Assembly: GCF_003003235.1 (NCBI RefSeq)
Contig: NZ_PVUE01000001.1
Span: 434,001 to 498,000 of the forward strand
From: Antricoccus suffuscus
GTDB lineage: Bacteria; Actinomycetota; Actinomycetes; Mycobacteriales; Antricoccaceae
DNA: 64,000 nt
Reading direction: 5' to 3'
The notes under the pieces are model-generated. The model was not told where the DNA came from. It ran no database searches and saw only the letters and a program-made list of their open reading frames with translations. Position numbers and translations under genes: made by a program. Of this stretch, positions 1-64,000 are shown piece after piece. Position 1 is the first letter of the stretch. Each line of letters starts with the position of its first letter.

Positions 1-570
1 TCCGAATCCTGTTGCATAGGGGCCGGGCTCGACGCAGGTCACATGGATGCCGAAGTCGGCGACTTCTAGTCGAAGCGATTGGGACAGGCCTTCCACCGCC
101 CATTTGCTTGCGTGATAGGCGCCGAACTGTGGGAACGCGACGATCCCGCCTTCGCTGGTCACCTGGACGATGTGTCCACTGCCTTGCGCCCGCAGAATCG
201 GCAGGACGGCTTGGGTGACCCAGAGCATGCCTAGGAAGTTCGTCTCGAGCGATGTGCGTATCTCATGCTCGCGAAGCTCCTCGACCATCCCGACCTGACC
301 GAACCCGGCATTGTTGATCACCACGTCGAGACGACCGAAGTGCTGATGAGCCTCACCCACGGCGTGGGTTACCTGTGTTCGGTTGGTGACGTCGAGCTGT
401 AGAGGCAGGACTGCGTCGCCGTAGCGGACGACCAGGTCGTCGAGCCGGTCGACTGAACGCGCGGTGGCGGCCACCTGGTCGCCGCGCTCGAGTGCAGCCT
501 CCGTCCATTCGCGTCCGAACCCGTTCGAGGCGCCGGTGATGAACCACGTCTTGTGATTTGTCTCGGTCAT
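1..570 (-). CDS. Short-chain dehydrogenase/reductase (SDR), 3' end cut by window edge
   Basis: NAD(P)-dependent oxidoreductase of the classical SDR fold, 190 codons visible with no stop before the window edge. Reading from ATG at 570, the cofactor motif TGASNGFG lies at residues 13-20. An NNAG motif follows near residue 80 and a YHASK active-site motif near residue 150, so the enzyme looks catalytically competent. The spacing resembles the subfamily often annotated as oxidoreductase or short-chain dehydrogenase near LysR regulators. It is transcribed divergently from the LysR gene at 681, with a palindrome in the 110-bp gap that may be the shared operator. The substrate cannot be inferred. 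Confidence 0.9.
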   Translation of the reverse strand, partial: MTETNHKTWFITGASNGFGREWTEAALERGDQVAATARSVDRLDDLVVRYGDAVLPLQLDVTNRTQVTHAVGEAHQHFGRLDVVINNAGFGQVGMVEELREHEIRTSLETNFLGMLWVTQAVLPILRAQGSGHIVQVTSEGGIVAFPQFGAYHASKWAVEGLSQSLRLEVADFGIHVTCVEPGPYATGFG

Positions 571-583
571 CTGTCTCCCAATC

Positions 584-603
584 GGTTGAGGGTTTCCTCA
601 ACC
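584..603. promoter_or_regulatory. Perfect 8-bp inverted repeat between the divergent SDR and LysR genes (candidate operator)
   Basis: GGTTGAGG at 584-591 and CCTCAACC at 596-603, separated by GTTT. It sits 14 bp upstream of the SDR start and about 80 bp upstream of the LysR start, the expected place for a regulator controlling both genes. The regulator that binds it is inferred, not shown. Confidence 0.5.
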
Positions 604-680
604 ATGCGCCACTTCTGCTCTGTTCTGTAGCGACGATTTGGCACTCATGCCCTGCGCAAAACGCATGGCACAATTGGCTA

Positions 681-1597
681 ATGATCGACGATGTGACACT
701 GTTCGGCCTGAAGGTGCTGCGGCAGGTGGCAGCCACCGGGTCGTTCGCCGCCGCCGCGAGCGAGTTGGGTTATACGCAGTCCGCAGTGTCTCGGCAGATG
801 GCCGCTCTTGAAGCGGCCGTCGGGGAGCAGTTGTTCGAACGCGAGCGGCGTGGCGTAAGACTAACGCCGGCCGCCGAGATCGTCCTTTCCGGCGCGACGC
901 GCGCCCTCGCCGAGCTGGAGACGACAGGCCAGCAACTCGCTGGCCTTCGCGACCGCGCAGCCGGCCGTTGGTGATCGGGGCCTTCCCGACGGCCTGTGCC
1001 GTGCTCGTTCCGCGTACGGTGGCTGCGCTGCTCAACGCCCATCCGGCCCTGCAGGTCGTCATCGACGAGGCGGCCACCCCTGTCTTGCTGCGCCGACTAC
1101 GAGCCCGGCGTCTCGACGTAGCGCTCGTAGCGTTGGGGACCGCGCCGGCCGAAAGCGATGTCACCAGCTTTCGTGCGCACGCCCTACCCGTCGTGGGACT
1201 GCGGATCGCAGTCCCTGCTGATCACCGCTTGGCGCGCCGCCGCACCGTCCAGCCGCGCGAACTCGCCGACGAAGCCTGGATCGCAGGCGTGGGAAGCCCT
1301 GGCGAACCGCAATTCGGCGCCTGGCCCACCGTTGGTGAACCCCGCATTGCTTACACCGTGCGACATTGGACCACCCGGCTCGGCCTCGTGGCCGCGGGCC
1401 TCGGTATCACCGTGCTGCCCGGGACGATGGCCAGCACGGTTCCCGCCGATGTCCGCGTGTTGACGGTGCACGATCGTTCCTACGCCGGGGGCAACAGCAC
1501 AATATTGACCCGCAGCGACCCGGGACGCGCGACGGACTTGGCCGTCAACGCCCTACTCGAGCAGGCCAGTGCACTACGAGCTCAAGCGAACGACTAA
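681..1597 (+). pseudogene. LysR-family transcriptional regulator broken by a one-base frameshift
   Basis: The first frame (681-974) encodes a normal LysR helix-turn-helix: residues 1-60 contain the RQVAATGSFAAAA and GYTQSAVSRQMAALE segments. It then stops at TGA 972-974. The second frame (from about 968 to 1597) continues the same protein exactly, from VIGAFPTACAVLVPRTV into a substrate-binding domain. Restoring one T at the CGT-TGG junction near 968 would give a continuous protein of about 305 residues, the family's usual size. No recognised slippery heptamer is present, so this is either a real inactivating deletion or a sequencing error. The gene is divergent from the SDR at 570. Confidence 0.85.
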
Positions 1598-1717
1598 AGA
1601 ACGTGTTCGTATGGCGCTGCGAGTTGTGAGGAGCCTGGCACTCGTACCCGCGTACCGATTGTCCAGCCACGGAAGCCTCGGATCGCTGCAGCATCCGATA
1701 GGTTCCCGATATGGCGC

Positions 1718-2224
1718 TCAAGCCGGATGCCGCGGATGCCGCTGTGTGTTGATCTGGTCGAGGCCGACGATGTAGCAAGCCAGCGCGAGCGCGAAGCATC
1801 CCGCCATGATCATCGACGAGTAGTCCTTGTTGAAGCTGAGGAAGCTCGCCCCGTTGAATGCCGCGCCGATGATAGCGAGCAGTCCGACGAGCGCGGCAGC
1901 GATAGGGCCACGCTGGCCGTAGCGCACCGCCGCAATGAGCCCGGCGATGCTGGCGAGCACCATCGCCAGGCCGAGAGCGACGTGCGCGGCCAGCCACACT
2001 CCACCGTCCGGCACTGCCCAGCCGATGCTGTCGGCGATCCCCGACAGGTAGCCGGCAGGGTGCGCTCCGGGATGCTTGGAAGGGATAGGGACGAACAAGT
2101 TCACTATCATGCCCAGCACGAATTGGATCAGCAAAAGCAAACACAGCGTCAGGTCCAGGCGCCGCAGCACGACGTGCGCGTCGCCGATAGCGCGTCGGCC
2201 GGAGGTTGCCTGTCTTGCACTCAC
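1718..2224 (-). CDS. Small four-helix integral membrane protein, function unknown
   Basis: 168 residues with four hydrophobic segments at about 25-45, 76-100, 108-126 and 135-155. The loop between helices 1 and 2 holds PIPSKHPGAHP, and an NGASFLSFNKDY segment precedes helix 4. I do not recognise the family with confidence. The start is a GTG whose GAGGGG stretch is too close to be an ideal ribosome site, so the true start may be a few codons downstream. It lies just downstream of the broken lipoprotein at 2230-2449 on the same strand, and the two could once have been an operon. Confidence 0.7.
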   Translation of the reverse strand: MSARQATSGRRAIGDAHVVLRRLDLTLCLLLLIQFVLGMIVNLFVPIPSKHPGAHPAGYLSGIADSIGWAVPDGGVWLAAHVALGLAMVLASIAGLIAAVRYGQRGPIAAALVGLLAIIGAAFNGASFLSFNKDYSSMIMAGCFALALACYIVGLDQINTQRHPRHPA

Positions 2225-2229
2225 GCCCC

Positions 2230-2449
2230 TCAGTATCGTCCGACGTTTGCGCGATCACCATCGGAAGTCGCCCTGATCCCGCCACCGGTCTGGCTCGTCG
2301 CCGCAAGCGGATCGCGGTGTGGGTTGCTCGCGGTCCCGTCCGGGTCAGCCCGGCGTACTACTCGAACAGGCCGCCACGGCGGACAGTCCAATAAACGTCA
2401 AGCCAGTGCCGACCACGGCACGGCGGGTGAGAGGTGCTGCTTCGGTCAT
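2230..2449 (-). pseudogene. Remnant of a secreted lipoprotein (possibly Rieske-type), frameshifted and truncated
   Basis: ATG at 2449 follows a GAAGGA ribosome site and opens a 34-residue peptide with a twin-arginine-like TRRAVVG start, a hydrophobic stretch and the lipobox SAVAAC with Cys28. A TGA then stops it at 2345. In the next frame the sequence continues as plausible protein (LAATSQTGGGIRATSD) and ends at TGA 2230-2232, which suggests a frameshift. LAAT-x(4)-GGGI resembles the start of actinobacterial Rieske lipoproteins, but no iron-sulfur ligands follow, so the family is a guess. From 2450 to 2638 I see no gene, only the leader of the next gene. Confidence 0.5.
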
Positions 2450-2638
2450 GGCGGTAGTCCTTCCGTCATAGACGTCGGTCAGATCTCTACACCGACCCGG
2501 ACCGAGAACGTTCAACTACCGGCGTAGCGGAATTGATCGAATCGGCCAGATTCTTGCGGGAACTGGGCGTTCACCCTACGTTCAATCAGAAGCCAGAGTT
2601 CAACGAGAAGCCGCGAGCAACTAGGGAGCCGACATTTC

Positions 2639-3748
2639 ATGCTGACCAAGGCCGACGACTACCCGATCCACCAGACCCCGGATCCCGTCGCTTTCGCGGG
2701 CACGGATCGCAACTTCTACGATCGCTACTTCTTCAACGGATATACGCGCACTGGTGATGTCTTCTTCAGCGCCGCACTTGGGGTGTACCCGCAGTTGAAC
2801 ATCACGGACGCGTCGTTCTGCCTGGTGCACAAGGGTGTGCAGCACAACGTGCACGCCTCGCGGCATCTGGGTATGGAGCGGCTGGACACCGAGGTCGGGC
2901 CGATCAAGGTCACGGTCCTGGAACCGCTGCGGTCACTGCGGGTTACGGTCGACAGCAACGATCAGGGCATCACCGCCGACCTGACCTTCCACGCGCGCGC
3001 CGTACCGGTGCAGGAACCACGGTTCACTCGCCGCAACGGACCCCGCGTATTCATGGACGTCACGCGCATGACGCAGAACGGCACGTGGGAAGGCTGGATC
3101 GAGATCGCCGGCGAGCGGATCGACGTATCCCGCGACCAGTACGTCGGCACCCGCGACCGATCATGGGGTGTGCGCCCAGTCGGCGCACCCGACGCGCAAC
3201 CTCTCGCGCCCGCGATGCCGCCCCAGTTCTACTGGCTCTGGGCACCGCTGAACTTCGACGACCGGATCACGCTCTTTCATCAGAACGACGACGCGGCGGG
3301 CGATTCGTGGAATATCAGTGGGGTCATGTGTGGCCTGGACGGTGCCGAGCCGGAGAAGATGGAGAAGAGCCGCGCAGAGATCACCTACCTGCCCGGCTCG
3401 CGGTATGCGAAGTCCGCGACGATCTTCTTCGACCACAAGAGCGGCGGTCAGACGCGGATCGACCTGACGCCGAAGTGGAATTTCTACATGCTCGGCCTGG
3501 GTTATGGCCATCCGGATTGGACGCACGGTGGGCATAAAGGGCCGCTCGTTGTCGGCGGTGAAAGCTTCAAGCTGTCCGACATCACCAGCTACCACCCACC
3601 GCATCTGCATATTCAGGCGTTCGTGACCGCGACGCTGACCTCGCCGGACGGTACGACGCGCGACGGCTGCGGCGTACTCGAGCAGCTCATCATCGGGCCG
3701 CACGCGCCGTCTGGCTTCAAAGACGTCCTCGATCCGTACGAAGGCTGA
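2639..3748 (+). CDS. Conserved protein with lipocalin-like (CrtC/AttH-type, DUF7064/7065-like) architecture
   Basis: 369 residues without signal peptide or membrane helix. It has many aromatic, beta-rich stretches, such as the FYDRYFFNGYTR segment near residues 22-33, WGVRPVG near 178 and QFYWLWAPL near 200. The layout matches the AttH/CrtC-like proteins found beside APH-fold kinases in actinobacteria. No catalytic motif is evident; a ligand-binding or hydratase-like role is only possible. The next gene starts 10 bp downstream and encodes an APH-fold phosphotransferase, so the two are very probably cotranscribed. The ATG is preceded by GGAGCCGACATTTC, which offers a ribosome site. Confidence 0.7.
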   Translation: MLTKADDYPIHQTPDPVAFAGTDRNFYDRYFFNGYTRTGDVFFSAALGVYPQLNITDASFCLVHKGVQHNVHASRHLGMERLDTEVGPIKVTVLEPLRSLRVTVDSNDQGITADLTFHARAVPVQEPRFTRRNGPRVFMDVTRMTQNGTWEGWIEIAGERIDVSRDQYVGTRDRSWGVRPVGAPDAQPLAPAMPPQFYWLWAPLNFDDRITLFHQNDDAAGDSWNISGVMCGLDGAEPEKMEKSRAEITYLPGSRYAKSATIFFDHKSGGQTRIDLTPKWNFYMLGLGYGHPDWTHGGHKGPLVVGGESFKLSDITSYHPPHLHIQAFVTATLTSPDGTTRDGCGVLEQLIIGPHAPSGFKDVLDPYEG

Positions 3749-3758
3749 GGGGCTGGCC

Positions 3759-4793
3759 GTGGAAGATCTCGCTGGGCGGCTCGCCGCCTACCTGCAACAT
3801 CGGATGCCTGCGGTCTCGAACGTCGATATCCGCGACCTACGCCGCATGCACGGTGGCGCGAGTCGCGAGACGTACTGCCTGACGGCGACGTGGGACGACG
3901 GCGGAAGCACGGTGTCGCGGCCGCTGGTGTTGCGCCGCGATCCAGTGGCGAGTCTCATCGAGACCGAGCGCGATCTCGAATACAGCGCCTACCGCGCGTT
4001 TCATCCCACTGGGCTGCCGGTGCCCGAGCCGGTCTTCCTCGAGACGGACTCGAAGTGGCTCGACCGGCCGTTTTTCGTGATGGAACAGATCGAGGGCTGC
4101 CTGCCCGGGTCCTTCCTCGCACCTGAGCCGTACGGCGAGAAGGCCGCCGTCGTCGGAGAGCAGTTCTGGACCCACCTTGGCCATATCGCCAAGGCCGATC
4201 CCGACGAGATCGGCTTCGCGATGGCTCGGCTGGAGCCGAGTGAGTGCTGGAAGCGTGAGCTGGCGAAGTGGGAGAAGGTCATCGACGAAGATGAGCTTGC
4301 GCCGCAACCAATCGCGCGGGCCGCCATCCGGTGGCTAAGGAGTTATCCTCCATCGCCGGCGGAGAAGATCTCCGTCGTGCATGGGGACTACCGCACCGGC
4401 AACTTCCTGTGCAACGACGACGGTGAGATCAAGGCGATTCTCGACTGGGAGATGTGCCATCTCGGTGACCCGTTGGAGGATGTCGCGTGGGCGTCCGATC
4501 CTTTATGGGCCAACGAGAATCCAGAGCGGCCCGGCGGCATGATCGCTCGTGATGAGGGGGTTCGCCTGTGGGAGAAGGCAAGCGGGCTTACCGCTGACCC
4601 GTCGCGGCTGCGGTGGTGGGAGATCTTCAACTCGCTCAAGGCGCTCGCCATCTGGATCTCGGCCGGCAAGGAGTACCAGATCGGCGCGAGCGGTGACCCG
4701 CTGCTGGTGTTCTCGAGCTGGTACCCGATGAGCGTGCACAACCGGCACCTCGCGAAGCGGATTGCGACGTTACGTAAGGAGGCACGCGCATGA
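3759..4793 (+). CDS. Phosphotransferase family protein (APH/choline-kinase fold, ACAD10-like)
   Basis: 344 residues of the aminoglycoside-phosphotransferase fold. The Brenner motif VVHGDYRTGNF (H-x-D-x4-N) lies near residues 207-217 and the metal-binding LDWEMCHLGDPLEDVAW near 228-244, so the ATP and Mg sites look intact. Members of this branch in actinobacteria and in mammalian ACAD10/11 phosphorylate hydroxy acids or hydroxyacyl-CoA and usually stand beside acyl-CoA enzymes, not resistance genes. Here the gene sits between a lipocalin-like protein and a small helical protein, with a 4-base overlap with the latter. A role in acyl or steroid-like catabolism is inferred. Confidence 0.85.
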   Translation: MEDLAGRLAAYLQHRMPAVSNVDIRDLRRMHGGASRETYCLTATWDDGGSTVSRPLVLRRDPVASLIETERDLEYSAYRAFHPTGLPVPEPVFLETDSKWLDRPFFVMEQIEGCLPGSFLAPEPYGEKAAVVGEQFWTHLGHIAKADPDEIGFAMARLEPSECWKRELAKWEKVIDEDELAPQPIARAAIRWLRSYPPSPAEKISVVHGDYRTGNFLCNDDGEIKAILDWEMCHLGDPLEDVAWASDPLWANENPERPGGMIARDEGVRLWEKASGLTADPSRLRWWEIFNSLKALAIWISAGKEYQIGASGDPLLVFSSWYPMSVHNRHLAKRIATLRKEARA

Positions 4794-5245
4794 AACCCGA
4801 CGTACCTGTTGTGATGGGCGGCTTCCTCGCCGCCTTGGCCACGGAGATCGCGCCGAACCTCGGCGGCGAGTACTCGGCTGGAAACGCTTCGACTATGGGA
4901 CTAGCGCTGTTCTTCGCGGGGCAGGAATTCGAGCGTGCGGCGGAAATCCGGGTGCGTGAGAATACCGAGATGCGAGAGTTGTTTGCGGATGCCCAGGCCA
5001 GCGACGTCGTTGCTGATGAGGCACTGCGCGCCCGACTGCGCGAAGCGTCGAAGGGTACGGACGAGTCGCTGGCGATCAGCGCCTTGGACCAATCGAACGC
5101 GGAGCTCAAGACGCTACTGATCGATATGCAGGTCGCGCTCGAAGCATCGACCACGACTTCCGCGGCGCAACTCGAGGACAAGGTGTGGAACCACCTGGTG
5201 GGTTCAGCGGAACGCCGCAAGCTGGTGCTTCCGCCGACGGCCTAG
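4790..5245 (+). CDS. Small conserved alpha-helical protein, partner of the APH-fold kinase
   Basis: 151 residues, almost entirely helical and rich in Ala and Glu, with no signal peptide. The start ATG overlaps the stop of the kinase gene (ATGA), which indicates translational coupling. I recognise the pairing with APH-fold proteins in actinobacteria but know no function. The last three codons ACG-GCC-TAG form one arm of the terminator shared with the opposing gene. Confidence 0.75.
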   Translation: MKPDVPVVMGGFLAALATEIAPNLGGEYSAGNASTMGLALFFAGQEFERAAEIRVRENTEMRELFADAQASDVVADEALRARLREASKGTDESLAISALDQSNAELKTLLIDMQVALEASTTTSAAQLEDKVWNHLVGSAERRKLVLPPTA

Positions 5246-5267
5246 CGACCGTCTGCTGCTAGGCCGT
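5237..5267. terminator. Bidirectional hairpin terminator containing both stop codons
   Basis: ACGGCCTAG (5237-5245) and CTAGGCCGT (5259-5267) form a perfect 9-bp stem with a 13-base loop. Each arm is the final Thr-Ala-stop of one of two convergent genes, so the hairpin works for transcripts from both sides. No U-tract follows. Confidence 0.6.
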
Positions 5268-5852
5268 CCAGTCCGGCGAGCGGCCCAGCAAGGCGAGGAT
5301 CTGGTCAAGTGGCGCGGCGTGCGAGGGCACCGATTGGGCCGGGGCGAACGCGGCACCGTCAGACTTGCGTTCGTCGCCGTTGGGTACGGCGGCGGCGATT
5401 TTCAGCGCTATATCTGCGATGTCGGGATCGAGCTCGACACTCTCGCCGATCGACTGGGCGACATCCCAGCTGTGTACGACGTAGTCGATGAGGTGGAAGC
5501 CGATCGCCTGCTTACCTGGAAACGTGATGTCCTCGCTGATCTCGGGCAGCGCGAACTGACGCTCAAGAACGTCCTCGAGGGAAAACGCGGTGACGACGTG
5601 CTCGGCCGCGGCGGCGTACTCCGCTACCGGATGGGTGCCCACCGAACGCAGTTCCCAGACGCCCCGTTCCGCGCCGTTGCCCGCGGCCGCCGCCGCAAAG
5701 CCGTAGTGCTGCGTGATCATGTGCTCGAGCAGGTCACGCAGCGTCCAGCCCGCGCACGGTGTTGGCCGGTCGAGATCGCTGGCGCTGACGTTGGAGACCG
5801 TGTTGGTGCTCAGTTGGATGACGCGTTCGTGGACTTCCCGGATGTCGCTCAT
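5259..5852 (-). CDS. TIGR03086-type metal-binding protein (DinB/MDMPI fold)
   Basis: 197 residues. The N-terminal DLDRPTPCAGWTLRDLLEHM signature (about residues 26-45) and the later HLIDYVVHSWDVA segment supply the conserved histidines of the four-helix DinB-like fold, related to mycothiol-dependent maleylpyruvate isomerase. I chose the ATG at 5852 because GAAGGAGA lies just upstream; an in-frame extension to 5972 is probably not translated. Family members are thought to be thiol-dependent metalloenzymes, with mycothiol the likely thiol in actinobacteria. It follows a second DinB-fold gene (start 6664) by 32 bp, so the two are likely cotranscribed. Confidence 0.85.
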   Translation of the reverse strand: MSDIREVHERVIQLSTNTVSNVSASDLDRPTPCAGWTLRDLLEHMITQHYGFAAAAAGNGAERGVWELRSVGTHPVAEYAAAAEHVVTAFSLEDVLERQFALPEISEDITFPGKQAIGFHLIDYVVHSWDVAQSIGESVELDPDIADIALKIAAAVPNGDERKSDGAAFAPAQSVPSHAAPLDQILALLGRSPDWTA

Positions 5853-5884
5853 GGAGTCTCCTTCACTAGTGCTCGGTGGTGCCG

Positions 5885-6664
5885 TTAGGACCAGCTGATG
5901 CGTGACCGCTCCCGCCACAGGTCGAGTACGTCGGCTTGCCCGCGGACTGTGATCTCGGCGCCCCGATTCCACAGGCCGAGCAGCAGTTGTGCCGCCGTAC
6001 CGGCAAAAGTAGCGTCTGGGTAATTGGCCCGCATCGGCTCAGTGACGATCCGCTCGGCGATCGTAAGTGTCCACGCTCGAGCGGCGTCGTCTGGAGCGAT
6101 GGAGAGCGTCACGGGATTCGCCCGGTCCCATTGCGCGTCATGCCGTGTGACAAATCCGGAGACAATCTCGTCGATCCCGTCGAGCGCGACTGCCGAGTCG
6201 AGCGCTACTTCAGCCGCCACAGGGACCCTACCCAGCCGCGCGGATAGGGCATCGACGCTGTGGATGGTTGTCTCGAAGGCCTGCCGGCGCGCCCAGAACC
6301 GTCGTGGGGGAGGGGCGTCGTTGAGGAACACCATCGCCTCGGCATCGTCCGGCGCCGACTCCAGCGTGGTTAGCAGATCGCGGACCCCCTCGGCGTACCA
6401 CTCGAGGAGGCGGGGGCGCGGAATCTCCCGGAGATAGTCCGTGTGATCGTCTGGTTCGGCGCCCTGTTGGTGAAACTGCCACGCAGCCCATCGATGGACC
6501 ATGCCTTGATGCGCCACCAGATCCGCCACCGTCCAGTCGGGGCAGGTGGGCACGGATGCATCGAGTCCGGCGGTCGCCGCATGGTCGGCGAGCAACGCGC
6601 CAGCAGATCGAATCACATCCAGATGCGCGGCGAGCTCAAGAGAAGTGGGCACGAGAATCAGCAT
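5885..6664 (-). CDS. Maleylpyruvate isomerase family (TIGR03083-type) mycothiol-dependent enzyme
   Basis: 259 residues. The N-terminal half is a DinB-like four-helix domain (CPDWTVADLVAHQGMVHRWA near 41-60, with the metal-binding histidines), followed by an SCP2-like C-terminal domain holding LLLGLWNRGAE. This matches the MDMPI_N plus C-terminal arrangement of mycothiol-dependent maleylpyruvate isomerase relatives. The substrate is unknown. It heads a two-gene transcript divergent from the acyl-CoA ligase at 6772, with a perfect palindrome between them. Confidence 0.85.
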   Translation of the reverse strand: MLILVPTSLELAAHLDVIRSAGALLADHAATAGLDASVPTCPDWTVADLVAHQGMVHRWAAWQFHQQGAEPDDHTDYLREIPRPRLLEWYAEGVRDLLTTLESAPDDAEAMVFLNDAPPPRRFWARRQAFETTIHSVDALSARLGRVPVAAEVALDSAVALDGIDEIVSGFVTRHDAQWDRANPVTLSIAPDDAARAWTLTIAERIVTEPMRANYPDATFAGTAAQLLLGLWNRGAEITVRGQADVLDLWRERSRISWS

Positions 6665-6713
6665 GTCATGCAGGTCATTTGTGTGCCAAGCCGATTTTCG
6701 GGGGCCATAGCCG

Positions 6714-6731
6714 ACAGTCCAATTGGACTGT
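6714..6731. promoter_or_regulatory. Perfect 18-bp palindrome, likely operator
   Basis: ACAGTCCAATTGGACTGT is fully self-complementary with no spacer. It lies 50 bp from the start of the DinB-type gene (minus) and 41 bp from the ligase gene (plus). Size and placement fit a TetR- or GntR-type operator controlling both transcripts. No regulator gene is adjacent. Confidence 0.6.
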
Positions 6732-6771
6732 AGATTGGCGTGAACCTGTCAGACCATGAATTGGGGACCTC

Positions 6772-8325
6772 ATGATCACCGCCGAACTAATCCGGCGCGG
6801 CGCCGAACGGTACGCCGACCGCACCGCCCTTGTGTACGTCGATGGCGTCAACGCCGACCGTGCTCTGACCTACCGCGAGGTCAATGACGCGTCCAACCAG
6901 ATCGCAAACGTGCTGATCGCGCGCGGCATCGCCAAGGGACAGCGTGTCGCTCTGCTAATCGGCAACGGGCCGTGGTCGGTGTCAGTCGACTTCGCCTGCG
7001 TCAAAGCGGGAGTGACCCGAGTGCCGCTCAACGGGCGGCTGTCGCTGGCCGAGCATCAGCACATGCTCGAGGAGACCGAGTCGACCGTGTTGATCCACGA
7101 CGAGGCGTTGACCGGCCGCGCGGAGGAGCTTCTTTCGCACCTGCCGCAAATCACTGCTCTTGGGCTTGGCGCGCCGGCGGCGGGCGGCGGTGACGACCTG
7201 CTTGAGGTGATCGCCGACGTACCGGCCGACGACCCGCGCGTCCCGCTGGACCCGAGCGACCCGCTGATGTGGCTCTACACGTCCGGTACGACGGGCAAGC
7301 TCAAGGCCGTCGAGCACACGCAGGGCAGCTACGCGGGGATCGTCGCCAACATTCTCGCCAACCTCGTCTCACCTGGGCTGAGCTCGAGCATGCTGCATGC
7401 CGCGTCCCTCGTGCACGCCAGCGGCACCTTCGTGGTGCCGTACTGGCTCCGCGGCGGGCTGTCCGTCGTACTTCCCGGGTTCGATCCCAAGCTGTACGTC
7501 GCAACGATCGAGAAGTACAAGATCACCGAGGTCAACCTCGTCCCCACCATGATCGGGATGCTGTTTACCACCGGCGTACTGGATGGCGCGGACACGACCT
7601 CACTGGACACGATCGTCTACGGCGCGAGCCCGATGCCGCGGCCGGTCCTGCAGAACGCTATTGATCACTGGGGCCCGAAGCTCGTGCAGTACTACGGGCA
7701 GACCGAGGCGCCGCTATGCATGACCGTGCTCGACAAGGACGATCACGCCGATCCGGCGTTGTGGGCATCGTGCGGTCATCCGACAGTCGATGCCGAGATC
7801 GAGCTGACCGACGATGACGGCAACGTCGTACCGGATGGTGAGATAGGCGAGATCCGGGTCCGCGCGCCGTTTGGCATGTCTGGCTATACGAACGCCCCGG
7901 AGCTCAACGCCGAGATGCTGGCGCCGGGTGGCTGGATCCGCACCCGCGACATGGCTCGCCGCGACGGCCGTGGCTATCTTTACCTGGTTGACCGACGTAG
8001 CGACATGATCGTCACCGGCGGTTACAACGTGTATCCGCGTGAGGTCGAGGACGTGCTGTTGACGCACCCCGCCGTCGCCGAGGCCGCCGTCGTCGGCGCG
8101 CCGGATGAAAAGTGGGTCGAGGCGGTGACTGCATTCGTCACCCTCAAGCCAGGCTCCGAGGCGACCGAGGCGGAGCTTCAGCAGCTCGTGGCCGGCGAGC
8201 TCGCTCGCTACAAGATCCCGAAGTCGGTGACATTCGTCGATGACATCCCGAAGTCTGCGGTCGGCAAGATCTTGCGCCGTGCGTTACGCGATCCGCTGTG
8301 GGCCAACGAAGAAGGGCAGAAGTAA
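6772..8325 (+). CDS. Acyl-CoA synthetase (AMP-forming, ANL superfamily)
   Basis: 517 residues. The enzyme activates a carboxylic acid to its acyl-adenylate and then its CoA thioester. The phosphate-binding motif LYTSGTTGKLK lies at residues 168-178, and YGQTEAP near 306 is the adenine-site motif. RTRDMARRDGRGYLYLVDRRSD near 382 and the hinge lead to the catalytic Lys in PKSAVGKILRR near the C-terminus, so the enzyme is complete. It overlaps the next gene, an enoyl-CoA hydratase, by one base (TAATG), making a coupled ligase-hydratase unit. The chain or ring type of the acid cannot be told. Confidence 0.93.
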   Translation: MITAELIRRGAERYADRTALVYVDGVNADRALTYREVNDASNQIANVLIARGIAKGQRVALLIGNGPWSVSVDFACVKAGVTRVPLNGRLSLAEHQHMLEETESTVLIHDEALTGRAEELLSHLPQITALGLGAPAAGGGDDLLEVIADVPADDPRVPLDPSDPLMWLYTSGTTGKLKAVEHTQGSYAGIVANILANLVSPGLSSSMLHAASLVHASGTFVVPYWLRGGLSVVLPGFDPKLYVATIEKYKITEVNLVPTMIGMLFTTGVLDGADTTSLDTIVYGASPMPRPVLQNAIDHWGPKLVQYYGQTEAPLCMTVLDKDDHADPALWASCGHPTVDAEIELTDDDGNVVPDGEIGEIRVRAPFGMSGYTNAPELNAEMLAPGGWIRTRDMARRDGRGYLYLVDRRSDMIVTGGYNVYPREVEDVLLTHPAVAEAAVVGAPDEKWVEAVTAFVTLKPGSEATEAELQQLVAGELARYKIPKSVTFVDDIPKSAVGKILRRALRDPLWANEEGQK

Positions 8326-9092
8326 TGAGTGACCTGGTTACCGTCTCGTACGACGGGCCCGTGACGATCATCAGCATCAATAGGCCGGAGGTACGTAACG
8401 CGGTCAGCCGGCCGACCGCCGAGGCTCTTGCCGACGCGTTCCGCGCGTTCGATGCCGATGAGGACGCCGCCGTCGCGATCCTGACCGGCGTTGGCGACAC
8501 GTTTTGCGCCGGAGCCGACCTTAAGGCCTTCAGCGAAGGCAATCCCAACCGTGTCGAACCAGACGGCGACGGCCCGATGGGAATTTCCCGCCTTCGGCTC
8601 TCGAAGCCAGTAATAGCGGCGATCCGCGGTCATGCGGTCGCCGGCGGACTGGAGCTCGCGGTCTGGGCAGATCTGCGCGTGGTCGACGAAACGGCCGTGT
8701 TCGGCGTTTTCTGCCGGCGCTGGGGGGTCCCCCTGATCGACGGTGGCACTATTCGGCTACCGCGGTTGATAGGTCAGAGCCGCGCGATGGATTTGATCCT
8801 GACTGGCCGCCCGGTCGACGCGGACGAGGCGCTCGCGATCGGCCTGGCCAACCGCAAGGTGCCGGGCGGCGAGGCGCTCACCGCGGCGGTGACGTTGGCA
8901 AAGCAGTTGGCTGCCTTTCCTCAGGTATGCATGCGCAACGACCGGCTCTCGTCGCTGGAGCAGTGGGGGATGAGCGAGGAGGACGCGATCTCCGTCGAGT
9001 ACGGGTACGGCGTGGGCTCGCGCAACGCCGGCTCTCAGGACGGCGCCAAGCGCTTCGCCGACGGCGAGGGGCGACACGGCACCTTCGCCTAA
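8325..9092 (+). CDS. Enoyl-CoA hydratase/isomerase (crotonase family)
   Basis: 255 residues. The oxyanion-hole segments are GDTFCAGADLKAF (about 57-69) and AIRGHAVAGGLELA (about 100-113). The catalytic-glutamate region reads FCRRWGVPLIDGGTIRLPRLIG, in which the hydratase glutamates are not obvious, so the reaction may not be simple hydration. The start ATG shares its A with the stop of the ligase gene. A 22-bp tandem repeat follows four bases after the stop. Confidence 0.9.
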   Translation: MSDLVTVSYDGPVTIISINRPEVRNAVSRPTAEALADAFRAFDADEDAAVAILTGVGDTFCAGADLKAFSEGNPNRVEPDGDGPMGISRLRLSKPVIAAIRGHAVAGGLELAVWADLRVVDETAVFGVFCRRWGVPLIDGGTIRLPRLIGQSRAMDLILTGRPVDADEALAIGLANRKVPGGEALTAAVTLAKQLAAFPQVCMRNDRLSSLEQWGMSEEDAISVEYGYGVGSRNAGSQDGAKRFADGEGRHGTFA

Positions 9093-9096
9093 CCCG

Positions 9097-9160
9097 CGAT
9101 CCGTCACAAAATACCCGACGATCCGTCACAAAATACCCCGCGATCCGTCACAATGTCTCC
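9097..9160. repeat. Three tandem 22-bp units between the hydratase and aminotransferase genes
   Basis: Units begin at 9097, 9119 and 9141. The first two read CGATCCGTCACAAAATACCC plus two variable bases; the third diverges after CGATCCGTCACAA. On the other strand the unit reads GGGGTATTTTGTGACGGA. The third copy runs up to the GTG start of the next gene. A related array with the same 22-bp period lies at 21216-21281. Confidence 0.75.
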
Positions 9161-9901
9161 GTGCATCCGCCACCGAGTCCCCGCCCATCCGTCCCACTCG
9201 AGATTCGCGTGCACGAGGGGATTTTCGAGACCGTGCTCATCGTGGACGGCGTCGTACGCGAGTTGCCGCCGCACATGGCAAGACTCCGGCGTTCGTTCTG
9301 GGAATGCTATCGAGTCCCGCTCGACCTCGACGCGGATGCCGAGGTACGCCGGACCGCCGCGCCGTACGCCGGATACCACCGCGCCCGCATCGTGGCCACG
9401 CCCGAGGACCCGACCCGGCTGCGCGTCGAGGTGCAGCCGTGCGATCCGCCCGTGCCGCTTGAGCAGCAGCCCGGTCTGATGCTCCAGGTACGCCGCGCGC
9501 ACGCGCTCGCGCCGCATAAATTCGTCGATCGCGATGCGCTCAACCACGCCGAAATCGGACTCGGCTCAGACGAGGCGGTCGTGTTCGCCGACTACGACGG
9601 GCTCGTGCTCGAGGGCAGCCGCAGCAACATCTTCGTCGTACGCGATGGCCAGATCTGCACGCCACCGCTCGACGGGCGGATCCTGCCTGGCGTCAGCAGG
9701 CAGCTGATCCTCAACTATGCCGACGATATCGGCGTACCGGTGGCGATCGCGCCCATCTCCCTTGACGAACTAGCCGCCTCGGAGGGTGCGTTTCTGACCA
9801 ACTCAATCCGCGGGGTGCAGTGGGTACGCCGCACCAGCGGGGCGGAATGGGTCGAGCCGCACCCGCTCACTCGGCTAATCGCGAGTCACGATGCCGGGTG
9901 A
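9161..9901 (+). CDS. Class IV aminotransferase (aminodeoxychorismate lyase / branched-chain aminotransferase-like)
   Basis: 246 residues of the PLP fold-type IV family. HKFVDRDALNHAE near residue 123 holds the expected PLP lysine region, EGSRSNIFVV near 151 and LDGRILPGVSRQLIL near 170 are family signatures. The frame is open far upstream, but GTG at 9161 is the first sensible start just after the tandem repeat; the family length (about 250-290) allows it. It is probably a PabC-like lyase or D-amino acid type enzyme, and the sequence does not separate these. The next gene overlaps its stop codon (GTGA). Confidence 0.8.
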   Translation: MHPPPSPRPSVPLEIRVHEGIFETVLIVDGVVRELPPHMARLRRSFWECYRVPLDLDADAEVRRTAAPYAGYHRARIVATPEDPTRLRVEVQPCDPPVPLEQQPGLMLQVRRAHALAPHKFVDRDALNHAEIGLGSDEAVVFADYDGLVLEGSRSNIFVVRDGQICTPPLDGRILPGVSRQLILNYADDIGVPVAIAPISLDELAASEGAFLTNSIRGVQWVRRTSGAEWVEPHPLTRLIASHDAG

Positions 9902-11406
9902 CCGCGGCCGCCGACTATCGTGGCGTGGTGACTGAGCCAGATCCCCTTACTGCCGACGACAGCGGTGGCATTGACCCGCAACACCTCGCGCTGTGCCTCG
10001 ACGTCCTATCGCGAGTCGAAGCGCTGCACCCTGAGCATCCGGACGCAATCGCCGTACGACGAGCGACCGGACGCCTCTACAAGCAAGTCAAGTTGGCCAG
10101 GCGCTATGAGCGACGTGACGCGATCCTGGCCGCCGACCGGGCAGTTGTGGCGGCGACCGCGACCGGATCACCCAACCGGATCGACGATGAGACTGAGGGC
10201 ATCCCGCTCGTCTCCAACGCTGCTGGTGCGCTCGCCGGCAAGCTGATTAAGCCGCGCCCGTGCTACATCTGCAAGCAGGAGTACGTCGAGGTAGATGCGT
10301 TCTATCACCAACTCTGCCCGAGGTGTGCGGCACTCAACCACGGTCGCCGCGCCGCACGGACCGATCTCACCGGGCGTCGCGCGCTGCTCACTGGTGGCCG
10401 CGCCAAGATCGGCATGCATATCGCGCTGAGGCTGCTGCGTGACGGGGCGCACACCACGATCACGACGCGGTTTCCCAACGATGCGGTACGCCGTTTCACC
10501 GCGATGCCGGACAGCGCCGAGTGGCTGCACCGGCTGCGGATCGTCGGCATCGACCTGCGCGATCCTGCGCAGGTCGTCGCGCTGGCCGACTCGGTTGCAC
10601 AAGCGGGGCCGCTCGACGTACTGATTAATAACGCCGCTCAGACCGTACGACGCTCGCCAGGTGCATATGCGCCGTTAGCCGCTGCCGAGTCCGACGTACT
10701 GCCGGACGGGCCCCTGCCGGAGATCCTGACGTTTGACCGGATCTCGGATGCGCACCCGGCCGGATTGACCGGTTCGCTGTCGTCACATCCTGCGCCACAC
10801 TTGCCCGAGAACGCGAGTGGGCACGAAATCTCCAGGCTCGCGATGATCGCCGGGTCGGCGTCGCTGGAGCGGATCGCCGAATCCACAGCCATCGACGCCG
10901 GCGGCCTGGTGCCCGATCTCAACACGATCAACAGCTGGACTCAACGCGTCAACGAGGTCGACCCGCTGGAGCTACTCGAGGTCCAACTATGCAACATGAC
11001 GGCGCCGTTCATCCTCATCAGCCGGCTGCGTGCCGCGATGGCCGCGAGCACGGCCCGACGCAAGTACGTCGTCAACGTCTCGGCGATGGAGGGCGTCTTC
11101 AACCGCGGTTTCAAGGGTCCCGGGCATCCGCATACCAACATGGCCAAAGCGGCGCTCAACATGCTGACTCTGACCAGCGCGAAGGAGATGCTCACTGACG
11201 GCATCCTGATGACGGCTGTTGACACCGGCTGGATCACCGACGAGCGCCCGCACTACACAAAGATCCGGCTCGCCGACGAGGGTTTCCACGCCCCACTCGA
11301 TCTCGTCGACGGCGCCGCGCGGGTCTACGACCCGATAGTGCAGGGCGAAGCCGGCACCGACCTCTACGGCTGCTTCCTCAAGGACTACGCACCCGCGAAC
11401 TGGTGA
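9898..11406 (+). CDS. Zinc-ribbon plus SDR-fold fusion protein lacking the catalytic tyrosine
   Basis: About 502 residues. The N-terminal 110 residues are helical. A treble-cysteine segment CYICKQEYVEV and LCPRCAALNHG at about 120-145 forms a zinc ribbon. The SDR domain follows, with TGGRAKIGMHIAL near 163 as cofactor loop and LINNAAQ near 240. At the usual YxxxK position the sequence reads TNMAK, so Lys is kept but Tyr is Thr. The protein is much larger than classical SDRs. GTG at 9898 overlaps the previous stop; GTG at 9925 or 9928 is also possible. Function unknown. Confidence 0.75.
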   Translation: MTAAADYRGVVTEPDPLTADDSGGIDPQHLALCLDVLSRVEALHPEHPDAIAVRRATGRLYKQVKLARRYERRDAILAADRAVVAATATGSPNRIDDETEGIPLVSNAAGALAGKLIKPRPCYICKQEYVEVDAFYHQLCPRCAALNHGRRAARTDLTGRRALLTGGRAKIGMHIALRLLRDGAHTTITTRFPNDAVRRFTAMPDSAEWLHRLRIVGIDLRDPAQVVALADSVAQAGPLDVLINNAAQTVRRSPGAYAPLAAAESDVLPDGPLPEILTFDRISDAHPAGLTGSLSSHPAPHLPENASGHEISRLAMIAGSASLERIAESTAIDAGGLVPDLNTINSWTQRVNEVDPLELLEVQLCNMTAPFILISRLRAAMAASTARRKYVVNVSAMEGVFNRGFKGPGHPHTNMAKAALNMLTLTSAKEMLTDGILMTAVDTGWITDERPHYTKIRLADEGFHAPLDLVDGAARVYDPIVQGEAGTDLYGCFLKDYAPANW

Positions 11407-11411
11407 CCGCG

Positions 11412-13379
11412 TTAGTTCGGGGTCACGATGTTGAATGACGGACTGAAGTTGTCCAGCAGGGACAGCAGTTTTTCGAACGCGCCGCGGTCTCCGGCGATAT
11501 CGATCGAGCCGTCGGCAACGGCATCGTCGAGGGTCGCGGCACCGCGCACGATGGCGCCGAATCCCTGACGGGTGGTCGTTATAGTGGCGTCGGCGTCCGG
11601 CGACTGCTTGTCGCGGGTGTGGAAGAGTACGCCGTTCTGCACCGTCACCAGGTAGCGCTCGGACGGCTCCGTAGTGACGAGGTTGAGGTGCAGCACGGTG
11701 TCGCCGGCCTTGGGCGAGTTGAGCCGGATGCCCATGAAATCGAGCAGCATCTCGGTCGTCATCGCCAGCGGGATCTCGGTGCCGCCCGCTCGGCGTTTGC
11801 CGCTGACCTGGAGTACGCCGTTGCGCAGCTCATGGGCGCCGGTGAGATAGAAGTTGCGCCACGGACCGCTTTCGGCCTGGTAACCGAGTTGCTCGAACGT
11901 CTCGGCCTGCAGCCGTTTGGCGTCGTCGTTGTCAGGTTCGGCGGACAACACGTGCTTCAGAAGCTCAGCGCCCCAGCGATAGTCGGCCTCCGCGAATGCC
12001 GCGGTCGCTTTGTCGATGACGGCCGACGCGCCACCGAGCGCGGCGACGTACCGCTCACCCATCTCGCGTGGCGGTAGCGGATTGAGGTTGGCGGGGTTGG
12101 CGTCAAAGAAGCCCAGATACCTTTGATAGACGGCTTTGACGTTGTGGTTGAGCGATCCATAGAGGCCGCGGTTGGCCCAGAAGCTGGCCAATGGCGCCGG
12201 CATCTGGATCATTTCGGCGATCTCGACCATGGTGTAGCCGTGGTTCGCCAGCCGCAGGGTCTCGTCGTGCATGAACTTGTACAGGTCACGCTGCTTGCCG
12301 ATGAACTCCCGCACCGCGTCCTGACCCCATACCGGCCAGTGATGGCTGATGAACATTACGTCCGTCTCATCGATGAACAGCTCGATGGCCTCGTTGAGGT
12401 AGCCGCTCCAGGAGCGTGCGTCGCGCACCTGTGCGCCCCGCAGCGTGTAGAGGTTGTGCATGACGTGCGAGACGTTCTCGGCCATGCACAAAGCCCGCAG
12501 TTCGGGGATGTGGAACGTCATCTCGGCCGGTGCTTCGCTGTCCGGCGTGTATTGGAAGACGAACCGCAGCCCGTCCAGGGTGAGCTCCGAGCCGGTCGTG
12601 TTGATCGAGTGCGTGGGGGCGATGAGCGTGTTGGTGCCGCCGGGAGTGGTGACGCCGAGGCCTGTGGTGACTTGGCCGAGGGGGCCGCGGGGGAGCAGCG
12701 GGCCGAACATATACATGGCGCGGCGCAGCATCGCGTTTCCGGCGTAGACGTTTTCGCTGATGGCCTCGTCCATGAAACCGGTCGGTGCCACGATTGGTAC
12801 GCCGCGCGCCACGAGGTCGGACTCCTCAACGATCCCGCGGACACCACCGAAGTGGTCTACGTGGCTATGGGTGTAGATGATCGCGGTGATGGGCCGCTCG
12901 CCGAGATGTTCGTGGACGAGCTGCATTCCCGCGGCCGCGGTCTCGGCGGTGGTGAGCGGGTCGATCACGATGTAGCCGGTGGCGCCCTCGATGATCGTCA
13001 TGTTGGAGATGTCGTAGCCGCGCACCTGGTGGATTCGGTCGGCAACGGTGAATAGGCCGTGTGCCTGGTTGAGCTGCGCCATCCGCCACAGGCTGGGGTG
13101 CACGCTGTCGGGAGCCTCCGCACCGATAAACGCGTACTGCTCCAGGTCCCAGACCGGACGCCCACTCGCACCGGCAATCGTCGGCGGCTCGATTGACGCG
13201 ATCCGGCCGCGCTGGGAGTCCTCGAACGCCTGCCGGTCGCCGAATGGCAGAGACTGAACCGCCTGGGAGTTCGCCGCGCGGGTGGCGTCACTCGCCGGCC
13301 GCGGGCTCGAGTTGGCGCTTACCTTGTTGTCGGTCGTCATCGGGTCGGGCCTTTCGTCGGTTCGTTCAGATGGTGTCAT
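11412..13379 (-). CDS. Alkyl sulfatase (SdsA-type, metallo-beta-lactamase fold)
   Basis: 655 residues, the usual size for linear alkylsulfatases. The enzyme hydrolyses sulfate esters of alkyl alcohols to alcohol and sulfate with a di-zinc centre. The motif THSHVDHFGG lies at 170-179. A dimerisation domain follows, and a C-terminal SCP2-like domain that recruits hydrophobic substrates ends near TFNIVTPN-like beta strands. The ATG at 13379 overlaps the stop of the MFS gene (ATGA); a second Met at residue 14 is an alternative. No signal peptide is seen, so it is probably cytoplasmic with the MFS protein importing the ester. Confidence 0.9.
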   Translation of the reverse strand: MTPSERTDERPDPMTTDNKVSANSSPRPASDATRAANSQAVQSLPFGDRQAFEDSQRGRIASIEPPTIAGASGRPVWDLEQYAFIGAEAPDSVHPSLWRMAQLNQAHGLFTVADRIHQVRGYDISNMTIIEGATGYIVIDPLTTAETAAAGMQLVHEHLGERPITAIIYTHSHVDHFGGVRGIVEESDLVARGVPIVAPTGFMDEAISENVYAGNAMLRRAMYMFGPLLPRGPLGQVTTGLGVTTPGGTNTLIAPTHSINTTGSELTLDGLRFVFQYTPDSEAPAEMTFHIPELRALCMAENVSHVMHNLYTLRGAQVRDARSWSGYLNEAIELFIDETDVMFISHHWPVWGQDAVREFIGKQRDLYKFMHDETLRLANHGYTMVEIAEMIQMPAPLASFWANRGLYGSLNHNVKAVYQRYLGFFDANPANLNPLPPREMGERYVAALGGASAVIDKATAAFAEADYRWGAELLKHVLSAEPDNDDAKRLQAETFEQLGYQAESGPWRNFYLTGAHELRNGVLQVSGKRRAGGTEIPLAMTTEMLLDFMGIRLNSPKAGDTVLHLNLVTTEPSERYLVTVQNGVLFHTRDKQSPDADATITTTRQGFGAIVRGAATLDDAVADGSIDIAGDRGAFEKLLSLLDNFSPSFNIVTPN

Positions 13380-14725
13380 GCGGCGCTCACGGAAGAGACA
13401 TCGTCGCGCTCAATTACGGCGTTCTGCCGCAGTCGCAGGGCATCGCGCTCAGGCCGAATAAAGACTGTGGCGATGACCCCAGCGACAATCAGTAACAGTG
13501 CAGTGATCAGGAAGCTGATCTCGTAGCCGTTGTGTGCGCCGATTGCGTCGATGAGCCTGCCAGTCAGGTAAGGCGCGATGATGCCGGACGTTGCGTAGAT
13601 CGCGGCGTACGTGCCGAGCACGCGTCCGCGCTGCTTCGGCGGCGATATCTCAGAACAGACCGTCAGCGACAGCGCGAAGATGATGCCGGCGAGGTTGAAC
13701 CCGATCGTCATGAAGACGATCTTCACCCAGCCGGTCGGGACGAAGATGAAGCCGAGCATGGCCAACCCCGAGACCGTCACACAGACGCCACCGAGAATCC
13801 CGCGCGCCTTCCGGCTGGACATTCCACGTCGCATCATCCGCCCCGTGAACCCGCCTTGGAGCAGTTGCCCGAGCGCGCCCGCTGCCCACGGCAGGATGAT
13901 CAGCGTGCCGGTCACCGTGGTGCTGTAACCCAGTTGAGTCTCCAGATACTTCGGCAGCCAGGCGACCAGAAGTGCCAATGCCCAGTACGCCGCAAAACCG
14001 GCGAACACGCTCGACAGCCACGTTCCGCTCGTCAGAATCCGCCAGGTAGGCATCCGTGTGGACTCGACCTCCGCGGTCGAGACCACGAGTGAGTCGTCAT
14101 TCTTGCCGTCTCGCCCCACGAAGATCCAGACGACCGACCACACTAGGCCGATCACCGCGAGCAGTAAGAATGCGGCGTGCCAGCCGTGGTGCACGATCAC
14201 CCATGTGATCGCCGGCGCGCCGACGATCACGCCAAGCGGCGCGCCAATGGTGACGATGGCGCTCGGCAGACTCCGGCCGGCATTGTTGAACCATTTGTGC
14301 ACGGCGTAGTTGGCGACCGGAAAAGCGGGTCCTTCTGCCGCCCCGAGCACGATCCGGCTGACCAAGAGCGTCCCGAAACCGACTGTCCCGATGAGTGGCA
14401 CCTGACTGACTGACCAGATCAGCGCCATCACGAGGATGATCCATTTTGTCGGCACCCGGTCGGAGATGATGCCGACGGCGAGCGCGGCAACGCTGAACAG
14501 GAAGAAGAACCCGCTGGACAGCAAGCCATACTGGCTGTTGGTGAGGCCGAGGTCCTTCGTGATGTCGACGGCGGCGAGTCCGAGCGCCGCCTTGTCGGCG
14601 AAGTTGATCAGCATGAACACCAGGAGCATCACGGTAATGACCCAGGCCCGGCCCGTACGGCGTCGCGGAGAGGACGCGATCTGCGTTGAGCCCTGCACTT
14701 GCGCATTTGCTTGGGTCGCGGTCAC
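13376..14725 (-). CDS. MFS transporter, anion:cation symporter (ACS) type
   Basis: 449 residues with about 12 membrane helices. The DKAALGLAAVDITKDLGL segment after helix 1 is typical of the ACS branch (phthalate, tartrate, hexuronate carriers). The GIISDRVPTKW loop between helices 2 and 3 is the MFS signature. It overlaps the alkylsulfatase start by four bases, so it probably imports the sulfate ester that the hydrolase attacks. A LysR gene is transcribed divergently and a LysR box lies 47 bp upstream of this start. Confidence 0.9.
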   Translation of the reverse strand: MTATQANAQVQGSTQIASSPRRRTGRAWVITVMLLVFMLINFADKAALGLAAVDITKDLGLTNSQYGLLSSGFFFLFSVAALAVGIISDRVPTKWIILVMALIWSVSQVPLIGTVGFGTLLVSRIVLGAAEGPAFPVANYAVHKWFNNAGRSLPSAIVTIGAPLGVIVGAPAITWVIVHHGWHAAFLLLAVIGLVWSVVWIFVGRDGKNDDSLVVSTAEVESTRMPTWRILTSGTWLSSVFAGFAAYWALALLVAWLPKYLETQLGYSTTVTGTLIILPWAAGALGQLLQGGFTGRMMRRGMSSRKARGILGGVCVTVSGLAMLGFIFVPTGWVKIVFMTIGFNLAGIIFALSLTVCSEISPPKQRGRVLGTYAAIYATSGIIAPYLTGRLIDAIGAHNGYEISFLITALLLIVAGVIATVFIRPERDALRLRQNAVIERDDVSSVSAA

Positions 14726-14771
14726 GGTTCTCCCTAGTTCGGTCGCCAGCTTGATGGCACCCGCTGATTTA

Positions 14772-14788
14772 AATACCGCGCGAGTATT
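14772..14788. promoter_or_regulatory. LysR-type operator, ATAC-N7-GTAT box
   Basis: AATAC at 14772-14776 and GTATT at 14784-14788 with seven bases between. This contains the classical T-N11-A LysR recognition box in its ATAC-N7-GTAT form. It lies between the divergent MFS and LysR starts. A second AT-rich tract with ATGCATAGGCAT follows at about 14813-14824. Confidence 0.75.
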
Positions 14789-14889
14789 ACGTCAAAGACC
14801 AGAGTTGGTATAAATGCATAGGCATTGGCTATATGAATCAGGGTGTAGGACGAGACGACGTGGGATGGCGTGACGTGGTCGATTCGTGG

Positions 14890-15783
14890 ATGACGGGGTC
14901 GGTCGACGTACGTCGGCTCGAGTACTTCCTTGCCGTCGTCGACTACGGAGGCGTGGTGAAGGCGGCGGCCGCGATTCCCGTCGCCCAGCCATCGCTGTCG
15001 CGGTCAATCAAGACGCTCGAACACGAGCTCGGAGTCGCCCTGTTCGACCGGAGCGGGCGACGGCTAGAACTAACCGACGTCGGTCGTGCGCTCGTTGCGC
15101 CCGCCCGACAGATGCTTGCAGACACGGCCGCGGCGCGCGCGGCCGTGGACGAGGTCTCGCGACTTAGCGGCGGCCGGCTGGATATCGTTGCGCTTCCCAC
15201 GCTGGCGATGGGTCCGCTGGCCGAACTCACCGGCGAGTTCCGCCGTCGCTACCCGCGAGTCGGCGTACAGATCCTGGCGCCGAAGGACTCGACAGACCTC
15301 CTCGAGATGGTGCGCACCGGGGTGTGCGAGGTCGGCCTTACGGTGCTTCCTATCGGCGCCGGTGGCTTGGTGCAGCACAATCTTCCGAGCCAGGTGTTCG
15401 ATCTGGTCGAGCCGCCCGACGGCAAAGCGCCGCCCCGGCCCGGTGACCGACCGGTCGCGAGAGCTGATCTGGTGGACATCGACTGGGTCGCCACGCCCAC
15501 CGGTCGGTCGAGCCGCCGGCTGCTGGAGCGAGCGTTGGAGAGCGTCGACGGGATACCGAATATCGTGGTCGAGACCGATGCGGCCGAGGCCGTCGTACCG
15601 CTGGTCCTCGCCGGCGCCGGAGCGGCACTGTTGCCTCGTCGAATGGCGTTGCACGCGGCCGAACAAGGCGCGCGTGTGCGGGCGATCGTGCCGCCGGTGT
15701 CGCGAGACATCGCGGTGGTCTGCCGCCCGGGCGCCCTGTCGCCGCCGGCGGCCGCGTTCGTTGAGATCGTGCGCACTCTCTGA
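14890..15783 (+). CDS. LysR-family regulator of the alkylsulfatase/MFS operon
   Basis: 297 residues from ATG 14890; an in-frame ATG at 14833 adds 19 residues that lie upstream of the usual LysR N-terminus. The helix-turn-helix is VDVRRLEYFLAVVDYGGVVKAA through AQPSLSRSIKTLEHEL in the first 50 residues, followed by a substrate-binding domain. It is divergent from the MFS gene with a LysR box in the gap, so it very likely senses the transported ester or its product. Its stop directly abuts the stop of the opposing LysR gene. Confidence 0.88.
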   Translation: MTGSVDVRRLEYFLAVVDYGGVVKAAAAIPVAQPSLSRSIKTLEHELGVALFDRSGRRLELTDVGRALVAPARQMLADTAAARAAVDEVSRLSGGRLDIVALPTLAMGPLAELTGEFRRRYPRVGVQILAPKDSTDLLEMVRTGVCEVGLTVLPIGAGGLVQHNLPSQVFDLVEPPDGKAPPRPGDRPVARADLVDIDWVATPTGRSSRRLLERALESVDGIPNIVVETDAAEAVVPLVLAGAGAALLPRRMALHAAEQGARVRAIVPPVSRDIAVVCRPGALSPPAAAFVEIVRTL

Positions 15784-16662
15784 TCAGGTGTCGCTGCCAG
15801 CGATCGCCAAAAGCGCATGGGCTGCGGGCGAAAGGTCGCCAGCGCGATGGAAAAGCCCGACCTTGCGGTAGATCTGAGGCTCGAAGCGACGTTTAATTGC
15901 TCCTCGCCGGACCGCCTCGTCGGCCCGTGGCCTTGGCAGGACCGACGGCCCGGCACCAGCCAGGATCATCGGGACGACAGCCTCCCGATGGGCGACTTGA
16001 ACCGGGATGCCCGTCCGTACGTCCGCTTCCAGCAACATGCGTTCGAAGAAGTCCCGCTGTGCTGTTCCGCGCGGTACGGCGATTATGCCGATTCCGCGCA
16101 GGTCGTCGAGTGTGATGGGCTCGCTGCTCTCCGGCGTACCGGGCGGCTGGACGAAGAAGAACTCGTGTGATGCGATGACTTGCATCTGGAGACCATCGAG
16201 CGGTTGCGGAAGGTAGCCGAAGCCCAGTTCTGACGAGCCGCCGTGGACCATCTGGATGAGCGAGGACTCGGCTTGCGGGGCGGCCAGGCGGACGTGCACA
16301 TTGGGGTTCTCACGACGAAATCGACCGATGAGTGGCGCGACTGGATCAGACAAGAGGGCAGCCTCACCGACCAGATCCAGCCTCCCGCCAGACAAGCCCA
16401 GAGCGCTCGCCACCACCGACCGTGTTGTTATGGCGTCCCGGATCATTCGGCGGGCGGGCGTGATAAACGCGTTACCGGCGGGCGTCGGGATCATTCTCCG
16501 GCCGACCCGGTGGAACAGCTCGGCGCCGAGGTCACGTTCGAGCGCCTGCAGGCCCTGAGAAAGCGACGGCTGAGCGACCCGCAACGCGAGAGCGGCACGA
16601 TGGATCCCGTCGTGGTCGAGCACCGCTAGGAAGTACTCGACCTGGCGCAGCTTCATACCCAC
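15784..16662 (-). CDS. LysR-family transcriptional regulator
   Basis: 292 residues. The first 60 hold the winged helix (MKLRQVEYFLAVLDHDG and AQPSLSQGLQALERDL). The substrate-binding domain includes LAGAGPSVLPR, a common co-inducer pocket segment. It is close in sequence to the LysR gene it converges with, which suggests a duplication. The stop codons of the two touch (TGATCA). Downstream neighbour on the other side is the HxlR gene, 12 bp away on the same strand. The target is unknown. Confidence 0.88.
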   Translation of the reverse strand: MGMKLRQVEYFLAVLDHDGIHRAALALRVAQPSLSQGLQALERDLGAELFHRVGRRMIPTPAGNAFITPARRMIRDAITTRSVVASALGLSGGRLDLVGEAALLSDPVAPLIGRFRRENPNVHVRLAAPQAESSLIQMVHGGSSELGFGYLPQPLDGLQMQVIASHEFFFVQPPGTPESSEPITLDDLRGIGIIAVPRGTAQRDFFERMLLEADVRTGIPVQVAHREAVVPMILAGAGPSVLPRPRADEAVRRGAIKRRFEPQIYRKVGLFHRAGDLSPAAHALLAIAGSDT

Positions 16663-16674
16663 AACTAACCGTGA

Positions 16675-17193
16675 TCAGCCGACGGAACTTGGAAAACGTG
16701 CTTCCACGTCGGGACGACCACGTAGCTTCTCGGGGAAGCCGGGACCGATCTCCCGGGTCACATTCTCCGAGGTGAGCGGCTCTCCGCAGTGGTCGCAGAC
16801 CACCCTGGCCTGGATCTGGTGACCGCACGTGTCGTGCCGCGTGATCACCGGTGGGCCACTCTCTTCGGCCAGCCACTTGTCGCCCCACGCCATGATCGCG
16901 GACAGGACAGGGTAGAAATCGCGGCCCTGCTCAGTCAGTACGTAGTCGTAGCGGGCCGGGTTCTGCTGGTAGGGCACTCGGTCGAACAGGCCAGCCTCGA
17001 CGAGACGCTTGAGACGAGTGTCGAGGGTGTTGCGTGCAAGGCCAAGAGACTGCTGAAAATCGTCGAACCGTTGCACGCCGGCGAACGCTTCGCGGAGCAC
17101 TAACGGCGTCCACCAGTCGCCGATGAGGTCCATTGTGCGCGCGATCGAGCACGGCCAATTCGCCAATGAGGTTCGTTTCATGCTGTCCATCAT
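16675..17193 (-). CDS. HxlR-family transcriptional regulator
   Basis: 172 residues. The HxlR winged helix runs from SIARTMDLIGDWWTPLVLREA to VPYQQNPARYDYVLTEQGRDF. A C-terminal zinc-ribbon-like tail carries CGH, CDHCG cysteines (CGHQIQARVVCDHCGEPL). The frame is open to 17232, but the repeated operator at 17197-17257 would then be coding, so I place the start at ATG 17193 (or 17190/17181). It is divergent from the tautomerase and MBL genes that it probably controls and may sense an electrophile or quinone. Confidence 0.85.
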   Translation of the reverse strand: MMDSMKRTSLANWPCSIARTMDLIGDWWTPLVLREAFAGVQRFDDFQQSLGLARNTLDTRLKRLVEAGLFDRVPYQQNPARYDYVLTEQGRDFYPVLSAIMAWGDKWLAEESGPPVITRHDTCGHQIQARVVCDHCGEPLTSENVTREIGPGFPEKLRGRPDVEARFPSSVG

Positions 17194-17196
17194 AGC

Positions 17197-17257
17197 GAGT
17201 TGCTCTACAAGACTGACTCTGCTACCTTCCACTGAGTTGTTCTACAAGACTTACTCC
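17197..17257. promoter_or_regulatory. Two direct 24-bp repeats, candidate HxlR operator
   Basis: The unit GAGTTGCTCTACAAGACT at 17197-17214 continues with GACTCT; the second copy at 17234-17257 reads GAGTTGTTCTACAAGACT followed by TACTCC. Centres are 37 bp apart. Each unit begins GAGT and ends ACTC, giving imperfect dyad symmetry. They fill the gap between the HxlR gene and the divergent tautomerase gene. Confidence 0.65.
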
Positions 17258-17288
17258 GTCACTTCCCTCTTACGGATTGGATCGGTTC

Positions 17289-17684
17289 ATGCCCTTCTAT
17301 ACCTGCTATACATCCGAAGACGCTCTCTCGGCAGACCAAAGAGCACATATCGCGGAGGCCATCACCCGGATCCACGTCGGGCACACCGGTGCGCCGCGAG
17401 GCTTCGTACGCGTGCTGTTTCAAGAGTCGGCCAAAGGCGACTGCTACACCGCCGGCGAAGTCGCTGACTTCGGGATGATCCGAGGAGTCATCCGCGCCGG
17501 CAGGTCAGCACAGACGAAAGAGGCCTTGCTTCGCGACCTGTGGGAACTGTTGCAGACCGTCACTGGGCTCGGCGACCACGAGCTTCTCGTGTCTGTGCAA
17601 GAGAACCCGGCAAGCAACGCGATGGAGGGCGGCGAGGTCCTGCCCGAGCCGGGCCAGGAGGCGCAGTGGATGGCGCGTCACTGA
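17289..17684 (+). CDS. Tautomerase superfamily protein, cis-3-chloroacrylic acid dehalogenase-like
   Basis: 131 residues. I chose ATG 17289 because the next codon is Pro, giving the catalytic N-terminal Pro1; an upstream TTG would bury it. Compared with cis-CaaD, Pro1 and His28 align exactly. The arginine pair appears as RAGR (about 68 and 71) and the glutamate as AMEGG (about 112). The tyrosine of cis-CaaD (Tyr103) is Ser here. The protein is therefore likely a tautomerase or hydratase of this branch rather than a true dehalogenase. It is followed by an MBL hydrolase 43 bp downstream. Confidence 0.85.
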   Translation: MPFYTCYTSEDALSADQRAHIAEAITRIHVGHTGAPRGFVRVLFQESAKGDCYTAGEVADFGMIRGVIRAGRSAQTKEALLRDLWELLQTVTGLGDHELLVSVQENPASNAMEGGEVLPEPGQEAQWMARH

Positions 17685-17727
17685 CGCTCGACTTCTGTAA
17701 TACCCACGAGGTGCATCGGAGAACGCA

Positions 17728-18567
17728 ATGACTACAGCAATGATCGAGCTTGACGTATACACCGCCAAGGGTAGGGACTTGCCCAACGGCGGGATCTTTT
17801 CCCCGACTACGTCCACCTTGGTCATGGGCCCGCGCGAGGCGGTGCTGGTCGATACGGCGTACATGAAGGAAGACGTCGCGCGGATCGCGCGACGCATCGA
17901 ACGCTCCGGCCGGCACCTGACCACCATCTACATCACCCACGGGCACGCCGACCACTACTTCGGCATCGAGTGGCTGCTGAAGCGATTCCCGGATGCTCGC
18001 GCCGTCGCGCTCCCGTCCGTCGTCGCGGACATCGAGAAAACACACGCGGCGTCGAGCAAGCAGTGGCACGACTACTTCGGTGACGACACCATGCAAACCA
18101 CCGTCTTCCCCGAGCCGCTCGGCAGCGAGGCCCTTACCGTAGATGGCGCTGAACTTCTTCCGATCGACGTCGGCCAGGCTGACATCGACCCCAACACGAT
18201 CCTGCACATGCCGGCCATTGACGCGGTTATCGCGGGGGATGTCATCTATAACGGCATTAATCCGTTTCTCGCGGCGTCCGGTGCGAGCGAATGGCCGCTA
18301 TGGATAGAAAGCGTCGACAAAGTCGCCGCACTCAAACCCCGCATCGTGGTGGCCGGTCACAAGCGGGCGGATCTTCCCGATAACGACATCGAGGCGAGTG
18401 TCGGAGCTACCCGCGCCTACATCTCCGACTTCATCGCCGGCGTCGAGAAATGCACCGACTCACGCGAACTCGTCGCCAGGATGCAGCAGCGTTATCCCGA
18501 CTACGGCAACCCGAGTGCCCTGATCCTGTCGGCCGTGCTGGCCATCAAAGGCAAGAAGTCAAAGTAA
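17728..18567 (+). CDS. MBL-fold metallo-hydrolase
   Basis: 279 residues. The zinc-binding motif THGHADHYFG is at 70-79, further ligands are the GDV segment near 170 and GHK near 210. The family hydrolyses esters, thioesters or lactones; this branch is often labelled hydrolase beside tautomerases. It probably forms a transcript with the tautomerase under HxlR control. A 140-bp gap follows before the crotonase genes. Confidence 0.88.
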   Translation: MTTAMIELDVYTAKGRDLPNGGIFSPTTSTLVMGPREAVLVDTAYMKEDVARIARRIERSGRHLTTIYITHGHADHYFGIEWLLKRFPDARAVALPSVVADIEKTHAASSKQWHDYFGDDTMQTTVFPEPLGSEALTVDGAELLPIDVGQADIDPNTILHMPAIDAVIAGDVIYNGINPFLAASGASEWPLWIESVDKVAALKPRIVVAGHKRADLPDNDIEASVGATRAYISDFIAGVEKCTDSRELVARMQQRYPDYGNPSALILSAVLAIKGKKSK

Positions 18568-18709
18568 CAATGAAGTCTAGTAACACTCAAGCGCATCAGC
18601 GGTCAGAGGTTCGCCCTCGACGGCGGGGAGCCTCGTCTAGTCCCGGGCCATCCGCGCAGTTGACAAATTAAGCCACAACCAGCCAAACCCCAACAACACA
18701 GGAGCACAG

Positions 18710-19498
18710 ATGAGCACCGACGCACCGGTAGGCGAAGTCACGATGGAGACCGATGGTCACATTGCCGTCATCACCGTCCGCAATGAGGCGAAGAAGAACT
18801 CTTACACGCCAGAAATGATGGACCAGTTGAGCGATCATCTGACCGGGTACGAGGATGATGACAGCCTCTGGGCCGCGGTGCTTTGTTCCGCTGGAGAGCA
18901 CACGACTGCGGGACTGGACATGCCGAAATTCTTCGGCCCCAACGCGACTGCGGAGCCGCGAGACCCGAACAAGGTCGATCCCTTCGGCTTGGGGCGTCGT
19001 ACGACGAAGCCGCTGATCGCCGTTGTGCAAGGGATCACGTTCACCGTCGGGATCGAAATGATGCTGGCTGCCGATATTGCGGTCGCTGCGGACACCGCGG
19101 TGTTCCAGCAGTTGGAGTCCAAACGCGGGATCGCACCATTCGGTGGAGCGCACTTCCGGTATTTGACCCGCACCGGCTGGGGTAATGCGATGTATCACCT
19201 GTTCCTATGCGACAAGTTCGACGCTGCTGAGGCGCTGCGCCTTGGTTTCGTGCAGGAGGTTGTTCCGTATGGCCAGCACATGGATCGTGCGATGCAGCTT
19301 GCCCGCGAGATCTGCAAGAACGCGCCGATTGGTATCCGCGCAACGAAGATAGCGGCGCAGAAGTACATCAATGCCGCGGAGCGGGCCGCCATCGACTGCA
19401 TCCCAGAGATCCGCGAGACGGTGTTCGCCACCGAGGACTCCAAGGAAGGCATTCAGTCATTCATCGAGCGCCGCGAGGCCAACTTCAAGGGCCGCTGA
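18710..19498 (+). CDS. Enoyl-CoA hydratase/isomerase (crotonase family)
   Basis: 262 residues. GEHTTAGLDMPKFF near 63-76 and VVQGITFTVGIEMMLAADIAVAA near 105-127 form the oxyanion hole. The hydratase catalytic glutamates are not clearly conserved (SKRGIAPFGGAHFRY), so isomerase or hydrolase chemistry is as likely as hydration. An ACAGGAGCACAG ribosome site precedes the ATG. The next gene, 40 bp downstream, is a second crotonase. Confidence 0.9.
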   Translation: MSTDAPVGEVTMETDGHIAVITVRNEAKKNSYTPEMMDQLSDHLTGYEDDDSLWAAVLCSAGEHTTAGLDMPKFFGPNATAEPRDPNKVDPFGLGRRTTKPLIAVVQGITFTVGIEMMLAADIAVAADTAVFQQLESKRGIAPFGGAHFRYLTRTGWGNAMYHLFLCDKFDAAEALRLGFVQEVVPYGQHMDRAMQLAREICKNAPIGIRATKIAAQKYINAAERAAIDCIPEIRETVFATEDSKEGIQSFIERREANFKGR

Positions 19499-19538
19499 AA
19501 GCGTCGCTACTTAAGCCGATCAGAATCGAGACTCTACG

Positions 19539-20309
19539 TTGACTGGTATCCAGGTAGCGAGGTCGAATGACATCTTGACGTTGACATTCGACCGTGCCGA
19601 TAAGAAGAATGCAATTACCGACACGATGTATGGGACCCTCGCTGATGAGATCGCCGGTGCAGAAGGCGATCCCGACACGCTGGTGATTCTGCTGCGCGCG
19701 GAAGGTGACACGTTTACGGCTGGCAATGACCTCGCTGATTTCAGGCAGTCCGAGACGGAGAACGTCGATTCCCCCGAGAAGAATGTACGGCGGTTTTTGC
19801 ACGCTCTGACCACCGCGAGCAAACCAATAGTGGCGGCGGTGCAGGGTAAAGCTGTCGGAGTGGGCGCCACGCTGCTGCTGCACTGCGACCACGTCGTACT
19901 GGCTGAAGGCGCCGCTCTCGTGACGCCGTTCGTGGGCCTTGGTCTGGTCCCCGAAGCGGCCTCGTCGCTGCTGCTGCCTGCTCGAATCGGTCACGTGCGG
20001 GCGTTTTCGATGTTCGCGCTCGGCGAGCCCGTCCCGGCGGAGTCGGCGCTGGCGTGGGGCTTGGCTAACAGCGTCGTACCCGTCGCCGAACTCGATTCTG
20101 CGGCGTACGCGATCGCGGCACGACTCGCCGCACAGCCGGCCGGCGCGGTTGCGGCTACAAAGCGGTTGATGCGATCGCCGGAGGCGCTACAGACACGAAT
20201 TGATGAGGAGAGCGCGCGGTTCTACGAGCGACTCAAAACGGCGGAGGCGCAGGAGGCTTTCGCGGCTTTCGGCGAACGGCGCCCGGCAGACTTCAAGAAG
20301 TTCCGCTAG
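19539..20309 (+). CDS. Enoyl-CoA hydratase/isomerase (crotonase family)
   Basis: 256 residues from a TTG start. GDTFTAGNDLADF near 63-75 and AVQGKAVGVGATLLLHCD near 100-117 build the oxyanion hole. VTPFVGLGLVPEAASSLLLP near 129 resembles the delta3,delta2-enoyl-CoA isomerase branch (ECI-like), where one acid replaces the hydratase pair. It lies between another crotonase and an SDR on the same strand. Confidence 0.88.
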   Translation: MTGIQVARSNDILTLTFDRADKKNAITDTMYGTLADEIAGAEGDPDTLVILLRAEGDTFTAGNDLADFRQSETENVDSPEKNVRRFLHALTTASKPIVAAVQGKAVGVGATLLLHCDHVVLAEGAALVTPFVGLGLVPEAASSLLLPARIGHVRAFSMFALGEPVPAESALAWGLANSVVPVAELDSAAYAIAARLAAQPAGAVAATKRLMRSPEALQTRIDEESARFYERLKTAEAQEAFAAFGERRPADFKKFR

Positions 20310-20368
20310 CTTGTGTCGCCTGATGGCATGCATTTAATTCCCATAAGACTCGAAGGTGGCGGGACGAA

Positions 20369-21082
20369 GTGACGCAAATCAGATCGGTTGAAGGCTCCGT
20401 CGTTTTCGTCACGGGCGCCAGTGGCGGGCTCGGGCAGCAGTGGGTGACCCAATTCCTCGAACGGGGAGCGGTCAAGATTTACGCAGCCGGCCGGACTCAG
20501 CGCGACTGGAACGATGAACGGGTCGTGCCAGTGCACCTAGACGTCACCGATGAGGAATCGATTGTCGACGCCATGCGAGTCGCCGGTGACACGACTGTCC
20601 TGGTCAACAACGCGGGGGCCACGCTGTGGGAGCCGATCTCGACCGTCGAGCCGGACCTGCTCCGCCGTGCCTTTGACGTCAACTTCTTCGGTCCGGTCGC
20701 CTTGGCCCGGCACATGGCCCCGGTGTTGAAGGTCAACGGTGGCGGCGCTGTCATCGACGTACTTTCAGTGCTGAGTTGGCTCGCGAAGTCGGCTGGCTAC
20801 AGTGCGGCCAAAGCGGCGATGTGGTCAGCGACGAACTCGCTGCGCATCGAGCTACTAGAACAGCGCACGCACGTACTCGGTCTGTTTATGGGCTATGTCG
20901 ACACACCGATGACCGCGTCGCTCGATGTGCCGAAAATTAGCGCACAAGAAGTCGTCGCGGTCACCCTGGATGGCCTGGAACAGGGTGCATATGAGGTTCT
21001 GGCCGACGCGGTCTCGGCAAAAGTTCGTGCCGCACTAGGCCAGCCGCTCGAGGCGCTTTATCCAGAGTTGGCGAAACAATAG
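20369..21082 (+). CDS. Short-chain dehydrogenase/reductase (SDR)
   Basis: 237 residues from a GTG start. TGASGGLG near 16-23, NNAG near 77 and YSAAK near 149 give a complete classical SDR. The last residues LYPELAKQ are typical of the cd05354-like subgroup. It closes the crotonase cluster and probably oxidises a hydroxyl created by it. A tandem-repeat array follows downstream. Confidence 0.9.
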   Translation: MTQIRSVEGSVVFVTGASGGLGQQWVTQFLERGAVKIYAAGRTQRDWNDERVVPVHLDVTDEESIVDAMRVAGDTTVLVNNAGATLWEPISTVEPDLLRRAFDVNFFGPVALARHMAPVLKVNGGGAVIDVLSVLSWLAKSAGYSAAKAAMWSATNSLRIELLEQRTHVLGLFMGYVDTPMTASLDVPKISAQEVVAVTLDGLEQGAYEVLADAVSAKVRAALGQPLEALYPELAKQ

Positions 21083-21215
21083 GTCCATCTGTCAGAAGTC
21101 GGCGATCCCACAGATCGGCGTCCAACCGCACACGCCGGACCGACTGCATCGGGCCTGGCCGGGAACTGACCAAGGCCGATTCCGCCCCAAATCCGGTTGA
21201 TAGGAACGTGAATGA

Positions 21216-21281
21216 GGGGTACAAACTCACGGACGGTGGGGTACGAAGTCACGGACGGCGGGGTACAAACCTCACGGATCG
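21216..21281. repeat. Three tandem 22-bp units related to the array at 9097
   Basis: Units start with GGGGTAC at 21216, 21238 and 21260, each continuing into (C)TCACGGA or GTCACGGA. The shared pattern with the array at 9097 (read on its minus strand) is GGGGTA-N5-T-N-ACGGA, same period of 22. Here the array sits between the 3' ends of the SDR and TetR genes. No spacer-like unique sequence separates units. Confidence 0.75.
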
Positions 21282-21289
21282 CAGGATTT

Positions 21290-21919
21290 CTACGGCGTGC
21301 GGGCGCAGAGGGCGGGGAAGACCGTGATCCACGCGTCGATGACCTGTTCCTCGGTGTGGGGGTTGGTGCGCAGTACGCCGGTGAGGGCCAGCCCGCGTAG
21401 CAACTGGAGCAGCGAGTCGAAGGCGATCTCAAAGCCAGGTCCACTCGCGTATGGCTCGCCGAACAGCAGACGCGCGATGTCGCCGAGCTCTTTGCCCACT
21501 TGGCGCTCGGCCGGCATGAGCGTGGCACGCAGTGACTCGTCCGTGCGCGCGGCGAGCCAGAGCTCGACCCCGGCGAGAAACGTGGCTCCCGACATTGCTT
21601 GCCGTACGGCTCCGACGGCCTTGGTGATGCGATCGGTCCCGGCAGGATCGGGCACGGCCCCCGGTAGTCGTTCGGCGAGCTCGCGCAGCTGCGCAGCCTG
21701 GACTTCCGCCACGTAATGGATCGCACCGACGAAGAGGTCGGGCTTGGTCGGGAAATGGTGCAGCAGCGCGCCGCGTGAGACTCCGGCCGCGGTCTGCACA
21801 CGCTGGGTCGTCGTACCGCTGTAGCCGAAGGCGACGAGGCATGCGACGGTCGCGTCGATCAGCTTGCGGCGCGTCTCGGCCGGAGCGATGTGGCGTCTCT
21901 TCGTGGGGCGTTCTGTCAC
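21290..21919 (-). CDS. TetR-family transcriptional regulator
   Basis: 209 residues. The N-terminal helix-turn-helix is ETRRKLIDATVACLVAFGYSG through AAGVSRGALLHHFPTKPDL (residues 15-62), followed by a helical ligand domain. It lies 25 bp downstream of the nitronate-monooxygenase-like gene on the same strand and could regulate it and the ligase beyond. No operator was obvious. Confidence 0.9.
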   Translation of the reverse strand: MTERPTKRRHIAPAETRRKLIDATVACLVAFGYSGTTTQRVQTAAGVSRGALLHHFPTKPDLFVGAIHYVAEVQAAQLRELAERLPGAVPDPAGTDRITKAVGAVRQAMSGATFLAGVELWLAARTDESLRATLMPAERQVGKELGDIARLLFGEPYASGPGFEIAFDSLLQLLRGLALTGVLRTNPHTEEQVIDAWITVFPALCARTP

Positions 21920-21944
21920 GTCGCGCTACGTTACCGGGTGGCGA

Positions 21945-22946
21945 TTACGCCGATCTGCCGCTGAGGATCGCGTCGGCTTCCTCGCTGAGCGATCGCATGA
22001 TTTCCGCCGCCGGTTTGATGTCGTCGATCAGTCCGCATGATTGGCCGCAGTAGAGCACCTGGTCTTCGAGGTCGCCCTCGAAACCATCCATCGGCATGAA
22101 GATCCCGTAGCGGGTCAGCTCGACGTCTTGTCCGGCGACCGGCATTCGGCCAACGTTGTCTCCCTCGCCGGGCCGTTGACCGGAGGCTGGCGAACCAGCG
22201 TCTTCCCAGGTTTGTACGACGTTGTTGCGCAGGACGCGATGTGCGGCGTTGGGCCAGCCGCCGTCGAACAGTTTCGTGTGAAGTGTCTGGTCGGGCATCG
22301 CGCTCACGATGCGTTCCTTGTAACCGGCCGCGGCGCGAGACTCGTCGCTGCACAGGAACCGAGTGCCCAAAGAGACACCCTGCGCACCCATGTCAATCAT
22401 GGCCGCAATGCCCCGCCCATCGGCGATCCCGCCCGCGGCGATCACAGGAATCGGCGCGATGGCGCTGACCGTCGCCGGCACGATGACGGCCAGTCCCGTC
22501 TCGCTGCCATTGTGTCCGCCGGCTTCGACGCCCTGGACCATGACGGCGTCGACACCTGCCGCCGCGGCGTCCTTTGCCGCCTCGACCGAGCCGACCTGTA
22601 CGACGACCTTAGTGCCGGCGGCGTGCGCCTTTTCGACGTACGGCCCGGCGTCGCCCCAGAAAAGGATCAGGACCGGCACCTCCTCATCGATGCAGCATTC
22701 GACCTGGCCCTCATCGAGCAACGGCATGATGAGGTTGACGCCGTACGGCGCATCCGTGCGGGCCTTGAGCTGCTGGATGAACTCGCGCGTCGCGGCGGTG
22801 GGCAGCCCGCCCATCCCCAGTACGCCGAGACCTCCGGCGCCGGATACCGCGCACGCGAGTTCGACGCCCGCGAGACCTCCACCCATGCCGGCATTCCAGA
22901 TCGGCACTCGGATACCCAATTGGTCACTCAATGGTGTGGTGAACAT
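21945..22946 (-). CDS. Nitronate monooxygenase / 2-nitropropane dioxygenase-like FMN protein
   Basis: 333 residues, TIM-barrel FMN enzyme. PIWNAGMGGGLAGVELACAVSGAGGLG near the N-terminus, VMVQGVEAGGHNG near 165 (with the catalytic-type His) and IAAGGIADGRGIAAM near 195 with GVSLGTRFL bind FMN phosphate. I chose ATG 22946 because GAGGGGG lies six bases upstream; the frame is open to 22970. Many actinobacterial paralogues act on lipids or unknown substrates rather than nitroalkanes. It follows an acyl-CoA ligase by 33 bp. Confidence 0.88.
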   Translation of the reverse strand: MFTTPLSDQLGIRVPIWNAGMGGGLAGVELACAVSGAGGLGVLGMGGLPTAATREFIQQLKARTDAPYGVNLIMPLLDEGQVECCIDEEVPVLILFWGDAGPYVEKAHAAGTKVVVQVGSVEAAKDAAAAGVDAVMVQGVEAGGHNGSETGLAVIVPATVSAIAPIPVIAAGGIADGRGIAAMIDMGAQGVSLGTRFLCSDESRAAAGYKERIVSAMPDQTLHTKLFDGGWPNAAHRVLRNNVVQTWEDAGSPASGQRPGEGDNVGRMPVAGQDVELTRYGIFMPMDGFEGDLEDQVLYCGQSCGLIDDIKPAAEIMRSLSEEADAILSGRSA

Positions 22947-22979
22947 GGCGCCCCCTCGGCTTGGGGCCATCGTATGCCT

Positions 22980-24560
22980 CTAGGCCGGAAGGCGTAACCG
23001 GTGTTTTTGGATCTTGCCGGTCGCGGTTTTTGGCAGTTCATCGACGAACTCGATCTTCTTCGGCACCTTGAAGCCGCTGAGCTGTTCCTTGCAGTAGGCG
23101 AGGAGCTCCTTTTCGGTTATATTGCCGTTCGAGACGACAACGGCCGTCACCGCCTCACCCCAACGGTCATCGGCCCGACCGACCACGGCGGCCTCAAGTA
23201 CGGCGGGGTTGCCGAGCAGAGCCCGTTCGACCTCGATGGATGAGACGTTTTCGCCGCCACTCTTCACGATGTCTTTGGCGCGGTCGGTGAACCAGACAAC
23301 GCCCTCGTCGTCGATATGGCCGATGTCGCCGGTGCGCATCCAGCCCCCGCGGAATGTGACCGTGTTGGCGTCGGCGTTGTTCCAGTAGCCGCGCATGACG
23401 TGTGGGCCGCGATAGACAATCTCGCCGGTCTCGTTTCGGCCCAGCAGGCTGCCATCGGCATCGACAATCTGCACTTCACAGGACGGGACGGGGGCGCCCC
23501 ACGATCCTGACTTCTCTGCTTGGTGCGATGGCCACTGCATCACGGTCGGCGGGACACACTCGGTCATACCGGAGCCAAGGATCGCAGCTGCGTTGGGAAA
23601 GAGTCGTTCCAGCAACTTCAACCGTGCTTCTGGCATCGGCGCCATCGCGTAAATAGCGACTCGTACGTCGGGAAAGCTCAGGCCTTCGGTCGCCTCGTGG
23701 CCAAGCAGGATTGCGTACATGTTCGGCAGCAGCATGATGTGTGTGGCCTTGTCCTCCTCCAGGCTCTTGAGGTAGGAGAGCGGCTCGAATCCGGGGAAGA
23801 CGATGGCCGTGCCGCCGGTCGCCAGGATCGGTAGGAGCAGGGTGTCCAGGGCTGTGGTGTGGAACAACGGCAGGATGATCGGGTAGACCGAATGATCGTC
23901 GCCCCATTTGTGGCCGATGATGATCGCCGTCGACAGGATCGCCGTCACCACGGAGGAGTGGCGAGTGAGTACGCCCTTAGGTGCGGACGTCGTACCCGAG
24001 CTGTAGAGGCAATGCACGATGTCGGAATCGTCGATCGCTACCCGTGGCGGCGTGGTGTCGCCCGCGCGGAGTACGTCGAAGTCCGCGACCTCGACTGGCA
24101 GCTCAGGCAGCTGCTCGATGCCGGCCACGATGACCCGGGCGACGAGCGGCAGCGACGGCAGGATCTGTTCGAGCAGCGGCACGAAAGCGGAGTCGGCGAT
24201 GATTGTTTCGACGGCCGCATCTGTAAGCACATAAGTAATGTCGGCGGGACTCTGCGCCAAGTTGATCGGCAATGCGACGGCGCCGGACTTGGCAACACCG
24301 AAGAACGCCTCGACAAACCCGCACGAGTTGCCCATCAACATCGCGACCGGTTCTTGATGCCGTACGCCGAGGTCAAGGATTCCGTGCGCGACCGCGTTGC
24401 TGACGTTGTCGAGCTCGCGGTAGGTGCGAGTGCCGTCGTCGCCTTTCAGCGCGTTGCGGTCGGGGAATGTGTGCGCCACCCGGGTGATCAAATCCCCCAG
24501 CACGTTGCGCTGGGCGAGGTTGATATCAAGCGGGTCGACGCCTGACAGATCTGCTTGCAC
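22980..24560 (-). CDS. Acyl-CoA synthetase (AMP-forming)
   Basis: 526 residues from GTG 24560, chosen because GTTGGAGGACCAATC gives a strong ribosome site; the frame is open to 24698. ATP motif YSSGTTSAPKG is near 184, MTECVPPT near 325, RTGDIGHIDDEGVVWFTDRAKD near 400 and the catalytic Lys in PKTATGKIQKH at the end. The ligase, the FMN protein and the TetR gene follow each other closely, so they form one likely operon. Divergent from the zinc-ribbon gene at 24713. Confidence 0.92.
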   Translation of the reverse strand: MQADLSGVDPLDINLAQRNVLGDLITRVAHTFPDRNALKGDDGTRTYRELDNVSNAVAHGILDLGVRHQEPVAMLMGNSCGFVEAFFGVAKSGAVALPINLAQSPADITYVLTDAAVETIIADSAFVPLLEQILPSLPLVARVIVAGIEQLPELPVEVADFDVLRAGDTTPPRVAIDDSDIVHCLYSSGTTSAPKGVLTRHSSVVTAILSTAIIIGHKWGDDHSVYPIILPLFHTTALDTLLLPILATGGTAIVFPGFEPLSYLKSLEEDKATHIMLLPNMYAILLGHEATEGLSFPDVRVAIYAMAPMPEARLKLLERLFPNAAAILGSGMTECVPPTVMQWPSHQAEKSGSWGAPVPSCEVQIVDADGSLLGRNETGEIVYRGPHVMRGYWNNADANTVTFRGGWMRTGDIGHIDDEGVVWFTDRAKDIVKSGGENVSSIEVERALLGNPAVLEAAVVGRADDRWGEAVTAVVVSNGNITEKELLAYCKEQLSGFKVPKKIEFVDELPKTATGKIQKHRLRLPA

Positions 24561-24712
24561 GATTGGTCCTCCAACAAGTACGACGGCTGCTGCTTGAACT
24601 GTGCTGGAGTGCGCGCCAACGGTCAAGTGCCGCGCCGTTAACTCCATATGGCGCCGTAACACACCGCGCATGATCATGACATTAATGGCAGTGACCAATG
24701 AGGGAGCGCGCC

Positions 24713-25087
24713 ATGATTCTTAAAGAGGTCTCCGTCGAACGGTTCGCCTTCACGTGCCAGGGATGCTGGCACGAGTGGCAGGCCGACTACGACCTCCAGC
24801 ATGTCGAGGACAGTTACGGGCACGCGAAGGACTACTTCTTCCGCGACGGAGTGCGGTGTACGGACCCCACCGGCGCAGGTGTGACGTTGTGCCCGCAATG
24901 TGGACGCAGCACGGTGAGCGCGCGCTTGACGCACCGTCGGGCCACTCCTGTGGTCCCGGCAGCCGAAGCGAGCAATCCCGATAGTGGCGAGCGACCGACG
25001 GCCGCGCAGACCGCAGCCCGCGCGCGCGTGCCGATTCTGCCAGCGGAGAAGCTGGACACCGGCACGCCGCACACGTCCGGGGAGTGA
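24713..25087 (+). CDS. Small zinc-ribbon protein, function unknown
   Basis: 124 residues. Two cysteine pairs, FTCQGCWHEW near 14-23 and LCPQCGR near 58-64, make one zinc ribbon. The C-terminal half is Ala/Pro rich and probably disordered. ATG 24713 has GGGAGCGCGCC upstream; the frame also allows 24698. I know similar proteins only as actinobacterial hypotheticals. It is divergent from the acyl-CoA ligase. Confidence 0.7.
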   Translation: MILKEVSVERFAFTCQGCWHEWQADYDLQHVEDSYGHAKDYFFRDGVRCTDPTGAGVTLCPQCGRSTVSARLTHRRATPVVPAAEASNPDSGERPTAAQTAARARVPILPAEKLDTGTPHTSGE

Positions 25088-25224
25088 CGCCAGGACGCAG
25101 CCACGACCGACATTCACCGAGATACAGGCCGCTTACCCAGCCCACGTGTGCTTTACCTTCGTGAGACGGTCCGCGATTTACGCTGCCCACAGGTGCAATC
25201 GGTGCGGCAATAGAAGGACATGTC

Positions 25225-26037
25225 ATGTCTGCCCCAAGTTCGGCTGGTTCGGTGTCGGGCGATCGAATCGACGGTCGGCACGCAATCGGCGCGGAGAGCG
25301 GACTCGTCGTCGAAGGCGTGCGGGTCGGCTATCCCGGTGGCCCCGACGTGCTTCGTGGCGTCTCGTTGAGCGTGCGTCCAGGCGAGCTCGTGGTGGTACT
25401 CGGTCGCAACGGCGCCGGAAAGACCACCTTGTTGCGTGCTATCTCGGGCCTACTTCCGTGTCGCAGCGGCGAATGCCGAATCGGTACGGCGAGCCTGCGC
25501 GGGATGCGAGCGTTCCGGATCGCCCGACGCGGACTAGCGCACGTCCCTGAAGGCCGCCGGGTGATCCCGGGCATGAGCGTCGCGGACAATCTGCGCCTTG
25601 GCGCCTTCCCGATCGCTCATCGTCGGGACGTGGACGACACGCTTGCCGAGGTGCTTGAACTCTTTCCGTCGCTGCGCCGGACGCTGTCGGCGCGGGCGGG
25701 CACCCTGAGCGGTGGTCAGCAGCAGATGCTCGCCATCGCTCGCGCCTTAATGTCGCGACCGCGCGTGCTGCTCCTCGACGAGCCACTGACCGGCCTCGCT
25801 CCGGTGATCCAGGACGACGTCATGGCAACGCTGAGTCGGTTACGGGCCGACGAGCGCACGATCCTTCTCGTCGAGCAGAACGCCGCGCGCAGCCTGGCAA
25901 TTGCCGATCGCGGCGTCGTACTCGTCGAAGGCGAGGTCGGCCTCGAAGGCGCCGCGTCGACATTGGCTACCGATCCTCGGGTCAAAGAGGGCTACCTGGG
26001 AATTAGACCGGAGGACAACCAGCCCAATTCGAGTTAG
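25225..26037 (+). CDS. livF: Branched-chain amino acid-type ABC transporter ATP-binding protein (LivF)
   Basis: 270 residues. Walker A GRNGAGKTT near 60-68, signature LSGGQQQM near 162 and Walker B RVLLLDEP near 180. AHVPEGRRVIPGMSVADNL is the typical LivF Q-loop region. The N-terminal 30 residues are extra and unstructured. It heads a five-gene importer operon and powers uptake with LivG. The order F-K-H-M-G differs from the usual K-H-M-G-F. Confidence 0.92.
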   Translation: MSAPSSAGSVSGDRIDGRHAIGAESGLVVEGVRVGYPGGPDVLRGVSLSVRPGELVVVLGRNGAGKTTLLRAISGLLPCRSGECRIGTASLRGMRAFRIARRGLAHVPEGRRVIPGMSVADNLRLGAFPIAHRRDVDDTLAEVLELFPSLRRTLSARAGTLSGGQQQMLAIARALMSRPRVLLLDEPLTGLAPVIQDDVMATLSRLRADERTILLVEQNAARSLAIADRGVVLVEGEVGLEGAASTLATDPRVKEGYLGIRPEDNQPNSS

Positions 26038-26045
26038 GAAGTCGC

Positions 26046-27209
26046 ATGAAGTCTCGATTCAGTCGACAAATGGTCCTCGCCGCGGGCGCGGCAGTGACGC
26101 TGGTCGTGTCCGTCGGTTGCGGTTCTAGCGGTTCGGGGACGAGTGCATCTGGGAGCAGTTCGCCGATCATCGTTGGCCTCGTTCAGCCCTACTCTGGTGC
26201 GGAGTCGTACTACGGCAAGTATGCCGACAACGCCTGGACAATGGCGATGGCGAAGTATGGATCGAAAATCAAGGGGCACCCGATCAAACTTGTCAAAGGG
26301 GACAGTAAATGTGACCCTGCGACGGCGGTGTCGGTCGCACACAAGATCCTGGCCCAGAAGCCGGTGGCGATCGAAGCCCCCGACTGTTCCGGCGACACAT
26401 TGGCGATGTTGCCTATTACTACTGCAAAGAAGGTCCCGCTGGTCTCGGAAAACCTCGCTCCGGACATCACCACCAAAGGAAGCAAGTACGTGTGGCGGGT
26501 GCAGGCCAGCGACGCGGCGACCAACAAGCTGTTCGCGAAATACATTGTCGACCAGGGGCACAAATCGATCGGTGTCATCAACGACACCACGTCGTACGGC
26601 GTGGCTAACGCTGCAACCCTCGTGAGCGGGTTGGCGAAGTCCGCGGTCAAGCCCGACGTCGAGGCGACGTACGACATCGCGGCAACGGATTACTCCGGAC
26701 AGATTCTCAAGGTCAAGCAAGCCAACGTCGAGGCGGCGTACTTCGAGGGCTACGACCTCCAGGAAGGCAACCTCGTTAAGCAGGCACGTAGCCTCGGGCT
26801 CACGATGCCGATCTACGGGCCGACCACGGCCAGTGACGGTACGTTCTTGAAGGCCGCCGGCGACGCCGCCGAAGGCGTCGTGTTCGCGACGTCGTTCCTG
26901 CCGGATTGGTCGTCGACCGCGACGACGTTCGCGAAAGACTGGCAGGACCAGTTCGGGTATCCACCAAATATGGACAGCGTCGGCATGTATCAGGCGGCCG
27001 TGGTGACGATCAAGGCGCTGCAGAAGGCCGGGCCGTCGGCGACCGCGGACGACGTAAACCGCGCGATCAAGGGACTGACGGTGAGCGGCCTGCCCGAGGG
27101 AGCGGTGTCATTCACCTCGACCGGAGATCTCGCACATCCGCTGGTGATGGCGGGCACGTGGCAGGGCGGCGCGACCAAGCTGGTGAAGATACTGGCCAAA
27201 CCCGAATAG
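26046..27209 (+). CDS. livK: ABC transporter substrate-binding lipoprotein (LivK-type)
   Basis: 387 residues. The signal peptide ends in the lipobox VSVGC with lipidated Cys25, so the protein is tethered outside the membrane. The rest is a two-lobed periplasmic-binding fold (IIVGLVQPYSGAESYYGKY near 38, VAIEAPDCSGDTLAMLP near 100). It captures the ligand for LivH/M. Such proteins in actinobacteria bind amino acids, amides or aromatic acids; the catabolic surroundings suggest a non-amino-acid ligand, which is inference. Confidence 0.92.
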   Translation: MKSRFSRQMVLAAGAAVTLVVSVGCGSSGSGTSASGSSSPIIVGLVQPYSGAESYYGKYADNAWTMAMAKYGSKIKGHPIKLVKGDSKCDPATAVSVAHKILAQKPVAIEAPDCSGDTLAMLPITTAKKVPLVSENLAPDITTKGSKYVWRVQASDAATNKLFAKYIVDQGHKSIGVINDTTSYGVANAATLVSGLAKSAVKPDVEATYDIAATDYSGQILKVKQANVEAAYFEGYDLQEGNLVKQARSLGLTMPIYGPTTASDGTFLKAAGDAAEGVVFATSFLPDWSSTATTFAKDWQDQFGYPPNMDSVGMYQAAVVTIKALQKAGPSATADDVNRAIKGLTVSGLPEGAVSFTSTGDLAHPLVMAGTWQGGATKLVKILAKPE

Positions 27210-27242
27210 GCCGCCGGTCGTGGTGGTGACGAGGGGGCGCCG

Positions 27243-28121
27243 ATGACGCTGTTGCTGCAGACGCTTGTCAGTGGGCTGGCCGCGGGCGTGGTCTATGGAC
27301 TGATCGCGCTGGGATTTTCGCTGGTGTACCGCACAAGCAGAGTCATCAACTTCGCGCAGGGAGATCTGGCGGTGCTCGCCGCCTATCTCGCCTATACGCT
27401 CCGACAGCTTGGCTGGCCGGTCATCGTCGCGTGCGTGGTGGGTGTACTCGGCACGGGCGTAGTGGCGGGCATTCTCGAGCGTCTCGCGTTGCGCCCGCTT
27501 TATCGCAGGCCTGGTGCCGTCGCGATCCTGTGCACCGTTGGGTTGGCGATCGTGTTGGAGGCGTGCATTCGGCTGATATGGGGGAGTCTGCCGCTGTCAC
27601 TGCCGTCGATTGCGTCAACCTCGCCGTGGCATTTGGGCGGTCTTGCGATCACCCCGCTGCAGGTGTCGATGTTCGTGGTGGGCCTGGCGATCGCGGTCAT
27701 GGTCACGCTGCTGATCGGGCGCACTCGATCCGGGCGGGCGATGCGCGGTTGCGCGCAAGACCCCGAAGTCGTGGTGCTTTTCGGCGTCAACGTTGATGCC
27801 CTCTACTTCTCCTCGTTCGTGATCGGGGGTCTCCTTGCTGGCGTCGCCGGGATCCTGATAATTCCCACACTGGGGCTGACACCGGATATCGGGCTCAACT
27901 TGAGCGTGCTCGGGTTCAGCGCCGCGGTCCTCGGTGGGCTGGGCAGCATCTGGGGCGCGCTGGCTGGCGGGGTGCTGGTCGGCGTGATCACCAACGTCGC
28001 TGCGGTCTACGTGAGCTCGAGCTACGCCAGCGGGTTCGTGTACCTGATCATGGCGGTGATCCTGTTGGTGCGGGTGCGCGGGCTGTTCGGGGACGAGATT
28101 GAGGCGGTGCGCGAGGTATGA
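27243..28121 (+). CDS. livH: ABC transporter permease (LivH-type)
   Basis: 292 residues with about eight membrane helices, starting LLLQTLVSGLAAGVVYGLIALGFSLVYRTS, the hallmark LivH N-terminus with INFAQGDLAVLAAY just after. AVLGGLGSIWGALAGGVLVG near 222 is the cytoplasmic-loop motif contacting the ATPases. It overlaps livM by four bases (ATGA). Confidence 0.93.
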   Translation: MTLLLQTLVSGLAAGVVYGLIALGFSLVYRTSRVINFAQGDLAVLAAYLAYTLRQLGWPVIVACVVGVLGTGVVAGILERLALRPLYRRPGAVAILCTVGLAIVLEACIRLIWGSLPLSLPSIASTSPWHLGGLAITPLQVSMFVVGLAIAVMVTLLIGRTRSGRAMRGCAQDPEVVVLFGVNVDALYFSSFVIGGLLAGVAGILIIPTLGLTPDIGLNLSVLGFSAAVLGGLGSIWGALAGGVLVGVITNVAAVYVSSSYASGFVYLIMAVILLVRVRGLFGDEIEAVREV

Positions 28122-29131
28122 CTCCAGACACATCGGGTCTCGGCGTACGCCGTTCGTGGCCGCACGACCTGCGGCTGCTGTGGTTTGTCATCGGTACCGT
28201 CGCGGTCACGGTGCTGGCACCGGTAATCGTGACCGGGCCCAATTTGCTGACGTTCGACCTGGCAGTCATCTACGCGATCGCCGCAATCGGTCTCAACGTC
28301 ATCTTTGGACTCGGCGGTTTGCTGTCGGTGGCTCAGGCCGCCGTGATGGCAGTCGGGGCGTACGCCGTCGTACTCACGCTCAATCGGTTCCACATCGCGG
28401 TCCTGCTTGCACTTGCGATCGCTTGCGTGCTGGGCGCGGTCACCTCCGGGCTCACCGGGCTCATCGCGATAAGGATCCGTTCGCACTATTTCATTCTCGC
28501 CAGTGTCGCCCTCGCCGAAGGCGTCGTCCTGGTCATCACCAACGAGACGAAGCTGACCGGCGGTAGCAACGGGGTGGGGTTCGACGGGCTGCCCACGGTG
28601 TTCGGGCTGGACCCATCCGACCCGGCGCAGTTCGTGCTGATCGGTGTCCCGCTGGCCGGTCTCGTCTGGTATCTCGCCGCCTGCTTGCGTGAGTCGCGGC
28701 TCGGTGTCGCCCTACACGCGGTGCGCAGCGACGACTACTTAGCGCTCGCCTCCGCGATCCCAGCCAGCCGGTGTCGACTATGGGCGACGGTGATCGGCGG
28801 CGCGTTCGGTGGCCTGGCCGGGGGGCTGCTGGCATTGCTCGACGGCTATATCGGGCCGCAAAGCTTTGGCCTCACCACGGCCGTACTGCTGCTGCTGATG
28901 GTCGTATTCGGAGGCGCGTCGTCCAACGGAGGAACGGTCGTCGCCGCGATCGTGCTGACCGCGCTCACTCAGGGCCTGTTGACCGCAACCAAGGTCGGCG
29001 ACCTGGTGTACGGCGTCGCAATCGTGCTGCTGCTCGTTTTCGCCAGCGGTGGACTGGCCGGGCTGGCCCGCGGCGCATTCGAATGGGGCCGGCGACGGGG
29101 CCACCGTAGCAAGACGGGGCAGTCGACATGA
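28118..29131 (+). CDS. livM: ABC transporter permease (LivM-type)
   Basis: 337 residues with about nine membrane helices. AIAAIGLNVIFGLGGLLSVAQAA near 47-69 is the LivM signature, and FGGLAGGLLALLDGYIGPQSFGL lies near 229. It pairs with LivH to form the channel. The gene overlaps both neighbours by four bases, so the permeases and LivG are translationally coupled. Confidence 0.93.
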   Translation: MTPDTSGLGVRRSWPHDLRLLWFVIGTVAVTVLAPVIVTGPNLLTFDLAVIYAIAAIGLNVIFGLGGLLSVAQAAVMAVGAYAVVLTLNRFHIAVLLALAIACVLGAVTSGLTGLIAIRIRSHYFILASVALAEGVVLVITNETKLTGGSNGVGFDGLPTVFGLDPSDPAQFVLIGVPLAGLVWYLAACLRESRLGVALHAVRSDDYLALASAIPASRCRLWATVIGGAFGGLAGGLLALLDGYIGPQSFGLTTAVLLLLMVVFGGASSNGGTVVAAIVLTALTQGLLTATKVGDLVYGVAIVLLLVFASGGLAGLARGAFEWGRRRGHRSKTGQST

Positions 29132-29943
29132 CTCAAGGTGCGCTATCCATCGACGGCCTGAGTGTCCACTTCGGCGGCCTGCAGGCATTGCGTGGCGTCT
29201 CGGCCGAGATCACGCCGGGCTCCGTCCACGGTCTGCTCGGGCCCAACGGGTCGGGGAAGACGACACTGCTCAACGCCGTGTGCGGTTTCGTCCGGTCGAC
29301 CGGGCGGGTGTGTCTTGACGGTGTTTCGTTGACGCGCGCGCCGGCGTACGTACGCGCGCGCAGCGGCCTTCTGCGGACCTTTCAGTCCCCGAAGCTGGTG
29401 CCGGACCTGACGGTGGAGGAACTACTGCGCGTTGGAGAGCATCCGCGCGGCTTCCGGCCGTGGTGGCTCGTCACTGCGTTGCCGCTGCGCGACAGTCGGG
29501 CCCGCAAGTCGGGCCAGCAGCGGGCATTGGCCACACTCGACCTTCTGGGCCTCGATGGATCCCTGCTCGCGGTGCCGATCCGTGATCTGTCGCAAGGCGT
29601 GTTGAAGATGGTCGACATCGCGCGAGCGCTGATGGCCGATCCGAAGGTGCTGCTGCTCGACGAACCATCTTCGGGAATGAGCGAGGCCGAGATCGCCCGA
29701 TTGCGCGGCCACATCCTGGAGTTGGCGAGACGCGGTACGACGCTGCTGCTGGTCGAGCACAACCTGCCGCTAGTGCGAGCCGTCTGCGATCGAGTTACGG
29801 TGCTCAACCTCGGCGAGCAGCTGACCTCGGGTCCGACCGCCGACGTGTTGACCAGGCCCGAGGTCGTCGAGGCCTTTCTGGGTGTCGGCGCCGATGGGAG
29901 TGTGCCTAACGCCGTCCAAGAGCAACCCGGCGGCGGGCCTTGA
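29128..29943 (+). CDS. livG: ABC transporter ATP-binding protein (LivG-type)
   Basis: 271 residues. Walker A GPNGSGKTT near 37-45 and Walker B KVLLLDEPSSGMSEAEI near 173. The ABC signature is unusual, LSQGVLKMVDIARAL instead of LSGGQ or LPYGQQR. RTFQSPKLVPDLTVEELL is the Q-loop region. It completes the importer. The gene ends 70 bp before a convergent acetyltransferase, and I saw no strong hairpin there. Confidence 0.92.
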   Translation: MTQGALSIDGLSVHFGGLQALRGVSAEITPGSVHGLLGPNGSGKTTLLNAVCGFVRSTGRVCLDGVSLTRAPAYVRARSGLLRTFQSPKLVPDLTVEELLRVGEHPRGFRPWWLVTALPLRDSRARKSGQQRALATLDLLGLDGSLLAVPIRDLSQGVLKMVDIARALMADPKVLLLDEPSSGMSEAEIARLRGHILELARRGTTLLLVEHNLPLVRAVCDRVTVLNLGEQLTSGPTADVLTRPEVVEAFLGVGADGSVPNAVQEQPGGGP

Positions 29944-30012
29944 CGCGTGCCGCGATTCCGCCGGTCACGAGCGTGGCCGCAGCGATGTCGGTGTGAAGGG
30001 CCGGTCGCCTCT

Positions 30013-30549
30013 CTACGTTTCGAGCGCGCGCTCCATCACGTAGTCGTGGTGCAGTTCAGGGCCGACGTAGAACGTCTTCGGCCCGACGATCGCGAACCCC
30101 TGTTTCTGATAGAAGCGAAGTGCGCGGCCGTTTTCCTGGTTGACCCCGAGCCAGATGCCGCGGGCGCCGGCAGCGACCGCCTGCCGCATCGTCTCGTCGA
30201 GGAGCGGCCCGGCCAGTCCGCTGCCGTGCGAGTCTTGCAGGGTGTAGACCTTGCTTAGCTCGATGGTGGGCCGGATCGTGATCGCGCCCGCGACGTCTTC
30301 GTCGGTTGGGTCGCCCCCGACGAGCATCGTGTAACCGGCGGCGAGTCCGTCGCGTTCGGCCAGTACGACGATCCGGTCTGGGTCGGCCAAATAGTCGGTG
30401 AATCGCGCGGGCGTCAAGTGCGCTTGGATGAACTCGGCGATCGCATCCGGCGCGGCGCCGGGCGGGCAGGCGAGTGGAAACGTAGCGGCCGCGAGCTCGC
30501 CCAGTGCGTCGGCGTCGGCGGATTCTGCGAGTCGGATGGTCGTAGTCAC
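30013..30549 (-). CDS. GNAT-family N-acetyltransferase
   Basis: 178 residues with the GNAT acetyl-CoA site: IELSKVYTLQDSHGSGLAGPLLDE near 98-121 (motif A, Q/R-x-x-G-x-G/A variant) and WLGVNQENGRALRFYQKQGFAIVG near 136-159 (motif B). The substrate is not predictable. It lies 16 bp after the SDR gene on the same strand. Confidence 0.9.
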   Translation of the reverse strand: MTTTIRLAESADADALGELAAATFPLACPPGAAPDAIAEFIQAHLTPARFTDYLADPDRIVVLAERDGLAAGYTMLVGGDPTDEDVAGAITIRPTIELSKVYTLQDSHGSGLAGPLLDETMRQAVAAGARGIWLGVNQENGRALRFYQKQGFAIVGPKTFYVGPELHHDYVMERALET

Positions 30550-30565
30550 TTGGCGATAATAGGCG

Positions 30566-31255
30566 CTACTTGCGGGTGGGCCGGACCGAGATCATGTCGA
30601 CGGTCGCCTCCTCGGTGGCGTCGACGGCCAGTCGTACCGCCTTAGCGATCGATTCGGGCTTGAGGTAGAGCTCCGGCTGGTATTCGCCGCCGTTGTATTC
30701 GACGATGTCGTGCTGCATGTCGGTGTCGACTTTGCCCGGGTGTATCGAACTGACCCTTATGCCGTTCGGCCGTTCCTCCTCGCGTAACACGTCGCCGAAT
30801 GCGCGCAGCGCCCACTTCGTCGCGCAGTAGATGCTGTTGTCGGGCAGCGTCATCAGGCCGAACCCGGAGTTGATGAGCACGACCTGCCCGTTGGTCGCCC
30901 TCAACTGTGGCAGCAAGAGCGTTGTCAGCTGGGCGACGGCAAACAGGTTGACCTCGAACTCATCGCGCCACTGCTGCCGGCTCATCTGGTCGATGGGTCC
31001 TCGGGTCGCGACGCCGGCGGAATGGACTAGTACGTCGAGGCCCGCGATCTGCTTCGCCGCGCGCTCGACGTCTTCGTCGTCCGACATGTCCGCCGTGAAC
31101 GGTTCTGCCGATCGAAAAGTTGCCGCGAGTTCTTTGAGCCGTTGCTCGTCGCGACCACCCAGGAGCAGGTTGTGAGTGGCTTCCAGTTCACGTGCGATGG
31201 CCAAGCCAATGCCCCGTGACGCGCCGGTGATCAGGGCTGTTGGTAGTGAAGTCAT
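30566..31255 (-). CDS. Short-chain dehydrogenase/reductase (SDR)
   Basis: 229 residues. TGASRGIG near 10-17, HSAG near 80 (usually NNAG), and YCATK near 148 make a complete classical SDR; the short C-terminus suits the cd08932-like subgroup. It is divergent from serA and probably cotranscribed with the acetyltransferase. Substrate unknown. Confidence 0.88.
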   Translation of the reverse strand: MTSLPTALITGASRGIGLAIARELEATHNLLLGGRDEQRLKELAATFRSAEPFTADMSDDEDVERAAKQIAGLDVLVHSAGVATRGPIDQMSRQQWRDEFEVNLFAVAQLTTLLLPQLRATNGQVVLINSGFGLMTLPDNSIYCATKWALRAFGDVLREEERPNGIRVSSIHPGKVDTDMQHDIVEYNGGEYQPELYLKPESIAKAVRLAVDATEEATVDMISVRPTRK

Positions 31256-31360
31256 GAACCCACTCTATGGAACCCGAACGCGACTCTGTTGGAATACGTG
31301 TGAGGAAGATGGCGTTGAGGGGGCTAATCAACCGGGACCTGACGGCGTAAACTTGGCACG

Positions 31361-31446
31361 GTCGATGGCCGTAACTGGCGTTTAGGGTGGGCAACCACCA
31401 GGGAGCGGCCGGCATTACTTTCGACTTCGGGACCGTACGCCTGGGC
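31361..31446 (+). promoter_or_regulatory. ZTP (pfl) riboswitch upstream of serA
   Basis: The aptamer of the ZTP/ZMP riboswitch can be assembled. P1 is GGCCG (31367-31371) with CGGCC (31406-31410). ACTGGCG (31374-31380) is the conserved J1/2 strand. P2 hairpin is GGTGG-GCAA-CCACC (31386-31399), followed by AGGGAGC. The pseudoknot strand CGCCTGGGC (31438-31446) can pair with TGGCG. The P3 stem is tcgacttcgg-like, 31421-31430. After it, CTCGGG (31447-31452) could pair with CCCGAG just ahead of the GGAG of serA, which suggests control of translation. ZTP signals low 10-formyl-tetrahydrofolate, and serine feeds one-carbon units. Confidence 0.85.
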
Positions 31447-31521
31447 CTCGGGTTTGCCTTTGTATGACGCTGCGGAATTGACACCGCTGCGAAACACTGC
31501 CCGAGACCCGCAGGAGCGCGA

Positions 31522-32853
31522 GTGACGACGACAACCCACGTTTACCGACTGTCCCCCGAGATCCGTGACCAAGTACGCCGCGCCGGCGCCGGCGCAGAAG
31601 GATCGGCCGTGCCTAACGAACTTCAGATGAACGCCGCGCACATCCCGAGTGATGAGATTCGGGTGCTGCTGCTGGAGAACATCCACCCCGACGCAGTCAC
31701 CGTGCTCGAAGGCGCGGGCTTCCAGGTCGAGACCACCTCGGGCTCGCTGTCCGAGGCCGAGCTGATCGAGCGGGTCAAAGGTGTCCACCTTCTGGGTATC
31801 CGTTCCAACACGAAGATCACCGAGAAGGTGCTCGACGCGGCCGACAGCCTGCTCGCAATCGGCGCGTTCTGCATCGGCACCAATCAAATCGACCTCGGCG
31901 CCGCGACCAGCCGCGGCGTGACCGTCTTCAACGCGCCGTACTCCAACACCCGCTCGGTAGTCGAGCTTGTGATTGGCGAGATCATCTCGCTGGCCCGCCG
32001 CCTCCCACGCAAGAACAAGAACATGCACGACGGTATCTGGGACAAGTCGGCGACCGGCAGCCACGAAGTGCGCGGCCGCAAGCTGGGAATCGTCGGCTAC
32101 GGCAACATCGGGTCGCAGCTGTCCGTGGTCGCTGAAGCCCTCGGGTTCGCGGTGTCCTTCTACGACACCGCCGACAAGCTCGCGCTCGGCAACGCCAGGA
32201 AGGTCGACACCCTCGATCAGTTGCTGGCCGAAAACGACGTGATCACCCTGCACGTCGACGGCCGTCCAGGCAATGCCGGGCTGTTCGGGGCGGCGGAGTT
32301 CGCGAAGATGAAGGACCGTGCGTTATTCCTCAACCTCTCGCGCGGCATGGTCGTGGACCATCACGCCCTGCGCGAGCATGTCCTTAGCGGGCACATCGCC
32401 GGCGCGGCCGTGGACGTGTTTCCGGAGGAGCCGAAGAACCGTGGCGACGAGTTCGTCTCCGACCTGCGCGGCCTGGACAACGTCATCCTGACCCCGCACG
32501 TGGGCGGGTCGACCGAAGAGGCGCAGATCCACATCGGCAACTTCGTGGCGGGCAAGTTCAAGGCATTCGTCGAAGACGGCAGCACCTCGCTCGCGGTCAA
32601 CATGCCGACGCTCGACCTTCCCGAGCGCGAAGGTAGTCGGCGGATCGTGCACACGCACCAAAACACCCCCGGCGTACTGGCCGCGATCAACCAGGTGCTG
32701 GCCGATCACGGCGCCAATATCGAGGGGCAGTTCCTGGGCACCCGCGGCGACGTCGGTTACGTGATCACCGATATCGGCTGCGAAATCGAGCCGGCCGTCA
32801 TCAAGGAGCTCGCCGCGATGTCGCAGACGATCCGGCTGCGTGTCCTTTCGTAG
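31522..32853 (+). CDS. serA: D-3-phosphoglycerate dehydrogenase with C-terminal ACT domain (E. coli-type)
   Basis: 443 residues; catalyses the first step of serine synthesis, 3-phosphoglycerate to phosphohydroxypyruvate with NAD. Substrate-binding region IRSNTKITEKVLDAADSL near 93, NAD motif GIVGYGNIGSQ near 190-200, the catalytic Arg, Glu and His are in the LSRGMVVD, FPEEPKN and LTPHVGGSTEEAQ segments near 272, 297 and 325. A short ACT domain ends the protein, so serine feedback is likely. It is about 30 residues longer at the N-terminus than E. coli SerA. GTG start with GCAGGAGCGCGA; a ZTP riboswitch precedes and a strong hairpin follows. Confidence 0.92.
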   Translation: MTTTTHVYRLSPEIRDQVRRAGAGAEGSAVPNELQMNAAHIPSDEIRVLLLENIHPDAVTVLEGAGFQVETTSGSLSEAELIERVKGVHLLGIRSNTKITEKVLDAADSLLAIGAFCIGTNQIDLGAATSRGVTVFNAPYSNTRSVVELVIGEIISLARRLPRKNKNMHDGIWDKSATGSHEVRGRKLGIVGYGNIGSQLSVVAEALGFAVSFYDTADKLALGNARKVDTLDQLLAENDVITLHVDGRPGNAGLFGAAEFAKMKDRALFLNLSRGMVVDHHALREHVLSGHIAGAAVDVFPEEPKNRGDEFVSDLRGLDNVILTPHVGGSTEEAQIHIGNFVAGKFKAFVEDGSTSLAVNMPTLDLPEREGSRRIVHTHQNTPGVLAAINQVLADHGANIEGQFLGTRGDVGYVITDIGCEIEPAVIKELAAMSQTIRLRVLS

Positions 32854-32871
32854 CTCCTCTTTCTTCATAAG

Positions 32872-32912
32872 GTCATACGCCCTGGTCGCTACTAGCGACC
32901 GGGGCGTATGAC
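32872..32912 (+). terminator. Strong hairpin terminator of serA
   Basis: The arms are 32872-32891 and 32893-32912, 20 bp with a single G-T wobble, around a centre of TACTAG. GTTATTCG follows, with only a short T-rich tail. It sits 19 bp after the serA stop and before the pirin promoter. Confidence 0.8.
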
Positions 32913-32940
32913 GTTATTCGTGTGTGCCGTCTTGCGAGGG

Positions 32941-32974
32941 TTGACACCGTGAGTTATAGTTGAAACATCAACTA
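32941..32974 (+). promoter_or_regulatory. Promoter and MarR-like operator of the pirin gene
   Basis: A consensus -35 TTGACA at 32941-32946 is followed by the palindrome TAGTTGAAACATCAACTA at 32957-32974 (7-bp arms, 4-base spacer). The palindrome covers the expected -10 region, so a bound repressor would block transcription. The AGTTGA half-site is of the MarR/DUF24 type. AAAGGAG follows directly as the ribosome site. Confidence 0.65.
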
Positions 32975-32986
32975 AAGGAGAACCTC

Positions 32987-33970
32987 ATGCCTGCGATCAC
33001 CGTTCCTGACATCACCGTCGTACCTCGCATTCCTGCCGTTGACCGCACCTCCCAGGTCGCGCGTCCGGTGAAGAGCATTACTACGTCGCCCCGCGGTTTC
33101 GAGGGTGAAGGTTTCCCGGTACGCCGCGCCTTTGCCGGCGTAGGCCTGCAGGATCTCGACCCGTTCGTGCACATGGACCAGATGGGCGAGGTCGAATACG
33201 CGCCAGGCGAGGCGAAAGGTACGCCGTGGCACCCGCACCGCGGTTTCGAGACCGTCACCTACATGATCGACGGCATCATGGACCACGGGGATTCGCTGGG
33301 TAGCAAGGGAAGTATCACCGACGGTGACACCCAATGGATGACCGCTGGTTCGGGGATTCTGCACATCGAGGCGCCGCCGGAGCACCTCGTCGTCTCGGGT
33401 GGTCTGTTCCACGGGCTGCAGCTTTGGGTCAACCTGCCGGCGGCCGACAAGATGGCGCAACCGCGCTACCAGGACCTCGTGTCCGCGGACACCGCGCTGG
33501 CGACAACCTCCGACGGCGGCGCCCTCATCCGGGTCGTCGCGGGTCAGGTCGGCCACATCCACGGTCCGGGTGCGACGTACACGCCGATCACGTTCTCGCA
33601 CACCACCGTCTCCGCCGGAGCGTCGGTCGAGCTTCCGTGGCGGCAAGATTTCAACGCGCTCGTCTACGTACTATCCGGACGGGGCACCGTCGGGGCCGAC
33701 AAGCGGCCGATCGAGGCTGGGCAACTCGCCGTCTTCGGCCCGGGCGACTTCATCGAGTTCGCCGCCGGACGGCCGGTCGATGGACGTACGCCGGACCTCG
33801 ATGTCGTCGTACTCGGTGGGCGTCCGATCAAGGAACCGGTCGCGATGTATGGCCCGTTCGTCATGAACACCAAGGCCGAGCTCATCACCGCGTTCGAGGA
33901 CTACCAGGCCGGGCGACTCGGTCAGGTGCCCGCCGTACACGGCGCCGAACTGCGCACGACCGAGGACTAA
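32987..33970 (+). CDS. Pirin family protein
   Basis: 327 residues. Two cupin beta-barrels; the metal ligands of the first sit in HPHRGFETVTYM (about 84-95) and HIEAPPEH near 126-133 with WMTAGSGI before it. FHGLQLWVNLP near 140 is another pirin signature. Bacterial pirins include quercetinases and regulators of redox metabolism; which applies is unclear. ATG 32987 is preceded by AAAGGAGAACCTC. The promoter carries a palindrome that suggests redox or electrophile control. Confidence 0.9.
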   Translation: MPAITVPDITVVPRIPAVDRTSQVARPVKSITTSPRGFEGEGFPVRRAFAGVGLQDLDPFVHMDQMGEVEYAPGEAKGTPWHPHRGFETVTYMIDGIMDHGDSLGSKGSITDGDTQWMTAGSGILHIEAPPEHLVVSGGLFHGLQLWVNLPAADKMAQPRYQDLVSADTALATTSDGGALIRVVAGQVGHIHGPGATYTPITFSHTTVSAGASVELPWRQDFNALVYVLSGRGTVGADKRPIEAGQLAVFGPGDFIEFAAGRPVDGRTPDLDVVVLGGRPIKEPVAMYGPFVMNTKAELITAFEDYQAGRLGQVPAVHGAELRTTED

Positions 33971-34075
33971 ATCGGGCTCGCATTCGTGAGTCGGTGAGTT
34001 TCTCCTGTGCTCGATCTGCGCACAGGAGTTCGTCGACCTTTGCGCTGTTCGCGACCGGTTCGAGGCGGGCGAAAT

Positions 34076-34115
34076 ACAACCTATGTGGTAAATTTTCGAC
34101 TAAGGTTGTTTGACA
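34076..34115. promoter_or_regulatory. Inverted repeat and promoter of the AbiE-like operon
   Basis: ACAACCT (34076-34082) and AGGTTGT (34103-34109) are perfect inverted repeats around an AT-rich 20-base spacer. TTGACA follows at 34110-34115 and GATACT at 34131-34136, a plausible though short-spaced promoter. AbiEi antitoxins are known to bind inverted repeats at their own promoters, so autoregulation is likely. Confidence 0.5.
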
Positions 34116-34159
34116 GTTATGATGGCGAGTGATACTGATCAGAGAATTGGCTTGAGTGA

Positions 34160-35146
34160 ATGTCCGAAGATGTATTCGGCGAAGCGTTAGCTCTGATCAA
34201 GCGAACCGGGATACGTGTTGCCGACGGCGATCTTGATCGGATGCTGCTCGTTCTACCCAATCGAACCCCGCTGTTCGTGATGCCGCGCACCCAGACAGCT
34301 AGCCCTAGTCCATCTCGAATCGCGGCAGACGTGCGCCGCGCGGGGCGTCGGCGTGTTCTCTATCTACTACCCCGGCTCGGGCGCGCCTTACGTACAGCCG
34401 CGGTATCTGGAGAAGTCGATGCCGTGTCAACTGAAATCGAACGAGTCATAATTCGCGGCCGTGACTATGTGACGGCGTCCGGCCCGGCGCCGGCCGAAGC
34501 GCAATCGGGTCGAACGGCGTGGGGACGGTGGGCGCTGGAACGCGTCCTAATACTCGCCACAGATCCGATGAGCCAAATGGATCTTGCGTCTGCTGTCGGA
34601 ATAAGCCAACAAGCTGTGTCGAAAATCCTCCGTCAGCACCCCTCCGTTTGGAGAGGATCGGCTGGATGGCAAGCGGAGCCGGCCCTACTCCTTGAGTCGT
34701 TGCTACAGGAATACCCGGGCGCAGGTGGCGTCGCGACACACTGGTATCACCTCGACCCTGTGCCACAACAGATACGGCTCCTCGCAGAACTCGCAGAGGA
34801 GTTGGCAATCACCGTGCAGACGACAGGCGACATGGCTGCAGATAGATATGCGCCAAGGCGGCTCCCGACGTACGCGGCCGCGTACTCCGCCGAGGCGATC
34901 GATCTTACTGTCGCCGGCTTTGTTCTAACGGACTCGGATCAGTCGACGCTAAGATTGCAGATTCCCAGAGACAAGACTATTCACCCAGTCGGCAAGTGGT
35001 ACCGGACCAGCAGGAAAGAGCCGACGGACGCCTTCGTCGACCCCGTACTTGCGCTCTGGGATGTCCTGCACGGATCGGGTTCAGATTCTGCTGATGCCGC
35101 ACAGATGCTTCGCGCCGCGATCGTAAACGGCACGCTACGTGCCTGA
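34160..35146 (+). CDS. AbiEi-like antitoxin / winged-helix regulator
   Basis: 328 residues. A central winged helix-turn-helix (MDLASAVGISQQAVSKILRQ, about 140-159) is flanked by an N-terminal domain and a long C-terminal beta-rich domain ending near VDPVLALWDVLHGSG. Gene order, the 8-bp overlap with a nucleotidyltransferase-fold gene, and this domain layout match AbiE-type (type IV) toxin-antitoxin pairs, where the antitoxin is a DNA-binding autorepressor. Family assignment is by architecture; the protein is longer than typical AbiEi. Codon use is less GC-rich than the neighbours, which suggests acquisition. Confidence 0.65.
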   Translation: MSEDVFGEALALIKRTGIRVADGDLDRMLLVLPNRTPLFVMPRTQTASPSPSRIAADVRRAGRRRVLYLLPRLGRALRTAAVSGEVDAVSTEIERVIIRGRDYVTASGPAPAEAQSGRTAWGRWALERVLILATDPMSQMDLASAVGISQQAVSKILRQHPSVWRGSAGWQAEPALLLESLLQEYPGAGGVATHWYHLDPVPQQIRLLAELAEELAITVQTTGDMAADRYAPRRLPTYAAAYSAEAIDLTVAGFVLTDSDQSTLRLQIPRDKTIHPVGKWYRTSRKEPTDAFVDPVLALWDVLHGSGSDSADAAQMLRAAIVNGTLRA

Positions 35147-35912
35147 CTCGATCCATATCGTCTCAACGTCGAATGCCAGCGATCTGGGACTAATTGCGCT
35201 CGCTGACCTTGCCGTTGCGGCGAGCGGAACGCCGTACCGCGTCGTCGGCGGGCAGATGGTTCGCCTGCTGACGCACATTTATCCGATACCCGGAGTGATG
35301 GAGCGGGCGACGACTGACGCCGACGCTGGAGTCGACGAATTAACAGCGACCGGTCTCGGCCTGCACAGTGCATTGCTGGATCAGGGTTACACAGCAGAAT
35401 CTGGCAATCATTACGCCAAGGAACTCGTGGGACAGGGTCGGCTTGAAGTGGATATCCTGGTTCCGCGATCTGTATCAGCCAAGACGGTGCGACTAGGAGG
35501 CCGGGGGTTCGATCCAATACCTGGACTTAATTTTGCGTTGGCGCGGTCGCCTACGTGCGTCGAGGTCAACGTGAATCTGCAAGACGGTCGGCTCCTGCGG
35601 TTCGTCGTGCCTATCCCTGACGTAGAGGCAGCGCTTGTCCTTAAACTGCTCGCGTGGCAGAAACGGTTGGCTGAAAAGGACCTCAGAGACGTCGCAGCAT
35701 TACTCGAAATCGCGCATGCGCACCGTGAGTCATTTAGTCAGCCTTGGTATCTCGATGATGTGGCACGAGCGGCAAGAGGGGAGCGGCGCGATGCGGCGTT
35801 AGCCGCTTATCAGACCGCGGATTATCTGGATCGAGGCGGGCCCAAGGACGTGCACATTCAGCCTGCCCGGTTACGTGCGTTGATTGAGCGTCATATCCGC
35901 AATCCGAAGTAG
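35139..35912 (+). CDS. AbiEii-like nucleotidyltransferase toxin
   Basis: 257 residues. VVGGQMVRLL near 35-44 and TTDADAGVD near 58-66 (Asp60, Asp62) form the GG...DxD core of the nucleotidyltransferase fold. KLLAWQKRLAEKDLRDVAALLE near 171 reproduces the K...R...KDxxD pattern of AbiEii/AbiGii proteins. Such toxins transfer nucleotides, in known cases to tRNA, and arrest growth on phage infection. It overlaps the antitoxin gene by 8 bases, starting from GTG. No stop signal is evident downstream. Confidence 0.7.
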   Translation: MPDSIHIVSTSNASDLGLIALADLAVAASGTPYRVVGGQMVRLLTHIYPIPGVMERATTDADAGVDELTATGLGLHSALLDQGYTAESGNHYAKELVGQGRLEVDILVPRSVSAKTVRLGGRGFDPIPGLNFALARSPTCVEVNVNLQDGRLLRFVVPIPDVEAALVLKLLAWQKRLAEKDLRDVAALLEIAHAHRESFSQPWYLDDVARAARGERRDAALAAYQTADYLDRGGPKDVHIQPARLRALIERHIRNPK

Positions 35913-36061
35913 TGGACAAAAATGCGAGGTCACCGCTCGCGGCCCGTGGTCTGGACCGAGCGAGACGCAGCGTGTCGAAACGCTCGCCCACCGGCGAGCG
36001 ATGTGTGGGGTTATGGCGATCACATCGACACGTCCGCGGTACGACGGTAGTCTTCCTATCC

Positions 36062-36157
36062 ATGATGGTCCGTCGCCAGCCGCTGCCTGCGCTGCCAGTC
36101 TTGGTATCGCGCCGCGCTGTTGACCTCATGCGGTTCTGCTCCGACCGCTGTTGCTAG
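36062..36157 (+). CDS. Cysteine-rich leader peptide (putative attenuator) upstream of sfnG
   Basis: 31 codons (30 from the second ATG). The peptide ends LVSRRAVDLMRFCSDRCC, matching the RRxVDLxRVxSxxC pattern of the short actinobacterial leader peptides that precede sulfur genes. Cys-Cys are the last two codons before TAG. TAGTCT at 36048-36053 would place a transcription start at or next to the ATG, so the ORF may be leaderless. By analogy with mycobacterial polycysteine ORFs, ribosome stalling at the Cys codons when cysteine is low would raise expression of the monooxygenase at 36218. The 305-bp gap 35913-36217 holds nothing else I can name. Confidence 0.75.
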   Translation: MMVRRQPLPALPVLVSRRAVDLMRFCSDRCC

Positions 36158-36217
36158 AGCGCATCACCTCAGCGCCCACCAACATCACTTTTCTCCATTC
36201 AAGGAGCTTTTGCCGTC

Positions 36218-37381
36218 ATGGCTATCGATCTTCAATCACGACTCGCCGATCCGCTGAAGTTCGCCTACTGGGTGCCTAATGTCTCCGGTGGCCTGGTCAT
36301 CAGCACGATCGAGCAGCGCACCAGCTGGGACTTCGACTACAACAAGAAGCTTGCCCGAATCGCCGAGAACAGCGGCTTCGAGTACGCGCTCACTCAGGCC
36401 AGGTACGCCGCGTCGTACGGCGCCGACAAGCAGCATGAGGCGACCAGTTTTTCACTTGCGTTGCTCGCGGCCACCGAACGGCTCAAGGTGATCGCGGCGG
36501 TGCATCCGGGCATGTGGCATCCCGGTGTGCTGGCCAAGTACGTCATCACCGCCGACCACATCTCGAACGGCCGCGCGGCGGTCAACATCGTGTCGGGTTG
36601 GCTGAAGGACGAGTTCGTGAATTTCGGGCTGCCGTGGCTCGAGCACGACGAACGCTACGTGCGGACCGAAGAGTTCATCCGGGCCCTTCGCGGACTGTGG
36701 ACCGAGACGGACTACTCGCAGCACGGAAAGTACTACGACATCAGCAATTTCACCCTCAATCCGCCGCCGGTCGACGTGCCTGGTCGGGCCCACCCGGAGG
36801 TCTTCTTTGGTGGTAACTCGACCGCCGCGCAGGCGACGGCCGGGCGCGTCGCGGACTGGTACTTCTCCAACGGTAAAGATCTCGAGGGATTCTCTGAGAA
36901 CATCGGCGGCGTCGTCGCCTCGGCGCAGGAGTCCGGGCGCGCACCCCGATTCGGCTTGAACGGATTCGTGATTGCCCGCGACACCCAGAAGGAAGCCCGA
37001 GAGACGCTGCGCGAGATCGTCGCGAAGGCCCATAAGCCTGCGGTAGAAGGATTCCGCGACTCGGTGCAGGAGGCCGGTGCATCCACTACAGACAACAAGG
37101 GGATGTGGGCCGACTCGTCGTACGAGGATTTGGTGCAGTACAACGATGGTTTCAAGACCGAGCTGATCGGTACGCCGGAGCAGATCGCCGAACGTATCGT
37201 GGAATACAAGAAGCGTGGCGTCAACCTGATCTTGACCTGCTACTTGCACTTCCAGGAGGAGGTGGAGCAGTTCGGCCGGGAGATCCTCCCCATCGTGCGA
37301 GAGTTGGAAGCCGACCTCGCGCTCGCAAATGGCCTCGAACTCCGTGCAGTCGAGGCGGCGCCTGCCCTGCCCGTCGGCTAG
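36218..37381 (+). CDS. sfnG: Dimethylsulfone monooxygenase (SfnG-type flavin-dependent)
   Basis: 387 residues of the bacterial luciferase-like flavin monooxygenase family. FAYWVPNVSGGLVISTIEQR near 14-33 and VNIVSGWLKDEFVNFGLPWLEHDERYVRTEEFIRAL-type segments are specific to SfnG, which cleaves dimethylsulfone with FMNH2 and O2 to methanesulfinate and formaldehyde. The surroundings (leader peptide with terminal cysteines) support a role in sulfur supply. No flavin reductase or ssuD is adjacent; the reductase must be encoded elsewhere. AAGGAGC is the ribosome site. Confidence 0.85.
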   Translation: MAIDLQSRLADPLKFAYWVPNVSGGLVISTIEQRTSWDFDYNKKLARIAENSGFEYALTQARYAASYGADKQHEATSFSLALLAATERLKVIAAVHPGMWHPGVLAKYVITADHISNGRAAVNIVSGWLKDEFVNFGLPWLEHDERYVRTEEFIRALRGLWTETDYSQHGKYYDISNFTLNPPPVDVPGRAHPEVFFGGNSTAAQATAGRVADWYFSNGKDLEGFSENIGGVVASAQESGRAPRFGLNGFVIARDTQKEARETLREIVAKAHKPAVEGFRDSVQEAGASTTDNKGMWADSSYEDLVQYNDGFKTELIGTPEQIAERIVEYKKRGVNLILTCYLHFQEEVEQFGREILPIVRELEADLALANGLELRAVEAAPALPVG

Positions 37382-37384
37382 CGC

Positions 37385-38338
37385 TCAGTTCTTGCTCAGG
37401 TGGCGGCGCGCTTCTTCGACGTACGCCGCAATGCCCGTCTCGATTGGGCTATGCGCGCGGCCGCGACCAATGATTCGGGTGATCGCCGACTCGTCGGTGC
37501 GTGAGGCGAGTCCCGACACGTCGCGTTCGCCCTCGCTCGTCAGGCTGATCTCGGCGCCGGGCACCAAGTCCCGGACGATATCGGCCACCTGGGCGATGGT
37601 TGTCGTATCGCCGCCTGTATTGGGAAACCAGGTGCCGCCGAAGTCGTCAGGCGAAGTCTGCAGGAGAGCGTGAAGCTGCATCGCCACATCGTCGACAGAC
37701 ACCAGGCTGACGGCCGCGTCGGCGAACCCCACTGAGGCGGGTACGCCGGTGACGGGGTTCTCCACCAACTGCGCCATCCAGCTGGTGGCACCTGCCTTGC
37801 GACCGTAGCCGTAAACAATACTGGGCCGCAGTCCCGCTACGAACATGCCGTAGCGCTCACGATAGAGGTCGGCAAGTTTCTCCATATATATCTTGCCCGC
37901 GCCGTACGTCGGAAGCCCCGGGCAGCCGTACGGCGCCGCGGACTCGGTGAGTGGGAAGTCCGCCTCGTCGTACATCGCGTCGGAGCCGAAAACCGCGACC
38001 GAACTCGCCATCAGCACCTGAGCGGTGCGCGCGGCGCGGGCCGCGTCGAGAAGGTTCGTCGTACCGACGACATTGACGTACGCCGCGGTCAGCGCGTCGT
38101 CGCTGCTTTCGGAACCGAGCTTGAAGGCGAGATGTACGACGCGGTCGACTCCATCAAGCGCTGCAGCGAGTGAGTCGAGGGAACACACATCGCCGGTTAT
38201 CACTTCGGCGGCGGCCAGATCGTCGCTAAGCGGTGACGGCGACGCGTCGAACAGTCGTACCTGATCTCCGGCGTCGAGGAGCAGCTTCGCCAGCCGCGTG
38301 CCGATGATGCCTGTGCCGCCAGTGATCAGGACTCTCAC
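37385..38338 (-). CDS. NAD-dependent epimerase/dehydratase family protein (extended SDR)
   Basis: 317 residues from GTG 38338, which has GAGGAGC upstream. The Rossmann motif is TGGTGIIG near 7-14, TYGAGKIYME near 150 is the YxxxK site, and SVAVFG near 121 supplies the Ser. The C-terminal half is the variable substrate domain. Related to UDP-sugar epimerases and reductases; the substrate is not clear. It is convergent with sfnG (3 bp between stops). One copy of the 52-bp palindromic repeat stands upstream. Confidence 0.87.
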   Translation of the reverse strand: MRVLITGGTGIIGTRLAKLLLDAGDQVRLFDASPSPLSDDLAAAEVITGDVCSLDSLAAALDGVDRVVHLAFKLGSESSDDALTAAYVNVVGTTNLLDAARAARTAQVLMASSVAVFGSDAMYDEADFPLTESAAPYGCPGLPTYGAGKIYMEKLADLYRERYGMFVAGLRPSIVYGYGRKAGATSWMAQLVENPVTGVPASVGFADAAVSLVSVDDVAMQLHALLQTSPDDFGGTWFPNTGGDTTTIAQVADIVRDLVPGAEISLTSEGERDVSGLASRTDESAITRIIGRGRAHSPIETGIAAYVEEARRHLSKN

Positions 38339-38385
38339 TGTGTTGCTCCTCGGGTCGCGACGGTATTTACCCCTACGGCGCCACT

Positions 38386-38437
38386 CTAACGTCCGGCAAA
38401 GTGGTCGCCAGGGCGACCAGTTTGCCGGACGCAACGG
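38386..38437. repeat. 52-bp palindromic repeat, copy 1
   Basis: Starts CTAACGTCCGGCAAAGTGG and ends TTTGCCGGACGCAACGG. The 19-bp arms (38391-38409, 38412-38430) differ at one position and would form a long hairpin. It lies 14 bp past the stop of the minus-strand gene at 38452. Copies 2 and 3 are at 42987 and 44059. Confidence 0.85.
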
Positions 38438-38451
38438 AATTCAGCGTTGGG

Positions 38452-38898
38452 CTAGACGTTGAGTGCGGCGAGCAGGACCACGACTACGGTTGCAACGGCA
38501 AACAGCCCGTGTAGACCAACGACCGCGACCGGGAAATGCGCCTCCGCGGGCACCACGGCACCGGTCGACGATCCGGCGCCGACCTTCACCCCCACGGCCT
38601 GATGTTGGGTGCGGTACGACGGAACCCACCGCAACAGCATGGTCAGCCCGAGAACGGCCACGACGACAAGGACGATGAAGGAGATCCAGGCCAGCGCGCG
38701 CACATCTGCGATCATGTAAATGATCCAGACGACGAGGCCGGCCGCGGCCAGGCCGAAGTGACCGAAGATCACCGCCGGTGGGAATCGGCTAGCGCCCTCG
38801 GCCCCTGGACGCGCGCCGCCTTTTGCGATCCAGGTGGCGAGCAGATAGAAACCGCCACCGGCGGCCAAAATCCACAAGATCAATGCGACAACGTCCAT
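38452..38898 (-). CDS. Four-helix integral membrane protein
   Basis: 148 residues from ATG 38898, chosen for its GGAGGAG site; the frame is open further upstream. Hydrophobic segments at about 2-22, 42-62, 70-90 and 124-147. No motif is recognised. It is encoded 49 bp downstream of the DUF2231-type gene, most likely as its operon partner. Confidence 0.75.
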   Translation of the reverse strand: MDVVALILWILAAGGGFYLLATWIAKGGARPGAEGASRFPPAVIFGHFGLAAAGLVVWIIYMIADVRALAWISFIVLVVVAVLGLTMLLRWVPSYRTQHQAVGVKVGAGSSTGAVVPAEAHFPVAVVGLHGLFAVATVVVVLLAALNV

Positions 38899-38947
38899 GA
38901 CAATCTCCTCCTGGTTGATGCTCTGTTGAGTCCGGGGCCTAGCTGGT

Positions 38948-39574
38948 CTACCGGTTGGTGTGTACGGCGGGGCGGACGGACTGGTCCTTCGGGTTGTTGG
39001 CGGCGGGGGTAGTGCTGGGGAGGGCCGCGGTTTTTGAATGCCTGGCCTGCCCGGGATCTCTGTCCTTCGCGAACCCTTCGGCCTGGGTGACTTCATCTGC
39101 CACCCGTACGCCGTACCGGTACGCGAGTTTGCCGCCGAGGTAACCCGACCCGGCCAGTGTGGCGAGCGATACTGCGGACAGCACCAGTTGCCAGGTGCCG
39201 ACGGCGTTCCCGTCGCTGGAGAAGCCGAAACGCCAGGCGAAATTGACCCCGTAGGCCACGGTGACGGCGAGGTTGAGGCTCATGTGCAGCAGCGCCGTGC
39301 GGAACGCCGGCGTACCGGTCGGAATCGCGAACATGTCCAGGAAGCCGACCATCGCGGCCGCCAAGGCGCCGAGTACGCCGATTGCGATCAGCCATTCCGC
39401 GCCCTGAACTAAGAATCCTGGCTTGCTGACGATGAGGGACGCAATGTCAAAGACGAGACTCGCGACCCAGGCGCCGATCGGGACGGTCACCAGCATCGGG
39501 TGGAAGGGATGTCCGTATGGGCCCGCGAGCGCGGCGCTCACCGGTTGCTTTGCTTGGCTGGCCTGATTAGACAT
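38948..39574 (-). CDS. DUF2231-type membrane protein
   Basis: 208 residues. GPYGHPFHPMLVTVPIGAWVA near 18-38 is the DUF2231 signature, followed by three more helices near 62-80, 96-112 and 128-150 and a polar C-terminal tail of about 50 residues. His pairs in the motif suggest heme or metal binding, as proposed for relatives. It is divergent from the ArsR-like regulator at 39696, with a palindrome between them. Confidence 0.82.
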   Translation of the reverse strand: MSNQASQAKQPVSAALAGPYGHPFHPMLVTVPIGAWVASLVFDIASLIVSKPGFLVQGAEWLIAIGVLGALAAAMVGFLDMFAIPTGTPAFRTALLHMSLNLAVTVAYGVNFAWRFGFSSDGNAVGTWQLVLSAVSLATLAGSGYLGGKLAYRYGVRVADEVTQAEGFAKDRDPGQARHSKTAALPSTTPAANNPKDQSVRPAVHTNR

Positions 39575-39610
39575 CGCGGCTCCTTAGTAGTTTCTCCAAT
39601 CATTATTAGT

Positions 39611-39625
39611 CTTTTAGTCTAAAAG
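39611..39625. promoter_or_regulatory. 15-bp palindrome, candidate operator of the ArsR-like regulator
   Basis: CTTTTAG (39611-39617), T, CTAAAAG (39619-39625), perfect arms. TTAGTCT is also directly repeated here (from 39606 and 39614). It is 36 bp from the DUF2231 start and 70 bp from the regulator start, which suits control of the membrane-protein operon. Confidence 0.65.
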
Positions 39626-39695
39626 CGTCAAGGGACCCGTGAAATTGCAGCCAGTTCCGAGTAATACTCTCGCTTGTTGGCGTTATTATTGATCC

Positions 39696-40409
39696 GTGAA
39701 GGAATCGAATTCAGAGGGATCGGTTGACCCCGTTCGAGCGGTGTCGGCCCTGGACGACCCGTCGCGCCGGAAGATTTATCAGTACGCGCGCGATGCTCGG
39801 CGCCCGATCAGCAGGGAGCAGGCCGCAGAAGCGGTCGGCATTTCCCGCAAGCTCGCGATTTTCCATCTCGACAAGCTCGTCGAGGTGGGGCTCCTCGTGA
39901 CGCATTACGACGCGGGCAACCGAGTCCGCAAGGTCGGTCGCACGCCCAAGGTCTATGAGCCGGCCGCCATCGACATTGCGGTAACCATCCCCGAGCGCCA
40001 GTACGGCGCGCTGGCGGAAATCCTCGTGCAGGCGCTCGTGACGGAGCGTCCGGGAGAGACTGCCCGTGATGCCGCCTCTCGAGCCGCCCACGAACGTGGA
40101 CGCCTATTCGGAGAGTCGGCTCGGTCCGATCTGCGCGGCGGGAAGCTGGGCCCTGAGCGGGCACTCACGCTCGCGGAGTCCGCGCTGCGGGGCCGCGGAT
40201 TCGAACCGTATCGGGAGAGTCCGGCATGTGTGCGGTTGGCTAACTGCCCGTTTCACCCGCTGGCGGAACGCGAGACTGAGGCGGTCTGCGGCATCAACTA
40301 TGAATTCCTCAGGGGATTCCTCAGCGGTGCCGGAGCCAGCCGGGTGGAGGCGGTCCAGGCTCCGCGACCTGGCGAGTGCTGCGTGCAGCTGCAGGCCGCA
40401 TCCGGGTAG
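39696..40409 (+). CDS. ArsR-like winged-helix regulator with a cysteine-rich sensor domain
   Basis: 237 residues. Residues 10-80 form a winged helix (ISREQAAEAVGISRKLAIFHLDKLVEVG-like). The C-terminal part carries SPACVRLANCPFHPLA, VCGIN and GECCVQL, five to six cysteines that could ligate an iron-sulfur cluster, as in SufR-type regulators. GTG 39696 has no ribosome site but lies seven bases after TATTAT (39684-39689), so the mRNA is probably leaderless. It likely represses the divergent DUF2231 operon in response to redox or iron-sulfur state. Confidence 0.8.
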   Translation: MKESNSEGSVDPVRAVSALDDPSRRKIYQYARDARRPISREQAAEAVGISRKLAIFHLDKLVEVGLLVTHYDAGNRVRKVGRTPKVYEPAAIDIAVTIPERQYGALAEILVQALVTERPGETARDAASRAAHERGRLFGESARSDLRGGKLGPERALTLAESALRGRGFEPYRESPACVRLANCPFHPLAERETEAVCGINYEFLRGFLSGAGASRVEAVQAPRPGECCVQLQAASG

Positions 40410-40439
40410 TGCCCAGCGATGAGTCAAAGTTGCTGGCGT

Positions 40440-40457
40440 GGAAATATCGCCATTTCC
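40440..40457. terminator. Small hairpin between convergent genes
   Basis: GGAAAT (40440-40445) and ATTTCC (40452-40457), six-base loop. It lies between the stops at 40409 (plus) and 40478 (minus). Short and without a T-run, so weak. Confidence 0.35.
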
Positions 40458-40477
40458 GTAAGGGAACTGCTTGGTTG

Positions 40478-41647
40478 CTAGAGGTCGGTAGCGACAATGG
40501 CCAGCGTGAGTTCGGTCAGGCGATCCGCGAGGTCGGACCGGCGGTTTGTGCGGCCGGTGCGCACGAGGTTATTGATGACGGTGAAGGCGGCATTCACCAT
40601 CAACTGCAGCTCGCCGGGCTCGCGACCGGGGAGCGCCCGGTCGACAATCCGCACCCACACGTCGAGATAGTCCTTCTGGGCTCGAACAGACGCGGCCCGT
40701 TCCTTGTCGGGGAGCTGGTCGCGTTCGCTGATCAGTAGGCCGATCAGGTAGCTGTTCTGGACCGAGAAGTCGATATGCGACCGCATGAGGATTGTCAGCG
40801 CGGTGCGTGGATCCGGGGCGGCGTGTACCTGCGGAAGCCCCGCGTGTAACCGCTCGTATCCGCGCACCATAACCGCGGCCAACAGGTCCGCCTTGCCGGC
40901 GAAGTGCTTATAGACACTCGGCCCGGCGATACCCACCGCAGAGCCGATGTCGTTCATGCTGACGGACCCGAATCCCCGACGATCAAACAGCTCGGCGGCG
41001 GCGTTGAGTAGCTGTTCGCGGCGCGACTCGGAATCGGATCGGTGACTCCTACGGTTGACTAGCTTGGCTGCCGGGTCCGCGCGCACGTCGCAGCGTACGA
41101 CGGCGTACGCCACTTGCCGGGCCACGTGTTCGAGTCGGCGCGACGGTAGGTCAACGCGCCGCGCGGCCAGACTTGCGAGTACGCCGAGGAGTGACCATGC
41201 GACAAGTTCCGCATTGGCATCGGTGAGGTCGTTCCGCTCGGCGCGGAGCAGCCCGGCCATGTGCTTGACCAGGTCGGTGAGCTGAGCCCTCAGCGCCGCA
41301 TGTTCCTCATCAGGCAGATGACGCGCCTCGCGTTGCCAGAGTCCTGCCAGACCACTGCGCGTCATAGACAGGGTCACCAGAGCCGTCACGAGACCGTCGA
41401 CGTCGGTGGACCGGCGGGCGGCCCCGTCCAGGGAGTTGAAGCCGCCCTGGACGGTGGTCAAAAGGAGCTCCTGTTTGTTGCGGACATGCCGGTAGAGCGC
41501 CGGGGCGGAAATCCCGACCGCGTCCGCTACATCGGCTAGCGCAACGCCGTGATATCCGTGGACCCGGAAAAGGTCGGCCGCCGCGGCCACGATCTGACTC
41601 TTGCGATTTCGTGGCCGGGTGGTTTTGACCGCTTCGCTGCTCGACAT
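40478..41647 (-). CDS. Tandem TetR regulator (two TetR units in one chain)
   Basis: 389 residues from ATG 41647 (AAAGGACGAGA upstream). Two complete helix-turn-helix domains are present: QIVAAAADLFRVHGYHGVAL through SAPALYRHVRNK near 17-60, and QLLNAAAELFDRRGFGSVSM through AGPSVYKHFAGK near 207-250. Each has its own helical domain, so the gene is an internal duplication of about 190 residues. A monomer could act like a TetR dimer. It lies 81 bp downstream of the acyl-CoA dehydrogenase gene on the same strand and likely regulates it. Confidence 0.88.
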   Translation of the reverse strand: MSSSEAVKTTRPRNRKSQIVAAAADLFRVHGYHGVALADVADAVGISAPALYRHVRNKQELLLTTVQGGFNSLDGAARRSTDVDGLVTALVTLSMTRSGLAGLWQREARHLPDEEHAALRAQLTDLVKHMAGLLRAERNDLTDANAELVAWSLLGVLASLAARRVDLPSRRLEHVARQVAYAVVRCDVRADPAAKLVNRRSHRSDSESRREQLLNAAAELFDRRGFGSVSMNDIGSAVGIAGPSVYKHFAGKADLLAAVMVRGYERLHAGLPQVHAAPDPRTALTILMRSHIDFSVQNSYLIGLLISERDQLPDKERAASVRAQKDYLDVWVRIVDRALPGREPGELQLMVNAAFTVINNLVRTGRTNRRSDLADRLTELTLAIVATDL

Positions 41648-41728
41648 TCTCGTCCTTTGTGAAGGTGGTGGCGGCATCGGTGTGCGCGGTCAGCCGGTCG
41701 TGCCTTCACCGCGGAGCGCGTGCAAGTG

Positions 41729-42880
41729 TTACAGACCGAGTGACTTAGCGATGATCGTCTTCATGACCTCGCTGGTCCCGCCGTAGATTCGCGATACGCG
41801 AGTGTCGGAGTAGAGCTGCGCGATTGGGTACTCGAGTACGTAGCCGTATCCGCCGTGTAGCTGCAGGCATTTGTCCGCGACTCGGCCAGCCATCTCAGTG
41901 CAGAACAATTTGCACTTCGCCGCGTCGACGGCGGTCAGCTCGCCCGCATCATCCAGCTCGATCGCCTTGTCGACCATCGCCTCGGCGGCTTCGACCTCGG
42001 CCGCGCACTCGGCGAGGACGAACTTCGTGTTTTGAAACCCGGAAAGAGGCTTCTCGAAGATTTGCCGGTCCTTGACGTACGCGATGGTGTGCTCAATCGC
42101 CGACATCGCCAGCGCGTAGCTCTGGACGGCGATGGACAGTCGCTCCCGCGGCAGGTTGTTGCCCAGGTAGGAAAACGCCTTGCCTTCTTCGCCGAGGAGG
42201 TTCTCGGACGGGATGTGTACGTCGGTGAATGAGAGTTCGCATGTATCGCTTGACTTCAGGCCGATCTTGTCCAGCCTGCGACCCACCTCGAAACCTGTCG
42301 ACGTGGTGTCCATGACCAGCAGCGACAGGCCCTCACGGCGATTGTCGCCGCTCGGCGGCGACGTACGGGCGACGACGATGATTAGGTCGGCCTGCGAGCT
42401 GCCGGTGATGAAGGTCTTGGCGCCGTTGAGGATGAAGTCGCCTCCGTCGCGGCGCGCGTTGGTCTTGATGCCAGCCAGGTCTGAGCCGGTGCCCGGCTCG
42501 GTCATCGCGATCGCCAACATCAGCTCACCGCTGGCCACGCCCGGGAACCACCGCTTCTTCTGCTCCTCGTTTGCCAGGTTGAGCAGATACGGCACGATGA
42601 TGCCGGTGGAGATGTTGTAGTTACCGAACGACACCGCCGCCCGAGCAGTCTCCTCGGTCATGACCGCCTGGTACTTATAGCTGGTCTTGCCGGCGCCGCC
42701 GTACTCCTCGGGAACGTCGAACGCCGTCGCGCCGGTCTCGCCGAGCTTCTTGTAGAAGTCGTGCGGCACGTAGCCGATGGACTGCCACTCCGCGTAGTTA
42801 GGCGTGACCTCCTTGGCGATGAAACTGCGAATAGTGGACCGGAATGCCTCGTGGTCTTCGTTATAGATCGTGCGTTGCAC
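41729..42880 (-). CDS. Acyl-CoA dehydrogenase
   Basis: 383 residues, flavoenzyme forming the alpha,beta double bond of acyl-CoA. MTEPGTGSDLAGIKTNA-type segment near 128-144 and QLHGGYGYVLEYPIAQLYSDTRVSRIYGGTSE near 335-366 are signatures. At the MCAD catalytic Glu position the sequence reads IYGGTSE, as in many FadE-type proteins whose base may sit elsewhere. Electron acceptor would be ETF. Regulated perhaps by the double-TetR gene through the operator at 42914. Confidence 0.93.
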   Translation of the reverse strand: MQRTIYNEDHEAFRSTIRSFIAKEVTPNYAEWQSIGYVPHDFYKKLGETGATAFDVPEEYGGAGKTSYKYQAVMTEETARAAVSFGNYNISTGIIVPYLLNLANEEQKKRWFPGVASGELMLAIAMTEPGTGSDLAGIKTNARRDGGDFILNGAKTFITGSSQADLIIVVARTSPPSGDNRREGLSLLVMDTTSTGFEVGRRLDKIGLKSSDTCELSFTDVHIPSENLLGEEGKAFSYLGNNLPRERLSIAVQSYALAMSAIEHTIAYVKDRQIFEKPLSGFQNTKFVLAECAAEVEAAEAMVDKAIELDDAGELTAVDAAKCKLFCTEMAGRVADKCLQLHGGYGYVLEYPIAQLYSDTRVSRIYGGTSEVMKTIIAKSLGL

Positions 42881-42913
42881 AGTCGTGTTCCTTTCAAGAT
42901 GAGGTAATGATCA

Positions 42914-42931
42914 GGCTAATGGAGATTAACC
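42914..42931. promoter_or_regulatory. Imperfect palindrome upstream of the acyl-CoA dehydrogenase
   Basis: GGCTAAT (42914-42920), GGAG, ATTAACC (42925-42931); six of seven arm positions match. It lies 34 bp upstream of the dehydrogenase start. GGTTAAT/CTAATG-like half sites recur nearby at 42965 and 42981. Candidate site for the tandem TetR protein. Confidence 0.45.
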
Positions 42932-42986
42932 TGGCTGCAAGCGCTCGCGGGCGGTGGGCTGCTCATTAGGACGGCTCTTCATTAAC

Positions 42987-43038
42987 CTAACGTCCGGCAA
43001 AGTGGTCGCCCCGACGACCACTTTGCCGGACGCAACGG
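42987..43038. repeat. 52-bp palindromic repeat, copy 2
   Basis: Same sequence and length as copy 1 apart from the loop and one arm base. It ends four bases before the stop codon of the DUF559 gene (43043), on its 3' side. With copy 3 it flanks that gene in the same orientation. Confidence 0.85.
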
Positions 43039-43042
43039 TGTT

Positions 43043-43984
43043 CTAGGGTGCGCGAGAGTGTAAACCTTCCCAGCCGCCACGCCGCAAGAGGCGTCCGGCC
43101 TGCGCCATAAATGGATCCGGCCCGATGCGAAACGCGATTACCGGTACCCGCAACACGCGTGAATCTCCCAGAGTCACCTCGTTTTGACGAAACAGGTCGG
43201 CGTACGCCGCATCTGGCCCGAAGTGCTGCGCGCCGTCAATCTCAACGACGGCGTCGTACTCGTCCCATTCGGCGTCGAGGTAGGCGCGTCCATTGGGCAT
43301 CACCCGTACTGTCTGGCGGTCGGGCGGTGGGTAGCCCCACTTGCGACACATCGCGGCGAAGTCGAGTTCCCCGAGGGACTGTGCACCGTCCGCGAGATCG
43401 CCGATTGTGCGACGGATCAGCGAACGCCGCACATGTCGCTTAACGGTGTGGGCAGCGAGCCACAGGTCCTCGGCTGTCACGATTCGTTGCTGCACGACCA
43501 TCGCGAGAATCGTCACCGCCTGGCGATCCGACCGCGCCCAGAGTGCGGCCCGAATTGCGGCGATATGCGGCAGGACCCTCGGCAGGCCGACCGCGGCGAG
43601 GTCATTCGGCTGGCGCCGCCGAGTCTCATGGATCCGCACTCCCTTAGTGCGGCGATATCTTGCCGATTTTGGCACGCTGACGTGGACGACGTCCTCGCTG
43701 AAGCCGCTGAGACCAACTGCGATCAGCGCGCTAACGCCATCCACGGCGGCGGCGGTCCCTACCTCAAACACCGCTTGCCACAGTTTCGAGTGAGTGCCCG
43801 CCGGACCGACTTGGATGGACTGCTGACCGAGCCGGACCCAGCGCCCAGCGGCGAGTTCGGCGCGCACTTCGCTCCGTGTAAGTCCGGCTTGGTAGAGCTG
43901 ACGGCGGTGCGCGACTCCCTCTTGCGGTGCGGCGAGGGATAGCACCCGCGACCGCCGGAGTGTCCGTGCGCGTGGAGTCGTCAT
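43043..43984 (-). CDS. DUF559-type endonuclease-like protein with AbiEi-like N-terminus
   Basis: 313 residues. The N-terminal 60 residues (GVAHRRQLYQAGLTRSEVRAEL...GRWVRLG) form a helix-turn-helix resembling the AbiEi_4 domain. The C-terminal third holds LDAEWDEYDAVVEIDGAQH near 236-254, the D-x(n)-E-x-D/Q core of the Vsr/PD-(D/E)xK-like DUF559 fold. This pairing is common in actinobacteria, but the function is not established. The gene is flanked by two direct copies of the 52-bp palindromic repeat. Confidence 0.82.
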   Translation of the reverse strand: MTTPRARTLRRSRVLSLAAPQEGVAHRRQLYQAGLTRSEVRAELAAGRWVRLGQQSIQVGPAGTHSKLWQAVFEVGTAAAVDGVSALIAVGLSGFSEDVVHVSVPKSARYRRTKGVRIHETRRRQPNDLAAVGLPRVLPHIAAIRAALWARSDRQAVTILAMVVQQRIVTAEDLWLAAHTVKRHVRRSLIRRTIGDLADGAQSLGELDFAAMCRKWGYPPPDRQTVRVMPNGRAYLDAEWDEYDAVVEIDGAQHFGPDAAYADLFRQNEVTLGDSRVLRVPVIAFRIGPDPFMAQAGRLLRRGGWEGLHSRAP

Positions 43985-44058
43985 GCCACGAGCGTCCCGC
44001 AGATTCGCGCGATTCGATCATCCCGCCGGGCTAGCTGTGGATAACGCCCGTCGTACCT

Positions 44059-44110
44059 CTAACGTCCGGCAAAGTGGTCGTCCCGACGACCACTTTGCCG
44101 GACGCAACGG
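44059..44110. repeat. 52-bp palindromic repeat, copy 3
   Basis: Same 52-bp length and orientation as copies 1 and 2, arms perfect. It lies 30 bp past the stop of the GH4 gene (44141, minus) and 75 bp upstream of the DUF559 gene. Confidence 0.85.
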
Positions 44111-44140
44111 GGATTGGGACTAACCGGGGGCGCGCCTCAG

Positions 44141-45478
44141 CTAGTGGAGGCGGACCGTGACGTCGGGGAAATGCGGGAGCCACTCGTCGAGAATGCGCGT
44201 CGCGCGGGCAAACGAGCCGTTTAGCGGGTGCATGGCCAGGGCGGCGTACGCCGAGCCGAGACTGCCGGTCGTCGCGGCGTCGATCGTCGCGCGTTCGACG
44301 GCCTTGATCTCGCGCATGAGGCCGACCTGGTGATCGGAGAGTACGCCGACCGGCAGCGCGATGGGGCCCGACTTTCCCACGACAGTAGGTATTTCGACGA
44401 CGGCGTCATTATCGAGATCCGGTACGGCGCCGGCGTTGCGCACATTGAGTATGAGCGTCTCGTCGCCATTGGTGGCGATGGCGCGCATGACCGCCAACGC
44501 GATCTGCTCGTAACCCCCGCCCTCGACATCGTCGGGGTGTCGTTCGTCCGCGCCGGCAGCCTCGCGCGAAACCGCCATATAGGTGCGATTTCGCTCGTCC
44601 ACGGCGCTCTGCCACACGCTCGCCGGTGAGGAGTTGGCCCGCGCGGCCGCGTAGAAGTCGGACTGTTGCGCGCGCAGGTACGACGCGCGCGACGTCGTAC
44701 CGCTCACCGATGCGAGTACGTCGGCCGCGTAGTAGAAGTAGTGCAGGTATTCGTTCGGGATGCAGCCAAGCGAGCGCAAGAGTTGGGACCCGAACAGCTG
44801 CCCCTCTTCGAACGACTCGAGCGAGGGCTTGTCAGCTAGCAGCGCCGGGAGCAGGTCCGGGCCCGAGTCGTGGCGAATCGAGCGCAGCCAGCCAAGATGA
44901 TTAAGGCCGACGTAGTCGAACTTTTCCTGTCCGACGGGGATATTCAGTGCGCGGCCGACTCGGCGTACCAGAGAGGCGGGGGAGTCGCAGATGCCGATCA
45001 CTCGATCCCCGAGCACGGAGTGCAGCGCCTCGGTCACCATCCCGGCGGGGTTGGTGAAGTTGATCAGCCACGCTTCGGGAGCCACGTCCACCACCGCGCG
45101 GGCGATGTCGAGCATCGCTGGGATCGACCGGAGGGCAAAGAGTATGCCGCCGATGCCGACCGTCTCCTGCCCGAGTACGCCGTGGCGCAGCGGGATATTT
45201 TCGTCGTACTCTCGCCCCTCAGGGCCGCCGGGCCGGATCGCGGAGAACACAAATGCGGCACCGGCGAGTCCTGAACGCAGGTCCGTCGTCGCGACTACCC
45301 GCGGGCTCCACGGGCGCCCATGAGCGAAACCGGCAAGGACGGACTCGATAACGCCGAGTCGTCGTACGTCGGTGTCAACGAGTACGACGCGGTCGATTAG
45401 GCGCGTTGGGTCGTCGAGAAGTGCTCGATATACAAGAGGAGTACGAAAACCGCCGCCTCCGATGATCGTGAGTTGCAC
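44141..45478 (-). CDS. Family 4 glycoside hydrolase (6-phospho-beta-glucosidase / alpha-glucosidase type)
   Basis: 445 residues. GH4 enzymes cleave glycosides by a redox mechanism needing NAD and Mn. The N-terminal LTIIGGGGFRTP is the Rossmann start. NFTNPAG (about 140-146), ICDSP with Cys164 and GLNHLGW with His194 are the metal-site residues, all intact. Without a PTS or ABC sugar transporter nearby, it is unclear whether the substrate is phosphorylated. The gene follows the AI-2E exporter gene by 6 bp, so cotranscription is likely. Confidence 0.9.
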   Translation of the reverse strand: MQLTIIGGGGFRTPLVYRALLDDPTRLIDRVVLVDTDVRRLGVIESVLAGFAHGRPWSPRVVATTDLRSGLAGAAFVFSAIRPGGPEGREYDENIPLRHGVLGQETVGIGGILFALRSIPAMLDIARAVVDVAPEAWLINFTNPAGMVTEALHSVLGDRVIGICDSPASLVRRVGRALNIPVGQEKFDYVGLNHLGWLRSIRHDSGPDLLPALLADKPSLESFEEGQLFGSQLLRSLGCIPNEYLHYFYYAADVLASVSGTTSRASYLRAQQSDFYAAARANSSPASVWQSAVDERNRTYMAVSREAAGADERHPDDVEGGGYEQIALAVMRAIATNGDETLILNVRNAGAVPDLDNDAVVEIPTVVGKSGPIALPVGVLSDHQVGLMREIKAVERATIDAATTGSLGSAYAALAMHPLNGSFARATRILDEWLPHFPDVTVRLH

Positions 45479-45484
45479 GGCACC

Positions 45485-46792
45485 TCACTCCGGGGCGTCG
45501 ATGGTCGGGTCGAACAGTGAGCCGTCCTCATCGCCGGAGTCGAGGCCCAGCTGGACCGCTTCGGTGCTCTGCGGCAGGCCCTGGCTGGCACGCAGCAGAT
45601 CCAGCCAGCCGGTGTTGATCACGGCGGCGAGTGGTACGGCGATTAGGGCGCCGAAGATCCCGCCTAGTACGGCGCCGAGTACGACCAGCAGCAGCGAGGC
45701 CAGCGGATGGATCTTGAGCTGGCGGTTCATCAGCAGCGGATAGATGAAGTTGCCCTGGACCGTCTGGATGCCGATCATGACTAGCGCCATCACGATCGCG
45801 GTGGTCAGGTTGGTCGACACGAGCGTGAGGAGGACGACCACGATCGAGGAGATCAACCCGCCGAGCGTTGGGATGAACGCGAAGATGAAGGCGATCAAGC
45901 CGGCGGACAGGGCCAGTGGTACCCCGGCGATCTTGCAGGCGATCCAGGTAGCGATACCGACGATGAGGGCGACGAGCAGCGTCACGCTCATGTAGGAGAC
46001 GAGCACGTCCCACGCGCGGCGGCCGGCACGGTTGACCTTCCAGCGCGCGCCGGTGGGGAACAGTTTCGACACCCAGCGCCACATCGTGTCGCCGTCGGCG
46101 AGGAAGAAGTACGTCGTGAAGAGCGTGAGCAACAGCCCGGACAGCGCACTGCCTGTCGTCGACACGACGTTGAGGGTGCCGTTAACGACTTCGTCCGGGT
46201 TGGCCTGAAGTTTCGCCAGAGCCTTGTTGATTGTCTGGCCGAGCTGCGACGTGTCCATGTGCAGTGGGCCGTCCGCCAGCCAGCTGATGAGCTCGTTGAC
46301 GCCGCGTTGGACCGTTGTGTAGACGGTCTGATAGTTGCCGACGAACTCCTGGACGATGAGCGCGATCAGCCCACCGATAAAGGCGATTCCGGCGAGAAAC
46401 GCAAGTATCGCGGGCAGCACTCCGGGAAGTCCGGCGCGTCGCAGCAGCCGCACCAGCGGTGTCAGCAGGGCCGCGACCAGAAGCGAGATCACGACCGGTA
46501 CGACGACGACCGTGAGCTGGGTCAGCAACCACATCAGCAGGTAGATGGCAATGCCGATGACAACCAGCCGGATCGCCCAGCCGGCCGTGAGTTTCACCGC
46601 TCGGGGGATCGGTTCGGCGTTCAGGTCCGGCGCGAAGTCTTCGTCGACGGTTTCCTTGGCGGTCGCGCGTGCCCTCGCGAGTCGCTCGCGAAATTTGCCG
46701 GCCGCGCCGGTATCCCGGCGATGCTGCCGGCTTGTCGTGGGGCCGGACTTCATCTCGTCATGTTCGCCGGCCGCGGGCGACTGCTCGGGCAT
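45485..46792 (-). CDS. AI-2E family transporter (PerM/TqsA-like)
   Basis: 435 residues. About seven to eight membrane helices after a polar N-terminal region of about 65 residues; AFIPTLGGLISSIVVVLL near 306 and NFIYPLLMNRQLKIHPLASLLLVVLGAVLGGIFGALIAVPL-type segments near 350-390 define the family. It exports small molecules or acts as a Na/H antiporter in known members; the ligand here is unknown. Confidence 0.9.
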   Translation of the reverse strand: MPEQSPAAGEHDEMKSGPTTSRQHRRDTGAAGKFRERLARARATAKETVDEDFAPDLNAEPIPRAVKLTAGWAIRLVVIGIAIYLLMWLLTQLTVVVVPVVISLLVAALLTPLVRLLRRAGLPGVLPAILAFLAGIAFIGGLIALIVQEFVGNYQTVYTTVQRGVNELISWLADGPLHMDTSQLGQTINKALAKLQANPDEVVNGTLNVVSTTGSALSGLLLTLFTTYFFLADGDTMWRWVSKLFPTGARWKVNRAGRRAWDVLVSYMSVTLLVALIVGIATWIACKIAGVPLALSAGLIAFIFAFIPTLGGLISSIVVVLLTLVSTNLTTAIVMALVMIGIQTVQGNFIYPLLMNRQLKIHPLASLLLVVLGAVLGGIFGALIAVPLAAVINTGWLDLLRASQGLPQSTEAVQLGLDSGDEDGSLFDPTIDAPE

Positions 46793-46797
46793 TGCGT

Positions 46798-47250
46798 TCA
46801 GCGACCGGCGCGTTGTCTGCGCAGTGGCGCCGGATGACCCAGTGCCGCGCGCATCGGCTCTGGCACGGGCATGCGGGTGAACTCTTTGGCGTCCACGGTG
46901 ACGTAGACGGTGCGCGCGGAACAGACCGGCGTGCCGTCCACGATCGCGGCGTAGTCGACGGTGATCGAAGAGTTGCCGATCGCGACAAGCGACGCGGCGA
47001 TCTCGGCGTCGTTGGGCCAGCGAAGACTGCCATGCCAGTCGATCTCGGAGTGCACGAGCATGACATCCACGCCATCTTCGGCCATCTTCCCGTAGCCGTA
47101 TTCAAGCGTCTCGAGCCACGCCATGAACGCTTCGTCGAAGTAGTTGAGGTACCAGCCGTGGTAGACGACCGACTGTTGGTCGGCCTCGTAATAGCGCACC
47201 TTGAGCGGCATCGTGAAGGTTTCGGTTGATACATGTACGTCGATCGGCAC
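46798..47250 (-). CDS. Acyl-CoA thioesterase (4-hydroxybenzoyl-CoA thioesterase type, hotdog fold)
   Basis: 150 residues, single hotdog domain. VRYYEADQQSVVYHGWYLNYFDEAF near 18-42 aligns with the 4HBT signature, with Asp24 at the catalytic position. It releases CoA from an acyl thioester. It lies 5 bp upstream of the AI-2E gene on the same strand and 106 bp downstream of the DUF35 gene. A GC-rich hairpin (47310-47324) stands in that gap. Confidence 0.9.
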   Translation of the reverse strand: MPIDVHVSTETFTMPLKVRYYEADQQSVVYHGWYLNYFDEAFMAWLETLEYGYGKMAEDGVDVMLVHSEIDWHGSLRWPNDAEIAASLVAIGNSSITVDYAAIVDGTPVCSARTVYVTVDAKEFTRMPVPEPMRAALGHPAPLRRQRAGR

Positions 47251-47356
47251 GGTTCGTCCTGACTACTCTTTAACGGGCCTATTACGCAGCCAATCTATCC
47301 GTACCGTTTGCGAGCTCCGCTCGCGCCGCTCTATCCGGCGAGGTCCTGCCCCGGGG

Positions 47357-47764
47357 TTAGGCCTGCGCGAAAGCCGGGTACGCCGTACCGTTGCTGGCCG
47401 TCGCCGGCGCGAGCTTGACCGCCAGGTCGGGTCGCAGGTCGGCGCGGTCGATCAGGATCCGGGCCGGAAGCCACGGGCCTTCGGCGAGCTCGACGTAGCC
47501 GGTGACGTACGGTTCGATCCCGTTGAACGCCGGATGCGTCGGCCGGTCGATCACGGTCCAGGTGACGAGTTTCGCCGTACCGGAGGCTTCTTCGCCGACG
47601 AGGTCGTCACTTTGGCAGGTGTCGCATCGGGTCGTCTCGTACGTCGTCGCGTCGCCGCATGCCTTGCAGCGCTGCACAAGTACGACGCCGCGGCCGAGCG
47701 CCTCGAAGAACGGAGCGACCCGTTCTGTGACGTCGATCGTGATGTCTGGCAGGTCGAAGCTCAT
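47357..47764 (-). CDS. DUF35 OB-fold / zinc-ribbon protein (thiolase partner)
   Basis: 135 residues. The rubredoxin-like zinc ribbon CKACGD...CDTCQS lies near 33-51, and the OB domain follows (LVTWTVIDRPTHPAF near 66). DUF35 proteins form complexes with thiolase-like enzymes, either as aldolase partner (ChsH2 with Ltp2) or in acyl-CoA transfer. ATG 47764 overlaps the stop of the thiolase-like gene by four bases. A longer frame upstream runs antiparallel to that gene's coding and is not used. Confidence 0.9.
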   Translation of the reverse strand: MSFDLPDITIDVTERVAPFFEALGRGVVLVQRCKACGDATTYETTRCDTCQSDDLVGEEASGTAKLVTWTVIDRPTHPAFNGIEPYVTGYVELAEGPWLPARILIDRADLRPDLAVKLAPATASNGTAYPAFAQA

Positions 47765-48951
47765 CGTGCGTTCTCTCCTGGGGTGAGGATCGTCGTACCG
47801 TGGTGTTCGAGGATTCCGCCGTTGCCGCTGACCATGATCACGTCGCGCTTGTCGACCTGTCGGTCGCCGCCGTCGCCGCGCGCTTGGATGATCGCTTCGG
47901 ACAGGGGAGTGAACCCCCACATGTAGTAGCTCGACAATTGACCGCCGCCGGTGTTGGTCGGCAACGATCCGCCGGGGCCGAGTTTGCCGTCGGCGACGAA
48001 CGCCCCGCCTTCGCCTTTCGCGCAGAAACCGTAGTCCTCGAGGGTGATCAGGACCGTGTAGGTGTAGCAGTCGTAGAGCTCCAGCAGGTCGACATCGTTG
48101 ACCGAGAGGCCCGCCATCGCCAACGCCTTGGGGCCGGCCTGCGCCGCGCCGGTCTCGATGCCGAATTTCGAGTCGCTGCGAAACGGGTGCGAGAGGTGGG
48201 TCTGCCCGTAGCCGAGTACGTCGACGGGTCGTTGTTTGAGGTCTCGGGCGCGTTCGGCCGAGGTCACGATGACCGCGACGCCGCCGTTGCTGACCAGGCA
48301 GCAGTCCAGCAGGTGCAGCGGGTCGGCGACCATCCGTGAGTCTTGATGATCCTGCAGGGTCATCGGCTTGCGCATGGTCGCGAGCGGGTTCTTCTCGGCC
48401 CACGCGCGTTGGCTCACCGCGACGTGGCCGAACTGCTCGCTCGTCGTACCGAACACGTTCATGTGCCGCTGCGCCGCGAGCGAGTAGTACATCGTCGTCG
48501 AGGTCATTCCGCTGGCGATCCGCACCCCCGCGAAGTCGACCGGTGTCACCCGACCGCGGTGGCCGTACGCCTCGCCGGCGCTCAGGCCCTGCTTGAGTGG
48601 AGCGTCGGCGAACAGGCACGCGATCGTGGTCGCCTGGCCGGATTGGATCAGCTCGCTGGCATAACCCATCATGACGCTCGCGGTAGCGCCGAACGAGTTG
48701 ATCTCCGAGGCGATTGCCAATTCGCGCAAGCCGAGTCGGTCGCGCAGCTTGAGGTTGAGCCCGGTGTCGCCGACGCCTTTGCTCACGAGGAGGCCGTCAA
48801 TGTCGGACAGCTCCAGGCCGGCGTCGTCCACGGCGCGGCGTACCGCGTCGTCCGCGAAGTCGGTCGCGGTGCGTCCGTAGACCTTGCCCATGTCGGTTAT
48901 GCCGAGGCCGGCGATCGATGCGCGCGGCGTACCGGTTGAAGTAGAAGTCAC
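47761..48951 (-). CDS. Thiolase-like (SCP-x/Ltp type) enzyme without the nucleophilic cysteine
   Basis: 396 residues with the duplicated thiolase fold. At the usual Cys90 region the sequence reads EINSFGATASVMMG, with no cysteine, and the C-terminal GHP motif is missing (NTGGGQLSSYYMWG instead). Such proteins paired with a DUF35 partner can act as retro-aldolases on hydroxyacyl-CoA, as Ltp2 does in steroid side-chain breakdown. The DUF35 gene overlaps by four bases, supporting a complex. Substrate unknown. Confidence 0.88.
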   Translation of the reverse strand: MTSTSTGTPRASIAGLGITDMGKVYGRTATDFADDAVRRAVDDAGLELSDIDGLLVSKGVGDTGLNLKLRDRLGLRELAIASEINSFGATASVMMGYASELIQSGQATTIACLFADAPLKQGLSAGEAYGHRGRVTPVDFAGVRIASGMTSTTMYYSLAAQRHMNVFGTTSEQFGHVAVSQRAWAEKNPLATMRKPMTLQDHQDSRMVADPLHLLDCCLVSNGGVAVIVTSAERARDLKQRPVDVLGYGQTHLSHPFRSDSKFGIETGAAQAGPKALAMAGLSVNDVDLLELYDCYTYTVLITLEDYGFCAKGEGGAFVADGKLGPGGSLPTNTGGGQLSSYYMWGFTPLSEAIIQARGDGGDRQVDKRDVIMVSGNGGILEHHGTTILTPGENAR

Positions 48952-49062
48952 GTCCCGACACTAGCGCGCGGCGGTACGGCGTACGCAGACGCGCATGTCC
49001 CGGCGTACCCGAGCAGCAGAAACCTGCGACAAGGAGCACGCAGACCCCAAGTGCTGAGGGGC

Positions 49063-51078
49063 CTAATCTGCCCGATCATGCTCGCCAGGTTCGATCGGGG
49101 TGAGCACGCTGATGCGGTCGCCGGCAGATAGCCGCAGGCGAGGGTCGGGGGCGACCAGCCGCCGCTGGTGCAGAACCGACACCGGCAGATGCCCGGGTGG
49201 CCACGCGATCTCGCTCAGCGCGCGACCGGATGCGGGAGTGTCCGCAGCGAGGGTATGTTCGACAATTTTGTATCCCGCCAGCTGGGTACCGCGATCGTGC
49301 TCGGCGTCACCGGCATGTGGGTCGGCCCATTCGGCGGAGCGTTGTGCCGCAGCGATGTCGGGCTCGTCCGCGGCCAGGCGGCGGGCGACCGTCCGCAGCA
49401 CATTCTGGTTATTGACCCATCCGTCCAGGTGTTGTCCGTCTGTAGACAGCACCGGTAGTCCGTCGCGGCCATAGAGGACAAGCTGCCGGAGCGCTTGGGC
49501 GAGGCTGTCGTTGGCAAACAGGGCCTGCGGCTCCCGGGTGTGCGTCACCGGCCCGAGCAGCCGCTCCAGGGCGGCGTTGCTGTCTCGGCCGGCCGCGTCC
49601 GTGGTGCGGGCGGTGTCGATCGGTGCAGGGAAAGGATGTACGGCGTCCGCGACGGTCAGTGCGTCGAAGACATGACGGGCGGTCGGCCGGTCGATGTCGG
49701 TGCCGCGGCGGATCAACTTCGTGGTGTAGATGGTGCCGTGCGACAGCACGCGCGAAATCGTGGTGGAAATAGCCACGGCGAGCATCACCGGCAGGGTGAG
49801 CGTGAAATCTCCAGTCGTCTCGACCACGCTGGCCAATGCGGTCAGCGGGCCGCGCGCAGCGGCTGCGAACACCGCGCCCATGCCCACGATCGCATACAGG
49901 GCCGGCTGGCCTGCGGAGGTCCCGAACACGTGGTCAACGATCTCGCCGAAGGCCATGCCGGAGGTCGCGCCGATGATCAGGGATGGCCCGAATACGCCGC
50001 CGGATCCGCCGATGCCAATGGTCAGGCCGGTCGCGACCATCTTGCCGAACGTGAGCACGATCAGGAACCACAGGGTGTAGTCGCCGGCAGTGGCGCGATA
50101 CATCACCGGATAGCCGACGCCGTACAACTGGGGTAACGCCAGTAGGAGCAGGCCTAACACGACGCCACCGACCGCCGGGCGGGCCCACTCTGGGCGATTC
50201 CGCCAGAGTCGGTCGCAGACGTCTTCGATCCCGTAGAGCATCTTGGAGAACGCCAGACCGATCAGCGCGGCGACCACGGCAAGGACCGCGACCAGCAGAT
50301 AGTTATAGGCGTGGCCCAGCACCAGATCGTGCGGCAGCCCGGTGAAGAAGGCGCCAGAACCGAAAAACAACCGCGAAATCACGTCGGCGAGCATGGCCGA
50401 GAGCATCACGGGGAGGATCGCGTTGATCGACAGTTCCCGCAGAATCAGTTCCACCCCGAAGAACACGCCGGTGATCGGGGCGTTGAACGTCGCGGAGATT
50501 CCGCCGGCCGCGCCGCAGGCGACGAGCACCCGCAGCCGGTTTTCCGGCATCCGCATCCACTGACCCACGGCGGAGGCGAGTGCCGAGCCGATCTGCACGA
50601 TCGGTCCCTCGCGACCTACCGATCCGCCGGTGCCGATGCATAGTGCAGACGCGAGGGCTTTGACAACGCTGACCTGAGGGCGGATCCGGCCACCGTTCTC
50701 GGCCACCGCAATCATCACCTCGGGTACGCCGTGCCCGCGCGCCTCTCGGGCGAAGCGGTAAATCAGCGGACCGTACAGAAGGCCGCCGAGCACCGGCATC
50801 ACCACGAAGACGCCCCAACCCAGCCACGGCAGGTGGGCGCTGTCGACCCGGCCCTGCTGACCGAACGTGCTGTGCCCCGAAGCCAGCCAGGTGAATCCGA
50901 AGATCAGGTAGCGAAACGCCACCGCCCCTAGCCCGGCGCCGACCCCGACCAGCGCCGCCGTGAGTAGCAAGCCCAACCGGTTGCCCCGCATCCAGCCGGC
51001 CGCGGTGCTAGCCCTCGCGCGCATCTGCGACCACCACGGCGTCGTACGTCGTCTCGCAGTTGTCGCTGGTTCTGTCAT
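49063..51078 (-). CDS. ClC-family chloride channel/transporter with CBS and TrkA-C domains
   Basis: 671 residues. The ClC selectivity motifs appear in order: GHGVPEV near 115 (GSGIP-type), GREGP near 157 with the gating Glu, and GGVFGPSL near 362. The C-terminal 200 residues hold a CBS-like pair (HTREPQALFANDSLAQALRQLVLYGRDGLPVL) and a TrkA-C/RCK-like end (LRLSAGDRISVLTPIEP). It moves chloride, possibly in exchange for protons, with cytosolic regulatory domains. No partner is nearby. Confidence 0.92.
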   Translation of the reverse strand: MTEPATTARRRTTPWWSQMRARASTAAGWMRGNRLGLLLTAALVGVGAGLGAVAFRYLIFGFTWLASGHSTFGQQGRVDSAHLPWLGWGVFVVMPVLGGLLYGPLIYRFAREARGHGVPEVMIAVAENGGRIRPQVSVVKALASALCIGTGGSVGREGPIVQIGSALASAVGQWMRMPENRLRVLVACGAAGGISATFNAPITGVFFGVELILRELSINAILPVMLSAMLADVISRLFFGSGAFFTGLPHDLVLGHAYNYLLVAVLAVVAALIGLAFSKMLYGIEDVCDRLWRNRPEWARPAVGGVVLGLLLLALPQLYGVGYPVMYRATAGDYTLWFLIVLTFGKMVATGLTIGIGGSGGVFGPSLIIGATSGMAFGEIVDHVFGTSAGQPALYAIVGMGAVFAAAARGPLTALASVVETTGDFTLTLPVMLAVAISTTISRVLSHGTIYTTKLIRRGTDIDRPTARHVFDALTVADAVHPFPAPIDTARTTDAAGRDSNAALERLLGPVTHTREPQALFANDSLAQALRQLVLYGRDGLPVLSTDGQHLDGWVNNQNVLRTVARRLAADEPDIAAAQRSAEWADPHAGDAEHDRGTQLAGYKIVEHTLAADTPASGRALSEIAWPPGHLPVSVLHQRRLVAPDPRLRLSAGDRISVLTPIEPGEHDRAD

Positions 51079-51166
51079 CGCGCACCCGGCGCGTGTAAAC
51101 GCGCTCTGCCCCTCGCTTGTCGCCGTCCGATCCTGTCGTGTTTTCGCGCCGCGCTGAGCGAGCCCG

Positions 51167-51652
51167 CTAGGACGGGGTGGCCGGCCAGTCGTGGTCGGGT
51201 ATCTCTCCCAGCGCCCGCGACAGCGCCCGCAATCCCGCCGCCGCGGCCCGCTGCTGTTCGACCGATAATGTCGACAGCGCGTCGCTGATCATCACCCGTC
51301 GGGCGGCGGTGGCTTCGTCCAGCGCGCGGCGTCCCTCGCGATCGAGCGAGACCATCACGATGCGGCGGTCGGTGCGGGAGCGGTGCCGTCGTACGAACCC
51401 CTTACGGACCAGCCGGTCGCACATACGCCCGGCGGACGACGGGCTGACCTGAAGATGATCGGCGAGATCCGCAATGCGCTGAGGCCCTCGCGCGGCAAGT
51501 ACCACTAGGGCCCGATACTGCGCCGCCGAAAGGTCCTCGGCCAGCGCACCCAGCGACCGGGTGCTCAATCCAATCAGCGCCCTGGTCGCGGTCAACACCT
51601 CGTCCACGACGTCGTCGCTCGAGCGGGAGGCGGGTTTGGGAGATCCAACCAT
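51167..51652 (-). CDS. MarR-family transcriptional regulator
   Basis: 161 residues. The winged helix is QRIADLADHLQVSPSSAGRMCDRLVRKGFVRRHRS-like, about 66-100, and the wing RSRTDRRIVMVSLDREGRRAL follows. AAGGGAGCGGCT is the ribosome site. Located between the ClC gene (89 bp downstream, same strand) and a divergent TetR gene. The upstream region repeats TTGCA half-sites, consistent with autoregulation. Confidence 0.92.
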   Translation of the reverse strand: MVGSPKPASRSSDDVVDEVLTATRALIGLSTRSLGALAEDLSAAQYRALVVLAARGPQRIADLADHLQVSPSSAGRMCDRLVRKGFVRRHRSRTDRRIVMVSLDREGRRALDEATAARRVMISDALSTLSVEQQRAAAAGLRALSRALGEIPDHDWPATPS

Positions 51653-51753
51653 AGCCGCTCCCTTGTGTTTGCCTATTGCAACTGTTGTACACCGAATTCA
51701 ATGCAATGTGCTCTTAGCCGTCGCTAGTCTCTCGCGGGCGGATAAAGTCGCGT

Positions 51754-51762
51754 TAACTAACG
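51754..51762. promoter_or_regulatory. TAACTAACG half-site upstream of the TetR gene
   Basis: TAACTAACG at 51754-51762, 22 bp upstream of the TetR start, followed by CTCGTGTG. The same nine bases occur inverted at 52645-52653 ahead of the ligase gene, which suggests a shared binding site. Confidence 0.45.
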
Positions 51763-51783
51763 CTCGTGTGTGTGGAGGAGATA

Positions 51784-52431
51784 ATGGCCGCGAAGTCACC
51801 GCAGCGTCAGCCAGTCGTCGGCGGGCGTGCCGCGGTGAGTCCGACTGCCGTGCGGGAGGCCGCATTGACGTTGTTCGCCGAGCGGGGCTACCACGGTACG
51901 GCGCTGAGTCAGATCGCGAAGGCGCTCGACATTCAGACGCCGAGCCTCTACAACCACATGGCATCCAAGCAGGACTTGCTCGTTGCGATACTGCAAGACA
52001 CCACCGACCGCGTGCTTGCCGAGTACGACGCCGCGGTTGACGGCGTCGAGGATGTCGGGGAGCGGCTCAGTGCGGCCACCTATACCTACGCTCTCCGCCA
52101 TGCGACGCATCCGCGCGAGGCGGTCATCGTCAATCGCGACGCAACAGCCATCGACGAACCGGTTCGCGCCGCGGTCTACGCGAAACGTCGCAAACATGCC
52201 GACGATTTCCGCGAGCTAATCCAGAAGGGCGTCGAGTCCGGCCGCTTCGACGTGGAGAACGCTACCGTCGCGGCGTTCGCGATCCTCGAGATGTGTGTCA
52301 GCATCGCGCGATGGTTCGACCCTGATGGGCCGGTTTCGGCCGAGGAGATCGCGCGCCAGCACGGCGAATTCGCCCTGCGCATCGTCGGCGTGAGGTCGGC
52401 CCTCTCCGCGTGTTCGGATGGCGCGTCGTAG
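51784..52431 (+). CDS. TetR-family regulator of the downstream catabolic operon
   Basis: 215 residues from ATG 51784 (GGAGGAGATA upstream). The helix-turn-helix is AVREAALTLFAERGYHGTAL through QTPSLYNHMASKQDLL near 20-66. The C-terminal ligand domain is of the TetR_C_17-like kind (KHADDFRELIQKGVESGRF). It precedes the ligase operon on the same strand, and both promoters share TAACTAACG. Probably senses an acyl-CoA or aromatic acid. Confidence 0.92.
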   Translation: MAAKSPQRQPVVGGRAAVSPTAVREAALTLFAERGYHGTALSQIAKALDIQTPSLYNHMASKQDLLVAILQDTTDRVLAEYDAAVDGVEDVGERLSAATYTYALRHATHPREAVIVNRDATAIDEPVRAAVYAKRRKHADDFRELIQKGVESGRFDVENATVAAFAILEMCVSIARWFDPDGPVSAEEIARQHGEFALRIVGVRSALSACSDGAS

Positions 52432-52635
52432 CTCACTACGGGAGGTCACGCCTACCGTCGACCCGATGGAATCGCTGTCGTGCCGCTATCGCTTCTCGGT
52501 CTCTAAATAGACCACCATCACGAGGCCAACCGCTGCGAGTCGACTCCTCCCAGTGGCCATCGTCGCTCGGAAGACTCCCAAATTCCGGTTCGTAGGGATC
52601 GGCCCTTGCCGAAAATGGCGCAGCGCAATACAGTC

Positions 52636-52653
52636 ACTAATTATCGTTAGTTA
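52636..52653. promoter_or_regulatory. Candidate TetR operator upstream of the ligase operon
   Basis: ACTAA (52636-52640), TTATCG, TTAGT (52647-52651) is a small palindrome, and CGTTAGTTA (52645-52653) is the inverted TAACTAACG found upstream of the TetR gene. It lies 30 bp before the ligase GTG. The rest of the 250-bp gap 52432-52682 shows nothing recognisable. Confidence 0.55.
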
Positions 52654-52682
52654 GCGGCAGGACACGGGCTGAGGAGGTTGGA

Positions 52683-54212
52683 GTGATCCACACCGAGCTG
52701 ATCCAACCGATCGACGCTCTGCTCAAGAGACATGCGGCGGCGGCTCCGAGTCGGGTTGCATTTAGGGACGAGCGGCGTGAGGCGACGTATGCCGACCTCA
52801 TCCTGCGCACCGGCCGCCTCGCGGGAAGCCTGCAGGCGCTGGGCATCGAAACGGGTGAAAGAGCCCTTATATACATGGACAACTGCGTCGAAGTCGTCGA
52901 GGCGTATCTGGCACTACCACGTGCGGGGCTCGTTGCGGTCTGCGCGAACCCCGGCTCTGCGGCCGCGGAGATCGAGCACATCCTCAGCGACAGCCAGGCG
53001 CGGATCGTCTTCACCGACCAGGACCACCTAAGTGTCGTTCGGGCCTTGGCCCCGCCCGATGACGTGCGGATCGTGGTGGTTGACGGCGACGCCGACGACG
53101 TACTGCAGTTTGAAGACCTCGCGAAGGCGACCGACGTACCACCGGCTCGCGACAGCCTGAGCCTGGACGACGTCTCATTCATGCTTTACACCTCCGGTAC
53201 GACGGGCCGGCCTAAAGGCGTCTACCTCACGCAGCGCGGCTGCCTGTGGATCGCGGCCGCCTGCTGGGCGCCGATTCTCGGGCTGTGCGCGGACGACTAC
53301 ATACTCTCCCCGCTACCGCTATTTCATTCATACGCGCTCGTGATGTCCGTGACCGGGGTGCTGGCGGTTGGGGCCACCGAGCGAATCATGCGCAAGTTCA
53401 GTCCCGACCAAGTTATCGGCTACCTCGAGTCCGAGGACATCACATTCCTGCCTGGCGTGCCGACGATGTTCAACTACTTGCTGCAGGCCGCCGGCGATCG
53501 CGGGCTGACCCCGAAGGCGCTGCGAATGTGCATTTCGGCCGGCGCCATCATGCCCGCTGCGCTGAACGAGAAGTTCGAGAGTGCCTTCCACATACCGCTT
53601 CTTGACGGTTACGGCATCACCGAGACTTCGACCATGGTGACCATGAACTGGCCGACCGGCACCCGCAAAATGGGTTCATGCGGGCTCCCGTTACCCGGTT
53701 CGACGGTCCGGCTGATCGATCCTGCGACCGGCGAAGACGCGGCACCCGGAGCCGAGGGCGAGATTTGGGTGCAGGGTCCGCATGTCGCGCCCGGCTACCA
53801 CCAGCTCTCGGAGGCCACGGCCGCGGCGTTCGCCGGTGGTTGGTACCACACCGGAGATCTCGCGCAGCGTGATGAGGACGGTTTTCTGACGATCAGCGGC
53901 CGGATCAAGGAACTCATCATTCGAGGTGGCGAAAACATCTATCCGGCCGAAGTGGAGGCCGCGCTGATGCTGCATGACTCGGTCGCCGATGCGGCCGTCG
54001 TCTCGCGTCCACATGAAGCGCTCGGTGAAGTGCCCGTCGCGTTCATCGTCCCGGCCGGCGACGGCCTCGACATCGACGCGCTCAAGGCGCATTGTGCGAC
54101 CCGGCTCGCCGCGGTCAAAGTACCGAGCGAGTACGTCGTCATCGACGCGATACCGCGCACCGGCTCCGGCAAGGTCCTGCGTTTCAAACTCCAAGAAAGG
54201 CTCGAAGGATGA
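52683..54212 (+). CDS. Acyl-CoA synthetase (AMP-forming)
   Basis: 509 residues from GTG (GAGGAGGTTGGA upstream). LYTSGTTGRPKG near 168 is the ATP motif, YGITETSTMV near 310, YHTGDLAQRDEDGFLTISGRIKE near 387 and the catalytic Lys in RTGSGKVLRFKL near 496. It activates the operon substrate to its CoA thioester. The stop overlaps the start of the MBL gene. Confidence 0.93.
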   Translation: MIHTELIQPIDALLKRHAAAAPSRVAFRDERREATYADLILRTGRLAGSLQALGIETGERALIYMDNCVEVVEAYLALPRAGLVAVCANPGSAAAEIEHILSDSQARIVFTDQDHLSVVRALAPPDDVRIVVVDGDADDVLQFEDLAKATDVPPARDSLSLDDVSFMLYTSGTTGRPKGVYLTQRGCLWIAAACWAPILGLCADDYILSPLPLFHSYALVMSVTGVLAVGATERIMRKFSPDQVIGYLESEDITFLPGVPTMFNYLLQAAGDRGLTPKALRMCISAGAIMPAALNEKFESAFHIPLLDGYGITETSTMVTMNWPTGTRKMGSCGLPLPGSTVRLIDPATGEDAAPGAEGEIWVQGPHVAPGYHQLSEATAAAFAGGWYHTGDLAQRDEDGFLTISGRIKELIIRGGENIYPAEVEAALMLHDSVADAAVVSRPHEALGEVPVAFIVPAGDGLDIDALKAHCATRLAAVKVPSEYVVIDAIPRTGSGKVLRFKLQERLEG

Positions 54213-55003
54213 AGATCGGTGATCTCGACATCATTCCCATCTCCGATGGCACGGCCACCGAACAAGGCCGCGAGATACTAAGCCGCCCCGGCGTCGAAGA
54301 CCCGTGGGCATGCCATCCGGACGTGCTCGACGCGGACGGCGCGCTGCATTTCGACCTCGGCGGGTTCCTGCTGCGTACCGGCGACCGGACCATCTTGATC
54401 GACGCCGGCGTGGGCCGCATCGACAACGGCCAGTACGTCGGGGGCGGTTTCCTCGACAGTCTCGCCGCGGCCGGCGTGCAGCCGGATCAGGTCACCGACG
54501 TCGTACTGACGCACCTGCACTTTGACCACGTCGGCTGGACGACCTCGCGGGGCGCGGTGGTGTTTCCCAACGCGACGTATAGGGCTCATCGCGCCGACTG
54601 GGACCATTTCGTCGAGGCGCCGGACGCCTTACCGGGCGCCGTCAAAAAGCTGACACCGCTCAAGAACCAGCTCGACCTATTTGACTCCGAGCACACGATC
54701 GCACCAGGTCTCGACGCACGGCCGGCGCCTGGCCACACGCCCGGCTCGACGGTGTACGTCGTGTCCAGCGGCGCCGCGCGCGCATTGATGCTTGGCGATG
54801 TCGTGCACTCGGTCGTCGAGCTCGCCGAGCCGGACTGGGAAGCGGTGTTTGACGTAGATCCCACGGCGGCGAGCGCCGTACGCAACACGATCGCCGACGA
54901 GGTCCTCGACACCGACACCCTCGTCGCCCCGGCACATTTCCCCGGCCTGGCCTTCGGCCGGGTCGTGACCACCTCCAGCGGCCGCCGCTGGACCGCGATT
55001 TAG
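54209..55003 (+). CDS. MBL-fold metallo-hydrolase (lactonase/thioesterase type)
   Basis: 264 residues. The zinc motif THLHFDHVG lies at 101-109; GHTPGSTVYVVSS near 174 and GDVVH near 191 give further ligands. ATG 54209 overlaps the ligase stop (ATGA). Architecture resembles quorum-quenching-like lactonases, but in this operon it may hydrolyse a ring-opened thioester or lactone. Cytoplasmic, no signal peptide. Confidence 0.88.
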   Translation: MKIGDLDIIPISDGTATEQGREILSRPGVEDPWACHPDVLDADGALHFDLGGFLLRTGDRTILIDAGVGRIDNGQYVGGGFLDSLAAAGVQPDQVTDVVLTHLHFDHVGWTTSRGAVVFPNATYRAHRADWDHFVEAPDALPGAVKKLTPLKNQLDLFDSEHTIAPGLDARPAPGHTPGSTVYVVSSGAARALMLGDVVHSVVELAEPDWEAVFDVDPTAASAVRNTIADEVLDTDTLVAPAHFPGLAFGRVVTTSSGRRWTAI

Positions 55004-55019
55004 ACGAGAGAGAAACACT

Positions 55020-55787
55020 ATGGACTTGCAGCTTGCCGGAAAGACCGTATTCGTGAGCGGATCGGGCCAAGGGCTCGGCCGCGCGATCGGTGAGGCGTTC
55101 GCCGCAGAAGGGGCCAAGGTCGCCTTCCACTACAACTCCTCAGGAGCAGGTGCAGAGGAAGCCGTGGCCGGGATCAAGGCCGCCGGAGGCCAGGCCGTCG
55201 CGGTGGGAGCGGACATCCGCGACGACGCAGCCGTCCAAAAGGCCGTCGACACGGCGGAGTCCGAGCTCGGCCCCATCGACGTACTGGTCAACAACTCGGC
55301 GGTGACCGGCACCGGCAAGTTCGTCGACACGACCCCCGAAGAGTGGGCCCGACAGGCCGACGTCACGATCATGGGCACCCTGCGGATGACCCAGGCAGTC
55401 GTGAAGAAGATGATCGCCAACGGCGGTGGCTCCATCGTCAGCCTGATGGGAGACTCCGGCCGGGTCGGCGAGTCCGGTCTGCTGGTGACCGCGACGACCC
55501 GATCGACGACTGTCGGCCTGACCAAGTCTCTCGCCAAAGAGCTTGCGCGCCACCAAATCCGGGCCAACGCCGTGTCCATTGCTTTGGTGCGTACGGACAA
55601 TTTCGACCAGCACGTCGGGTCGAAGGAGGACGAGCGGATGAAGAAGATCCTGTCGATGTATCCGTTGCGCCGCCTCGGCAAGCCCGACGACGTCACGCCG
55701 ACGATCCTGCTGCTGGCCTCGCCCCTCTCGTCGTGGACCACCGGGCAGGTGCTGTCGGTCAACGGCGGCTACTCGATGCAGTCCTGA
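55020..55787 (+). CDS. SDR-family protein lacking the catalytic YxxxK motif
   Basis: 255 residues. The NAD(P) motif SGSGQGLGRAIG near 13-24 and NNSA near 91 are present. At the active site the sequence reads VTATTRSTTVG where YxAxK is expected, so Tyr is Thr and Lys is Arg. It ends with GQVLSVNGGYSM, typical of FabG-like proteins. Either a pseudo-enzyme or a hydrolase-like variant. The stop shares bases with the start of the molybdenum hydroxylase gene. Confidence 0.87.
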   Translation: MDLQLAGKTVFVSGSGQGLGRAIGEAFAAEGAKVAFHYNSSGAGAEEAVAGIKAAGGQAVAVGADIRDDAAVQKAVDTAESELGPIDVLVNNSAVTGTGKFVDTTPEEWARQADVTIMGTLRMTQAVVKKMIANGGGSIVSLMGDSGRVGESGLLVTATTRSTTVGLTKSLAKELARHQIRANAVSIALVRTDNFDQHVGSKEDERMKKILSMYPLRRLGKPDDVTPTILLLASPLSSWTTGQVLSVNGGYSMQS

Positions 55788-58126
55788 TGTCCGTCGGTAG
55801 TGCCGGCAGCGTCGGAAAGAGCGTCCGCCGCAAGGAGGACGGCCGGCTGATCACCGGCCACGGCCGGTTCGTCTCCGATTTGCAACTGCCGCGAATGCAG
55901 CATGTCGCGTTCTTGCGCAGTCCGATGGGCCACGCGCAGATCACCGGGATCGACACCAGCCGCGCCGACGGATACCGGGTATTCACTGGGGCGCAGGACA
56001 CCTTCAAGAATGTGGTGCTGCGGGCGCAGTCGGCGCTGCCGTCGTACGTCGAGACCGAGCAGCCGATCCTCGCGTGGGACAAGGTCCGCTTCGCAGGGGA
56101 GGCGATCGCGGCCGTCGTTGCCTCCAACCGCTACCGGGCCGAGGACGGCCTCGAGATGATCGACGTCGAGTTCGAACCGTTGGAGGCGAATGTCTGCGCC
56201 TGGCGCGAACCGACAAGCGTGATCCACAACGACGCACCCGATAACGTCCTGCTGCACAGGAGGTTCGAGGCCGGTGACGTGGAGGAGGCCATGGGTGGTG
56301 CCGCCGTCGTCGTGGACCGTGAGCTCACCACCAACCGGCACGCGGGCAACCCGATGGAGTGCCGGGCCGGGGTCGCGCTGTGGGACGCCGCCGATCGCAC
56401 GCTGACGTTTTGGTCCGGCACCCAGGTGCCGTTCCTTGTCCGCAACATCATCGCCGAACTGCTGGGCCTGTCCGAGGGTAACGTGCGAGTGATCGCCCCG
56501 GACGTGGGCGGCGGGTTCGGCACGAAGTCGGTCATTTACCCAGAAGACGTCGCGCTGTGCCTGATCGCGCAGCAGATGCCCGGCGTACCGGTGAAGTGGC
56601 TCGAGGACCGCATCGAGCATCTCGCTTCTGCAACGCACGCCCGGGAGCATCGCTACCTACTGAAGGCCGGCTTCGCCGCCGACGGCGTACTGATCGGGCT
56701 CGACGCCGACATCACCTGCAACGTGGGCGCGTATTCGGTCTATCCATGGACGGCGGGGATCGAGCCACTCATGGCGGGAGGCTTGCTTACCGGTCCCTAC
56801 AAACTTGCCAACTATAGATGCGAAGTTCGCGGCGTCACGACCAACACCTCGCCGTCGGGACCGTATCGTGGAGTCGCGCGGCCGGCGAGTGTCTTTGCGA
56901 TGGAGTCGATCATGGACGACGCCGCGCGACGGCTCGGCATCGACCCGATCGAGATCCGGCGGCGCAACTTGATCGGACCAGGCGACGTTCCCTACAAAAT
57001 GCCGTCCCGGCTCGTCGACGAGTCGGGGCACTACAACGAATGCATGGACAAGGCGCTCACGCTCATCGACTATCCCAAGTGGCGCGCCGAACAAGAGCAT
57101 CGGCGTACGACGGGAGATGCGCCGATCGGGATCGGGGTCGCCTGCTACAACGAGCTCACCGGACTGGGCCGGGCCGCGTCGGCGGGTCCTCGGATGCCGT
57201 TTCGCACCGGTCACGACGCGTGCACCGTGCGGATCAACCCCGACGGCCGCGTGACCGTCTTCAGCGGCGTCAGCTCGCAAGGGCAGGCGCTCGAGACGAC
57301 GATGGCGCAGGTCGTCGCGGACGCGGTCGGGGTCTCGTACGACGACGTCGACGTACGCATCGGAGACACCAACGAGTCGCTGTGGGGGTTCGGCGCATTC
57401 TCATCGCGCCAGGCGGTCATCGGCGGCGGCGCCGCGCACTTGGCCGGCGAAGCGGTGCGGGACAGGGCATTGAAGCTTGCCGCGGCGCTCAAGGAGATTG
57501 ACGTGGCCGACCTGATCTTGCGTGACGGCGTGATCGAAGTAAAGGGCGAACCACAGCCGCTGATCAGCCTCGCCGAGGTGGCCCGCGTTGCCTACCTCGA
57601 GTCCAACCGGCTGCCCGACGGATTTGAGCCTGGCTTGGAGGCGATGAAGTTTTACGATCCGATCCGGGGCGCCTTCGCCGCCGGCGTACAGGTCGGCGTC
57701 GTCGAGGTCGACACCCGGACCGGGGCGCTGCGAATTCTCGACTACGTATGCGTCGAGGATGCTGGCAAGGTGGTGCATCCGCAGGTCGTCGACGGCCAGA
57801 TCGCCGGAGCTATCGCGCAGGGTCTTGGCGGCGCGATGCTCGAGCACCTCGTGTACGACGACGCCGGCAACCTGACGACCGGGACACTGATGGACTACCT
57901 GATGCCCACCACCGCAGACATACCGGACATCACCATCGGGCACATCTCGCGGCCGCCCGACAACCCGACCGGCGTCCGCGGAGTGGGCGAAGGCGGCACC
58001 CTGGGACCGAACGCCGTACTGGCCGGTGCCGTGGGCGACGCGCTCGGCATCCTGGTCGAGGACCTGCCGGTCGATCCGGCCAGAGTGCGCGAGATGGCGC
58101 GCCGGCGTACGGAGGTGGCGTCGTGA
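55787..58126 (+). CDS. Molybdenum hydroxylase large subunit (xanthine dehydrogenase / CoxL family)
   Basis: 779 residues from ATG 55787, overlapping the SDR stop (TGATG). The N-terminal a/b hammerhead begins KSVRRKEDGRLITGHGRFV. GGGFGTK near 241, PYRGVARP near 363 and the C-terminal GVGEGGTLGPNAV with the catalytic Glu (about 742) mark the molybdopterin site. The CO dehydrogenase form I motif AYRCSFR is absent (PYRGVARP instead), so it is a hydroxylase of an organic substrate, likely an aromatic or N-heterocycle. It works with the M and S subunits encoded next. Confidence 0.92.
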   Translation: MSVGSAGSVGKSVRRKEDGRLITGHGRFVSDLQLPRMQHVAFLRSPMGHAQITGIDTSRADGYRVFTGAQDTFKNVVLRAQSALPSYVETEQPILAWDKVRFAGEAIAAVVASNRYRAEDGLEMIDVEFEPLEANVCAWREPTSVIHNDAPDNVLLHRRFEAGDVEEAMGGAAVVVDRELTTNRHAGNPMECRAGVALWDAADRTLTFWSGTQVPFLVRNIIAELLGLSEGNVRVIAPDVGGGFGTKSVIYPEDVALCLIAQQMPGVPVKWLEDRIEHLASATHAREHRYLLKAGFAADGVLIGLDADITCNVGAYSVYPWTAGIEPLMAGGLLTGPYKLANYRCEVRGVTTNTSPSGPYRGVARPASVFAMESIMDDAARRLGIDPIEIRRRNLIGPGDVPYKMPSRLVDESGHYNECMDKALTLIDYPKWRAEQEHRRTTGDAPIGIGVACYNELTGLGRAASAGPRMPFRTGHDACTVRINPDGRVTVFSGVSSQGQALETTMAQVVADAVGVSYDDVDVRIGDTNESLWGFGAFSSRQAVIGGGAAHLAGEAVRDRALKLAAALKEIDVADLILRDGVIEVKGEPQPLISLAEVARVAYLESNRLPDGFEPGLEAMKFYDPIRGAFAAGVQVGVVEVDTRTGALRILDYVCVEDAGKVVHPQVVDGQIAGAIAQGLGGAMLEHLVYDDAGNLTTGTLMDYLMPTTADIPDITIGHISRPPDNPTGVRGVGEGGTLGPNAVLAGAVGDALGILVEDLPVDPARVREMARRRTEVAS

Positions 58127-58947
58127 AGCCGCCGAAGTTCGACTACGTACGCGCGGCCAGCGTCGCCGAGGCCGTCGCGGTCCTGGATGCCAATGAGGAC
58201 AGCAAAATCCTGGCCGGTGGGCAGAGTTTCGTGCCCGTCCTCGCGCTGCGGATGGCGCAGCCAAGCGTGGTCGTCGACATCAACCGGATCGACGGACTGT
58301 CGGGGCTGGAACAGCTCGCCGATGGGACCACTCGCGTCGGGGCCCTCGTGCGGCACTATCAGCTCGTCGAACAGCGGCAGCATCCGCTGCTAGCCTCCGG
58401 CGCCCGGTGGATCGGGCACACCGCGATCCGCAGCCGCGGCACCTGCGCGGGGAGTATCGCGCACGCCGACTCGTCCGCGGAGCTGCCGGTATTGGCTACT
58501 GCGCTGGACGCGACGGTGCACATCACCGGTCCTGCATCGACGCGCACGTTGGCGGTTGAGCAGCTCTTCCAGGGCGCGATGACGACCGCGCTCGAGGAAA
58601 ACGAGATGATCACCGCCGTCGACTTCAAGATCGCTGAGCGGTGGGGCTTTGCCGAGTTTGCCCGCAGGCACGGCGACTTCGCGATCGTGCTCGCTGCGGC
58701 GGCAGAGGTCGACGGGGAGCTGCGCGTCGTACTCGGCGGTGTCGGTGGCGTGCCCGAGCGCGCGTTTGCCGCTGAGCAAGAGTACGGCGCGGGAGGCCCC
58801 GCAGCGATCGACCGGGCGGCCGCGGCCGCTGCCGATCAAATCAACCCGACCGCCGACCTGCACGGCTCGGTCGAGTTCCGCCGCGACATCACCCGCGAGA
58901 TGGTACGGCGGGCGCTCACTCAGTTCTCGACAGCGAAAGCCTCTTAG
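58123..58947 (+). CDS. Molybdenum hydroxylase FAD-binding subunit (CoxM-like)
   Basis: 274 residues from GTG 58123, overlapping the L-subunit stop (GTGA). AGGQSFVPVLALRM near 31-44 and IRSRGTCAGSIAHADSSAELP near 103-123 are the two FAD-binding motifs. It passes electrons from the iron-sulfur subunit to the acceptor. Confidence 0.93.
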   Translation: MKPPKFDYVRAASVAEAVAVLDANEDSKILAGGQSFVPVLALRMAQPSVVVDINRIDGLSGLEQLADGTTRVGALVRHYQLVEQRQHPLLASGARWIGHTAIRSRGTCAGSIAHADSSAELPVLATALDATVHITGPASTRTLAVEQLFQGAMTTALEENEMITAVDFKIAERWGFAEFARRHGDFAIVLAAAAEVDGELRVVLGGVGGVPERAFAAEQEYGAGGPAAIDRAAAAAADQINPTADLHGSVEFRRDITREMVRRALTQFSTAKAS

Positions 58948-58955
58948 GAGCCGGC

Positions 58956-59447
58956 ATGCGGACTCAATTCACCGTCAACGATGCGGCGTACGGCCTCGAC
59001 GTCGAGCCGCGGCTAACGCTCGTGGACGCGTTGCGGGAGGAGTGCGGGCTGACCGGCACACACGTTGGCTGTGAACACGGCGTGTGCGGAGCTTGCACGG
59101 TCATCGTCGACGGGCAGCCGGTGCGCAGTTGCCTGATGCTCGCGGTCCAGGCCGACGGTACGTCGGTGAGCACGGTCGAAGGACTCGCCGCCGCCGGGCC
59201 CGACGGCGAGGTGCTGCACCCACTGCAGGAGGCGTTCGTGACGCACCACGGTCTGCAGTGCGGCTTCTGTACGCCGGGGATGCTGATGAGCGCGCTGCAC
59301 CTGATCGAGACCGAAACGGACCTCACGCGGGACCGGATCCGCGAGGAGATGTCGGGGAACATCTGCCGGTGCACCGGTTATCAGACGATCGTCGATGCCA
59401 TCGAGTCCGCCGCGGCGACAATGAGCAGCCAAGCCGCGGTTCGATAG
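58956..59447 (+). CDS. Molybdenum hydroxylase [2Fe-2S] subunit (CoxS-like)
   Basis: 163 residues. Plant-type cluster ligands are Cys39, Cys44, Cys47 and Cys59 (CEHGVCGAC, RSC). The second cluster uses Cys102, Cys105, Cys137 and Cys139 (CGFC, CRC). All eight are present. It ends the operon, 8 bp after the FAD subunit; a hairpin terminator follows. Confidence 0.95.
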   Translation: MRTQFTVNDAAYGLDVEPRLTLVDALREECGLTGTHVGCEHGVCGACTVIVDGQPVRSCLMLAVQADGTSVSTVEGLAAAGPDGEVLHPLQEAFVTHHGLQCGFCTPGMLMSALHLIETETDLTRDRIREEMSGNICRCTGYQTIVDAIESAAATMSSQAAVR

Positions 59448-59475
59448 CAGTCTGACCCGACAGCCTGTATCACCG

Positions 59476-59519
59476 ACTGTGCACTTGTGTCACCGACCTC
59501 GGTAACACAAGTGCACAGT
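59476..59519. terminator. Bidirectional hairpin terminator
   Basis: ACTGTGCACTTGTGT (59476-59490) and its exact reverse complement (59505-59519) with a 14-base loop that itself holds ACCGA/TCGGT. It stands between the converging hydroxylase operon and the iron-binding protein gene. No T-run, but a 15-bp perfect stem. Confidence 0.75.
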
Positions 59520-59551
59520 TCACGACACAAGCAACGGCCTCGCGAGTCGCG

Positions 59552-60619
59552 TTAGCCCTCGGTGCTTTGCGGGGCGACGCCGCTAACTGCGTCGACCAGC
59601 CGGGGGACGAGGTGTTCGAGCACGTACTTCTGGCTCAGCGGCGTGAGGAAGTAGATCGCGCCGGCCAGTTCGGCGTCGGTGAAGATCGCGTGGTTGCCGG
59701 TGACCGCGCTCAGGCTGGAGACAGTCCCGAATTTGAGCAGGTCGCCGATGCCCTCAGGTGACTCGGTGGCGAAGACGATCACGTCGGCATCGATAAGGCC
59801 GATGTTCTCGGCGGAGATCTGAGCCTGAGAGCCTGCAGTGGGGGCGTAGGTCTCGAGGCCCTGCGTCATGTTGAAACCGAGGTCGGTCAAGAAGTCGGTA
59901 TTGATGCCGTCCGGATACACCCAGAGGTTGCCTTCGTACGGCGTGCCCTGCGAGAAGGTGGCGGTTAGACCTTTGAATTCCGGGTGCGCGGCGGCCGCGT
60001 CGGTGTACGCCGATTCCACGCCGGCGATCAGTTTGTCGCCGGCGTCCGAGCGTCCGACGGCGGCCGCTACCTGCCGGGTCTGGTCCCGCCAGTTCGAGAA
60101 GTACTCCTCCGAACCCTTGATGCTCGTGACTGTCGGGGCGATCTTCGACAGCTCTTGATAGGTCTCTTTCGTGAGTCCGGCGTTGGTGCCGATGATGAGG
60201 TCGGGTTTCAGTGCCGCGATCTTCTCGTACTGTAGGCCGTCGGTCTGGTCGAGGACGGCTGGTTTGGCGTCGCCGAGCAGGTCTGTGGCCCACGGCCAGA
60301 CCGCGTATGGTTGGTCGCCGTACCACTCGGTGGTGGCGATCGGCGTGACTCCGAGCTCAAGCAGGATGTCCTGCTCGGTCAGACCCACGACGACCACGCG
60401 CTGCGGCTCGGCGTCGATCTTGGTCTGGCCGAACTTGTGCTCGACGGTGACGGGGAAACTGTCGGTCGCCTCGGTCGTGTAGTTGGGGTTGGTTTTTTCC
60501 TCGCCCGAGGCGCTACTGCAACCGGCGAGGGCGCCTCCTAAGAATGCGAGTGCGGCGACCGCGGTGAGGACGCGCGCGACGACGGAAGTCGTGCGGCGTC
60601 CCGGATAGGTGATGTTCAT
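59552..60619 (-). CDS. Iron-siderophore ABC transporter substrate-binding lipoprotein (FecB/FepB-like)
   Basis: 355 residues. The signal peptide ends at the lipobox LAGC, Cys34, so the protein is membrane-anchored. The class III binding fold follows (PQRVVVVGLTEQDILLELGVTPIATTEWYG near 72-101, LKPDLIIGTN near 136, LFYLTPLSQKYVLEHLVPRL-like end). It delivers ferric siderophores to a permease that is not in the window. An IdeR/DtxR-like iron box (60655-60673) lies 36 bp upstream, so it should be iron-repressed. Confidence 0.9.
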   Translation of the reverse strand: MNITYPGRRTTSVVARVLTAVAALAFLGGALAGCSSASGEEKTNPNYTTEATDSFPVTVEHKFGQTKIDAEPQRVVVVGLTEQDILLELGVTPIATTEWYGDQPYAVWPWATDLLGDAKPAVLDQTDGLQYEKIAALKPDLIIGTNAGLTKETYQELSKIAPTVTSIKGSEEYFSNWRDQTRQVAAAVGRSDAGDKLIAGVESAYTDAAAAHPEFKGLTATFSQGTPYEGNLWVYPDGINTDFLTDLGFNMTQGLETYAPTAGSQAQISAENIGLIDADVIVFATESPEGIGDLLKFGTVSSLSAVTGNHAIFTDAELAGAIYFLTPLSQKYVLEHLVPRLVDAVSGVAPQSTEG

Positions 60620-60654
60620 AGGCCCTTCAACGGGTCGAAGTGATTAGTAGCTAT

Positions 60655-60673
60655 TTAGCGTAGCCTAACCTAA
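60655..60673. promoter_or_regulatory. IdeR/DtxR-type iron box
   Basis: TTAGCGTAGCCTAACCTAA matches the mycobacterial IdeR consensus TTAGGTTAGGCTAACCTAA at 16 of 19 positions; the right half-site is perfect. It is upstream of the siderophore-binding lipoprotein gene. Confidence 0.8.
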
Positions 60674-60895
60674 GTGTTGGCCTTGGCCGTCGCACGTACG
60701 TTAGCGAGGGCAGTCGGGCTCGCGGAGGACTCTCAAACGTTCAGCACGGTGATCGACGCGGCCGATCGGGTGACCTTCACCCGTGATCCGTTCGATCGGA
60801 TCATCACTGCCCAGGCAATTGCTGCGAAGGATGTGCTGGTCACCAAGGACGCGCGCATTCTGGCAGCCTATCCACGGCAGGCGGTATGGGCCTGA
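60674..60895 (+). pseudogene. Truncated PIN-domain (VapC-like) toxin remnant
   Basis: 73 codons. Only the C-terminal half of a PIN domain is present: TFTRDPFDRIITAQAIA (about 34-50) followed by LVTKDARILAAYP (about 54-66), the region holding the last two acidic residues. The N-terminal half with the first catalytic Asp is missing, and no VapB-like antitoxin precedes it. The DNA start at 60674 lies right against the iron box, so deletion or insertion of that promoter may have truncated it. Confidence 0.7.
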
Positions 60896-60913
60896 GCCCG
60901 CCGGATGCGGCCA

Positions 60914-60939
60914 ACCTCGCCCCGCGTGGGTGGCGAGGT
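60914..60939. terminator. Hairpin after the PIN remnant
   Basis: ACCTCGCC (60914-60921) and GGCGAGGT (60932-60939), 8-bp perfect stem with ten-base loop, 19 bp after the PIN stop and between converging genes. Confidence 0.45.
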
Positions 60940-61006
60940 ACTGCCCGCAATTACTAGGAGAAGTCGAGGTTGATGCGCCGTTGCAGATCGGTGACCGGCG
61001 GCGATG

Positions 61007-61648
61007 TTAGTGGCCGACGGTGAATCGCTGTCGGAGGTGTGCCTGCCGTTCAATCTCGTCCACGTAGGCGAGGGCGAAGTCGGTACCGGAAATTTCCGAG
61101 GAGCCGTCGTCCTTGGTCACCAGCTGGTCGCCGCCGATCCGGTAGGAGCCGGTGGTCTCGCCGGGAGCGACGGCGCCGAATAGGGCCGCGGGGCTGACGT
61201 AGAACCAGTCGAGCTCGGTCGGTGCTTGTTGCAGCGCATCCAGGACCTGCGCGTGGGCGAGCGCTTCGGGTTTCCAATCGTCGTGGAAGTCCGGCGTGTC
61301 TACCAGCCGCGGTCCGTCCGGTGCCACGAGTGAGGAGCCGGCGCCCCCGACGAACGACAGTCGCGCGTGATGCTGGATCGCGGCCTGCTCAAGCCCGCGA
61401 ACGTGCGATGCCAGGCCGCCGTCGATGTCGATGGCGCGCAATGCGATGACGAGCTGATCGGCGTCGGCGGCAGCCTGCCGCACGGTATCGGGATCCGTCA
61501 CGGACCCGATCCGGTAGTCCACGCCGTCGACCGGGTTTGTGGGTGCGTGGCGTGAGTACGACGTGACCGTGTGTTGCCGTCGGAGCGCTTCACGCGCGAT
61601 ATTGCCCCCGGCGTACCCGGTGCCTCCAAAGATAACCAGTTGCGTCAT
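61007..61648 (-). CDS. NAD(P)H-binding protein (YwnB/NmrA-like atypical SDR)
   Basis: 213 residues. The N-terminal LVIFGGTGYAGGNIAREALRR near 4-24 is the GxxGxxG cofactor loop. FVGGAGSSL near 98 is the YwnB-type segment and DFALAYVDEIER ends the domain. No catalytic YxxxK is seen, as is normal in this branch. Function unknown; relatives act as flavin or quinone reductases or regulators. Confidence 0.88.
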   Translation of the reverse strand: MTQLVIFGGTGYAGGNIAREALRRQHTVTSYSRHAPTNPVDGVDYRIGSVTDPDTVRQAAADADQLVIALRAIDIDGGLASHVRGLEQAAIQHHARLSFVGGAGSSLVAPDGPRLVDTPDFHDDWKPEALAHAQVLDALQQAPTELDWFYVSPAALFGAVAPGETTGSYRIGGDQLVTKDDGSSEISGTDFALAYVDEIERQAHLRQRFTVGH

Positions 61649-61769
61649 CAGCGCACCTCCTCGTGTAGCTGATGAGCTAACGATATAGCCGGCAAGCGGC
61701 GGCGGTGGTGGGCACGCGTTGACGTGGTCGAATCGCGGCCGTGCCAGCCGGCAGGTAGCCGCAGACCGG

Positions 61770-63224
61770 TCAGCCGTTGCGCGAGGCCACCACGGACCGG
61801 GCGACGGCGGCGACGGCGGGGTCTACGCCGGTGAGCAGGCTGCGTCGGGTGTTGCCGAAGAGAGTTTCAAGGACGTCGAGTGTGGGACTGCCAGCCGGTA
61901 CGTAGTCGGGTCGCAAACTGCCTGATACGCGCCAGCCAAGTTCCAGCAGCAGATCCCTGATCTCGTCCCGCCACTGCTCGGCCGGCACCCCACCGCCGAC
62001 GACGGCGAGCGCGAGCCACCCCGCTTGTCGGTCAAACTCGGCTTTGCCGATCGGCAGCCGCGACGCGATGTGCCGCAATAGCGCGCCCGGCTGTGCGCGG
62101 CACCGCCGGGCGACCGCGGTCGGCGCCAACGTGCCCTTGCGGACGCTCACCAGCCCGAGCGCACGAGCGCTGTCGCGAAGGATCGCGATGGGCGGAGTGA
62201 GATCCTCACGGTTTGCCTTGCCGATCCACCAGTCGGTAATACCGGTTCGTTGGGCTACCTCCTCGACCATTCTGGGCGGCAGGTAGCCGGCGTTGGTCAG
62301 CCGTGCTCCGTCGTCGATGACGTCGAGGAGCGCCATGTACGGTGCGGTCAGGCGGGCGGCGTCAGTTGCCTCGACCTCGTCGGTGGTTACGTCGCGTGCC
62401 AGTAGTTGTGTGAGTCTGCGGTCGCCGCCGCGGATGAGTCGTTCGCGCAGCGCGGCCAACTCCTCGGCCACCGGGACTGGCGGCGCGAACGTTGTTGCGA
62501 GTGCTGCGTTGGCCTCGTCGACGTCGAACTGGTCGGGGTCCCAGTCGGCGGGGAGCCAGTCGTGGGCATGGCCGGCGTCCTCAAAAGTAGGAGGGAGTGC
62601 CGACGGGTCGTATCCGCTGCGCACCCACGCTGCCAACTCCGCGTAGCCCCAGGTACCGCCGCAGTCCTCGGGTGGGCATGCCAGCCGTCCGGCCACGCAG
62701 CGCACCTCGACTGGCGGCTCGTCGGTGACTTCCTCGACGGCGAGCACGTGGTCCCAGCCGTCGCCGAAGTCGTACTCGTACCAAAGCCGGTCGCCCTTGG
62801 CGCTGAGGACCTGATCGAGCCGGACGCGGTCTTCGAGTACGCCGTCCTCGCCGTCGTCGATGTCGAAGGGCGTGACGAAGTACGGCGAGCGCCGGTCGCT
62901 TCCCGTTCGGAAGCGGTGCAGGTGACTGTCGAACCATCCCATCGCGGCTTGGATCGCGAGGTGCAACTGGTCGAGGGTCAGGTCGCCGGGTAGCTCAAGC
63001 CGCCGCCACACTGGCGGCTTGGTGTCGACCAGGTCTAACCGGACCTTAAAGCCACGAACGTCGGCAGGCGCATCGCCGAGCGCTGGTTCCGGTGTGACCA
63101 GCGCAGCATCGATCGACGCCTTCGCGCGGTCGGCGAGGATACGCAAGAGTGCCTGTTGCTGCTCCGGGGTCGACTCCGCGGCGAGCTGCTCGGCGAGTCG
63201 TCGTACGTCCTCAGTATTCGACAT
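61770..63224 (-). CDS. Plasmid pRiA4b ORF-3 family protein
   Basis: 484 residues. Residues 55-245 match the pRiA4b ORF-3 domain: VRLDLVDTKPPVWRRLELPGD, LAIQAAMGWFDSHLHRF, YEYDFGDGWDHVL, CPPEDCGGTWGY. The remaining 230 residues are helical and do not resemble a known domain; the N-terminal 50 are also extra. The family's role is unknown, despite its presence on plasmids and chromosomes. Stands alone between small enzymes. Confidence 0.88.
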   Translation of the reverse strand: MSNTEDVRRLAEQLAAESTPEQQQALLRILADRAKASIDAALVTPEPALGDAPADVRGFKVRLDLVDTKPPVWRRLELPGDLTLDQLHLAIQAAMGWFDSHLHRFRTGSDRRSPYFVTPFDIDDGEDGVLEDRVRLDQVLSAKGDRLWYEYDFGDGWDHVLAVEEVTDEPPVEVRCVAGRLACPPEDCGGTWGYAELAAWVRSGYDPSALPPTFEDAGHAHDWLPADWDPDQFDVDEANAALATTFAPPVPVAEELAALRERLIRGGDRRLTQLLARDVTTDEVEATDAARLTAPYMALLDVIDDGARLTNAGYLPPRMVEEVAQRTGITDWWIGKANREDLTPPIAILRDSARALGLVSVRKGTLAPTAVARRCRAQPGALLRHIASRLPIGKAEFDRQAGWLALAVVGGGVPAEQWRDEIRDLLLELGWRVSGSLRPDYVPAGSPTLDVLETLFGNTRRSLLTGVDPAVAAVARSVVASRNG

Positions 63225-63356
63225 GGTCGCCAGTCAACCATTGCTCATTACGAACACCGCGACTTGGGGAGGGCTGTAGTACGTCGTACTCGTGGAGTCC
63301 GAAACCGCTGTCGGTAACTCGGAGGGCTGGTGTGCCGCCGACAGTTATCGGGCAGG

Positions 63357-63749
63357 TCAGGCCGGCAGATGAGTGCTCGACACCTCGACAAGCAGCTTGT
63401 CGTCGTTCCCCAAAATCTGTGTCTGGACGACCGTGAGTCGACGTCCCGCCCGCACAATAGTTGACTCCACTCTGAGCTCACCACCACGTTGGTTTCCCAA
63501 CATCGAGGCGTTGAGCCCGAGGGTGATCATCCGTGGCCCATTCCCGGATTCATCGCAGTTTGCGAGGTTCGCGGCATGCGTGGCCGTGCTGTCGGCGAGC
63601 GTGAGCAGTACGCCGCCGTGGACCATTCCTCCCGAGTTGGTGTGCTCGTCCCGGACGGCAAAAGTGGCCACCACCCGGCCGTCAACAAACTCCGGCTCGG
63701 TAAGCCCAAGCAGCTTCGACAGAGGATTGTCGACGACGGACCGTTGCAT
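63357..63749 (-). CDS. PaaI-type thioesterase (hotdog fold)
   Basis: 130 residues. NSGGMVHGGVLLTLADSTATHAA near 38-60 is the PaaI active-site helix, with Asn38, Gly and the Asp in LADSTA. It hydrolyses hydroxyphenylacetyl-CoA or other aryl/acyl-CoA thioesters. ATG 63749 is preceded by a weak purine tract (GGGAGCAAACGA). Upstream neighbour is methylmalonate-semialdehyde dehydrogenase. Confidence 0.9.
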   Translation of the reverse strand: MQRSVVDNPLSKLLGLTEPEFVDGRVVATFAVRDEHTNSGGMVHGGVLLTLADSTATHAANLANCDESGNGPRMITLGLNASMLGNQRGGELRVESTIVRAGRRLTVVQTQILGNDDKLLVEVSSTHLPA

Positions 63750-63851
63750 TCGTTTGCTCCCGAGTTTGCCGTGGTGGCGCTTGCGCCATGCTAGCTGTTC
63801 GGGACTAGGACCTGACTGTGCCTACATCGAGAAGGCCGCGACGTACTTCGG

Positions 63852-64000
63852 TTAGTTCTGTGGGAAGCCGAGGTTGATGCCGCCGTGACTCGGGTCGAGC
63901 CACCGGCTGGTGACGACCTTGCCGCGGGTGAAGAAGTGCACGCCCTCGGTGCCGTGCGCGTGAGTGTCTCCGAACAGCGAGTCCTTCCAGCCGCCGAAGG
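63852..64000 (-). CDS. mmsA: Methylmalonate-semialdehyde dehydrogenase, C-terminus (partial)
   Basis: The last 48 codons, cut by the window's right edge. They read [19 protein letters not shown] and then [17 protein letters not shown], and end NLGFPQN. This C-terminal sequence is diagnostic for the CoA-acylating MmsA, which converts methylmalonate semialdehyde to propionyl-CoA in valine or thymine breakdown. Confidence 0.9.

Follow-up and report, generated by a model that had tools for sequence, protein, structure and literature searches.

REPs are common in bacterial genomes, and RAYT is the enzyme family that has until now been linked to them. In REP/REPIN-RAYT (TnpA_REP) systems, or 'REPtrons', dispersed extragenic palindromes lie mostly 3′ of genes and the same palindrome flanks a low-copy enzyme gene on both sides; a single genome can harbour several such enzymes, each specific to its repeat, and a second REP superfamily has been reported without a dedicated transposase (PMC3733652). 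A DUF559 nuclease domain is found in Caulobacter VsrA, which has a functional link to a cytosine methyltransferase motif and is responsible for an SOS response in vivo; the text of the VsrA paper contains no mention of palindromes (PMC12907096).

The locus described here has the REPtron layout, but its predicted enzyme combines a DUF559/Vsr fold with an AbiEi-like domain instead of being an HUH/Y1 transposase, its palindromes are longer (about 42-50 bp) and its cassette includes a DnaA box. It shares with EDxHD/Vsr-like homing endonucleases such as I-Bth0305I a catalytic-domain fold (a weak match, quantified below) and occupied and empty alleles, yet it lies between palindromes in an intergenic region, outside any intron, intein or coding gene, and its putative target is dispersed. 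The DUF559 nuclease domain is common to VsrA, which its functional tie to a methyltransferase motif may set apart from this family. AbiE type IV toxin-antitoxin systems have an AbiEi-like N-terminal domain in common with it; unlike in AbiE, this domain is here fused to a nuclease and no AbiEii toxin gene adjoins. A prior report of a DUF559-palindrome association was not found in the literature searched, a scope outside which most subscription papers fell.

Table 1. Features of the cassette and the third palindrome copy in the window (the whole 64,000-nucleotide stretch of Antricoccus suffuscus DNA analysed).
Feature	Positions	Strand	Basis or context
Nuclease gene, 313 aa (AbiEi-like and DUF559/Vsr-fold domains)	43043-43984	minus	ORF, homologues, AF2 model
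Putative DNA-recognition domain, AbiEi-like, residues 12-187	43424-43951	minus	PADLOC AbiEi 1e-14; Foldseek 6y8q 6e-5, 1zel 5e-4
Predicted DUF559/Vsr-fold nuclease domain, residues 200-302	43079-43387	minus	invariant residues; 3hrl profile match 8e-7; 3r3p fold match
Downstream palindrome (REP) copy	42987-43038		4 bp past nuclease-gene stop codon
Upstream palindrome (REP) copy	44059-44110		74 bp ahead of start codon; directly 3′ of the presumed GH4 gene
DnaA-box sequence TTATCCACA, perfect	44036-44044	minus	between upstream palindrome and nuclease gene; kept in homologues
Third palindrome copy, without nuclease gene	38386-38437		a gene 3′ end lies 21 bp away (our gene calls)

The cassette spans about 1.1 kb in the order palindrome, DnaA box, nuclease gene, palindrome (Table 1), which confirms the framing of the gene by two 52-bp repeat copies proposed in the initial annotation; the palindromes, there called identical, are nearly so (98%) but differ by one mismatch. 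Each copy in the window has a perfect stem of 18-20 bp, and the upstream copy has a DNA folding z-score of -9.8, with none of 200 shuffled sequences being equally stable. The nuclease gene is a free-standing intergenic ORF, with no intron, intein or conserved-gene insertion, between what we take from their translations to be acyl-CoA dehydrogenase and GH4 genes. Inspection of the neighbouring ORFs revealed no AbiEii nucleotidyltransferase toxin gene. Synteny with one relative (G003) preserves both flanking blocks in order, 17 kb apart, and gave no precise empty site for this locus. The window also contains further long palindromes of unrelated sequence (32867-32917 and 59463-59532) and a short tandem array with a 22-bp period (9090-9199), the copies of which are increasingly diverged along the array.

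The window protein alone gave no Pfam match to DUF559 up to E=1, while AbiEi profiles matched it (Table 1). Among 28 homologues, Pfam detected DUF559 in 22 and AbiEi_4 in eight, and no HUH/Y1 (IS200-like) transposase family in any. Alignment of the 28 sequences revealed five invariant residues (E206, D237, E248, D250 and G251), the acidic ones being conserved in a PD-(D/E)XK-like manner. An AF2 model (pLDDT 91) resembles AbiEi (6y8q) and Rv2827c (1zel) in Foldseek searches, and its C-terminal half matches the catalytic domain of I-Bth0305I (3r3p) with a TM-score of 0.66 by target length and a weak E of 0.5. The C-terminal part also matches NGO0050 (3hrl) in the structure search, an entry that a sequence profile recovers independently. 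The window protein is thus predicted, from profiles and the model, to consist of an AbiEi-like DNA-binding domain and a DUF559/Vsr-fold nuclease; the earlier designation as a DUF559 endonuclease-like gene stands on the family-wide Pfam matches and the Vsr-like C-terminal half, and is extended by the N-terminal domain. The closest homologue (58% identity) belongs to a different family (G021). Six Micromonospora homologues (G047, G196, G030, G188, G083 and G018) have one internal TGA per match in the search output, and some of these copies may be decaying.

Homologues are numerous within the order, with 80 more named loci from Micromonosporaceae, whereas searches of viral contigs for relatives of the nuclease found none. 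Plain alignment of gene flanks, without a palindrome requirement, was unspecific (107/228 controls at score 16), so a hairpin-pair test was used that, at one fixed setting, requires a similar hairpin on either side of the gene no more than 350 bp away. This test was positive for 53 of 116 homologue loci and for none of 228 control ORFs from the same loci (Fisher 4e-30, a P value that overstates independence, given that loci share ancestry and a few entered the set twice). A bracketed member is present in 12 of 21 clusters defined at 60% protein identity. About half of the homologue loci fail the test, which is strict and misses, for example, the degenerate copy at L118. Most pairs do not allow direct orientation to be told from inverted. 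The same L118 locus (G064, 293-2415) features three successive copies of one palindrome, with a SAM-methyltransferase-like ORF between copies 1 and 2 and the DUF559 gene between copies 2 and 3, and is thus an instance of a palindrome pair around a different gene.

The A. suffuscus genome encodes seven related genes. Six of these are bracketed, each by a different palindrome, and a contig end truncates the seventh; the pairs are in direct orientation wherever loop asymmetry permits a call, and a second palindrome type has about four further copies elsewhere in the genome. DUF559 genes elsewhere do carry repeats, as had been anticipated, but not the same repeats, since each lineage and each paralogue has its own type. 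Protein identity and palindrome similarity are correlated (Mantel r 0.83, n=47, a value inflated by shared ancestry within Micromonospora), also when the comparison is reduced to 20 representatives (r 0.59); no permutation was as high in either case. The cleaner evidence of co-divergence is the window's own clade, in which seven of ten loci, from three taxonomic families, have palindromes ending in CGTCC[GT]G...C[AC]GGACG, sometimes as doublets. The pattern is degenerate, with 192 occurrences in 768 kb of other loci, and the weight of this evidence therefore rests on the bracketing position, not on the bare motif. The closest homologue is accompanied by CGTCCTGCAAAGTGA palindromes, of which its genome has roughly 40 copies, and 32 of 41 Micromonospora genomes contain between 1 and 94 GATCTTGG...CCAAGATC palindromes (reversed control, 0).

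The arm of the window repeat has 53 half-site matches genome-wide with up to two mismatches, compared to three for the reversed pattern, so the repeat is not due to chance. The arms form about 23 palindromes with variable loops and scattered stem mismatches. By our gene calls, 20 of 23 are intergenic and three overlap predicted genes, one of these overlaps probably being due to a wrong start call. Every one of the 20 intergenic copies has a gene 3′ end within 50 bp, and none is located between divergent genes. The window repeat is therefore short, dispersed, extragenic and biased to gene 3′ ends, as a REP is. Sixty relatives, including four genomes of the same family, contain at most isolated half-sites, and neither the genome nor the viral collections yielded a full match; fixation of the repeat throughout the clade is thus contradicted by same-family genomes that lack it. 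Rfam returned only weak microRNA matches, far under the gathering score. Two palindromes of the window type lie inside predicted genes of the same genome (L039, 3662-3701, and L040, 3397-3436), the former about 85 bp from another copy.

Alternative states of a single site are seen in Micromonosporaceae, where 31 loci share one position 3′ of a gene that we take, from its flanks, to be topA. The cassette is in one orientation in 16 of these loci and inverted in 15, and the protein tree requires at least three changes to account for the reversed-orientation group. Only two relocations were seen, both being genes of the topA clade at other sites (L138 and L146). Among 30 Micromonospora genomes examined at topA, six carry the gene between two palindromes, five carry one palindrome at the same position and lack the gene, and the rest have neither, a few of them with a different or degenerate palindrome. 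The search for empty sites that hold a repeat but not the gene, suggested with the initial annotation, was therefore successful in five genomes, and full, single-palindrome and empty topA sites represent occupied and unoccupied alleles of one site, as homing endonucleases also have. A full site (L232) and two single sites (L224 and L226) have common left and right flanks and differ by the gene and one palindrome, a comparison that fits insertion and deletion alike. Because the gene at topA is orthologously placed or absent in most genomes, movement appears to be slow. Free movement, considered in view of the differing Micromonospora contexts, was rejected, as most of these contexts are one site with the cassette inverted. 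Two topA sites without a cassette (L225 and L238) have a different-class or degenerate palindrome in the same place.

Upstream of the gene, 62 of 113 loci have the sequence [CT]T[AG]TCCACA, the actinobacterial form of the DnaA box, in sense orientation and two have it in antisense orientation, compared to 0/112 and 0/108 control stretches. Of 53 paired loci, 29 have the box between the upstream palindrome and the gene, and in 22 of these 29 it is 2-9 bp inward of the palindrome. Among the window-type copies examined, only the copy upstream of the nuclease gene has the box.

A mechanism is proposed in which the cassette is that form of a REP family which carries the gene, the nuclease acts at its own palindrome and repair spreads that palindrome; we consider this reading probable. 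The AbiEi-like domain would most likely recognize the gene's own palindrome, at which the Vsr-fold nuclease would nick or cut. Repair from another copy could then seed the palindrome at intergenic 3′ ends and could also carry the whole cassette into single-palindrome sites, while recombination between the flanking palindromes would delete the gene, leaving one palindrome, or invert it. The change from full to single sites and the inversion can also be explained by plain host recombination between repeats in which the nuclease is uninvolved. Bracketing, dispersal, co-divergence of protein and palindrome, the four site states and the conserved catalytic residues are observed, and from there we infer recognition, cleavage and repair-driven copying. 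Action of the nuclease on DNA is plausible because the DUF559 protein VsrA is responsible for an SOS response in Caulobacter. The likeness to a RAYT/REP pair put forward in the initial annotation is strongly supported by the empty sites and lineage-specific repeats, whereas mobilization of the repeat and hairpin cleavage are suggested steps.

The placement of the intergenic copies near gene 3′ ends and never between divergent genes would also be expected if the palindromes were ordinary host elements, either terminators or REPs moved by other means, and the nuclease resided in REP-rich 3′ ends with a role in mismatch repair or defence. Known REPs have the same 3′ bias (PMC3733652) and mismatch repair is the role assigned to VsrA in Caulobacter (PMC12907096), but the control genes of the same loci are unbracketed (0/228) and the palindrome type tracks the protein even between paralogues in one genome. 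The terminator reading in particular, raised by the 3′-end bias, is weakened by these gene-specific palindromes, by the lack of any T-tract intrinsic terminator called at window-type copies and by stem mismatches without RNA-strand bias (7 G.U vs 11 A.C). A host-element origin is therefore unlikely.

Co-divergence of protein and palindrome, together with the Vsr-like fold and the scattered stem mismatches, could instead reflect a nuclease that polices palindromes by trimming REP-extruded cruciforms or mismatched hairpins, as a host-friendly partner and not as a mobilizer. We regard this as quite unlikely, since policing alone leaves the bracketing of the gene and its relocation and inversion between palindromes unexplained. 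Co-divergence would likewise suit any DNA-binding partner, including an AbiEi-type regulator for which the flanking palindromes are operators and the dispersed copies a regulon, and the AbiEi-like domain is in keeping with this. The dispersed copies are, however, wrongly placed for operators, being 3′ of genes, one copy is also present downstream of the nuclease gene, the nuclease residues are conserved and an adjacent AbiEii partner gene is absent, which makes a regulator quite unlikely too.

By anatomy alone, the system would be a variant of the REPtron idea; what sets it apart is an enzyme of a class without relation to RAYT. If the mechanism is correct, DUF559, a large and mostly unstudied family, would gain a role and a directly assayable substrate in its own palindrome, the loci would provide many natural protein-DNA pairs with which recognition can be studied, and the none, single, full and inverted alleles of a mobile unit could be traced across species.

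Of 22 loci with short DUF559 genes in plasmid-collection records, a small sample drawn mainly from Alphaproteobacteria and Deinococcota, 14 have a pair of similar palindromes no more than 300 bp away, compared to two of 142 control genes from four records only, with gene ends estimated where unannotated. These palindromes are of the CCCTCTCCC...GGGAGAGGG type, and CGTC REPs were not found beside the proteobacterial DUF559 genes. It is possible, at somewhat less than even odds, that DUF559/Vsr-fold endonucleases form another class of REP-mobilizing enzymes, unrelated to RAYT transposases, that in several phyla spread their own palindromes by cut-and-repair, perhaps coupled to replication through the DnaA box, and together account for REP families without a known mobilizer. 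As the palindromes described here are not CGTC REPs, the gap reported by Di Nocera et al. is a parallel that the present work leaves unsolved.

Several of the DUF559 genes in the plasmid set lie inside conserved operons (suf, pnt, hpa and paa). Two palindrome-bracketed DUF559 genes of Sphingomonas parapaucimobilis are located in the gap between sufB and sufC and inside a transhydrogenase cluster (L213 and L214). On plasmids of three Deinococcus species (L219, L261 and L262), a DUF559 gene occupies differing positions in the hpa cluster, which look as if they arose by separate insertions.
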